Translations under genes and position numbers: made by a program
Notes under the pieces: model-generated
What the model was told of the DNA's origin: nothing
What the model saw: the letters and a program-made list of their open reading frames with translations, nothing else
Databases searched by the model: none
Part shown: positions 1 to 30,605 of the stretch, piece after piece
Numbering within the stretch: position 1 is the first letter of the stretch
Layout: each line of letters begins with the position of its first letter
Origin: a virus
DNA length: 30,605 bases
Virus record (IMG/VR): IMGVR_UViG_3300042691_030836
Span: 1-30,605 of that record
Direction: 5' to 3' (one strand)

Positions 1-2
1 TC

Positions 3-1604
3 GACCTCGAGCAGAGGATTAGGCTGCATTTCGGGATTGTGCGGCGGATGATTCTGGGGCCGAAGTCGAAGAGCCGTAACCTGTACCGGAGACTGGTGAC
101 TGAGCTTTCGGTTCTTTACCGCACGCCACCGAAGGTGACGAATCGTTATGGCGGCGCGGATGCTCTGCTAGGGCCGGATGGGATGTTGGCGAGATCCGGG
201 CTTTGGCCCCAGATGAGAAGCGTGCAAACGTTCGCGCTCGGGGTGCGCGAAGAAGCGGTGCGTGTCGAGTTCGACCCGATCAATGGCAGGCCTGCTTATC
301 GTCAGGTGCACGCGGATAATATGGTGGGCCGGTCGCGGGCGCTTGACCCCGGCGTCCCGGTCGAGATTCGGGAGTTGCGCTGGTACGAGCTCCCCGGGAT
401 GGGCGGGCGATGGGCATGGGATATCCTCTCGATCGAGGACCCCGACCGGCCCTTTTATCGGATCGAAGAGGTTCGAGGCGACGGCCGGGATGGTGAGGAC
501 ATCACCCGGCTAGTGCTGGGGCGGGACGTCAGTGGGGATGCGTATCCGTATCGGTGGACGCAGGGACCTCGACGGGGGATGCCGTTCCTCCCGTATGTGC
601 TGTACCATGCCGATATCTCGTCGCAGCTCTGGGACCCTTACGCGTGGATTGAACTGGCTGACGCGGCGCTCGATGTGGCTGCGGCTTGGACGTGGTGGGG
701 TCATCTGCTCTTCAAGGCTAGTTGGCCGCAAAGGTACGGGATCGACGTCTATGTCGAGGGTATGATCCCGGAGGAGACGGATGGAGGCCTCCGCACCGAG
801 ATGCCGGCGGACGCGTCGAGCCTTATTCACCTGCGGACTCGATCGGGCGCGGTAAACCCGCAGGTCGGCCAGTGGCAGCCGAGCGCGGATATTCTCAATA
901 CAGCGCAAGCTATCGGCCTCTTCGAGAGGGGGTGCAGCGATATCGCCGGGATTGACGCTGCACACATCGTTCGGGAATCGTCGGATGCCTGGTCGGGTGC
1001 GGCGTTGTCGATTTCGCGCGATGGAAAACGGGAGGCGCAAGCGCTGTATCAGCCGCAGTTTGAGCCTCGGGATGTCGAACTAATGGAAAAATCGGCGGCG
1101 TTGGTCAATCTATCGGAGACGCTCTCCGCTCCTCTCCCCGAGGAAGGATACCGCATCCTCTACGCGCCGATCGGACTGGCCTACCAGGAGCTCGAGAGCA
1201 GAAGGAAGCACCACACCGAGCTCATCACGCAGGGCCGGATGTCGCTGACCGAGGCGTATCAAGAGGAGCACCCCGGTCTAACCCTCGAGGAGGCACGCCG
1301 GGCGCTGGTCGATGCCCGGGTCGAGGCGCTGCGCATCGATTCCGAGGCCAAGGCGCAAGCGCAAGCCGAGGGCCTCATCCCAGCCGAGGCTGCGGCGCAA
1401 ACCGAATCCGAAGCAGAGGGCGAAGAGGAAGAGGTCGAGGAACCCGAGGAAGAGATGGACGAGGGGGATGAGGACGAATCCACGGATGAAGTCCCGATGG
1501 ACCAGGTGCACGCGCTAGTACTCGATGCGCTGGATGATGGCGATGTCGAGGCAGCCAAGCGGATTTTGCAAGGGAGCAAGTATGCCGTATCGTCCACCGA
1601 CTGA
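3..1604 (+). CDS. Portal protein (5' end outside window)
   Basis: This is probably the dodecameric portal ring at the capsid vertex, through which DNA is packaged and which joins head to tail. The first in-frame start is GTG at 39, but the frame stays open upstream to position 3 and no ribosome site precedes 39, so the true start may lie before the window. The N-terminal part (LYRRLVTELSVLYRTPPKV) resembles the start of many portal proteins, a helix followed by a Tyr-x-x-Pro-Pro turn. The C-terminus carries a strongly acidic stretch (residues about 458-485 counted from GTG 39) and then a short helical end. About 520 residues is normal for a portal. Its place directly before scaffold and capsid genes supports the call. 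It overlaps the next gene by 23 bases. The family is assigned from residue pattern and order, not from an alignment. Confidence 0.8.
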   Translation, partial: DLEQRIRLHFGIVRRMILGPKSKSRNLYRRLVTELSVLYRTPPKVTNRYGGADALLGPDGMLARSGLWPQMRSVQTFALGVREEAVRVEFDPINGRPAYRQVHADNMVGRSRALDPGVPVEIRELRWYELPGMGGRWAWDILSIEDPDRPFYRIEEVRGDGRDGEDITRLVLGRDVSGDAYPYRWTQGPRRGMPFLPYVLYHADISSQLWDPYAWIELADAALDVAAAWTWWGHLLFKASWPQRYGIDVYVEGMIPEETDGGLRTEMPADASSLIHLRTRSGAVNPQVGQWQPSADILNTAQAIGLFERGCSDIAGIDAAHIVRESSDAWSGAALSISRDGKREAQALYQPQFEPRDVELMEKSAALVNLSETLSAPLPEEGYRILYAPIGLAYQELESRRKHHTELITQGRMSLTEAYQEEHPGLTLEEARRALVDARVEALRIDSEAKAQAQAEGLIPAEAAAQTESEAEGEEEEVEEPEEEMDEGDEDESTDEVPMDQVHALVLDALDDGDVEAAKRILQGSKYAVSSTD

Positions 1605-1911
1605 GGTGCGGGAGGCGGCTCGACGTGGGCTCGAGCTGCGCGCCGAGCAGCCCCCATCGAATCGAGCGGGGACGGCGGTGGGTCTGGCTCGGGCGCGCGA
1701 TCTGTCGAATGGCGAGCGGATTTCAATCGCAGTCATCCGCCGGATGATTAGTTACTTCGCCCGGCACGAGGTGGATAAGCAGGGCGAGGGATGGGGGGTC
1801 GACTCCAAAGGCTACCAAGCGTGGTTACTTTGGGGTGGCGACCCCGGCCGGCGGTGGGCGAAAGCTATGTTAGAGCGGCACGAACGAGCAAAGGAGCGCA
1901 ATAATGAGTGA
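1582..1911 (+). CDS. Small conserved phage head-region protein
   Basis: This is a 109-residue protein of unknown function. The start at 1582 is chosen because AGGGAG (1571-1576) lies five bases upstream; an earlier in-frame start at 1525 lies deep inside the portal gene. The middle has the pattern GLARARDLSNGERISIAVIR followed by RMISYFARHE and, later, YQAWLLWGGDPGRRWA. I recognise this pattern as a small domain common in tailed phages, standing alone next to portal or capsid genes or fused to other proteins. Its biochemical role is not established to my knowledge. It overlaps the portal end by 23 bases and the scaffold start by 8, so translation is probably coupled. A structural or DNA-contacting role during head assembly is inference from position only. 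Confidence 0.75.
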   Translation: MPYRPPTEVREAARRGLELRAEQPPSNRAGTAVGLARARDLSNGERISIAVIRRMISYFARHEVDKQGEGWGVDSKGYQAWLLWGGDPGRRWAKAMLERHERAKERNNE

Positions 1912-2500
1912 TTACACCAAAGAGCAGTATGACGCACTCGCGAAAGAGCTCGCGACCTACAAAGCGCAAGCGTCGGTCGCGGAAAAGCTGGCAAATGAAA
2001 TCCAGCAAATCAAATCGCAGCTCGAGGGCCGGGACGCGGCGCACCAACGGGAGATGGCCTTTTTCCAGGCTGGGTTATCGGACCCGAGCGTGCGGGAGGT
2101 TTTCGGCTTGCATTTCGACCGGCAGGCCCAAGTCGAAGGCGGAATCAAAAACCCGTCGGATTGGCTGGCGGGGATGCGCGCCAAGCCCGAAGCGGTCCCC
2201 GCCGTGCTGGCTGCGCTCCTGCCTCGGGATGCGGGCAAGCCGTCGACTACGACCCCGTCAGCACCACAGGCCCCGAGCGCTCCCGCTGGCCAGTGGCTCC
2301 CGCAGCCGTCCGGAGCTGGGGTGCGCGCTGCCCCTGCTGCTGGGCCTGCGTACACTGCAGAGCAGGTGCAGGGCATGAGCCTGCAGGACTTCGCCCGCAA
2401 TTATGAGGCGATCGTCGGCAGTAATCCGGAGCTCAAATCGCAATTCAGCGCCCGGCTTCCTTGGGGTGGCACTAGCCCTACGGGTAAAGCGTCGAATTGA
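1904..2500 (+). CDS. Capsid scaffold-like protein
   Basis: This is probably the internal scaffold that guides capsid assembly and is then removed. The 198-residue product starts with a charged helical, coiled-coil-like segment (about residues 4-50), has a Pro/Ala/Ser-rich linker (about 110-150) and ends in a short helix-forming, basic tail. This layout is typical of phage scaffolds, which conserve shape more than sequence. AAGGAG at 1891-1896 lies seven bases before ATG 1904. It sits between the portal and the major capsid gene, the usual scaffold position. No protease gene was recognised nearby, so whether the scaffold is cleaved or leaves intact cannot be said. Confidence 0.7.
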   Translation: MSDYTKEQYDALAKELATYKAQASVAEKLANEIQQIKSQLEGRDAAHQREMAFFQAGLSDPSVREVFGLHFDRQAQVEGGIKNPSDWLAGMRAKPEAVPAVLAALLPRDAGKPSTTTPSAPQAPSAPAGQWLPQPSGAGVRAAPAAGPAYTAEQVQGMSLQDFARNYEAIVGSNPELKSQFSARLPWGGTSPTGKASN

Positions 2501-2502
2501 AT

Positions 2503-2531
2503 TTGACGGGGTATATCCCCACGTGTAACAA
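2503..2531 (+). promoter_or_regulatory. Putative promoter of the major capsid gene
   Basis: TTGACG (2503-2508) and TAACAA (2526-2531) are separated by 17 bases, which fits a sigma-70-type promoter with a good -35 and a weak -10 box. It lies in the only sizeable gap (2501-2572) of the head region, just before the most highly expressed phage protein. The spacer is occupied by the palindrome at 2508-2520, a position suited to repression. Inferred from pattern only. Confidence 0.4.
2508..2520. promoter_or_regulatory. Palindrome GGGGTATATCCCC, putative operator
   Basis: This is a perfect 13-base palindrome-like site (GGGG TATAT CCCC) between the putative -35 and -10 boxes of the capsid promoter. 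Twelve of its bases recur exactly at 23373-23384 in the divergent regulatory region. A longer relative, extended by CCCACGTG, occurs at 19422-19439 after the lysis genes. Recurrence at three transcription boundaries suggests a phage-specific regulator site. Confidence 0.45.
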
Positions 2532-2539
2532 TAAGCAAT

Positions 2540-2554
2540 GCCCCGTCGCGGGGC
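2540..2554 (+). promoter_or_regulatory. 5' leader hairpin of capsid mRNA
   Basis: GCCCCG TCG CGGGGC forms a six-pair GC stem with a three-base loop just upstream of the AGGAGG ribosome site (2561-2566). It has no following T run, so it is not a classical terminator. It may stabilise the capsid mRNA or tune read-through from the upstream genes. Confidence 0.4.
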
Positions 2555-2572
2555 GCAAATAGGAGGCCCCCC

Positions 2573-3496
2573 GTGGCAGACGAAATCCTCAGTGGTAGTG
2601 GCGGCGGTCAGAATATTCTCGTGTCGGCGGTCGCGTCCAAGATGGCGATGTTGCTGCTGGCGGATCGGGCGTCCTACCGGAATCATCCGGCGCTGGTGAA
2701 CCTCGGTGAAGACCTCATCGGGTCGACCACCGAGCAGTTTACGCAGTACGGTTTGGACGGCTATGACCTGATGAGCAGTGTGACCGAAATTCAGTCGGTA
2801 AGCAATCAGGCCCTGACCACGGCCAAGAAGACCGTCGCCCCGGCCCGGCATGCAATCGCGTATGATTATTCCGATTACATGGCCACCCTCGACCAGACCG
2901 GGCAGATCAATTCGCAGCGGTTGGCTCTGTCCATCGTCCAGTCCGCAAATATGACCTTTACCAATAACATGGCGAAGATGCTGGACGATTTCGCTACCAC
3001 TGTCGGGACCTCCGGTGTGGCCTACACTCACGATACCTTCCTCGCGGGTCAGTTCAAGCTTTTGCAGGCCAAGGTCCCCGGTCCGTACCTGCGAATCATG
3101 AAGCCGAAGCAGTTCACGGATTGGCAGGCGGATTTGGAGACCCGTGGTGGCGTCACTCAGTGGCGGGCCGCGTCCGAGGATATGCAGGCTTTGCGCGGGC
3201 TTGGGTTCCAGGGCTACTACAATAACATCGAGGTCGGGGTTTCCGACCAGGTGCAGTCCGCGAATGCGAATGCTGACTGGGCCGGCGGGATCTTCGGCCG
3301 TGGTGCCCTTGGGTTCAAGGAGCTTATGATTACCGCTCGTCCCGTCAGCGCATTCATTATCCTCGAGGCTGGCCCCGTGCGCGTCGAGGAGATTCGCGGC
3401 GGTCGCAGCGAGGAAACCGCCATCCGTGGCACCTACTACCACGCGTTTGTGGAGATTGAAGACCTCCGGGGCGTTACCGAAATCAGCGCCCAGTGA
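2573..3496 (+). CDS. Major capsid protein
   Basis: This is the likely main shell protein of the icosahedral head. The start codon is GTG, six bases after a perfect AGGAGG (2561-2566), a strong initiation site. The 307-residue product has a helical N-terminal part, a central mixed region and a C-terminal beta-rich part ending in TYYHAFVEIEDLRGV. This resembles the core and axial domains of HK97-fold capsid proteins, although I cannot prove the fold by eye. It has its own leader with a putative promoter, palindrome and hairpin, as expected for the most abundant virion protein. It follows the scaffold and precedes small head genes. No N-terminal delta domain or cleavage site is obvious, which fits use of the separate scaffold. 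Confidence 0.82.
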   Translation: MADEILSGSGGGQNILVSAVASKMAMLLLADRASYRNHPALVNLGEDLIGSTTEQFTQYGLDGYDLMSSVTEIQSVSNQALTTAKKTVAPARHAIAYDYSDYMATLDQTGQINSQRLALSIVQSANMTFTNNMAKMLDDFATTVGTSGVAYTHDTFLAGQFKLLQAKVPGPYLRIMKPKQFTDWQADLETRGGVTQWRAASEDMQALRGLGFQGYYNNIEVGVSDQVQSANANADWAGGIFGRGALGFKELMITARPVSAFIILEAGPVRVEEIRGGRSEETAIRGTYYHAFVEIEDLRGVTEISAQ

Positions 3497-3525
3497 GCCG
3501 AATCACCTGATAGGAGAAGCGCACC

Positions 3526-4257
3526 ATGCCCGTTGTTGGACAATCTGCGGCTAGTCCGCCACCATCGCAACCCCCGGGAGGGGGCAGGGAACCGAAAGCA
3601 AGCCGGCGAGCGCTCGAGATTTCGACGCTTGACACCAAGCATGATTTCGTTTTCATCTGCCATCCGCTGCGGTGGGATGTCTACCTCACGGAGCAGGGTG
3701 CGGAGATTCTCCCCGCGATTACTGAGTTGGAATTCCAACCCGGTCTTGCGGGCGTTCTTCCCGTCAAAGGTGAAATGAACGGCGACCCATCCTATGCGAT
3801 CACCGCGAAAGTGAGCAAGGGGTGGGTCGTCGTCCCCGAGGATTTCGAGGTGACCGCGTTTGGTGAGCGTCGGCGCGGGTATCGCCACGTGTACGACGGT
3901 CGCGGTGGTCCTGATTCGCACGTATGCTCGGTATGGCAGCGTCCATACCAGGTGGGCGGTCAGGCATTCGTCCAGCGGGATGAAGCAGGATTCCTGCAAT
4001 TCCTGCGGGACATTGCCGCTAAAATTATGCCGCCGATTGACCCGAATGCGCGCCGAGCCCTTGAGAGCAAGCTCCGGGAGATGCACCGGACGGCGGCGAG
4101 CGCTCGCAGCAAAAGCTATATGGCGGAATCGGTGGCCGAATTGCTCGAGCGCAAGCTGGTCGCATTCGCTCGCCCCGATATCGCGGCCCCGTCGACCCGC
4201 GCCGGCCGGGCCCCGAAGGCTGCTCCACGTGCGACTCCGGGGGATGAGGATGCCTGA
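3526..4257 (+). CDS. Head-region protein of unknown function
   Basis: This is a 243-residue protein following the major capsid gene, with AGGAG just upstream of ATG 3526. The first 30 residues are Pro/Gly/Ser-rich and probably flexible. Residues about 35-150 form a mixed alpha/beta region with aromatic-rich strands (FICHPLRWDVYLTEQGAEIL). The last third is helical and basic with an Ala/Pro/Arg-rich tail. I do not recognise a family. Position between capsid and connector genes suggests a minor head or head-completion protein. It overlaps the next small gene by eight bases. Confidence 0.7.
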   Translation: MPVVGQSAASPPPSQPPGGGREPKASRRALEISTLDTKHDFVFICHPLRWDVYLTEQGAEILPAITELEFQPGLAGVLPVKGEMNGDPSYAITAKVSKGWVVVPEDFEVTAFGERRRGYRHVYDGRGGPDSHVCSVWQRPYQVGGQAFVQRDEAGFLQFLRDIAAKIMPPIDPNARRALESKLREMHRTAASARSKSYMAESVAELLERKLVAFARPDIAAPSTRAGRAPKAAPRATPGDEDA

Positions 4258-4405
4258 GATCGAGCAATATCGGGCGGAAATCGAAGAGGCTAACCGGGCA
4301 GCCAAAGAGGCTATCCGCGCCCAGCTTATCGCGGCGGCTAGTTCGGTGGTAGAGGCGGATGTCATCGAGCCCGTAGCGGTCGTGGAGTCGCCCGATGTCG
4401 AGTGA
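4250..4405 (+). CDS. Small coiled-coil protein in head operon
   Basis: This is a 51-residue ORF starting at ATG 4250, seven bases after GGGGG; ATG 4244 in the same frame is an alternative. The product is mostly one helix (EIEQYRAEIEEANRAAKEAI) with a Val/Glu-rich end. It overlaps the upstream gene by 8 bases and the downstream gene by 11, so it sits in a tightly coupled series. Codon choice matches its neighbours. Function is unknown. Confidence 0.55.
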   Translation: MPEIEQYRAEIEEANRAAKEAIRAQLIAAASSVVEADVIEPVAVVESPDVE

Positions 4406-4700
4406 CCCTCGTCCTCTGTCGAGCTGGGGGACGCGGGGACCTCCTTGGCGCGCCGCTGACCCGGCCCGGCCTCGACAACTTGATGAATTTCCCTCGCTCG
4501 AGGCCTCGATGGGCGCGGTGCGCCGTGGAGGGGATGGTGAGCTCCCCGGCGTCCGAGCCACCATGGACGAATTGATGGCGCAAGAGGTGGGCGGGGGGTG
4601 CCGGTCCGATGTGGCCAGGGCCCAGGTCCAACGAATTGCAGAGAGTTACGACCGCGACGTGCGAATTGGACGCGACCCTTACCCGATTCGGAGGGACTAA
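4395..4700 (+). CDS. Small head-region protein, unknown
   Basis: This is a 101-residue protein overlapping the previous gene by 11 bases and ending two bases before the next start. The N-terminal half is rich in Arg, Pro, Ser and Gly (disordered). The C-terminal half is helical (DELMAQEVGGG, VARAQVQRIAESYDRDVRI). It has no recognisable family. Co-directional packing in the head operon supports a real gene and a minor virion or assembly role. Confidence 0.55.
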   Translation: MSSDPRPLSSWGTRGPPWRAADPARPRQLDEFPSLEASMGAVRRGGDGELPGVRATMDELMAQEVGGGCRSDVARAQVQRIAESYDRDVRIGRDPYPIRRD

Positions 4701-4702
4701 TT

Positions 4703-5137
4703 ATGGCCAGTGAATTGATTGAAAAGGCGCTCGGCTACGGCCTGAAACATGTGGTGTGGCGGGTCGGGACGGCGGACCTTGTCGCTTCGGCGGCGGCAGC
4801 CAACGTCAATGTCGCGGTTTTGCCCGCTAAAGCGGTGGTCCTCTCGGCGTGGTACGACTTGGTCACGGTGTTTACGTCGGCGTCAATTACCGGCCTCACC
4901 TGTCAGGTCGGAGTGTCGGCCGATACTGACGCGTATGTGACTGCGGGCGAATTGCTTTCCGGGCCTCCCACCGCTGGCCGGCGGGAAATCAAGGGAGCGT
5001 GGATCGACGGCGATGCGCGCACGGTGCTTGCCCGATTCACGGCGACCGGGGGGAACCTCGGTAACGGGACCGCATCGAATCTGACTGCGGGCAAGGTCGA
5101 TATCCACGTGATCTACACCGTCGCGAAGGACGCGTAA
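4703..5137 (+). CDS. Putative head decoration / structural protein
   Basis: This is a 144-residue protein starting at ATG 4703, eight bases after GGAGGG; longer in-frame versions start inside the upstream gene and are unlikely. After a short helix the sequence is beta-rich, with small and hydroxylated residues alternating with hydrophobic ones (VNVAVLPAKAVVLSAWYDLV, VDIHVIYTV). That composition is typical of beta-sandwich decoration or minor structural proteins. No enzyme motif is seen. The next gene has a similar composition, so both may be exposed capsid components. Assignment rests on composition and position. Confidence 0.6.
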   Translation: MASELIEKALGYGLKHVVWRVGTADLVASAAAANVNVAVLPAKAVVLSAWYDLVTVFTSASITGLTCQVGVSADTDAYVTAGELLSGPPTAGRREIKGAWIDGDARTVLARFTATGGNLGNGTASNLTAGKVDIHVIYTVAKDA

Positions 5138-5138
5138 T

Positions 5139-5660
5139 ATGCCTACTTCACTCCGCACGAATATGCACCTTGAGTTGTCGGCTATCCTGGACGCGGGGAT
5201 CTCCGGGGTAAACGCACAGGCACAGGTCGGCATCGGCGCGCTCTCCGAAACCGTTTCGTGGACCGACGGGAACGGCTCGGGGCAGGCAAATCGAATCTAT
5301 TACGCTGAACGCACGCTGACTGCGGGCTCGAACGAAACCCTCGACTTGGCCGGCGTCCTGACGGATGTTTACGGTAACACTCTCACCTTCGCGAAGGTGC
5401 TGGTAATCGCCGTAAAGAATGTGGGGACGGTGGCTAGCCGGATTGAGTTTGGCCCCAATTCTTCTAATGGATTCGGGACCAATACGTTCTTCGGGGGGTC
5501 CACCCATCGAGTGAGCGTTAATATCAATTCGGGCGTAGCCGTCCTCTACGCTCCTGCGGGCGCGACCGTCACGGCGGGGACTGGCGATTTGCTGTACGTG
5601 GAAAACATGAGCGGGGTCAACGCGGCGACCTACCGGATCGCCATCCTCGGGACGACCTGA
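5139..5660 (+). CDS. Putative beta-rich structural protein
   Basis: This is a 173-residue protein starting one base after the previous stop. It is dominated by beta-strand-forming segments and small residues (ETLDLAGVLTDVYGNTLTFA, VLYAPAGATVTAGTGDLLYV) and has one cysteine-free fold-sized domain. The pattern resembles virion surface or minor capsid proteins found as single genes in environmental phage genomes. No enzymatic motif is visible. The ribosome site is weak (GAAGGA about eight bases upstream), so translation may be coupled to the upstream gene. Confidence 0.6.
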   Translation: MPTSLRTNMHLELSAILDAGISGVNAQAQVGIGALSETVSWTDGNGSGQANRIYYAERTLTAGSNETLDLAGVLTDVYGNTLTFAKVLVIAVKNVGTVASRIEFGPNSSNGFGTNTFFGGSTHRVSVNINSGVAVLYAPAGATVTAGTGDLLYVENMSGVNAATYRIAILGTT

Positions 5661-5661
5661 C

Positions 5662-6450
5662 ATGCCTGTCACCCGCACCGATTACGCTCCGGGCGCTGAG
5701 ATCCCTGATTGCCTGCAGAAGGATTTGAATTCGATCATTTCCTTCCCGGTCTATCGGGATGACGCGGTTGTGGCCGTAACCGCTGCGGGCTCCTCGTTTT
5801 CGATGCGCCGGCCTGATGGGTCGCTGCTCATCACTGGCCGGGCGGTGTCGGTGGTCGGTGGCGTCCCCCAGGTCACGATTACGTCAGCGGATGTCACCAA
5901 CGAACCGTATCAAATGGGGTATCGTGGGGAGTGGACGCTGGTAATCAGCGGAACCACGTACACCTATCGGAACGAAATCGGAATCGTCCGGTATGCCCCC
6001 ACCCTTCCGATCAGTGACAGGAATCTCACTGGACGGCATTCTAAGATCGACACTTGGCTAGCCGGGACGGGTCAGTCTACGTGGCAGGCTTGGATCGATC
6101 TGACCTGGTCCGAGTGTCAGCGGTGGCTGATTCAAAAAGGCAACCGTGCCCACCTAATCGTGCAGTCTTCGGATTTGGTCGATTTGATGCGCGTTTGGAC
6201 GATGAGGAATATCCTCATGGATATCCTTTCCAGCCAAAACGGCGAACGGTTCCGCGATTTGTTTGAGGAATACAAGCGGCAGCTATCGGAGTTTCAGTCG
6301 ACGCTTTCGTTCGCTTATGCCCACGATGACGATGTAGTCCCCGATGATCAACGCAGGGCGGCGACTCCGGTTGTTTTTCTGGGCACCTCGGGGATGTTGG
6401 ACCGCTGGAATCGGGGCTTTGGCTGGAATCCTGACCCGTGGGATCCGTGA
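5662..6450 (+). CDS. Connector-region protein with beta N-domain
   Basis: This is a 262-residue protein. Residues about 15-115 form a beta-rich domain with a Gly-Ser-Ser-Phe-Ser-Met strand pattern and an EWTLVISGTTYTY strand near its end, loosely like immunoglobulin-type or BppU-N-type beta domains. Residues about 125-225 are helical, with repeated Trp and Leu (WQAWIDLTWSECQRWLI). The tail ends with Trp- and Pro-rich residues. It stands where head-tail connector genes normally lie, between capsid accessory genes and the tail terminator and tube genes. Its stop TGA overlaps the next ATG (TGATG). The specific function is not recognised. Confidence 0.6.
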   Translation: MPVTRTDYAPGAEIPDCLQKDLNSIISFPVYRDDAVVAVTAAGSSFSMRRPDGSLLITGRAVSVVGGVPQVTITSADVTNEPYQMGYRGEWTLVISGTTYTYRNEIGIVRYAPTLPISDRNLTGRHSKIDTWLAGTGQSTWQAWIDLTWSECQRWLIQKGNRAHLIVQSSDLVDLMRVWTMRNILMDILSSQNGERFRDLFEEYKRQLSEFQSTLSFAYAHDDDVVPDDQRRAATPVVFLGTSGMLDRWNRGFGWNPDPWDP

Positions 6451-6953
6451 TGCTGCCGATGCTCCCGGATGAGGTCCATCAAATCATCACGAATCGAATT
6501 GCGGCCCTCGTCCCTACCGACGGATACTCGAGCGATTCCGCGCTTGGGTATGCCCATTCGGCGCAGGATGCATGGCGGCAGGTGACCGAGCCCCTCATTC
6601 CGGAGTCAGCGCCGTCGACGCTGGCTCACTTGGCGTTCTTCCTGGATGATCGCACGTGGGACAATACTGACGGGATGTTGGCCACCGATGAGTTGCTGAT
6701 CTCGAATCTCGTCACTGTGCGGTGGCTCTACCAAATGCGACCCCACGATATGGTCCGCGATTGGCGAGCCTCGGGCCGGGCGGCGGCGCACTTACTGGCG
6801 TGGCTGCGTGCGGATGGGTGGTCGGCGGAAATCAACATCCACCCCGAGGTAGGCCAGCTCCTGCTACGCACTCCCGCAGGTGGAGGGGAGTGGTTGGCGT
6901 GTGAGCTGCGACTGCGCGTTTACTATGCTTTGTCATCCTATATCCCTGCATAA
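6450..6953 (+). CDS. Putative tail terminator / head-tail joining protein
   Basis: This is a 167-residue protein starting at ATG 6450 within a TGATG overlap. Upstream in-frame GTG codons at 6438 and 6447 are alternatives. The product begins with a helical part, has a central helix pair, and ends with strands suggestive of a beta edge (GQLLLRTPAGGG, CELRLRVYYALSSY). The size and the position immediately before the major tail protein match tail-terminator or tail-completion proteins of the gpU/HK97-gp10 structural group. That is inference from order and shape, since no signature motif is present. Confidence 0.5.
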   Translation: MLPMLPDEVHQIITNRIAALVPTDGYSSDSALGYAHSAQDAWRQVTEPLIPESAPSTLAHLAFFLDDRTWDNTDGMLATDELLISNLVTVRWLYQMRPHDMVRDWRASGRAAAHLLAWLRADGWSAEINIHPEVGQLLLRTPAGGGEWLACELRLRVYYALSSYIPA

Positions 6954-6962
6954 GGAGGCCCC

Positions 6963-7460
6963 ATGGCCGTCGTAACCTCAAAGCTCGTCGCCAGTATCAT
7001 CGGCTCGGATGCCTCCGGGACGCCCGTAAACTACACTTTCGGCCCATTCCCCGGGAATATGGACCTCTCCCTCGAGGGCCTGCAGGCTGGCCAGGTCGAG
7101 GGTATCGCCGTGCTTTCGAACGGCACCTTTTTGGAAATGGTGGAGGGGGACGACGTCCCTGTGACGTTCAGCATTACTCTGCTGCATGACGGCAAGCTGA
7201 TCGATAATTCGACCGGAAAGCCGCTGAATATGGCGCTCAATCTCGGGACCTACGCCAGCGGAACCACCAAAGACCCGGGTGGGCTGGTGTGGTCCGTGGA
7301 TGTCGTCGTCACGATGACCCGTTCCGGGGTGTCGTCTACGATCACCCTGCGTAATTGCCGGCTGACTGCTTCTTTCGCCACCGCGAAGGAGGGCAACACC
7401 ATCAGCCTGTCGGGCACTGCCTATGGGACTGGCACCCTTCGCCCCGTGACGATCGCCTGA
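6963..7460 (+). CDS. Major tail tube protein
   Basis: This is probably the protein that stacks in rings to form the tail tube. ATG 6963 follows AAGGAGG with a short C-rich spacer, a strong ribosome site as expected for an abundant virion protein. The 165-residue product is beta-rich and ends in a segment (NCRLTASFATAKEGNTISLS) typical of tail-tube proteins, which finish with a strand pair and a Gly-rich turn. It lies just before the chaperone frameshift pair and the tape-measure gene, the classical order. Size fits siphovirus tube proteins. The fold itself needs structure prediction. Confidence 0.78.
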   Translation: MAVVTSKLVASIIGSDASGTPVNYTFGPFPGNMDLSLEGLQAGQVEGIAVLSNGTFLEMVEGDDVPVTFSITLLHDGKLIDNSTGKPLNMALNLGTYASGTTKDPGGLVWSVDVVVTMTRSGVSSTITLRNCRLTASFATAKEGNTISLSGTAYGTGTLRPVTIA

Positions 7461-7495
7461 TTCGATTAGAGTAAAGATTTTACGTGGAGAAGCGC

Positions 7496-7975
7496 ATGGA
7501 ATCCATCACCGTCGGACGCCGGGTAATCCCCATCGTCCCCCCCGATAGACTCGACATCGTCGCCTTGCTCGAGGCGTTCATCGCGGCTAGGAGCAAGCCC
7601 GCAGCGCTCGTCCGCCTGCGACTAGCAGCTATCGGGCTCGGGTGGTGGGCGGCAGTGGACTCCATGCCTGACCGGACCCCAGCAGACAAGGCAGAGCGAG
7701 CTGGGGCGAGGCCTCCGTTTGCCCGGCTCGAGGAGGTTGACTGCGACCTGTTGATCCTCGGGCGTCGGGTGGGGCAGGCCCTCGGGGATGACGCGGTCGA
7801 GGCCCGGGTCGAGGGTGACAGGCTGGCGGCGGATTGGTTCCGCCTGGTCCTCCCGTCGGATTCGGCGAGGGAGAATGCCCGGGGAAACTCCGAGGGGAGG
7901 GCGGTCGCTGGTGGCGCTACCTCCTCCGACTCGGGAGCCAGCATTACCGCGACCCCTTCGCCTGCTTCGAGCTAG
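7496..7975 (+). CDS. Tail assembly chaperone, gpG-like
   Basis: This is a 159-residue protein between the tail tube and tape-measure genes, the position of lambda gpG. ATG 7496 is chosen because GGAGA (7486-7490) lies five bases upstream; GTG 7484 is an in-frame alternative. The N-terminal part is compact and helical (ALLEAFIAARSKPAALVRLR, GLGWWAAVDSMPDRT). The last 28 residues, after the slippery site at 7882-7888, are Ser/Ala/Thr-rich and poorly structured, as expected where a frameshift gives the other, functional end. These chaperones bind the tape measure and recruit tube protein, and are absent from virions. The longer product is annotated separately. Confidence 0.8.
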   Translation: MESITVGRRVIPIVPPDRLDIVALLEAFIAARSKPAALVRLRLAAIGLGWWAAVDSMPDRTPADKAERAGARPPFARLEEVDCDLLILGRRVGQALGDDAVEARVEGDRLAADWFRLVLPSDSARENARGNSEGRAVAGGATSSDSGASITATPSPASS

Positions 7976-8118
7976 ACCCCCGGAGGCTGGCCATGTTGAT
8001 CGAATGGGATCAAATCGAGCGCGAAGAAGAACAGCGCACGGACACCCCATCCGATAGCGTGGCCCCTGCCCCCGATGCAGAGCCCGGCGAGCGATTCGCT
8101 TGGCTCATGGGGGGATGA
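7496..8118 (+). CDS. Tail assembly chaperone fusion, gpGT-like (-1 frameshift)
   Basis: This is the predicted long product made when ribosomes slip back one base at GGGAAAC (7882-7888). It consists of 131 residues of the gpG-like frame followed by 76 residues read in the -1 frame from CTC at 7888 to the stop at 8116-8118. The -1 frame is open only after 7818 and has no good ribosome site of its own, yet its product looks like real protein (GGRWWRYLLRLGSQHYRDPF, LAMLIEWDQIEREEE). The codons CGG GGA AAC place the heptamer in the correct X XXY YYZ phase. The lambda G/T genes use GGGAAAG. In that system the T part binds tube protein and the G part coats the tape measure. Confidence 0.75.
7882..7888 (+). 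other. -1 ribosomal frameshift slippery site GGGAAAC
   Basis: The heptamer G GGA AAC is in zero-frame phase X XXY YYZ and allows both tRNAs to re-pair with GGG and AAA after a one-base slip. It lies within the short overlap where the gpG frame and the downstream frame are both open (7819-7975), between tail tube and tape-measure genes. A GC-rich stretch follows (7890-7925) that could form a stimulating structure. It differs from the lambda slip site only in the last base. Confidence 0.75.
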
Positions 8119-8639
8119 TGGTCAGCGATCGATTCTGGCGGATTCAATCTGACTTCTGGAACTCGCATCCCCGAGCGCAGAAGAAGGCGGAAAAGCTATA
8201 TATCCGCGACAAGCCAGGCCAGCGGGTGTGGGCTTACTTGAATGATGGTTCGCAGTGGGTGGCCAAACCGCGAAAGAATCCGGAAGGGATGTACTTTTCG
8301 GTGGTCCGCCTTGATCCGAAGCTTCAATCAGACATGCTTCGATTGATTACCGACCTTGCCCCGATGCTCACGGATGCGTTTGATCGGCATTTCGGGCAGC
8401 TTGTGATCGATGCGTTCTTCGCGTGGCCGGAAAAGACGGGCCTGTCTAAATCTATGCTCGAACTGCGTTACTTCACGACCAATAATGCAGAGCGGTTCCA
8501 CGGGGCCATCGTCCCCCGGGCTCCTTATTCGATTTATATCAAAGGCCGTCCGTTCTATCGGTTGCTCGAATCACAAGCGATTCCAACCGCCACGAAAATC
8601 GCCGATGCGGTAAAGCTGGGGTTCCGTCGCCATGAGTAG
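8118..8639 (+). CDS. HK97-gp10-like tail/neck protein
   Basis: This is a 173-residue protein between the chaperones and the tape measure. ATG 8118 is chosen over 8115 because the GGGGGG run (8109-8114) ends directly before 8115. The middle has an AWPEKTGLSKSMLELRY segment like the Trp/Pro-x-x-Thr-Gly-x-Leu-x-x-Ser signature of HK97 gp10-type neck or tail-completion proteins. Later strands (APYSIYIKGRPFY) and a C-terminal helix agree with that fold. In most genomes this family lies before the tail tube gene, so the position here is unusual. Alternatively it may be a tail-tip adaptor with a related fold. It overlaps the tape measure start by eight bases. Confidence 0.55.
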   Translation: MVSDRFWRIQSDFWNSHPRAQKKAEKLYIRDKPGQRVWAYLNDGSQWVAKPRKNPEGMYFSVVRLDPKLQSDMLRLITDLAPMLTDAFDRHFGQLVIDAFFAWPEKTGLSKSMLELRYFTTNNAERFHGAIVPRAPYSIYIKGRPFYRLLESQAIPTATKIADAVKLGFRRHE

Positions 8640-10626
8640 CTACACCCTCGAGATCATCGGAAGCATTGCACAAGCGCAAAAGGAATTCGCCAAGATTCCT
8701 GGCTTTACCGAGTCAGCAGCGGCCAAAGCTGCGATGGCGTGGGCAAAGAATCAGGAGAAGATGCGTCGAGAGGCAGAGAAGACGGCAAATAAGATTGCGA
8801 AGGAGATGGATGGAGCGTCGCAAGATGCCGGGAAAAGCCTCGACGCGCTGAAAACAATTGGAGAGAAATCGATCGGTGGAATCGTCGGGGACCTGGCCGA
8901 TATGGCTGGCGCGTTGGGGGCGCTCGGGCCGGCGGGGATGCTGGCGGTCGGTGGCCTGCTGGCGATCGGTGGCGCTGCAGTCGGTATCGCGGCGACCGTG
9001 ACTGCGGTGATCGAGCTCGAGCGGGCGGCGCTCGATTACGTGGCGGCTCTCGAGGAGGTCGACGCTATCGACCTCGTCACCGACGCGCAAAAGCAGCAGG
9101 TCCTCGAGGCTAACGCGGCGCTCGATGCGCTCGGCATGGTCGCGAAATCGCTTGCAGTCGTGCTCGCTGCCGAGTTGGGGCCGGCTATCGCGGATACCGC
9201 TATTTTCTTAGCGGACATCGGATTGCAATTCCTCGATGTTGCGAATGCAGTGTTTCGGACTCATTCGCTGCTGGAATCATTGGCGATTGCATTCGTCGAC
9301 ACGTTCGCCCGGTCGCTGATTCAGCCGATCGAAATGATGATGAGATTCCATCAAGCGCTTGCTTTTGTGGAGCAGTCGCTAGGGGTGACGGACGGCGTAA
9401 ATAGTAAGATTTACGCGAGCTATGAGCGCTTGGTCGGCGGCATCGGTCGGACGGTAACCGGATTCGATGGACTGAAGGATTCCGCGACCGAAACGAATGG
9501 TGAAATGAGCCGAGGGGAGCGGTTGGCGGCAGAGCTGGCGAGCAAACTGTCAGCGTCCAGCGCGGCGACCCACGGAGCGGCCAGCGCGCATCGGCAGGCG
9601 GCGGACGGAGCCAGGCAACACGCAGCGGCAACCGCGTCCCTCCTCGGGATTATTGCCGAGTCAGGGCAGGACGAGCTTACCGATTTCCAGCGGCAAACCG
9701 TAGAAATCGAATCAGCCTACCAGCGTCGGGTGGATGCCGCTACCGAGGCCTATGGCAAATCCGCCCAAGCCGCACAGGACCTCGCCCTCCTAGAGCAGGC
9801 TCTGTCCGAGGCAGCAGCCCGACGGGACCGGGACCGCACGGACGCGGAGCTAGCCGACCTCGAGCGGCGCACGCAGGCCGAGCTATCGGCGCTGGCAGTG
9901 GTCGAACAGGCCAAGGCCGATGAGCGAGCCAGAGAGCAAGCGGCCCTCGATGAGGCTGCGGCGAGGCAGGCCGAGCGGGATGCGTCGACCGCTGCGGCTA
10001 TGGAGGCGCTGCAAGCGAGGTTCACTCAGTTATTGTTTGAGCGGATTTCCATGGTGCACGAAACCATGGCAGAAGAAAGGCAAGCGAATATTGCGGCGCT
10101 TGAGGAGCGTCTAGCCAACGATGAGCACTTGACCGCCGCAAAGCGACAGGAGTTGCAGACCCGCTTGGACACCGAGCGCAACGCGCTGACGGCAACAGCG
10201 AGGGCACAAAGGGCCGTGACTGCGTTTCAGATTTTGCTGCAGGGTGCCCTTGCTATGGTGCAGGCCGTGGCTGTAGCTCCTCCACCATTCAACGCGGCTA
10301 CGATCGCGGCACAAGCTGCATTGGTGGCGCTCAATACTGCTGCGGCATTAGCCGCACCCTTGCCGAAATTTCATTCGGGGTCAGGTCGCATGGCCCCGGA
10401 CGAGACGCCAGCGATTATTCGCAGGGGTGAGGCGGTTCTTTCGGAACGAGCGGTGCAGGAGCTAAACCGAGGGAACATGGGCGTGCTGAATCAGCCGCAG
10501 ATCCAACAGGTCTTCTGGAACGGGCGGCTTTTGTCCGAGGTGATGGGGATGGCGTTCGCGACTCCGGGGCCTGCTCGACGATTTGTCGAAGCTCGGATGC
10601 CGACTGGACGCGGATATAGAGGCTAA
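8632..10626 (+). CDS. Tail tape-measure protein
   Basis: This 664-residue protein is expected to set tail length and later leave the tail with the DNA. It is Ala-rich and helical throughout. Hydrophobic segments lie at residues about 89-127 and again near 165-200 and 535-580, and may form membrane-spanning parts during DNA entry. Long charged coiled-coil stretches cover roughly residues 345-520. Near the end, FHSGSGRMAPDETPAIIRRG followed by EAVLSERAVQEL matches the common C-terminal signature of tape measures (F-H-x-G-G ... G-E-A-V-L). At about 1.5 angstrom per residue the tail would be near 100 nm. It follows the chaperones that normally assist it. No lytic transglycosylase or peptidase domain was seen inside it. 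Confidence 0.88.
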   Translation: MSSYTLEIIGSIAQAQKEFAKIPGFTESAAAKAAMAWAKNQEKMRREAEKTANKIAKEMDGASQDAGKSLDALKTIGEKSIGGIVGDLADMAGALGALGPAGMLAVGGLLAIGGAAVGIAATVTAVIELERAALDYVAALEEVDAIDLVTDAQKQQVLEANAALDALGMVAKSLAVVLAAELGPAIADTAIFLADIGLQFLDVANAVFRTHSLLESLAIAFVDTFARSLIQPIEMMMRFHQALAFVEQSLGVTDGVNSKIYASYERLVGGIGRTVTGFDGLKDSATETNGEMSRGERLAAELASKLSASSAATHGAASAHRQAADGARQHAAATASLLGIIAESGQDELTDFQRQTVEIESAYQRRVDAATEAYGKSAQAAQDLALLEQALSEAAARRDRDRTDAELADLERRTQAELSALAVVEQAKADERAREQAALDEAAARQAERDASTAAAMEALQARFTQLLFERISMVHETMAEERQANIAALEERLANDEHLTAAKRQELQTRLDTERNALTATARAQRAVTAFQILLQGALAMVQAVAVAPPPFNAATIAAQAALVALNTAAALAAPLPKFHSGSGRMAPDETPAIIRRGEAVLSERAVQELNRGNMGVLNQPQIQQVFWNGRLLSEVMGMAFATPGPARRFVEARMPTGRGYRG

Positions 10627-10700
10627 CCGGCGCGGCCCGTGGCTATCGTGGCTGTGCGCTTCGGTTATAGATATTCACGGGTCGCGCCCTGGGGGGACAA

Positions 10701-13700
10701 ATGGGAAACCGAATCATTCCAGCGAACGGGCGAGCGGCCTTGGTCGGGTTCGGGCTGCCGGATGTGCGGCTGACGCTCGATGAGCTGCAGAGCGGGTCGA
10801 GCTACACCCAGTCAGGCCCCCACCCCGGGTCCGATGTCCCGAGCAGCTCGACGTCGCAGTGGAGCCTAGTGGTCAGCGGCGAGCAGTCCTCGACGCTGTA
10901 TGTCAGGGCCGCTAACAGTGGACTCCCAGAACCGGGGGGGGCTGAGGCTATCTACAGCGACGGGACGGCGGCTTCGACCTATCGCGGATGGTCGCCATCC
11001 AACCTGCTGTGCAACTGGAACGCGGCCGAATATTCCCCGGTTGGGACGCTGGTTTATGCCCGGGGGACTCCGAGTGTTGCCGTCATCCCCAGCAGCCAGA
11101 AGATCGCGGTCGCATACAACAGCGATACGACGTTGTATTTCCGGCTGTACGACCCGTTCACGAATACTTACGGGGCGAGGAAGACGATCTCGACGGCGCT
11201 CTCCTCTGGCAGTCTCACCGCGATTTGTTGTCTCCCGAGGTCCGAGCGGCTGTTGATCGTGGTGGCGGGCCCCAATGACCTCATCGGAGTCGCATGGTAT
11301 AGCGACGACGACGGCTCGACCTGGACGCAGTATGCCGCAGCGGTATTCAATTCTGGCGACATCCTTACCGGGGGGAATTGGGTAAAGTGTCGGATGTATG
11401 CTGTTGGCGACGATATCGTATGGATGATGTATGCCGATAATAATCGGTTCTATATCTTTTCATCGGCGTCCCTCGGGAGCAATTGGACGCGGGTGGCATA
11501 CAAGACCGGCGTGTATCGCTCGGATGGAGCTCCTCTGCCTGACGGCCGGATGCTGTACATCCAGCAGTCTACCTCGACGGGCAGTCCAAAGGCAGTCATC
11601 GTCCCGAGTGTTTGGGATTCTCCGGATTTCACCAATGCAACGAATATCGGGAGCCCTACTCTGCAGCCGGTCGAAATGGCGTGCGTGGTCGAGCCCTCGG
11701 GCCAGCTCGTCCTGTATGCGAGGGAGGGTGGGTATTGGTACGTCTGGCGCTCGGATGACGGCAACGAAACGTGGTCGAAGTCGGAAATGGGGGCGTGGAC
11801 GTCGGGTAACGCGGTGACCACGACGTACCCCACCGATATCGCGTTGGTCTTGGGTGCAGGGGCAACATGGCTGGCGCATCGGTGGAATGCAGCGGTAGGG
11901 GACGAGGGCACGGCGTCCGTTGCGCTGGCGCAGTTTGGAGGATGGTCCAACCTTATCAGCGGATACCCGAAGTATACCACCCGGCAATATGATGTCGGGG
12001 ATGGGGAGCGGCTAGGATTCGGAATTACGGGGCTGGTGGGGTCGAGCGGTGGTGGGAATATTGTTTTTACCCACACCTGGGCACCATTCGACGTCCCGAG
12101 CGACAATACGGCGCAGTGGTCAGCGACCGGCACGGGGACGGCGACTCTTTCGAATGATTCGCTCGATATCTCCACCACAAGCCAGACAAAATACTACAGC
12201 AACGTTCCGACCTATGCGACGTCCGCAAACGGGAAAATGGTGCTTCTGGCTGACGTCCAGGTGGTGTCAGGTGGTGCAGTGGCCACGAATGATATCGCCA
12301 TCCGAATCAAGATGTCGACCGGGTCCACCGGGGTTGATTTCGCGATTCGATTCAAGACAGATACTATCCGAGTCCGCGATATCAATGGCGCGACCAATTA
12401 CGATGTGTCGGTAGACTGTACTTCCCGGGTGCAGGTATTCGCAGGCGTCCAGCCTGACGGGACCGTCGATGTGGCTTGGCGGCGACCATATGAGACCAAG
12501 TGGACCAAGATCGCCGGGGCTAACTTCACTCTCGACGCGTCAATCACGACGAACAGCCTACAGTGGGGTCACCTGGCATCGGGCACGGCCAATAGCCGTT
12601 GGCGGCTGCTTTGTATTGCCCAAGACCTCCCGCAGTCCGCTTACCGATTCGCGGATTCGGTCACGACGTCCCTCCGGTCGCTCTACGGGCGGATTCTGAC
12701 TGCTCGGCCTGTCCCGCTCGGGGATACGGCGACGGCTGGAGCTACGTTCCTGTCTGCCATTAGCGGGCCTGCAATCTATAACGAATTGCATACCATCGAT
12801 CCGGTATATGATTACGGGGCTGAACGCATCTTCTGGGATATATCGCCATCCCTCGCTGAAGAATGGCGGTCGACGGGGACGACGGAAGCTATATTCGAGT
12901 GGGCACCATCGGAAGTCTCCAAAACCACCGACACGCAGCTCGGGTCGCGCTCGCTCGTCGTCGGCTTCTTCGGCGCGAACTTCAAGACGGCATACCTCGA
13001 GGCGGATGCAGGCTCGGGCTACGTCACCCTCGGGACGTACAACGGCGCAACGGGCTTTGACACTGGGCTAACCGCGACTGTGGCTGGCGATCAGGTGACT
13101 CCGAACACGTCCACCACAGCGGACGGCGGGCGCTATCTGCAGCGGTCGGAGCTGGTCGGCGCGGTGGCGGTGGTCAACGGAACATACTGCTATATCACGC
13201 GTCAGGAGGAGGGCGGCTGGACGCAGAGTGATACCCGGCGGGCTCGATTGACCGTTGACCGAGCGGTGACCAGCGGTGCGGTTACGCTCATCGCCCGAAA
13301 TGGGCTCTTGGTCGTGCACAATATCACGACGGCATACCGAAAGTATCGAATCCGCATCCCCTCACAGTCGACTCCGGATTCGTTCTTCCGGCTTGCAGCG
13401 CTCGTCGTCGGGGGGCTCGTCGTCCCCGGGCTGCCGTGGGACTGGGGATGGAGCGAGCAGCTCGAGGGCAATACCACCGATGAGGTAAGCCGCCGGGGGA
13501 CGCTGCGCCGAAAGCAGGAAGGCCCACCTAGGAAGGCGCTTACCTTCTCGTGGTCGACGTCCGGGGCTCCGTTGTATCGGCTGCGATCGGGGGTAAACCT
13601 CGATTACCTGTCGCCTCATTCCTCGATCGGGGCGGCGGGAGCGGTCGCGACATATAAGGACGTTCCTTGGCTTATGTCAGGGCTCATGCGTGACTGCGGC

Positions 13701-13889
13701 TCCGGGGAGATTCCGGTAATCGCATTGAAGGTCGTTCCGGATGTGGCGAGCTCGGCATCAGTCACCGACCCCACCCACTGGGTCTACGGTCGCTTGGACG
13801 GGTCCGTGCAGCAGGCCCAGGTGAGCGGACGGACAGGCCAATCCGAATATGTCCGGGTCGAGTCAATGACCGTCCGGGAGATCGTCTGA
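10701..13889 (+). CDS. Large tail protein with sialidase-like (Asp-box) propeller
   Basis: This is a 1062-residue protein directly after the tape measure, where the distal tail protein is expected. ATG 10701 follows a GGGGGG run; an in-frame stop lies at 10668-10670. Residues about 110-440 contain Asp-box motifs typical of BNR beta-propellers: SDDDGSTW (201-208), a degenerate copy near 254-262 and SDDGNETW (351-358). Residues about 470-650 look like a concanavalin/LamG-type jelly roll. The C-terminal 400 residues hold more beta-rich modules and may contain the tail-anchoring part. It probably forms the tail tip and binds surface glycans. Whether it is a working glycosidase cannot be judged, because the catalytic Arg triad was not traced. 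A run of eight Gs at 10934-10941 lies inside the gene. Confidence 0.7.
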   Translation: MGNRIIPANGRAALVGFGLPDVRLTLDELQSGSSYTQSGPHPGSDVPSSSTSQWSLVVSGEQSSTLYVRAANSGLPEPGGAEAIYSDGTAASTYRGWSPSNLLCNWNAAEYSPVGTLVYARGTPSVAVIPSSQKIAVAYNSDTTLYFRLYDPFTNTYGARKTISTALSSGSLTAICCLPRSERLLIVVAGPNDLIGVAWYSDDDGSTWTQYAAAVFNSGDILTGGNWVKCRMYAVGDDIVWMMYADNNRFYIFSSASLGSNWTRVAYKTGVYRSDGAPLPDGRMLYIQQSTSTGSPKAVIVPSVWDSPDFTNATNIGSPTLQPVEMACVVEPSGQLVLYAREGGYWYVWRSDDGNETWSKSEMGAWTSGNAVTTTYPTDIALVLGAGATWLAHRWNAAVGDEGTASVALAQFGGWSNLISGYPKYTTRQYDVGDGERLGFGITGLVGSSGGGNIVFTHTWAPFDVPSDNTAQWSATGTGTATLSNDSLDISTTSQTKYYSNVPTYATSANGKMVLLADVQVVSGGAVATNDIAIRIKMSTGSTGVDFAIRFKTDTIRVRDINGATNYDVSVDCTSRVQVFAGVQPDGTVDVAWRRPYETKWTKIAGANFTLDASITTNSLQWGHLASGTANSRWRLLCIAQDLPQSAYRFADSVTTSLRSLYGRILTARPVPLGDTATAGATFLSAISGPAIYNELHTIDPVYDYGAERIFWDISPSLAEEWRSTGTTEAIFEWAPSEVSKTTDTQLGSRSLVVGFFGANFKTAYLEADAGSGYVTLGTYNGATGFDTGLTATVAGDQVTPNTSTTADGGRYLQRSELVGAVAVVNGTYCYITRQEEGGWTQSDTRRARLTVDRAVTSGAVTLIARNGLLVVHNITTAYRKYRIRIPSQSTPDSFFRLAALVVGGLVVPGLPWDWGWSEQLEGNTTDEVSRRGTLRRKQEGPPRKALTFSWSTSGAPLYRLRSGVNLDYLSPHSSIGAAGAVATYKDVPWLMSGLMRDCGSGEIPVIALKVVPDVASSASVTDPTHWVYGRLDGSVQQAQVSGRTGQSEYVRVESMTVREIV

Positions 13890-15529
13890 TGCCTCCTCGC
13901 AGTCAGGTCCGAGTAGGCCGGCCCGAATACCTCCTTGAGCTGCGAATCAACGGGACGCCGTATCGGTTTGGCTCCGTCCCTCTTCGGGTGTCGAGGGCCG
14001 ATGGGACTGTCACGACATGGCAGGAAGGGCTAGTCGCGGTCGAGGGCCTCCCCCGGTCGGCGGATTCGGCAGCGGTCACCATCGCCAGCGGGTCGGTGGA
14101 CTGGGCGCGACTGGCCTCGAGGGGGCAGGACTTGGGCTCTGCTCGGGCTACGCTGTATCGGTGGTGGGCCGGGCAGGTCCTCGAGGAGGCCGAGGTCGTT
14201 CTATCTGGTGGGGTCGACGCGCCCGAATACGGCGACGTCAACGAGCCTTTCACCTTCTCGATCACGGCCGAGGCGTGGCGAGATCGCGCCCTCATCCCTA
14301 GTGCGACCATGCGGTGTGATGACTCCACTTGGCCCGTAGATACATCGGCGGTCCTCGACGAGCCTGCGAGGGGCGCGCCCTACCCCATTCCCATCGGCCG
14401 GCCCGGGGCTGCGGCTTGGGACGCGGCTGATAACCTCGTCGAGGCCGGGGCGGTCATCGCGGCATCCCCGGCCTACTTGGTCGAGTATCACGACTCGGGA
14501 ATCGCGCGCGACTTGTCGAAGCTGCTCATCGCGGGATGTCCGATACAGGCTAGTACCGTGTGGGTGGTCGATGCCTCGGATGGGCTCACCGAGGCGCGCA
14601 CGGTTCAATACGCGTCTGACCTGCGAGGCCGGCGGGTGGCCTATGTCGATTTCGCCTCGGCGACCACATTGCGCGCCGTCGAGGGCCACGAATACGCGGT
14701 GGCATTCCCTCCGGACCATGGGGGCATCTGGGATGCCGAATCGCAGAGCTACGCGCGCGGGGCTGGCTCCGTGCTCGTCGCGCTGTATGGCCCTCTCCTC
14801 GGACGGCTCGAGCCGGGCTCATCGGTCGGCGTCCCGATCGACCTCGGACGGATGGCGGCGCAGCGGGCGTACCTCGATCGGTTCTCGATTGATGGCGTTA
14901 TTCGCGACACAACCTCGGTGCATGAGTGGGTGGAGCGAGAGCTAGCCCCCATCCTGCCGATAAGCTGGGTCCGTGGTCAGGCCGGGTGGTATTGGCTGGC
15001 TTGGCGGTGGGATGCAGTTCCCGAAGATGCCGTGGCCCTGCTCGACGTCGGGACCGGGCGGGTCAAGCGGCTGTCGCGGATTCGTGCGGTTCCAACCGAG
15101 GATATCTACAGCCAGTTCCGGCTGGAGTATGGCTGCGGCGCGGATGGAGCTCCGCTTCGTCGGCGGATTTTGGCGGCCGAGGCGGACCCGAATGATACCA
15201 GGGTGCGCGCTAACTGGCGCTGCTGGCAAGCTCGAGCGCGACAGCAGGCGAGGGATGCTGGCGGCGGGAGCGAGTGGGCGCAGACGAGCCAGGTGGTACA
15301 GGATGACGCGACGGCTGACCGGGTGGTCGAGTGGCTAGCGGCTCGACACGCTACCCCCCCGGTCGAGGCGACCTACGAGGGAGGCCCCGAGCTCGAGGCG
15401 CTTCAACTCGGAGATGTGGTCCTAGTCACTGACCCAGATATGTACTTCGATCGCCGGCTTGCCCTCGTCCGAGAGGTCATCCCAGGCGAAGTCGTCCGCG
15501 TTGACCTCTGGCTGCTGCAGGCGCGATAG
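13889..15529 (+). CDS. Baseplate hub / tail-associated protein
   Basis: This is a 546-residue protein whose ATG overlaps the previous stop by one base. The N-terminal 140 residues show two similar beta-rich units (YLLELRINGTPYRFGSVPLR; FTFSITAEAW), as in tail-hub proteins of the gp27/Tal type. The rest alternates strand-rich segments with a helix-rich region (VHEWVERELAPILPISWVRG). The C-terminus ends in strands (LGDVVLVTDPDMYF, VVRVDLWLLQAR). No lysozyme or peptidase domain was recognised. Between the large tip protein and the fibres this is the normal place for the hub that closes the tail tube. Family assignment is by shape and order, so moderate confidence only. Confidence 0.6.
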   Translation: MPPRSQVRVGRPEYLLELRINGTPYRFGSVPLRVSRADGTVTTWQEGLVAVEGLPRSADSAAVTIASGSVDWARLASRGQDLGSARATLYRWWAGQVLEEAEVVLSGGVDAPEYGDVNEPFTFSITAEAWRDRALIPSATMRCDDSTWPVDTSAVLDEPARGAPYPIPIGRPGAAAWDAADNLVEAGAVIAASPAYLVEYHDSGIARDLSKLLIAGCPIQASTVWVVDASDGLTEARTVQYASDLRGRRVAYVDFASATTLRAVEGHEYAVAFPPDHGGIWDAESQSYARGAGSVLVALYGPLLGRLEPGSSVGVPIDLGRMAAQRAYLDRFSIDGVIRDTTSVHEWVERELAPILPISWVRGQAGWYWLAWRWDAVPEDAVALLDVGTGRVKRLSRIRAVPTEDIYSQFRLEYGCGADGAPLRRRILAAEADPNDTRVRANWRCWQARARQQARDAGGGSEWAQTSQVVQDDATADRVVEWLAARHATPPVEATYEGGPELEALQLGDVVLVTDPDMYFDRRLALVREVIPGEVVRVDLWLLQAR

Positions 15530-15537
15530 GAGCATAC

Positions 15538-16332
15538 ATGGCCCGCACCCCCTACCCCGCTCGACAGGCAGCCGGCCCCGCTGGTGGCATCCTCGGTGGT
15601 CATTACCCGACGCCAGGCTATGGGCTTGGGATCGGGGGGATGCGGATTCATGACGATTTCATTGGCCCGGTCGCAAAGGCCGACTGCGCCACCGAGCTGC
15701 AATGGGATGTGATCGATTTGGGCTCAGGTATTGATTTGGCCGGGACATTGGACGGACCCACCGAACTAGGAATCCTCAAAGCCTATACCAACAGCTCATC
15801 GAGCGCCGGAGGTAACGTCAGGCTGAAAGATACCCGATTTGTTGGCGGGCTTCCGGTTGGAATCGAATACGCAACCAAGGTGCGAGCGACGACCGCTCCT
15901 AGCAGCCTGTCGGTAACCGCTTGGTCTGGATTTATTTCGGATCCGATGAGTCAGCCCGATGTCGCCACGAATGTTTCGTTCGTCGGAATCCGTGCCATAT
16001 CCACTGGAGCTTCGGTCAATTGGTTCGGCGTGATCAAGGATGGCGCGACCGCAGCGAATGAAAGCACCGTCGATCTCGGACATGTTTTCGACAACACTTG
16101 GCATATCTTCGGCGCTCGACGCACATCGACCGGGATTCAGTTTTTCAGCGTCGATGCGAGCAAAATCAATCGGTATGGCTACCTAATCGACGACATCGGG
16201 GCGGAGATTACCACGAACATCCCGACTGCAGATTTGCAGCCCGTGTGTATCGGATTGAATAACGGAGCGTCGGGAAGTCATAGCGTGGAAATCGACTTTT
16301 TTACCGTCGCAGGGACTATAGCCAGGTCCTAG
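15538..16332 (+). CDS. Putative receptor-binding / tail fibre protein
   Basis: This is a 264-residue protein with AGGAG shortly before ATG 15538. The first 35 residues are Gly/Pro/Tyr-rich and resemble a flexible tail-attachment segment. From residue about 37 (HDDFIGP) to the end it looks like a jelly-roll, concanavalin-like lectin domain, with strands such as WFGVIKDGATAANESTVDLG and SHSVEIDFFTVAG. Such single-domain proteins often bind host sugars. It lies between the hub and the large fibre gene. A capsid- or tail-decorating role is possible as well. There is no enzymatic motif. Confidence 0.55.
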   Translation: MARTPYPARQAAGPAGGILGGHYPTPGYGLGIGGMRIHDDFIGPVAKADCATELQWDVIDLGSGIDLAGTLDGPTELGILKAYTNSSSSAGGNVRLKDTRFVGGLPVGIEYATKVRATTAPSSLSVTAWSGFISDPMSQPDVATNVSFVGIRAISTGASVNWFGVIKDGATAANESTVDLGHVFDNTWHIFGARRTSTGIQFFSVDASKINRYGYLIDDIGAEITTNIPTADLQPVCIGLNNGASGSHSVEIDFFTVAGTIARS

Positions 16333-16342
16333 CAGATTCGTG

Positions 16343-16360
16343 CACATGTGATATCATGTG
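16343..16360. repeat. Inverted repeat CACATG-TGATAT-CATGTG
   Basis: Six-base arms CACATG (16343-16348) and CATGTG (16355-16360) flank TGATAT, in the 40-base gap between two fibre genes and just upstream of the GGAGGG ribosome site. It could be an operator or a weak hairpin. No T run follows. Confidence 0.3.
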
Positions 16361-16372
16361 GCAGGAGGGACT

Positions 16373-17860
16373 ATGGCCGTCACCCTTGCCACGCTCGGCA
16401 CCGCAAAGCGAATCACGCTGTCAGCCACCCCGAATGTCGCGACAGAAGTCAATATGCCTGCATTCGCGAACGTGGTGGAGGTGCAATTCATCACCAATGA
16501 CGGCAAGGTGGCCGAGGTTGGGACGGATAACTCCGCCATCGGAAGCGACTTTACCACCCTCCAATCCGACACCCTATACCGAATCGAACTGCTCCCCAAG
16601 GCCGGTGTGACGACCGCACAGAAACGCTATCTAGCGAGCGCCACGGGGTCGACGGTAGTCGAAGTCCGAGCGCTCCGGAGCGCACTTCTAGGGGCTGGGG
16701 TCTCGACGGGCGGTGGCGGGGGTGGTGGCGTAACCGATTTGCAGACGGCTTACGATAATGGAGCCACGATTACCACCGCAGGGTCGACAGCTATTGCTCT
16801 GACCCTGACGAGCGGGGGGCTTACGGTCGCTGGGTCGGGTGCGGTCGACCTCGGGTTTACCGGCACGGATGTCGGTTCCTTCAAGGTAGGCTCGGGCGCG
16901 GTCGATATTCAGTCGACGTCCACTGTGGATATTGATTCATCGGGCGGTGAGATTCGAATCGGAAACGATGCGAATGCATACAATATTCGAATCGGCACGG
17001 GAGCGGCTGCTCGGGATATCTTCGTCGGAAATTTGACCGGAGCGACCACGATTACCGGCCAAGCGGCCAGTTCGATTACCCTAGCGACCAATGGTGGGAT
17101 CGACATCGGCGCGGGAGATGGGTCGACGGCGATCAACGTCGGGACGTCGGGGTCCGGAACTCGAGCTGTGGCGGTGGGGTCGACGGTCAGCGCGTCGAGC
17201 CTGACGCTTTCGGCGGGTACTGGCGCGCTGGCGGTGTCCGGTGGTGGGGATGTAACGATCAGCGACGGCAACCGAGCCGGCTCGACCTGGGGCGCGCCGA
17301 TCAAGCTGTCGGCGGCGTCCAGTGAATGGAGTACGCTTGAAACGAATAATGGCAGCGAAGTAAGCCTCATCAAGGCCATCAATAATGCACACACGGCCGC
17401 GACGATTGCTCAGGTGGTGTATGCCGAGACGACCACGGCCACGACCCCCAGCCCGCTGACGACGTACACTGTGTTGACGAATCTTTCCGCTTCAATCACG
17501 CCGAAGAGCGCTAGTAACACCGTGCTGGTCACTGTCAGCGTCCCCGTAACGATTACCCGGGCGACCGCCGGTAACGGCTGCGGACTGCGAGTCAAGCGAG
17601 GGTCGACGGTGGTGTGGGAATCGACGGATGACGCCAGCGGCGCTTATGTCCCGTTTGTCAGCGCGACCGGAAGTACCGGAATGGTATTGAACACGGTAAT
17701 CTCCGCAACCTTCCGCGATTCTCCGGCAACGACCTCATCCACGACATACAGCGTTGAGGGCCGGGTGAGGGCGTCTACCTCCACCGGCACCTGTACATTC
17801 ATCTTTGCCGGGTCGACGGTCACGACTCCGGGGACCATCCTGCTCCAAGAGGTGCGCTAA
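16373..17860 (+). CDS. Tail fibre protein
   Basis: This is a 495-residue fibre. ATG 16373 follows GGAGGG by four to five bases; an in-frame GTG at 16358 lies before that ribosome site and is disfavoured. Residues 1-110 form the presumed attachment domain. A seven-glycine linker follows, then VTDLQTAYDNGATITT, a motif seen at the start of fibre shafts. A long Gly/Ser/Thr/Val repeat region (about 130-330) probably forms a trimeric beta-helix. The last 150 residues, with alternating hydrophobic strands (NTVLVTVSVPVTITR, TCTFIFAGSTV), look like a globular trimer tip for receptor binding. The DNA of the shaft carries many GGGTCGACGG-type words, probably codon-level traces of repeated Gly-Ser-Thr. 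Confidence 0.75.
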   Translation: MAVTLATLGTAKRITLSATPNVATEVNMPAFANVVEVQFITNDGKVAEVGTDNSAIGSDFTTLQSDTLYRIELLPKAGVTTAQKRYLASATGSTVVEVRALRSALLGAGVSTGGGGGGGVTDLQTAYDNGATITTAGSTAIALTLTSGGLTVAGSGAVDLGFTGTDVGSFKVGSGAVDIQSTSTVDIDSSGGEIRIGNDANAYNIRIGTGAAARDIFVGNLTGATTITGQAASSITLATNGGIDIGAGDGSTAINVGTSGSGTRAVAVGSTVSASSLTLSAGTGALAVSGGGDVTISDGNRAGSTWGAPIKLSAASSEWSTLETNNGSEVSLIKAINNAHTAATIAQVVYAETTTATTPSPLTTYTVLTNLSASITPKSASNTVLVTVSVPVTITRATAGNGCGLRVKRGSTVVWESTDDASGAYVPFVSATGSTGMVLNTVISATFRDSPATTSSTTYSVEGRVRASTSTGTCTFIFAGSTVTTPGTILLQEVR

Positions 17861-18177
17861 TGCGGCCGACGATTACTGACGCGATTCGAAGCCTGGCCCC
17901 GGATGCCGCGTTTTCGGTGGATGCTGGCGCTATCATCGCGTGGGAGTCGAGCGTCCCCCAGCCCGACCAAGCGGCGATTCAGGCGGAACTTGCTCGGCTT
18001 ATCGCTGCGTATGACGCAGACGAATGGAAACGAAACCGGCAGGAAGAATACCCGGGACTGGATCATCTCATCGTCGCTCTATGGGAGCAGACGGTCGAGG
18101 GCAGGCCAGCGAGCGCGGCCGAGGTGCAGGCCTTGCGTGAGGCCATCAAGGCCAAATATCCGAAGCCGGGGGCCTGA
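17860..18177 (+). CDS. Fibre-assembly-like / XkdW-like small tail protein
   Basis: This is a 105-residue protein starting on the last base of the fibre stop (TAATG). The C-terminal half has AELARLIAAYDADEWKRNRQ followed by EEYP and a LIVALWEQ helix. This pattern (helix, Arg-x-x-Glu-Tyr-Pro, Leu-x-x-x-x-Leu-Trp) is common in small proteins located after fibre genes and resembles XkdW-type and fibre-assembly proteins. It may be a chaperone for the fibre or a minor tail part. Position and pattern agree, but the exact family needs a profile search. Confidence 0.6.
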   Translation: MRPTITDAIRSLAPDAAFSVDAGAIIAWESSVPQPDQAAIQAELARLIAAYDADEWKRNRQEEYPGLDHLIVALWEQTVEGRPASAAEVQALREAIKAKYPKPGA

Positions 18178-18992
18178 TGTTCCCTCGCCGTGCCCTGCTC
18201 CGTGGCGTCGACCCCTCCATCCCGAGCAGCTACGGGCGCGACGGGTCGACCTCCCCTACCCTCCTCGAGGAGGCCCTTCGGCCGCTGGCGACTCTAGCAA
18301 GTGGGATGCTGGTCGAAGCGGCGGCGGCAGCGCTCGTACAGCTCGTCCGCCAGGTGCGACAGGTGGGCGGGTCGCTTCGCGTTACCGATGCGTACAGGTC
18401 GGTGGAGCAGCAGGCGACGGCCAGAGCGCGGTATGACCGCTGGCATCGAGCCGGGCGACCGAAGAAGGGTGAGGCGGGGTGGGATGAAGGGATGAAGGCT
18501 GCATATGTGGCGCTTCCAGGCCGAAGCTTCCATAACGCAGGTCGCGCTATTGATATCCATGTGGCTGCTTTGCGGTTCCCCGACGTGCCGGCATCCCAGC
18601 AGCTCGACACCCTGTGGCGCATCGCCATCCCGTTAGGCTGGACTCCGATCCTCCGAGCTCCGGTCGAGGGCGCGTCCGAGTCGTGGCATTTCGATTTTTT
18701 GGGCGAATGGAAGCCGGTAGTCGAGCGACGGGGGTACGAAGAGGCGGCTATCGCTGCGGTCCTCGAGACCGGGCAGAACGAGGCGTTCCCGGCCTGTGGG
18801 ACGACGAGGCACATCCAGGGACAGCTACATCGAGCCGGGTATGACTGCGGCTCCATTGATGGCGTATTCGGCGCAAAGACCGAGGGGGCGCTCCATGCCA
18901 GCGGATACCGTGGGATCTATAGCGATACCGCTCGCATCATCGAGCATTGTCACACCCTGGCCTCCTCGGACATCGTCAGATGGACCGCTTGA
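18177..18992 (+). CDS. Endolysin: VanY-type D-Ala-D-Ala carboxypeptidase with C-terminal binding domain
   Basis: This is probably the cell-wall peptidase that cleaves peptide stems for lysis. The 271-residue product carries the zinc-peptidase signature of the VanY/DacB (M15) family: SFHNAGRAID (zinc ligands H119 and D126) and WHFD (third ligand H171, with a likely catalytic acid E168 just before it). VTDAYRS (residues 69-75) supplies the conserved Arg. Residues about 210-250 (IQGQLHRAGYDCGSIDGVFG) match a PG_binding_1-type repeat for wall attachment. No signal peptide is seen, so export depends on a holin. The start overlaps the preceding stop by one base (TGATG), and two membrane-protein genes follow, giving a lysis cassette. 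Confidence 0.85.
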   Translation: MFPRRALLRGVDPSIPSSYGRDGSTSPTLLEEALRPLATLASGMLVEAAAAALVQLVRQVRQVGGSLRVTDAYRSVEQQATARARYDRWHRAGRPKKGEAGWDEGMKAAYVALPGRSFHNAGRAIDIHVAALRFPDVPASQQLDTLWRIAIPLGWTPILRAPVEGASESWHFDFLGEWKPVVERRGYEEAAIAAVLETGQNEAFPACGTTRHIQGQLHRAGYDCGSIDGVFGAKTEGALHASGYRGIYSDTARIIEHCHTLASSDIVRWTA

Positions 18993-19060
18993 TCCGCGAC
19001 CTGGGGATCGTCGTGTTGATCCTATTGTTGATCGCCTTCGTGGAGGCATTATGGCGGTAG
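18980..19060 (+). CDS. 26-residue membrane peptide in lysis cassette
   Basis: ATG 18980 opens a 26-codon frame overlapping the endolysin end by 13 bases and the following gene start by 10. The product has charged N-terminal residues (MDRLIRD), one hydrophobic helix (LGIVVLILLLIAFV) and a short tail EALWR. Its position between an endolysin and an XhlA-like gene suggests a tiny holin or a holin partner. The ribosome site is weak, so translation may depend on coupling. It is shorter than usual holins. It could also be a chance ORF, although the hydrophobic run is striking. Confidence 0.5.
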   Translation: MDRLIRDLGIVVLILLLIAFVEALWR

Positions 19061-19422
19061 CAGATTCGATTGACGGCATTCGTCGGGATGTCGCGCAATT
19101 GCAGGCGCAAGTAGGTCGGGTGGAGGAGCGGTTGGCGGCTCATTCGGAGCTGTCGAACGAGAGAAACGAAAATCTGCAGGAGCGTGTCGCGACCGCTCAA
19201 CAGGCGATTATTCGTCAGGTTTCCGAAATGGAAGCTAGGATGAGAGAAGAATCGCAGGAGCGCACAAAGCGGCTACAGATCGTTGCAGGTGTGGTCACTG
19301 CCATCCTGACCGCAGCCTCCGGGGGGCTGTACGCGTCGACCCGAGCAGACGAGCCAGCGCCCCACCCACCACCCACAATATCTGCTCCTGTCGATTCGAC
19401 GCCGGGGCCTCGACCGGATTAG
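19051..19422 (+). CDS. XhlA-like holin-associated protein
   Basis: This is a 123-residue protein with GGAGG five to six bases before ATG 19051. Residues 1-80 are a charged coiled coil (RRDVAQLQAQVGRVEERLAA). Residues about 83-105 are one membrane helix (LQIVAGVVTAILTAASGGLY), followed by a Pro/Ala-rich tail. This layout is that of haemolysin XhlA-type proteins, which attach to the membrane and act with a holin and an endolysin in phage lysis. It is the last gene of the rightward late operon, with the terminator about 70 bases after its stop. Confidence 0.7.
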   Translation: MAVADSIDGIRRDVAQLQAQVGRVEERLAAHSELSNERNENLQERVATAQQAIIRQVSEMEARMREESQERTKRLQIVAGVVTAILTAASGGLYASTRADEPAPHPPPTISAPVDSTPGPRPD

Positions 19423-19439
19423 GGGATATCGCCCACGTG
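19422..19439. promoter_or_regulatory. GGGGATATC-GCCCACGTG site after lysis genes
   Basis: This 18-base site begins on the last base of the XhlA-like stop codon. With one inserted and one missing base it matches the capsid-promoter site at 2508-2525, including the distinctive CCCACGTG half. It may be a third member of the phage-specific site family. Function is unknown. Confidence 0.35.
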
Positions 19440-19490
19440 GTGTGGGCAGGGGTCGACGTCCGGGCTTCGGCCGGCCCCTTCTATCGCAAT

Positions 19491-19530
19491 TCCCCTCCGT
19501 GGTCTCCATTCCCACGGGGGGGATTTTGTT
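19491..19530 (+). terminator. Rho-independent terminator of late operon
   Basis: CCCCTCCGTGG (19492-19502) pairs with CCACGGGGGGG (19512-19522), with one G-U pair and a nine-base loop; T91-A23 extends it to 12 pairs. ATTTTGTTTC follows. It lies about 70 bases after the last late gene and faces the leftward operon, so it ends rightward late transcription. The rest of the gene-free stretch 19423-19620 shows no convincing ORF. A weak CCCG/CGGG hairpin at 19554-19569 could help end leftward transcripts. Confidence 0.8.
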
Positions 19531-19620
19531 TCGGACGAAAGGCATCCCTCCACCCCGATAATACCGGGATAGAGTGGGCTTCGGCGGAATTGCCTGACCC
19601 TGGGGATGGAGGGGGCCTAA

Positions 19621-19824
19621 CTATTCGTCCTCGAGGTCAGCTCGGCGTTCGAGGAGGATCCATCGGATGGCCTCCTCGGAAAGTCCGGACATCGAGGCCC
19701 ATTCTCGAGAAGTGAAATCGTTACCCATGCTGCAGATTACCGCTCCCCAGCCGTCGCCCCAGTATCGTCGGATCCCCGAGAGCCAGCGGACGCGGGCGCG
19801 CGCGCTAGAAAGGGACTTCTTCAT
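19621..19824 (-). CDS. Small HTH-like protein at end of leftward operon
   Basis: This is a 67-residue protein read leftward, overlapping the SSB 3' end by 20 bases. The start at 19824 is preferred because longer versions lie wholly inside the SSB gene. The N-terminus is basic (KKSLSSARARVRW). The C-terminal half (DFTSREWASMSGLSEEAIRW) looks like a helix-turn-helix pair with an acidic tail. It is the last gene of the operon. No family is recognised. It may be a small DNA-binding accessory to recombination or a regulator. Confidence 0.5.
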   Translation of the reverse strand: MKKSLSSARARVRWLSGIRRYWGDGWGAVICSMGNDFTSREWASMSGLSEEAIRWILLERRADLEDE

Positions 19825-20146
19825 CGGCTTCTTTCTTTCCGTTTGGCGCGCGACATAGTTTGACGCTGTCCGCGCGCAGTTCGAGCGATTGACGCTTGAC
19901 TCCGTCCTTTTCATATTCGCGCTGTGACATCTCGCCTCGGATGACGACTTCGCGACCCTTGATGAGATGGGGCTTTACTGCGTCCCAATGCGCACCCCAA
20001 GCGCTGACGGAAACCCATGTGGTCACGGCTTTATCGCCATGACCCGAGGTGCATCCCACCATGAATGAATGCACAGTCGACTTTCCAACATCGCGGGACG
20101 TTGCATCCCTGCCAATGAATCCGTGAATGGTTGAATGAATGCTCAT
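19805..20146 (-). CDS. ssb: Single-stranded DNA-binding protein
   Basis: This 113-residue OB-fold protein coats single-stranded DNA in replication and recombination. ATG 20146 is chosen because AAAGGAGG lies four bases upstream (20151-20158 on the plus strand). The body has strands typical of SSB: FMVGCTSG, TTWVSVSAWG, GREVVIRGEMSQREYEKDGV and SLELRADSVKLC. The C-terminus ends EADEEVPF, close to the acidic D-D-I-P-F tip by which bacterial SSB recruits partner proteins. It is shorter than the host protein (about 160-180), lacking the long linker, as is common in phages. It is co-transcribed with an ERF annealing protein and a PD-(D/E)XK nuclease. Confidence 0.85.
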   Translation of the reverse strand: MSIHSTIHGFIGRDATSRDVGKSTVHSFMVGCTSGHGDKAVTTWVSVSAWGAHWDAVKPHLIKGREVVIRGEMSQREYEKDGVKRQSLELRADSVKLCRAPNGKKEADEEVPF

Positions 20147-20781
20147 TTGGCCTCCTTTAGCCTTGCTTTGCGCTTTTCGTGCATCGCTAACATCGTGCGA
20201 GCGCACGTGAATTCCGTCTCACACATCCACAGGACGTCAAGGGGAATCCACTGCTCCCGGTAAATCGGGGCATTCCTCCCCAGATGTAGGACCATCGCCC
20301 CAGCTAGCTTGTCGTATCCGTTCTGCCTCCATGCGATGGAATACCCACCGATTTGGGTATACGAATGTCGGTCCGCGGTGGGTAGCTGTCCGGATTCGTT
20401 GGTCGACTTCGTCTTCAGATCGATAAGAATCAATTTCCCGTCGACCTCCACCACCAAATCAATCCGGCCACCGAACGCCATTTCACGCGGAACCCCTGCG
20501 ATGACCCTGACCTCGGACGCTGGCAACCCGCCGGGGAGTCGATGGAGCAGAGGTTCACGGTCCCACCGCCACTGGCACCACGCTTGCCACGCTGGCAGCA
20601 GCTCGTCAGGGACGAGGTCGACTGCGTCAGCGAAAGAGCGCTCAATCAGCGAATGGATAGCAGTCCCGAGCCTAGCCGCTTCCTCGACAGCGGCCGATTT
20701 ATAGCTGCTTTTCATTTGAGCCACGACCTCGCTCACGCTGGGAATCGGCTCGCCATCGAGGAAGTAGTCACCCGGAGGCAT
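20143..20781 (-). CDS. PD-(D/E)XK nuclease (Cas4/RecB-like)
   Basis: This 212-residue nuclease probably resects DNA ends for the annealing protein. ATG 20781 is selected because GGGGG lies about seven bases upstream and the longer frame reaches into the preceding gene. Motifs fit the Cas4/AddB-C/RecB group: a GTAIH helix (39-43), GRID (105-108, catalytic D108), DLKTK (121-125, D121 and K123) and QIGGY (143-147, the Q-x-x-x-Y motif). There is no four-cysteine iron-sulfur cluster, unlike many Cas4 proteins. Order with ERF and SSB suggests a two-component exonuclease/annealase system like lambda Red in function. It overlaps the upstream and downstream genes by 14 and 4 bases. Confidence 0.82.
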   Translation of the reverse strand: MPPGDYFLDGEPIPSVSEVVAQMKSSYKSAAVEEAARLGTAIHSLIERSFADAVDLVPDELLPAWQAWCQWRWDREPLLHRLPGGLPASEVRVIAGVPREMAFGGRIDLVVEVDGKLILIDLKTKSTNESGQLPTADRHSYTQIGGYSIAWRQNGYDKLAGAMVLHLGRNAPIYREQWIPLDVLWMCETEFTCARTMLAMHEKRKARLKEAK

Positions 20782-21046
20782 CGAGCACCCCCGGGCCAAG
20801 GGCGTAATCGACCAGCTCCCCGTGATGCCCAGGGATGCCGGTGGTCCATAGCCCGATGAGGCGTTGGTCATCCAATGCGGCTACCCCGAGCGGGGTCCAG
20901 CCAGTATGGTCGTCGATCCACCCGACGTCCAGGTGACTACCATCGGGAAGCGCCAGCATCCCACCCGCACGGCCAGTGATGGCATTACCGGCATCCCAAT
21001 ACAGAAATACACGATATCCGCCGGGAAATTTGAGGTTTCGCTTCAC
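20768..21046 (-). CDS. Small protein between ERF and nuclease genes
   Basis: This is a 92-residue protein. GTG 21046 overlaps the ERF stop by four bases (GTGA), a typical coupled start; GTG 21058 is an alternative. The product is beta-rich and Gly/Asp-rich (FPGGYRVFLYWDAGNAITGR, SHLDVGWIDDHTGWTPLGV) and has no known motif that I can name. It ends inside the start of the nuclease gene (14-base overlap). Placement suggests a partner in recombination, but no function can be assigned. Confidence 0.6.
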   Translation of the reverse strand: MKRNLKFPGGYRVFLYWDAGNAITGRAGGMLALPDGSHLDVGWIDDHTGWTPLGVAALDDQRLIGLWTTGIPGHHGELVDYALGPGVLDASG

Positions 21047-21621
21047 TTTTTCGCCCACTGGTCAAACGCGCCGCGCTGCGTGGTGCCCTCCTCGAGGACC
21101 TGTCGGAGCGCCCGGAGAGCGCTCGGGTCGCGGTCTTTGATCGGCGCTTTCCCGAGGCTTTGCAGCCAGGCATCAACGGCCTCGGGCTGCGCATCCAGCG
21201 GATGTAGAGTCATCGCCACGACCGGAGCTGGGGACGCAGGCTCTCGGCGCTGCCCTGCTTCCCCGTCGTCGTCCTCCGCCGGGACCCCCAAGGCTGCCAT
21301 CAGGCTGTACCTGCGCAGATAGGTGCACGTAGACCCGATAGCCTGTGGGCTAGCGTCCTTCGCTTGGGCGCGGATGGTGCCCCATGCCCATTCGCGCTCT
21401 CCGTACAGGAGGATGGTGCGCACCGCTACCGACGTCCCCTCCACCTCCACCGACTGCGTCCACCCGATGCCAGCCGCAGAGAGCGGCCCACGGATCGCCT
21501 CGACCACCGAGGCTAGGCTCGCATACGACGAGCGGAAATGTGGATTTTTGCTGTCCTTTGCTGCGCCGGACATAGCACCTTGGGCCGTCGCAAGAGCGGC
21601 GGCGAACGATGTGTCACTCAT
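21043..21621 (-). CDS. erf: ERF-family single-strand annealing protein
   Basis: This 192-residue recombinase anneals complementary single strands and can support genome circularisation and recombination-dependent replication. ATG 21621 has AGGAG five bases upstream; an in-frame GTG at 21627 is disfavoured. Diagnostic segments are KNPHFRSSYASL (25-36), a GIGWTQSV strand (51-58), QAIGSTCTYLRRYSL (93-107) and EDDDG (116-120), which closely follow the ERF pattern. The C-terminal 70 residues are variable and probably interact with other proteins. The nuclease and SSB genes downstream complete the module. Confidence 0.9.
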   Translation of the reverse strand: MSDTSFAAALATAQGAMSGAAKDSKNPHFRSSYASLASVVEAIRGPLSAAGIGWTQSVEVEGTSVAVRTILLYGEREWAWGTIRAQAKDASPQAIGSTCTYLRRYSLMAALGVPAEDDDGEAGQRREPASPAPVVAMTLHPLDAQPEAVDAWLQSLGKAPIKDRDPSALRALRQVLEEGTTQRGAFDQWAKK

Positions 21622-21630
21622 GTTCACTCC

Positions 21631-21963
21631 TCATCGCATGCCGGCCAAGAAGGCCAGCTCGTTTCTAGCTCGGATCCAGCATGCATCCGCATGCCGTACG
21701 CATTCTTCGCGGAGCGACGCGGATTCCGCGCCAGCTCCAAGGTACAACTCGATGGCGGCCTGCAACTCACGTTGCGCCTCCTCAGATCTCTTCGCTAGGC
21801 TCCGCTGATCATCCGCCCATGGCCCCAGCGCGCCAGAAGAGCTAGCAGTGTCTAGCAGCGCGTCCACCTCCTCCTGGAGGCTAATCACTTTGCCGTACAT
21901 CATGTGGTAGGCCGGCGTGGGGTGCTTTTCTTTCCATTGTTGCAGACGTTCTTTCCAGTTCAT
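21631..21963 (-). CDS. Helical protein of unknown function
   Basis: This is a 110-residue protein directly upstream of ERF in the leftward operon. ATG 21963 overlaps the preceding stop by four bases (ATGA). It is almost wholly helical and charged, with a likely coiled coil (KVISLQEEVDALLD; LAKRSEEAQRELQAAIELYL) and two cysteines near the end (ECVRHADACW). No family is recognised. Position suggests an early protein linked to replication or recombination. Confidence 0.6.
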   Translation of the reverse strand: MNWKERLQQWKEKHPTPAYHMMYGKVISLQEEVDALLDTASSSGALGPWADDQRSLAKRSEEAQRELQAAIELYLGAGAESASLREECVRHADACWIRARNELAFLAGMR

Positions 21964-22304
21964 CGCACCGCTCCGCTGCGGTGCGTGAAGGTGGTTTCTC
22001 GCCCTTGGACCTCGACAACAAAGTCAGGAACCCCTCCAAACAGCGCGGCCGTGCCTGAGATTGACTGGCTCTGGAGGTCCAGACCCTCGACCGTCCACCA
22101 ATACTCGCTCCATGAGCGAGCGCCGGCCCCCCAATCATAGCTGCTGGCTGTCACGATGATAGCCGCGTGCTCCTGCAAGCCCATGGCGCGCAGATATCGG
22201 CCGAGCTGCATCGGGACGCCGGGCCTACGCCAGCCTCCACCACGCTCGAGAAACTGAATCCATTCGCCCACCGTGGTGGACCACGGGGTTTCTTTGCCTG
22301 ACAT
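21960..22304 (-). CDS. Unknown early protein
   Basis: This is a 114-residue protein. ATG 22304 is chosen because GGAGG lies six bases upstream; the longer frame starts inside the upstream gene. The N-terminal part has VGEWIQFLERGGGWRRPG and a helix (MQLGRYLRAMGLQEHAAIIV). The middle is Trp/Tyr-rich (SWSEYWWTVEGLDL) and the end beta-rich. It contains no recognisable catalytic motif. It is probably coupled to the next gene by an ATGA overlap. Confidence 0.6.
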   Translation of the reverse strand: MSGKETPWSTTVGEWIQFLERGGGWRRPGVPMQLGRYLRAMGLQEHAAIIVTASSYDWGAGARSWSEYWWTVEGLDLQSQSISGTAALFGGVPDFVVEVQGRETTFTHRSGAVR

Positions 22305-22344
22305 GTTATCCTCCTCTGTTGTAAACCTTGTTTTCTGCGGATAG

Positions 22345-22716
22345 TCAGTTGTACCGGATGCTCCGATATCTCTGACCGTTTTCGTCGATTTCTGCGGTGG
22401 AGACGCGACGGACCAGCCCACAGATGGCGCACCCCTCTGTGTAGACGATCCCCCCGTCTACGCCCCGAACAGGTGCATCGTCCCACTGATGGCGCGACTC
22501 GCTACAGTGTGGCTCGATGGGGTCGACCACGATCCTCATCTGCTCCATCTGCACGGTGTTGCGCTTCCGGCGACGGTCCCACCGTCCCACCCAGAGGCGC
22601 TCTACATAGGTGGAGTGTCGCGGAGTCGGCAAGTATGCTCGAGCCGCGTGGTGGGCGTCCTTGGCCTGCACCTGGCCCTGTCCGTTGTCCCCTTCAATAA
22701 TCGCGTACCAAGGCAT
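22345..22716 (-). CDS. Small zinc-ribbon-like early protein
   Basis: This is a 123-residue protein with GGAG five bases before ATG 22716. The N-terminal 60 residues are a compact alpha/beta unit (WYAIIEGDNGQGQVQAKDAH) that looks like a small phage domain. The C-terminal part has HCSESRHQW and later EGCAICGLVRRV; the Cys and His residues could bind zinc in a treble-clef or ribbon fashion. Similar short His/Cys proteins occur in many actinobacteriophage-like early regions. The substrate or partner is unknown. Confidence 0.6.
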   Translation of the reverse strand: MPWYAIIEGDNGQGQVQAKDAHHAARAYLPTPRHSTYVERLWVGRWDRRRKRNTVQMEQMRIVVDPIEPHCSESRHQWDDAPVRGVDGGIVYTEGCAICGLVRRVSTAEIDENGQRYRSIRYN

Positions 22717-22728
22717 GGATGCTCCAAA

Positions 22729-23046
22729 TCAGAGTGTTTTCATCGCCTCTGCCACCGGACCATATGCCGGCGCGTCTCCCCATTCAGATTCAATGCTGAC
22801 GCATTGCTGGATCAGATCCTCAGCTTGCCGCCAGTCATTGTTTTTGCAGGCCTCGATAGCCTGCCCACTAAGAATCCGTGCAGATTTCGCCGACTTGCGC
22901 ACAGCCGCGCAATATTGGCAATTGAGCATATCGCCTTCACAATAAGAAACTTCAACCAACGAGGAGTCGACGCCCCGATACACATGCCGCCAATCGGCAG
23001 TCACAAACATAGAGCGGGCGGTTTTGATCATTTTGATGATGCTCAT
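22729..23046 (-). CDS. Unknown early protein with Cys cluster
   Basis: This is a 105-residue protein whose ATG (23046) overlaps the preceding stop by four bases (ATGA), with GGAGA about five bases upstream. The middle has SYCEGDMLNCQYCAA (three cysteines, including C-x-x-C), which could bind a metal. The C-terminal half is helical (ACKNNDWRQAEDLIQQCVSI), like a short TPR-type helix pair. It has no known family. Base composition is slightly more AT-rich than the neighbouring genes. Confidence 0.6.
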   Translation of the reverse strand: MSIIKMIKTARSMFVTADWRHVYRGVDSSLVEVSYCEGDMLNCQYCAAVRKSAKSARILSGQAIEACKNNDWRQAEDLIQQCVSIESEWGDAPAYGPVAEAMKTL

Positions 23047-23333
23047 GATTTCTCCACGGTTTTCGTTGTTAGAACCGCTTGCAGGGTTTCTTCCTGCGGG
23101 GCGAATGAGATAAAGCAGATACCATCGCGGTTCAACTCAAACCGGATGCTCTGCCCGTGACGGGAAGTGCGCACGACTTCCCCAGCAAAGTGGCCACGAA
23201 AGTAAGCCTCGGAGAGATGCAGGACCGGATGTTCCCGGCCCTCGACGGTTGCTGAGATGACCGTCGCGTCAGGGTGAGCGCGCAGCCAGGTAGCCAGCGT
23301 TTCGAGGTGATGTAACGTCGTGTCGGCGGTCAA
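23043..23333 (-). CDS. First gene of leftward operon, unknown
   Basis: This is a 96-residue protein. TTG 23333 is the best start because AGGAGG lies four bases upstream; longer ATG/GTG versions would run through the divergent control region. The N-terminal helix (LHHLETLATWLRAHPDATVI) is followed by strands (FRGHFAGEVVRTSRHGQSIR). It is the promoter-proximal gene of the leftward recombination operon. Function is unknown. Use of TTG may limit its expression. Confidence 0.55.
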   Translation of the reverse strand: MTADTTLHHLETLATWLRAHPDATVISATVEGREHPVLHLSEAYFRGHFAGEVVRTSRHGQSIRFELNRDGICFISFAPQEETLQAVLTTKTVEKS

Positions 23334-23372
23334 GTTACCTCCTGGGCATACCTTACCGCGTGGCTTGCCCGT

Positions 23373-23384
23373 GGGGTATATCCC
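23373..23384. promoter_or_regulatory. GGGGTATATCCC site in divergent control region
   Basis: This is identical to 12 bases of the palindrome in the capsid promoter (2508-2519). It lies directly next to the GTGACATTTCGTGACA operator and overlaps the first CTTGCCC repeat. TATATC or TATACC inside it could also serve as a -10 box on either strand. Confidence 0.45.
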
Positions 23385-23400
23385 GTGACATTTCGTGACA
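23385..23400. promoter_or_regulatory. Operator GTGACATTTCGTGACA, copy 1
   Basis: This is a tandem pair of GTGACA units ten bases apart. The exact 16 bases recur at 25770-25785, each time about 55 bases before a Xre-type regulator gene. TTGTCA on the minus strand (23401-23396) could be a -35 box of the leftward promoter, which binding here would block. Confidence 0.6.
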
Positions 23401-23412
23401 ACGTGTCCCCCC

Positions 23413-23441
23413 TTGCGTACCGCTTGCCCCTGGGGTAACAC
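23413..23441 (+). promoter_or_regulatory. Putative rightward early promoter
   Basis: TTGCGT (23413-23418) and TAACAC (23436-23441) are spaced by 17 bases, ending 16 bases before the ATG of the first regulator. The -10 box is weak and like that of the capsid promoter (TAACAA). The second CTTGCCC repeat covers the spacer, a natural position for control. Confidence 0.35.
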
Positions 23442-23457
23442 TTACCAGGGAGGCGAG

Positions 23458-23670
23458 ATGCCGCTTGGGTTGCTGGTGCGGGAGGCGCGTGAGGCGCGGG
23501 GCTGGTCGCAGGTCGAGTTGGCCGAGCGGCTAGGTCTGTCCGGTGCGCAGGTGTCTAGGGTGGAGGCGGGACTGCGGGGAGTGAGTACGGATGTTCTCGC
23601 CCGGCTGGCCCAGGAGTTGCAGATCCCGGCAGACCAAGTCCTCGCAGCGTTGGCCGACGATGCGGTATGA
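23458..23670 (+). CDS. Xre-family transcriptional regulator, paralogue 1
   Basis: This is a 70-residue helix-turn-helix repressor or activator of the Xre/Cro/CI type. ATG 23458 has GGAGG four bases upstream. Helices 2-3 are SQVELAERLGLSGAQVSRVE and the fourth helix LARLAQELQI, the full five-helix domain with no extra effector domain. About 29 of 51 aligned residues are identical to the regulator at 25838. Both genes have the same 16-bp site upstream. It heads a rightward operon and faces the leftward recombination operon, as immunity-region regulators do. Small size suggests a Cro-like role. Confidence 0.82.
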   Translation: MPLGLLVREAREARGWSQVELAERLGLSGAQVSRVEAGLRGVSTDVLARLAQELQIPADQVLAALADDAV

Positions 23671-23935
23671 CGTTGGGGCGCGGTCGGTGGCGCAAGGGTT
23701 GCGAACCCAGGCTGCGCTACTGCGGGCGATGGCAAATCGCCGGCCTGCCACGCCCAACAGGCTGGCGCAGCGTGTGTTGGCGAGTCCGCGCAGCGTGCGG
23801 ATGCACCTACACCGGTTGGCAGACCTCGGGCTGGTCGAGCGCGACCGACCGACTACCGGCAAACAGTGGGCGAAATGGCGACTAACAACAACAGGAGAAG
23901 ACCATGTCAGTAGATTATCAGCCGCATCCGTATAG
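23660..23935 (+). CDS. Winged-helix DNA-binding protein
   Basis: This is a 91-residue protein overlapping the upstream regulator by 11 bases. ATG 23660 is the first start that leaves a plausible product; longer versions lie inside the upstream gene. The central part (TPNRLAQRVLASPRSVRMHL followed by HRLADLGLVERDRP) is a typical winged-helix pattern of the MarR/ArsR or MerR-like replication type, followed by a strand-turn wing (KWRLTTTGEDHV). No strong ribosome site is present, so translation is probably coupled. It probably regulates the same operon or assists replication. Confidence 0.65.
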   Translation: MRYDVGARSVAQGLRTQAALLRAMANRRPATPNRLAQRVLASPRSVRMHLHRLADLGLVERDRPTTGKQWAKWRLTTTGEDHVSRLSAASV

Positions 23936-24185
23936 GCAGGGGCAAGCATACTGCGTCCGGACGGTGACTCAGGTGTTTATCGGGCGTTTGGCCGTGGTCC
24001 TGCCTGGGGAGATTGTCCTGTACGATGCGTCGTGGGTGGCCGACACTGGCCGATGGTCCGTCGCGCTAGCTACCGGTGCGCTCCGGGACGTCGAGCCGTA
24101 CCCGGATGGGCCGGTTGTGGTTTCGCGTGCTGCGATCGTCGATGTTTGCGAGTGGGCGCACGCTTTGCCAAGGGGGGCGCGGTGA
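23904..24185 (+). CDS. Unknown beta-rich early protein
   Basis: This is a 93-residue protein with AGGAG eight bases before ATG 23904, overlapping the winged-helix gene by 32 bases. Strand-rich segments (QAYCVRTVTQVFIGRLAVVL, GEIVLYDASWVADTGRWSVA) suggest a small beta barrel, with a C-terminal helix (AAIVDVCEWAHAL). No family is recognised. It is part of a run of overlapping small genes leading to the PAPS-reductase-like gene. Confidence 0.6.
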   Translation: MSVDYQPHPYRQGQAYCVRTVTQVFIGRLAVVLPGEIVLYDASWVADTGRWSVALATGALRDVEPYPDGPVVVSRAAIVDVCEWAHALPRGAR

Positions 24186-24388
24186 TCCACCCGCACTTGC
24201 TGCACCACATGCGCACCGAGGTTTGGTCGGCAGCGATCTTGCCAGGGTCATCTTTGCACCGGGTAGCGCATACGAAATTCGCGCCCTATGCCCCGTGTTC
24301 CCAGCACGACGGGCAGACCGCGACGTACATGGAGGGCCTTACGGTCGGCTACCCTTACGGCGAGCGGATCGAACAGGGGGAGCCATGA
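24182..24388 (+). CDS. Small unknown protein, GTG start
   Basis: This is a 68-residue product. GTG 24182 overlaps the previous stop (GTGA), with AGGGGG about five bases upstream. It is His/Tyr-rich (HPHLLHHM; KFAPYAPCSQHDGQTATYME) with a single Cys. No recognisable motif is present. It overlaps the next start by four bases. Operon packing is the main evidence for a real gene. Confidence 0.5.
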   Translation: MIHPHLLHHMRTEVWSAAILPGSSLHRVAHTKFAPYAPCSQHDGQTATYMEGLTVGYPYGERIEQGEP

Positions 24389-24612
24389 ACTCGGCGCGCC
24401 AGTACCGGGACCGCCTTGAAGAACGCGAAGCCCTGCTCGACTCCCGAGCGGAGCGGCTACAACAACAGGCTAACCTCCTGGCGATTGCCGGGCCGTGGGG
24501 CGCGTTCCTCGGGCCGGATGGGCTCGAATCTGCCCTGACGAGGACGATCAGAGTCCACGGCCACCAGCTCGACGAGGCAGCCCGAGAGCGGTTGCGGGAT
24601 TTGCTCCGATGA
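24385..24612 (+). CDS. Small helical protein
   Basis: This is a 75-residue protein. ATG 24385 follows GGGGGAG and overlaps the previous stop by four bases (ATGA). It begins with an Arg/Glu-rich coiled coil (YRDRLEEREALLDSRAERLQ) and ends in a second helix (HQLDEAARERLRDLLR). Four-base coupling to the PAPS-reductase-like gene downstream suggests joint function or merely operon packing. Family unknown. Confidence 0.5.
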   Translation: MNSARQYRDRLEEREALLDSRAERLQQQANLLAIAGPWGAFLGPDGLESALTRTIRVHGHQLDEAARERLRDLLR

Positions 24613-25553
24613 TTCCTCACTACCTACATCCGAAAATCATCGTTAGCGTTAGCGGCGGCAAAGATTCAACTGCGACTTGTTTACATCTTCGGGATCTCGG
24701 CATCCCTTACCAAGCGGTCTTCATGGACGTCGGTTGGGATAATGCAGCGACCTATGACTATCTGCGGCACGACTTACCATCAATCATCGGGCCGATTACG
24801 TGGCTCCGTCAAGAAGTCCCACTAGTCGAAGGGTACGAGGACGCAACTCTGGAAATTGAACGCTGTTTAGGCATTTCACCTAGCAGCATGGTTCGGATGT
24901 GCGTGTGGAAGGGTGTTTTTCCGTCTAGGGTCATGCGCTGGTGTACGGAACATCTCAAAGTCAAACCTGCGATCGAACATTTCAAGGCTCACAAAGCCGA
25001 TGATGTTGTGGTGGTTAATGCTATCGGAGTTCGACGGGCCGAAAGTAGGGCGCGATCGGTGCTGCCGGAGTGGGAATGGTCGGCAGCGCATGGTGGGCTG
25101 CTGGTGTGGCGACCTTTGATCGACTGGTCAGAGGATCAAGTCATCCAACTACACCGACGCCACGGAGTTCGACCAAATCCAAATTATCTCTTTGGTGCTT
25201 TGCGGGTTGGATGTTGGCCGTGCATTTTCGCACGAAAGGATGAAATTCGACGCATCGCGGACACAGATCCAAACAGGATCAAAGCGATGCAGATGTTGGA
25301 AACCTTGGTGGCAGAACGGGCCAGGGACAGACGCATCAAAAACGGAAAACCGCTTGGTTGGAAACCAACGTGGTTCCAAAATCCGACAAGCGCACTAACC
25401 GAAGATGGGCGGCGCGATGGTAGTACCTGGGAAATTGACCGGGTGGTCAATTGGTCGAGGACGAGCCGAGGCGGGCGACAGTTTGAGCTGTTCACGCTAC
25501 CGGATACCGAGGCCGGGTGCTTTCGGTGGGGCATGTGCGAGAAGCCCGAATGA
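24609..25553 (+). CDS. PAPS reductase / DndC-like adenylyl-sulfur enzyme
   Basis: This is a 314-residue protein of the adenine-nucleotide alpha-hydrolase (PP-loop) superfamily. SGGKDST at residues 15-21 is the PP-loop. W111-C112 followed by TEHLKVKP, R142/R143/E145/S146 and the GCWPC pair (C202, C205) are shared by phage-borne PAPS reductases and by the DndC sulfur-transfer protein. C304 and C310 near the end may complete an iron-sulfur site. Possible roles are sulfur metabolism, DNA phosphorothioation or another nucleotide modification; no dnd partners are present here. The gene looks more AT-rich than its flanks and lacks the GTCGAC words common elsewhere, so it may be a recent acquisition. 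It is tightly coupled to its upstream neighbour (ATGA). Confidence 0.8.
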   Translation: MIPHYLHPKIIVSVSGGKDSTATCLHLRDLGIPYQAVFMDVGWDNAATYDYLRHDLPSIIGPITWLRQEVPLVEGYEDATLEIERCLGISPSSMVRMCVWKGVFPSRVMRWCTEHLKVKPAIEHFKAHKADDVVVVNAIGVRRAESRARSVLPEWEWSAAHGGLLVWRPLIDWSEDQVIQLHRRHGVRPNPNYLFGALRVGCWPCIFARKDEIRRIADTDPNRIKAMQMLETLVAERARDRRIKNGKPLGWKPTWFQNPTSALTEDGRRDGSTWEIDRVVNWSRTSRGGRQFELFTLPDTEAGCFRWGMCEKPE

Positions 25554-25702
25554 ATCGCGAACTTATCCTCGCCCTGACCCTATCCGGCCCGCCGATCGCA
25601 TTTGTCAAATGTTGTTACGCAGGGGTCAAAGCCCACAACACATACCAAACCGACAGCGCGAAAATCAGCGCAACCATGTCAGCGAGCTGCTCACGCATCT
25701 GA
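25550..25702 (+). CDS. Small protein after PAPS reductase (doubtful)
   Basis: This is a 50-residue frame starting at ATG 25550 by a four-base overlap with the previous stop. The N-terminal part is hydrophobic (ELILALTLSGPPIAFVKCC) and may be a membrane or signal-like segment. The remainder is Ser/Thr/Lys-rich. No strong ribosome site or motif is present. Its overlap start is the main support, so the gene remains uncertain. Confidence 0.35.
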   Translation: MNRELILALTLSGPPIAFVKCCYAGVKAHNTYQTDSAKISATMSASCSRI

Positions 25703-25746
25703 ACCCCCCGTCGGCTCCATCCACCGACCTCTCCACTATAGCGTGA

Positions 25747-25826
25747 CCTATGCCTCACGGGTAGAGCCTGTGACATTTCGTGACACCTGCGGCCCGTGTC
25801 GAGGGGCTATACCTAGCAGGCATAGG
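25747..25826. repeat. 9-bp inverted repeat CCTATGCCT / AGGCATAGG
   Basis: CCTATGCCT (25747-25755) and AGGCATAGG (25818-25826) are perfect inverted copies, 62 bases apart. They bracket the operator and the putative -10 box of the second regulator gene. They could be paired sites for DNA looping. The whole gap 25703-25837 contains no gene. Confidence 0.45.
25770..25785. promoter_or_regulatory. Operator GTGACATTTCGTGACA, copy 2
   Basis: This is an exact copy of the 16-base site at 23385-23400, ending 52 bases before the ATG of the second Xre regulator. It is followed by CC, so the second half reads GTGACACC, close to the TGTGACAC repeats at 28350-28794. TATACC at 25808-25813 downstream may be a -10 box. 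Confidence 0.6.
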
Positions 25827-25837
25827 CAGGGGGCAGC

Positions 25838-26071
25838 ATGCATAGAGTCAGTGACGTCGTGCGATTGTATCGGGAGCAGCTAGGCTTATCGCAGGTCGAG
25901 CTAGCTCGCCGGGCCGGGGTGTCGTCGGTGACGATCCTTCGGATCGAGCGTGGGGAACGGGGTGTCAGTGTGGATTTGTTGGCGACTCTCGCCCAAATCC
26001 TCGGCATCGGCCCGAAGACACTGGGCGGCGCTATCCTAGTGTGGGAGTCGCCTCCGGAGTCGGAGCGATGA
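25838..26071 (+). CDS. Xre-family transcriptional regulator, paralogue 2
   Basis: This is a 77-residue helix-turn-helix regulator. ATG 25838 has AGGGGG upstream. The core (SQVELARRAGVSSVTILRIE, GVSVDLLATLAQILGI) aligns with the regulator at 23458 over about 51 residues with roughly 29 identities. The recognition helices differ (SSVTILRIERG against SGAQVSRVEAG). A short C-terminal tail (VWESPPESER) has no counterpart in the first paralogue. It opens the replication operon and overlaps the next small gene by four bases. It may share the upstream operator with its paralogue, giving cross-regulation. Confidence 0.82.
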   Translation: MHRVSDVVRLYREQLGLSQVELARRAGVSSVTILRIERGERGVSVDLLATLAQILGIGPKTLGGAILVWESPPESER

Positions 26072-26181
26072 GGCGGCTAGTGGGATGGGTAGGTGTAGTC
26101 GGGGTGGTGGTCGCGGTCACCCTCGGCGTGCTGGCGGTGGCTTGGGATGCTGCGCTGGCTCGGAGGGATGGGGATGTTTGA
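26068..26181 (+). CDS. 37-residue single-pass membrane peptide
   Basis: ATG 26068 overlaps the regulator stop (ATGA) and the frame ends at 26179-26181, overlapping the RusA start. The product has two Arg residues, then a long hydrophobic helix (LVGWVGVVGVVVAVTLGVLA) and a charged tail (ARRDGDV). Position-coupled translation and the clean membrane profile support a real gene. It might be an early membrane protein (superinfection exclusion or host takeover), but function is unknown. Confidence 0.5.
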   Translation: MRRLVGWVGVVGVVVAVTLGVLAVAWDAALARRDGDV

Positions 26182-26641
26182 CGCACATTTGGCTAAAGTA
26201 GAGTTCGAGGCCACCATCCCAGGGCAGCCCAAAGCATGGCAGCGCGCCAGGGACGCAGGGCCGGACGGGTACGTCAATCCGGCCAGTTATTCCCGTTGGC
26301 TGCGGCAAACGAGCCAACACATACGAGGCCAATGGAAGCAGGCCGGCAACACTCGGCGGTTGGAGTGTCCGCTCGAGGTCGAGCTGGCGTTCTTTCTCCA
26401 CCGTCCACAGCGTCGACCTGACGGCTACCCTCGGGAGCTCTGGGATATGCCGCCCATCCCAGCGATCGGCCGGTCAGACGTCGATAACTATGTAGCGGCA
26501 GTGTTTGACGCGATAACCCGGGCTGGCATCTGGATCGACGACACCCGGGTGTCCGGGCTGCGAGCGTCCAAAATCTGGATCCCGACCAGCCAACCGGAGG
26601 GGACCACCATCCGGATCAGCTCACTCTCGACCATATTCTAG
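26174..26641 (+). CDS. rusA: RusA-type Holliday junction resolvase
   Basis: This 155-residue endonuclease cuts four-way junctions, probably to clear recombination or replication intermediates before packaging. ATG 26174 is preferred because GGAGGG (26162-26167) lies six bases upstream; ATG 26168 touches that site. The catalytic aspartates stand in the family pattern: SDVDNYVAAVFDAI gives D102 and D104, and WIDDTRV gives D123. The spacing 102/104/123 equals that of E. coli RusA (70/72/91). An early basic region (QPKAWQRAR) fits DNA binding. It works with the ERF/nuclease module encoded on the other strand. Confidence 0.9.
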   Translation: MFDAHLAKVEFEATIPGQPKAWQRARDAGPDGYVNPASYSRWLRQTSQHIRGQWKQAGNTRRLECPLEVELAFFLHRPQRRPDGYPRELWDMPPIPAIGRSDVDNYVAAVFDAITRAGIWIDDTRVSGLRASKIWIPTSQPEGTTIRISSLSTIF

Positions 26642-26651
26642 GTGTAACGCG

Positions 26652-27656
26652 ATGTTACTTACTCATGATTCAACCTGCGGGCTTCACTGGGCGCGGGGCT
26701 GTATGCAGCTCTACGACGGCGTAACAGGGCGTTATACAGACGTTTCACCCGGTGAGCAGGTCCCGGAGTGGGTCCGGCGCGCGGCAAACCGTAACAGTGA
26801 GCACACTGGGCGCGTGAGTGTTCCCGTTACGTGGGATGTTTCTTTGTTTCGGGGGTTGCGGGAGACTGCTTCGATGGCGCGCACGTGGGGGTGGCCGAAG
26901 GTCGTCGAGTTGCTGTCGAGGTATCGGAGGGTGGCGGCGAAAGCGGATCTCCCTCTGTGGTCGGCGGCGAGCTGGCCGGCCGGCGCGTCGACGTGTCGAA
27001 CTGCGGACGTAGAGGCTGTGGGGATGCTGGTGCTCGACTATGATGACGGCACCATGACCCTCGAGGATGCTGCTCGGAGGTGGGGACGCTGGCAGTCACT
27101 GATCCACACATCGCCCAGCCACCGTCCAGAGACCCCCCGGTTCCGGGTCGTCGTCCCCCTGGCTCGGCCCGTCCCGGCCTCGGACTGGCCTCGAGCGTGG
27201 CGTTGGGCGGCTCGATGGGGTGGCGCGGTAGACCATGCGGCGAAGGATGCTGGCCGGCGATACTATCTGCCCGGCGGCGATGCTCCCGAGGTTTGGCGGC
27301 TGCTGGTGCAAGGCGACCGGCGACCGTGGCTGCACCTGGATGCCGATCGCCTCCCACCCGAGCCCACTGCGCCTGTCCGAGCCGTCATCCCGAGGCCTCC
27401 GTCGGGGCCGCTCCCCGAAACCGAGGCGAGGAGAGAGATAGCGGATCGATTGAAAGCCGACCCCGACCTCCGCGCCAGTGCCGGCATCCGGCTCGGGGGC
27501 CAAATCTCGAGCGGCAACGTCCGGGCCGTCCCCTGTCCCCAGTGCGGCGACCGGAGTGTATGGTGGCCTCTCGCACCAACCGGAACACCAAAAGCCCTCT
27601 GCAACCACCGCAATAGCTGCGGATGGTCCGGATGGATCGACACCCTCCTCACCTAG
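26652..27656 (+). CDS. Archaeo-eukaryotic-type primase (PrimPol-like)
   Basis: This protein of up to 334 residues probably makes primers for phage replication. The AEP core is visible (numbering from ATG 26652): LVLDYDDG with D129 and D131 as metal ligands, HTSPSH (152-157) and RFRVVVPLARP (164-173), then HAAKDAGRRYYLPGG. The C-terminus has a four-cysteine zinc ribbon (CPQC ... CNHRNSC). The start is uncertain. ATG 26652 lies inside a GTAAC/GTTAC palindrome and has no clear ribosome site, while GTG 26814 begins just at the conserved domain (VSVPVTWDVSLFRGL). Downstream genes for an accessory protein and a helicase complete a replication operon. Confidence 0.8.
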   Translation: MLLTHDSTCGLHWARGCMQLYDGVTGRYTDVSPGEQVPEWVRRAANRNSEHTGRVSVPVTWDVSLFRGLRETASMARTWGWPKVVELLSRYRRVAAKADLPLWSAASWPAGASTCRTADVEAVGMLVLDYDDGTMTLEDAARRWGRWQSLIHTSPSHRPETPRFRVVVPLARPVPASDWPRAWRWAARWGGAVDHAAKDAGRRYYLPGGDAPEVWRLLVQGDRRPWLHLDADRLPPEPTAPVRAVIPRPPSGPLPETEARREIADRLKADPDLRASAGIRLGGQISSGNVRAVPCPQCGDRSVWWPLAPTGTPKALCNHRNSCGWSGWIDTLLT

Positions 27657-27667
27657 CTGGAGTCAAC

Positions 27668-28564
27668 GTGACACGACTACTAGACCTCGCCACCGAGGCG
27701 GGGATCGAGGTCGCACCGTCCCCGGAATATCCGGTCGCGGCGAGCCTCCCAGAGGCCGTACAGGCATGGATCGAGACGGAGCGCTCGGTATACCGTCGCT
27801 GGGCCTCGCAGGCCGAGTCGCCAGCATCCCGGAGCCTTATGGCTGCAGCCATCGAGGCCGGGCACCGACGACCGGCTGACCTGGTCACTCTGGCAGCACA
27901 CCGACCGTGCTACGGCTGGGCGCTGCGCTCGCCCGATGACCGGCGGCAGCTTGTTCGGGCGCTGTCACGGATGGCGGATCAATGCCTTGAGGCATGGCAG
28001 GCGCAACAGGCCCGACTACCGACCATCGACCGGGTCATCATCTGGCAGAGTGATGAGACGGAATACGAGATCCACGCCCGGGGATCGTTGTTCCGCCTGC
28101 CTGCTTCCGACCTCATGAGTCCTAGCCGCTTTGCGGTCGCATACCTGCAGGCCTGCCAAATCGCCGCCGATATGCCGAAACCCGGGCAGTGGAGAGACAT
28201 GGTCAACGCCATGTTGGCCGCCGCAACGACCCACGACCTGCGCGAAGACGGCCAAGGGGCGTGGTTCCTCGAGGTCATCCGCACCTGTATCCGCCGGCTC
28301 CCGGTGCTCGACGAGCTCTCCGAGGAGCTGTCACAGCGGGCATCGATCGGTGTCACAGAGGACGGACAGGCCGTTATCTGCCTTCATCCCCTTGTCTCAC
28401 GCGTGAAGGCCGTGTGCGAAACCTCCCAACCCCGCGTCTCTGCTGCACTTGTGACACTTCTTGCGAAAAGAGGTGTCACACGTTTTCCCGATGGGCAGCA
28501 GTGCCGAGTGTGGTTCCTACCCCCGGAACTCTCGCCCCCGGTCCGTGAAAGATCGGGCCTGTGA
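27668..28564 (+). CDS. Putative replication accessory / initiator protein
   Basis: This is a 298-residue protein after the primase. GTG 27668 is chosen because GGAG (27659-27662) lies five bases upstream; an ATG at 27623 lies inside the primase gene. The N-terminal half is helical (EAVQAWIETERSVYRRWASQ; DRRQLVRALSRMADQCLEAW). The C-terminal 70 residues (PLVSRVKAVCETSQPRVSAA, LVTLLAKRGVTRF) look like a winged-helix DNA-binding module. The 3' end contains three of the TGTGACAC repeats and its stop codon overlaps the next. It may bind that cluster as an origin-binding protein, which is inference from position. No known family is recognised with certainty. Confidence 0.6.
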   Translation: MTRLLDLATEAGIEVAPSPEYPVAASLPEAVQAWIETERSVYRRWASQAESPASRSLMAAAIEAGHRRPADLVTLAAHRPCYGWALRSPDDRRQLVRALSRMADQCLEAWQAQQARLPTIDRVIIWQSDETEYEIHARGSLFRLPASDLMSPSRFAVAYLQACQIAADMPKPGQWRDMVNAMLAAATTHDLREDGQGAWFLEVIRTCIRRLPVLDELSEELSQRASIGVTEDGQAVICLHPLVSRVKAVCETSQPRVSAALVTLLAKRGVTRFPDGQQCRVWFLPPELSPPVRERSGL

Positions 28565-28794
28565 CACTACTCTTCAATAATAGAGAGATTTTTGAAAAAC
28601 AAAAATGTGTTTTCAAAAAGAGGTGTCACAGTGTCACAAAACCCGAATCATCCAGCACGAAGCTAAACAAATCCTGTGACACTTCTTTTTTGAGTAGTGT
28701 CACAAAATGGTCCAAAACATCGCGAAACCATCGCATCGAGCAGCACTACACGGCTGTGACACATCTTTAGGACTTTATCCCAAGTAGTGTCACA
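28350..28794. repeat. Cluster of ten TGTGACAC octamers
   Basis: Exact octamers occur at 28450, 28560, 28675 and 28755 (TGTGACAC) and at 28350, 28473, 28623, 28631, 28697 and 28787 (GTGTCACA, first bases given). Most are arranged as inward-facing pairs and continue as TGTGACACYWCTY. The best arms are 28450-28462 with 28468-28480 (one mismatch). An eight-base word is expected about once per 65 kb per strand, so the density is far above chance. Several copies lie in coding sequence. This suggests binding sites of an initiator or regulator. Confidence 0.8.
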
Positions 28795-28904
28795 GCAGTG
28801 GATTGGACCTCATGTGGTTTCGAACAAAACAGCCGACTTTCAGCGTCCGAACCGACCGATTCCGATTTCCTACAAATTTCCCCCTATATTAAGAGCAAAA
28901 GCGC
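28565..28904. other. Candidate replication origin / AT-rich control region
   Basis: This is a 340-base gene-free stretch between the accessory protein and the helicase. It holds seven of the ten TGTGACAC copies. At 28571-28620 it is strongly AT-rich, with a perfect 10-base inverted repeat TTTTTGAAAA (28589-28598) / TTTTCAAAAA (28610-28619) between two octamers. Iteron-like sites plus an easily melted segment next to primase and helicase genes are the usual marks of a phage origin. A TATATT box at 28885-28890 may serve the helicase gene. Apparent short ORFs here simply translate the repeats. Confidence 0.5.
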
Positions 28905-30458
28905 ATGAACGTCATTATCGGCCCACCGGGCACCGGAAAGACCACGACCATCCTGACGATCATCGAGGAGGCGCTCGCCAAAGGCACACCGCCGGGTAGG
29001 ATCGGGCTCGTCAGCTTCACTAGGGCCGCAGTCGGCGAAGCGATCGAGCGGGCGTCAAAGCGGTTTGGAATTGACCCGAAGGAATTCCGATATTTCAGAA
29101 CTTTGCATTCTTTGGGTTTTGAACTTTCGGGCAGAGACCGTAAGGTGGTGACGGAGGCCCAGGTCGCCCAGTGGCAGGCGGACGCGGGCTACGGGGGACA
29201 GGTCGAGGCTGACCTCGAGGGGTGGGATGCCGCCCGACCTGACGCGGTAGCAGCCGTGTGGGAGCTGTCCCGGTCGCTGCGCCTGCATCCGAGACACGCG
29301 GCCGGACGCTGGCAGGGGGGCGAGGTCGACTGGCGAGCCGTCGAGAGGTACGGGGCACGGTATACGGCGTGGAAGCAGGAGATAGGGGCGATCGATTATA
29401 CCGACATGCTCGAGGGCGCACTGACAGTCGCGCCGCCTGCCCTCGACCTCCTTGCCATCGACGAGGCGCAGGACCTGTCACCGCTGCAGCAGGCCCTAGC
29501 AGCTCGGCTCCTCGGAGCGGCTCGGGAGGCCTATGTGGTCGGCGACGACGACCAAGCGATCCATGCATGGGCAGGGGCGGACGCGGGCTACCTGCAGCGG
29601 CTGGCAGAGGCCCACGGGTATCGCGTGCTGTCGCAGTCGTATCGGGTGCCTCGACTGGCCCACCGAGCGGCACAGTCCATCATCGGCCGGGTCCGACAGC
29701 GAGTCACTAAGGCATACGCTCCCCGGGACGAGCTCGGGGAGCTGACCTCGGCGGAATGGGGCCGGATGCTGGGATGCCGGCTCATGGGGGCGCTCTCGGA
29801 CGGTGCCGCCCTGCTTTGTCGCACCCGCCGGCAGCTCCACCTAGCCGGACGCTGGCTGCTCGAGGCGGGGATCCCGTATCGGTCAGAGCGTGGTGGCGTG
29901 GACCCGCTCGGAGCAGAGCGTCAGCTCGAGGCGGCGGTCGCGGTCTGCCGGCTGTCGCAGGGCCTACAGCCTAGGGCGGTCGACCTCCGCGCGCTGGCCA
30001 GTCACTGTCGAGCCGGGTCGACCCCAGGCTTGGCTCGAGGGACGCTGGCTCGGCTGCGCCGGGTGGACGTGGACCCGACTGACGGCGACCTCGACGACCT
30101 CGGGGCACGACCGCTGCTCGAGCGTGTCTATCGGGAGGGGATGGAGGCGCTCGACACTGTCGACCCGGAGGCCAGGCGGTACTATCGTCGCGTGCTGCAG
30201 ATTCGGGGCGGACTCCCACCCACGCTCACTCTGACGACTTGTCACGCATCCAAAGGCCGGGAATGGGCTCACGTGTTCATCGACGCGCAAATGACCCGAT
30301 ATCAAGCCAACAGCATCGAGGAGGCCACACCCATGGGCGACGACGAACATCGGGTGGCCTATGTCGCAGCCACCCGGACTAAATGCACACTCACGATTGT
30401 CCAGCCGGAAGGCGCGAAACCGCGATACCATTATCCGATATTCCGTCGTGCAGGTTGA
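28905..30458 (+). CDS. Superfamily 1 DNA helicase, UvrD/Rep type
   Basis: This 517-residue ATP-driven helicase probably unwinds the replication fork. Motifs appear in order: Walker A GPPGTGKT (6-13), motif Ia SFTRAAVGEA (37-46), Walker B LLAIDEAQD (182-190), motif III GDDDQAIHAWAGA (213-225), motif IV QSYRVP (244-249), motif V TCHASKGREW and motif VI VAYVAATR near residue 480. It is compact compared with UvrD (about 720), with short 1B/2B insertions. ATG 28905 is the first start and Walker A follows directly. The ribosome site is poor. It lies just after the repeat cluster and is the last complete gene. Confidence 0.92.
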   Translation: MNVIIGPPGTGKTTTILTIIEEALAKGTPPGRIGLVSFTRAAVGEAIERASKRFGIDPKEFRYFRTLHSLGFELSGRDRKVVTEAQVAQWQADAGYGGQVEADLEGWDAARPDAVAAVWELSRSLRLHPRHAAGRWQGGEVDWRAVERYGARYTAWKQEIGAIDYTDMLEGALTVAPPALDLLAIDEAQDLSPLQQALAARLLGAAREAYVVGDDDQAIHAWAGADAGYLQRLAEAHGYRVLSQSYRVPRLAHRAAQSIIGRVRQRVTKAYAPRDELGELTSAEWGRMLGCRLMGALSDGAALLCRTRRQLHLAGRWLLEAGIPYRSERGGVDPLGAERQLEAAVAVCRLSQGLQPRAVDLRALASHCRAGSTPGLARGTLARLRRVDVDPTDGDLDDLGARPLLERVYREGMEALDTVDPEARRYYRRVLQIRGGLPPTLTLTTCHASKGREWAHVFIDAQMTRYQANSIEEATPMGDDEHRVAYVAATRTKCTLTIVQPEGAKPRYHYPIFRRAG

Positions 30459-30483
30459 CGTCGCTCTACCCGTAGGGTACAGG
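30455..30483 (+). promoter_or_regulatory. Putative promoter after helicase gene
   Basis: TTGACG (30455-30460) and TACAGG (30478-30483) are 17 bases apart. A TACCC/GGGTA inverted pair lies in the spacer (30468-30479), in the same relative place as the palindrome in the capsid promoter. It would transcribe the partial gene at 30511, probably the start of the packaging operon. Confidence 0.3.
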
Positions 30484-30510
30484 CTAGAGGACAGGCGGGG
30501 AGTGAGGGCG

Positions 30511-30605
30511 ATGGGTGGAGCAGAATGGCCAGCAGATGAGTATGGTGCGGACGAGGGGGCACATGGGGTCATGATCCCCCAGCAGGTCATACCGTCAGGC
30601 ATAGC
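30511..30605 (+). CDS. Partial gene at right edge
   Basis: ATG 30511 follows a purine-rich GGGGAGTGAGGG site and the frame is open to the window end. About 31 residues are visible, starting MGGAEWPADEYGADEGAHGV, acidic and Gly-rich. If gene order continues into the portal at the left edge, this could be a terminase-region gene, but the fragment has no diagnostic motif. Confidence 0.4.
   Translation, partial: MGGAEWPADEYGADEGAHGVMIPQQVIPSGI

Follow-up and report, generated by a model that had tools for sequence, protein, structure and literature searches.

A probable programmed −1 ribosomal frameshift in the presumed tail assembly chaperone gene of a long-tailed phage

RESULTS

Organization of the locus

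The window, i.e. the whole stretch of DNA analysed, is a 30.6 kb virus record from IMG/VR with a G+C content of 61.6%. The presumed tail genes, and the features around a putative frameshift site within them, are as follows.

6963–7460, + strand: presumed tail tube protein, 165 aa, named by position
7496–7975, + strand: zero-frame ORF, gpG-like presumed tail assembly chaperone, 159 aa; ATG start with GGAG upstream; codon usage typical of the frame
7868–7873, + strand: Shine-Dalgarno-like sequence AGGGAG, possible 5′ stimulator, 8 nt before the heptamer; read from the sequence
7882–7888, + strand: slippery heptamer G GGA AAC, in exact phase; conserved in a relative
7888–8118, + strand: −1 frame extension (T part), 76 aa, which would be reached by the shift; suggested by codon score, open in the relative
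7893–7963, + strand: predicted 27-bp imperfect hairpin, presumed 3′ stimulator, starting 4 bases after the heptamer
7982–7995, + strand: GGAGG and ATG 7993, where internal initiation could produce the final 41 residues of the T frame; conserved in the relative
8118–8639, + strand: intervening gene, 173 aa, whose start overlaps the stop of the T frame
8632–10626, + strand: presumed tape measure protein, 664 aa, named by position; Ala-rich (21%), with hydrophobic segments at about residues 94–130

Reading in the −1 frame meets no stop between 7819 and a TGA at 8118, and a slip at the heptamer would give a protein of 131 + 76 = 207 aa terminating at 8118. An earlier note on this DNA had described the overlap of the two frames, the 159- and 207-aa products and the end at 8118; all of these proved exact. 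The same note had placed the site between tail tube and tape measure genes: the order fits, but the site is not directly before the tape measure gene, as the 173-aa gene intervenes.

Slippery heptamer and flanking signals

In the frame of ORF 7496–7975 the sequence GGGAAAC is divided as G|GGA|AAC, which is the exact −1 slippery phase noticed earlier. As a bare string GGGAAAC is not enriched (2 found versus 3.6 expected, both strands). Slippery heptamers of the XXX AAA/TTT type located in phase were detected at only 2 of 7,494 codon positions in the 22 genes scanned, and the chance expectation is ∼0.014 in-phase heptamers within the ∼52 codon positions of the stretch that is open in both frames. 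The other in-phase heptamer, also GGGAAAC, overlaps the start codon of the gene at 10701–13889, which follows the tape measure gene and encodes a 1062-aa protein with no Pfam or PHROG match.

Stimulatory RNA structures a few bases 3′ of −1 slip sites are common but not universal. The hairpin predicted here has a folding energy of −41.4 kcal/mol, and none of 200 shuffled sequences was equally stable; its z-score of −3.62 is somewhat favoured, because the 71-base stretch was picked after viewing an earlier 102-base fold (z-score of only −1.17). Equally stable 71-base stretches make up a fraction of 0.0003 (0.03%) in the whole window, and 4 out of 1000 sequences obtained by synonymous resampling in either frame matched the stability of the hairpin. 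No 71-base stretch of the window folds more stably than one at 29991 (−44.5 kcal/mol; 29986–30066), within the helicase gene.

Coding potential and comparison with a relative

The codon score changes frame across the site. Before the site it is +0.24 in frame 0 and −0.19 in the −1 frame; beyond the zero-frame stop it is +0.17 in the −1 frame and −0.06 in frame 0. The 76-codon T part scores 0.13 (gene median 0.21, shifted-frame median −0.21), which is inside the 5–95% range of real genes (0.03 to 0.35) and outside the range of shifted frames (−0.35 to −0.07), in agreement with the earlier description of the downstream frame as protein-like up to 8118.

Comparison of slip sites in related phages had been proposed as a check, and its outcome is favourable: in one relative, IMGVR_UViG_3300007734_000581 (94% nucleotide identity), the heptamer, the hairpin and both frames are kept without indels. 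The only change in the hairpin is C7947T, which retains a G-U pair; in the AGGGAG element GGGAG is retained and the first base is changed from A to C. The T part is likewise open in the relative, with 97% identity.

Codons changed between the two phages number 15 silent and 1 replacement in ORF 7496–7975 upstream of the slip site. Where the two frames were compared before the site, the changes are 3 silent and 1 replacement as read in frame 0, and 0 silent and 4 replacement as read in the −1 frame; in the overlap past the site the counts are 0 silent and 3 replacement in frame 0, and 2 and 1 in the −1 frame. Beyond the zero-frame stop the −1 frame has a further 2 silent and 1 replacement changes (4 and 2 over the whole length after the site). 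Silent changes thus appear to move from frame 0 to the −1 frame at the expected place, with tiny counts from one relative. In the intervening gene all 9 codon changes are silent.

Searches with several structural proteins (viral contigs, genome contigs and tblastn against phages) produced no relative other than this one. A scan with the helicase gave 42 further contigs with ∼30% identity; in the 20 of them that were searched there was no match to the 39–1604 protein or to the presumed tape measure protein.

Identity of the proteins

Neither the G part, nor the T part, nor the fused protein had a significant match in Pfam, PHROG, NCBIfam or PDB. No related phage was found in the GenBank phage collection, no homologue of the G or T part was detected beyond the one near relative, and profile comparison with the chaperone of Burkholderia phage KL1 found nothing. 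The AlphaFold model of the G part is weak (N-terminal strands followed by helices) and too poor for a fold search; that of the presumed tube protein is strand-rich, at very low confidence, and this protein had no family match above the cut-off. The tube and tape measure proteins are presumed from position and composition only. Because no family model or database phage matched, we infer the tail assembly chaperone role from gene position and from the frameshift itself; of the earlier statement that the site joins tail chaperones, the frameshift is supported, and the chaperone identity is taken from position only.

For the intervening gene the only family matches were a below-cutoff match to Pfam CHU_C (E-value 0.00037) and a chance-level PHROG match. 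Elsewhere in the window, the gene at 24495–25553 encodes a PAPS reductase-domain protein (Pfam E-value 3.3e-19). The protein encoded at 5139–5660 matches phrog_22694 (E-value 1.6e-27) and has weak matches to a few proteins of Streptomyces, Microcystis, Bradyrhizobium and Micromonospora phages; it is the best link between structural genes of this lineage and named phages.

Comparison with known frameshifts

In phage lambda the heptamer is GGGAAAG and the tape measure gene follows directly, whereas here the heptamer is GGGAAAC and a 173-aa gene intervenes. The E. coli dnaX gene carries a Shine-Dalgarno-like AGGGAG ∼8 nt before its heptamer; an upstream AGGGAG and a stem-loop downstream of the heptamer are common to dnaX and the present site. 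At the dnaX heptamer, A AAA AAG, a shifted ribosome terminates one codon further on (PMC5009743); the shift proposed here would instead lengthen the protein.

Conservation of the G/GT shift is widespread among long-tailed phages (PMC5009743). In KL1 (gp18/gp19, JF939047) a −1 shift occurs in the gene at the chaperone position, with a gene located between the chaperone and tape measure genes, an order that the KL1 authors liken to HK97 and SPP1 (PMC3483164). We checked the KL1 sequence and found GGGAAAC in the same phase as at 7882–7888. The two phages share the heptamer, its phase, the −1 direction and the intervening gene before the tape measure gene, but have no detectable sequence similarity. 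In KL1 the zero-frame stop comes directly after the site, whereas 28 zero-frame codons follow the site here; downstream folding is less stable in KL1 (−19.3 kcal/mol across 71 bases), while the hairpin here is strong. The chaperone gene preceding the tape measure gene in Caulobacter phage Colossus also has a GGGAAAC slippery site (PMC3556154). A slippery motif, folding downstream of it and an internal ribosome binding site are already among the predictors used by PRFect (PMC10885494).

DISCUSSION

With a probability of about 0.9, we consider that a long-tailed phage here uses programmed −1 ribosomal frameshifting to express its tail assembly chaperone gene; as judged from the DNA, the −1 shift at 7882–7888 is very likely, and we infer both the occurrence of shifting and its rate. 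As looked for at an X XXY YYZ site, there is a right-phase heptamer in a two-frame overlap, a predicted RNA structure downstream and conservation (in one relative). Together with the frame switch in codon usage and substitutions, these features fit the lambda G/GT-type shift that the earlier note had proposed.

Most ribosomes would read 7496–7975 and produce the 159-aa gpG-like chaperone. A minority would pause at the hairpin, with pairing of AGGGAG to 16S rRNA perhaps assisting the slip; tRNAs on GGA AAC would re-pair with GGG AAA, and reading would resume at CTC 7888 to give the 207-aa GT-like protein. If lambda is a guide, the portion common to both products may bind the tape measure protein and the T part may recruit the tail tube subunit.

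The frame break could be an assembly error or mark a decayed gene, with the heptamer a coincidence, and both this phage and its relative are indeed metagenome assemblies. The relative nevertheless has an identical layout at 94% nucleotide identity, with no indel and both frames open, and the rarity of in-phase heptamers speaks against coincidence. We rejected assembly error on the identical layout and regard this whole explanation as extremely improbable. A less remote explanation, though still very unlikely, is that the T frame is expressed solely as a 41-aa protein starting at ATG 7993, and that the presence of the heptamer is incidental. The downstream frame had been said to have no start site of its own; this needs correction, as there is a plausible start at ATG 7993, just past the zero-frame stop, with GGAGG at the usual spacing six bases upstream, and the relative has kept both. 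Such a start covers only the last 41 of 76 residues, and GGAGG is in any case just part of the Arg-Arg codons of the T frame. The 35 codons at 7888–7992 are unexplained by it, yet show the −1-frame substitution pattern, and an exclusive start at ATG 7993 does not account for the heptamer together with the hairpin. Since these bases stay unexplained, ATG 7993 would be an addition or a minor rival; our low estimate is for the exclusive version, and the start may also act alongside the frameshift. Peptides from LRGEGGRWWRYLLRLGSQHYRDPF would be incompatible with exclusive initiation at ATG 7993.

It is also unlikely, if somewhat less so, that the programmed frameshift is real and that the tail protein it yields is not a chaperone. 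The G and T parts lack homology to any chaperone family, whereas the KL1 chaperone matches PHROG chaperone models with E-value 6e-49; against this stand the gene's place after the presumed tube gene and ahead of the presumed tape measure gene, the sizes of the products and the N-terminal strands followed by helices in the weak model. We retain the reading as a frameshifted tail assembly chaperone gene. An extended version of it, which we find similarly doubtful, is that a dnaX-like three-part signal (internal Shine-Dalgarno sequence, heptamer and 27-bp hairpin) might cause ribosomes to shift at an unusually high rate in a family of tail chaperones with no sequence relationship to those already known, with an additional separate 41-aa T product made from ATG 7993.

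The frameshift mechanism is already well known, and the strength of the hairpin is the most notable feature here. The presumed event would add a phage lineage with hardly any database relatives to those that use the G/GT frameshift and would support synteny-based naming of its tail genes; ordinary gene calling is expected to miss the fused product. The strong hairpin combined with the internal Shine-Dalgarno-like element would make this site convenient for a reporter test of what sets the ratio of the two chaperones.

Follow-up and report, generated by a model that had tools for sequence, protein, structure and literature searches.

The cluster of ten short boxes at positions 28350-28794 of the viral DNA analysed here is probably the replication origin of the phage, a reading to which we assign a probability of roughly 75% from the sequence and its arrangement. 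The analysed stretch of 30,605 nucleotides, hereafter the window, is a complete IMG/VR virus record, which is without about 4.7 kb at the left relative to its one close relative. A preliminary description had proposed a candidate replication origin of a new type at this position. The origin itself gained support from the layout, from conservation, and from a comparison with 67 viral loci encoding VapE helicases, whereas the claim of novelty could not be upheld.

Ten boxes around an AT-rich segment

The exact octamer TGTGACAC is found ten times, on both strands (four plus and six minus), and every copy lies within 28350-28794 as previously described, with no copy elsewhere in the 30,605-base record. 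Shuffling ruled out chance as the source of the cluster (ten copies against a mean of 0.67 and a maximum of three among 100 shuffles), and the confinement of all ten copies to one cluster ruled out dispersal over the whole record. From left to right, box 1 (28350..28357, minus strand) lies within the gene at 27668-28564, together with box 2 (28450..28457, plus) and box 3 (28473..28480, minus), which form an inward-facing pair, and box 4 (28560..28567, plus) includes the TGA stop codon of this gene. The remaining copies lie in the gap that follows, so that the cluster indeed runs from the end of a gene into gene-free DNA before a helicase gene. Box 5 (28623..28630, minus) abuts box 6 (28631..28638, minus) head-to-tail with an 8-base step; box 7 (28675..28682, plus) is paired inwardly with box 8 (28697..28704, minus), and box 9 (28755..28762, plus) with box 10 (28787..28794, minus). 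A degenerate box with one mismatch, TGTGACAG, is located at 28328..28335 on the minus strand. Four inward-facing pairs account for eight of the ten copies, in keeping with the mostly inward orientation reported before. The longer consensus said to be shared by the copies, TGTGACACYWCTY, fits seven of the ten and is absent elsewhere in the record; the copies at 28755, 28631, and 28350 depart from it.

The left set of four boxes and the right set of six are separated by an AT-rich segment (28568..28622), within which the perfect 10-base inverted repeat noticed earlier, TTTTTGAAAA / TTTTCAAAAA, is present at 28589-28598 / 28610-28619 with 11 bases between its arms. Along the record, the GC minimum falls in the box cluster: the lowest-GC 100-mer (34%, scanned in 10-base steps) starts at 28571, and the lowest-GC 400-mer (20-base steps) starts at 28561. 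The preliminary description suggested this segment as a possible melting element, which is plausible, given that the lowest-GC 100-mer of the record is found there. GC skew showed no clear switch at the cluster and was uninformative.

One close relative was found among viral contigs, with 32,454 bases and 85-93% nucleotide identity over the aligned pieces. It has kept all ten octamers with the same spacing and carries one extra octamer at 382-389, in a region absent from the window. Within 28340-28804, the differences between the two sequences affect none of the 80 box bases and 23 of the 385 other bases (Fisher p = 0.02), and the 75 bases at 28568-28642 are identical. This conservation of the boxes, resting on one relative, is suggestive only. 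The window region 23072-25603, which holds a PAPS-reductase-like gene (24495-25553) and an HTH gene (23591-23935), had no blastn match in the relative. The right ends of the two contigs, 1.8 kb from the cluster, almost coincide to the base, and the last eight bases of the relative (end of L063) are, as read by eye, the same as its first eight (start of L062), GCATTGCT; the shared stop and the repeated bases possibly mark a real genome end (cos).

Genes flanking the boxes

The gene order is a primase-like gene, the gene at 27668-28564, the boxes, and a UvrD-like helicase gene. The primase-like gene (26652..27656, plus strand), which follows a RusA-like gene (26147-26641), matches PHROG 9765 'DNA primase' over residues 115-207; PHROG 256 and 3228 are matched more weakly, and in both of these long profiles the match stays within the N-terminal fifth. 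Downstream, the UvrD/Rep-like helicase gene (28905..30458, plus strand; PF00580, PHROG 1967) starts 110 bases past the last box, leaving a gap at 28565-28904 that is gene-free according to the open-reading-frame list. No VapE, D5, or DnaB-type helicase was detected among the window proteins scanned, which were a subset of the open reading frames of a record without about 4.7 kb at the left. Further upstream on the minus strand, a PD-(D/E)XK nuclease gene (20143-20871) and an ERF recombinase gene (21043-21627) are probably a phage recombination pair. The portal-like and terminase-like genes, assigned by reading translations, had no match in the phage collection.

The gene that precedes and overlaps the boxes (27668..28564, plus strand) is the candidate for a box-binding initiator. 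Its start is either the GTG at 27668, chosen in the preliminary description, or the ATG at 27623. The product encoded in the window matched no Pfam or PHROG family at E-values up to 1, and the copy in the relative matched only PHROG 24779, of unknown function, with an E-value of 0.049. AlphaFold gave two poor models (mean pLDDT of 41.7 and 50.7) and left the product without an assignable fold; searching for similar folds with the better of the two was uninformative. The predicted order of a helix, two strands, two helices, and two strands at the C-terminus would allow a winged helix and no more. No usable relatives of the product were found in phages, plasmids, or solved structures, nor in 301 genomes from the phylum of L074, a contig titled Caldilineales bacterium, where the empty answer is uninformative. 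An apparent second relative in L010 was spurious, being a 50-residue match inside an unrelated gene.

The UvrD-like helicase alone does not go with boxes, because its distant relatives (about 30% identity) mostly lack such a cluster: in the 31 loci examined out of 42, only two had a heptamer with at least five copies in the 900 bases upstream. These two exceptions, L013 and L017, share one GC-rich word, CAGCGGC.

Comparison with known origins and with other viruses

The layout is already known from Gram-positive PICIs, in which the DNA adjoining the 3' end of the initiation gene is the origin. The available portions of PMC6092414 and PMC7581432 describe SaPI/PICI origins that follow directly on the 3' end of the initiator gene and have an AT-rich stretch between two sets of short boxes, and the latter describes a C-terminal domain of SaPI Rep that recognises the iteron origin directly downstream of the rep gene. 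The window likewise has four exact boxes to the left and six to the right of the AT-rich segment. The cluster lies directly 3' of, and overlaps, the gene at 27668-28564, a candidate initiator gene. The window differs in that this upstream gene has no helicase or Rep/VapE domain recognisable with Pfam or PHROG, and in that a UvrD-like helicase is encoded beyond the boxes instead. For want of a helicase gene upstream, the window does not belong to the SaPI/PICI class itself and would therefore be a variant working like that class. Other phage and satellite origins, as far as the available portions of PMC7145576 and PMC7157519 present them, have no direct bearing on the window.

A weak blastn match (E = 0.1) pointed to Streptococcus phage Javan554, in which ten copies of TGTGACA, three of them being TGTGACAC, lie in both orientations in an annotation-free gap after primase and helicase genes, with a head-to-tail double box, TGTCACAGTGTCACA, beside AT-rich DNA as in the window. 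The upstream genes of Javan554, unlike those of the window, encode Prim-Pol/PriCT-1 and VapE proteins, and tblastn with the two upstream genes of the window gave no match in the phage collection including Javan554. In Streptococcus phage Sfi21, too, the annotated origin is non-coding, follows genes for prim-pol and D5 primase, and has nine copies of a word on both strands, but the word is AGTAAC (nine in 298 bases) and TGTGACA is absent from the origin. The P4 alpha/D5 prim-pol type, to which Sfi21 belongs, has a primase and a D5/SF3-type helicase gene beside the origin, whereas the boxes of the window are flanked by a primase-like and a UvrD-like helicase gene and by none of D5/SF3 type. Unlike in P4, no helicase part was matched in the primase-like gene or in the gene at 27668-28564, and the repeat word of the P4 origin differs from the box of the window. 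Origins of the iteron plasmid and lambda O types have direct repeats of one orientation, unlike the four plus and six minus boxes of the window, which are mostly arranged in inward pairs. Among the titles and abstract openings retrieved in a literature search, none presented the box word as an origin box.

We collected viral contigs by similarity to VapE proteins alone and not by repeats, the query being an alignment of VapE proteins encoded next to TGTGACA clusters in 11 viral loci and in Javan554. From the best 80 of 598 confirmed hits, 12 loci were dropped as redundant (68 left) and one for too little DNA, giving 67 loci, some of which could themselves come from satellites. Non-simple heptamers were counted in a 600-base stretch that began 60 bases ahead of the end of the matched gene and ran to 540 bases past it. 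In this sample from the best 80 hits, a heptamer reached at least five copies in 43 of the 67 loci, and in 42 of these 43 it occurred on both strands; six control stretches taken from these loci gave 2/63, 0/61, 1/58, 0/68, 0/68, and 0/65, and the remaining 24 of the 67 loci fell short of five copies. For 87% of the same 67 loci, the lowest-GC 80-mer of the 540 bases after the VapE gene ranked within the lowest 1% of the locus. By this measure the window has seven copies in the -60/+540 stretch and 11 in 600 bases centred on the gene end at 28564. The repeated heptamer varies among VapE viruses: two loci have TGTGACA as their word, at four or more copies, and most of the sampled loci (L234-L313) carry their own heptamers on both strands, such as TGGAACA, CGGTAAC, TCGGCAA, and GGAAACA, among others. 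The proposal of a new origin type had been founded on the alternating orientation of the boxes. It finds no support, as alternation is the rule after VapE genes, in 42 of the 43 loci with a heptamer at five or more copies from the best 80 of 598 hits, and as the available portions of the cited reports describe SaPI/PICI origins with box sets on both sides of AT-rich DNA.

A scan of other viruses for three alternating copies of TGTGACA returned at least 120 stretches; two control words matched to it in composition returned 37 and 75. Compared with the second of these, TGTGACA is only modestly in excess by raw number, and what sets it apart is its dense non-coding clusters. Among the 120 TGTGACA matches listed, 56 had at least five copies in 500 bases (10/37 and 9/75 for the controls); less than half of the cluster was inside an open frame of 150 codons in 42 of these 56 (3/10 and 5/9), giving 42 dense, mostly non-coding clusters among the 120 matches listed against 3/37 and 5/75. 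Of the 56 dense loci, 17 had a helicase gene with its 3' end toward the cluster and no more than 600 bases from it (VapE in ten, AAA_25 in six, and DUF3987 in one); this arrangement was seen in none of the 64 loci with three or four copies, likewise among the matches listed, and in none of the 37 loci of the first control word; the VapE, AAA_25, and DUF3987 models of this test were built largely from the same proteins. A helicase neighbour does not account for the other 39 of the 56 dense loci among the matches listed. A separate Pfam check of 20 neighbours, picked non-randomly by size and closeness, identified 11 VapE, four AAA_25, one DUF3987, and one DUF5906 protein and none of these families in the other three; the DUF5906 gene has its 5' end, not its 3' end, toward the cluster. 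TGTGACA clusters were also found beside genes for Mu-type transposase, terminase, methyltransferase, repressor, and DnaB proteins. The neighbours are mixed, and TGTGACA alone is therefore no proof of an origin. The cluster of L096, beside a Mu-type transposase gene (L096:5187-7325), and that of L166, probably placed likewise as a second set member matches, are possibly transposase-binding ends. The clusters of L133, L142, and L167, close to terminase genes, might be packaging sites with a similar word.

Searching viral contigs for the paired boxes returned three contigs, namely the relative, L066, and L067. L066 has seven octamers in 386 bases on a 10-kb fragment, in which no replication gene was recognised by eye, and the single octamer pair of L067 is probably due to chance. 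The same scan of genome contigs gave seven stretches against about five expected by chance (a hand estimate), none of them with three octamers in 500 bases. The viral contigs L110 and L146 are nearest to the window in box and layout: mostly TGTGACACTTT boxes lie in a gap, after small uncharacterised genes and just before a large replication gene, as in the window. Unlike in the window, the large gene belongs to PHROG 4210 (a DNA polymerase that also matches families of DNA primases) and the small genes to PHROG 4678/4695, and the PHROG 4678 protein of L110 shows no similarity to the product of 27668-28564.

Possible readers of the boxes and implications

Were the cluster the origin, a phage-encoded initiator would bind the TGTGACAC boxes on both sides of 28568-28622 and open this AT-rich segment, after which the primase (26652-27656) and the UvrD-like helicase (28905-30458) might start copying together with host enzymes. 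The product of 27668-28564 is the likeliest binder because of its analogies with SaPI Rep, Cch2, and P4 alpha, the binder gene standing before the boxes in SaPI and Cch2. Because both AlphaFold models are poor, however, we infer this role from the analogies, and the odds for it are about balanced.

Within the origin reading, and overlapping with it in our confidence, it is also possible, though clearly less probable, that the product of 27668-28564 is otherwise employed and that another protein, be it the primase, the helicase, or one of the host, reads the boxes. The use of the same word by viruses with different helicase families (VapE, AAA_25, and DUF3987) and the lack of an assignable fold in this product are consistent with another reader. 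What argues against one is that in SaPI and SCCmec Cch2 the replication protein is itself the reported binder and its gene immediately precedes the boxes (PMC7581432, available portion), in the place that 27668-28564 occupies here, and that the P4 alpha replication protein has a winged-helix domain binding the origin repeats (PMC4234260, available portion).

The boxes might instead form a multi-site operator, to which a phage repressor such as the HTH protein encoded at 25838-26071 binds and thereby controls the helicase gene. An HTH_3 gene is indeed located 2.3 kb upstream of the cluster, and S24-type or PHROG repressor genes lie near some TGTGACA-dense loci in other viruses, but four of the boxes fall inside the upstream coding gene or straddle its end. 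In a scan for sigma-70-type sites, moreover, the only promoter-like match in 28000-29000 was on the minus strand and near chance, and the GC minimum and the VapE comparison better match an origin, which makes an operator unlikely. A packaging or partition site, which the closeness of the cluster to the shared right end of both contigs and the TGTGACA clusters near terminase genes in L133, L142, and L167 might suggest, is very improbable, as the terminase-like gene (assigned by reading its translation) lies at the opposite end of the contig of the relative, no ParA/ParB family was found among the window proteins scanned, and the boxes are flanked by replication genes.

Taking the cluster as the origin, we tentatively consider a two-part arrangement, in which a helicase-free initiator of an undescribed family would read TGTGACAC and pass the opened DNA to the UvrD-like helicase on the far side. 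We regard this as rather doubtful; if true, the UvrD-like helicase would replace the VapE/D5-type helicases found before such boxes elsewhere. Similar clusters in 43 of the 67 VapE loci, drawn from the best 80 of 598 hits and perhaps including some satellites, make the layout look wider than satellites. They suggest a rule for VapE-type phages, that the origin be sought just past the helicase gene, where a 7-base word particular to the phage is repeated, and the catalogue of these heptamers provides candidate origin words for comparison with the C-termini of the helicases. For a phage group not characterised otherwise, the window offers a candidate origin ready for experiments, and it would reveal whether boxes of this kind can function with another type of helicase.
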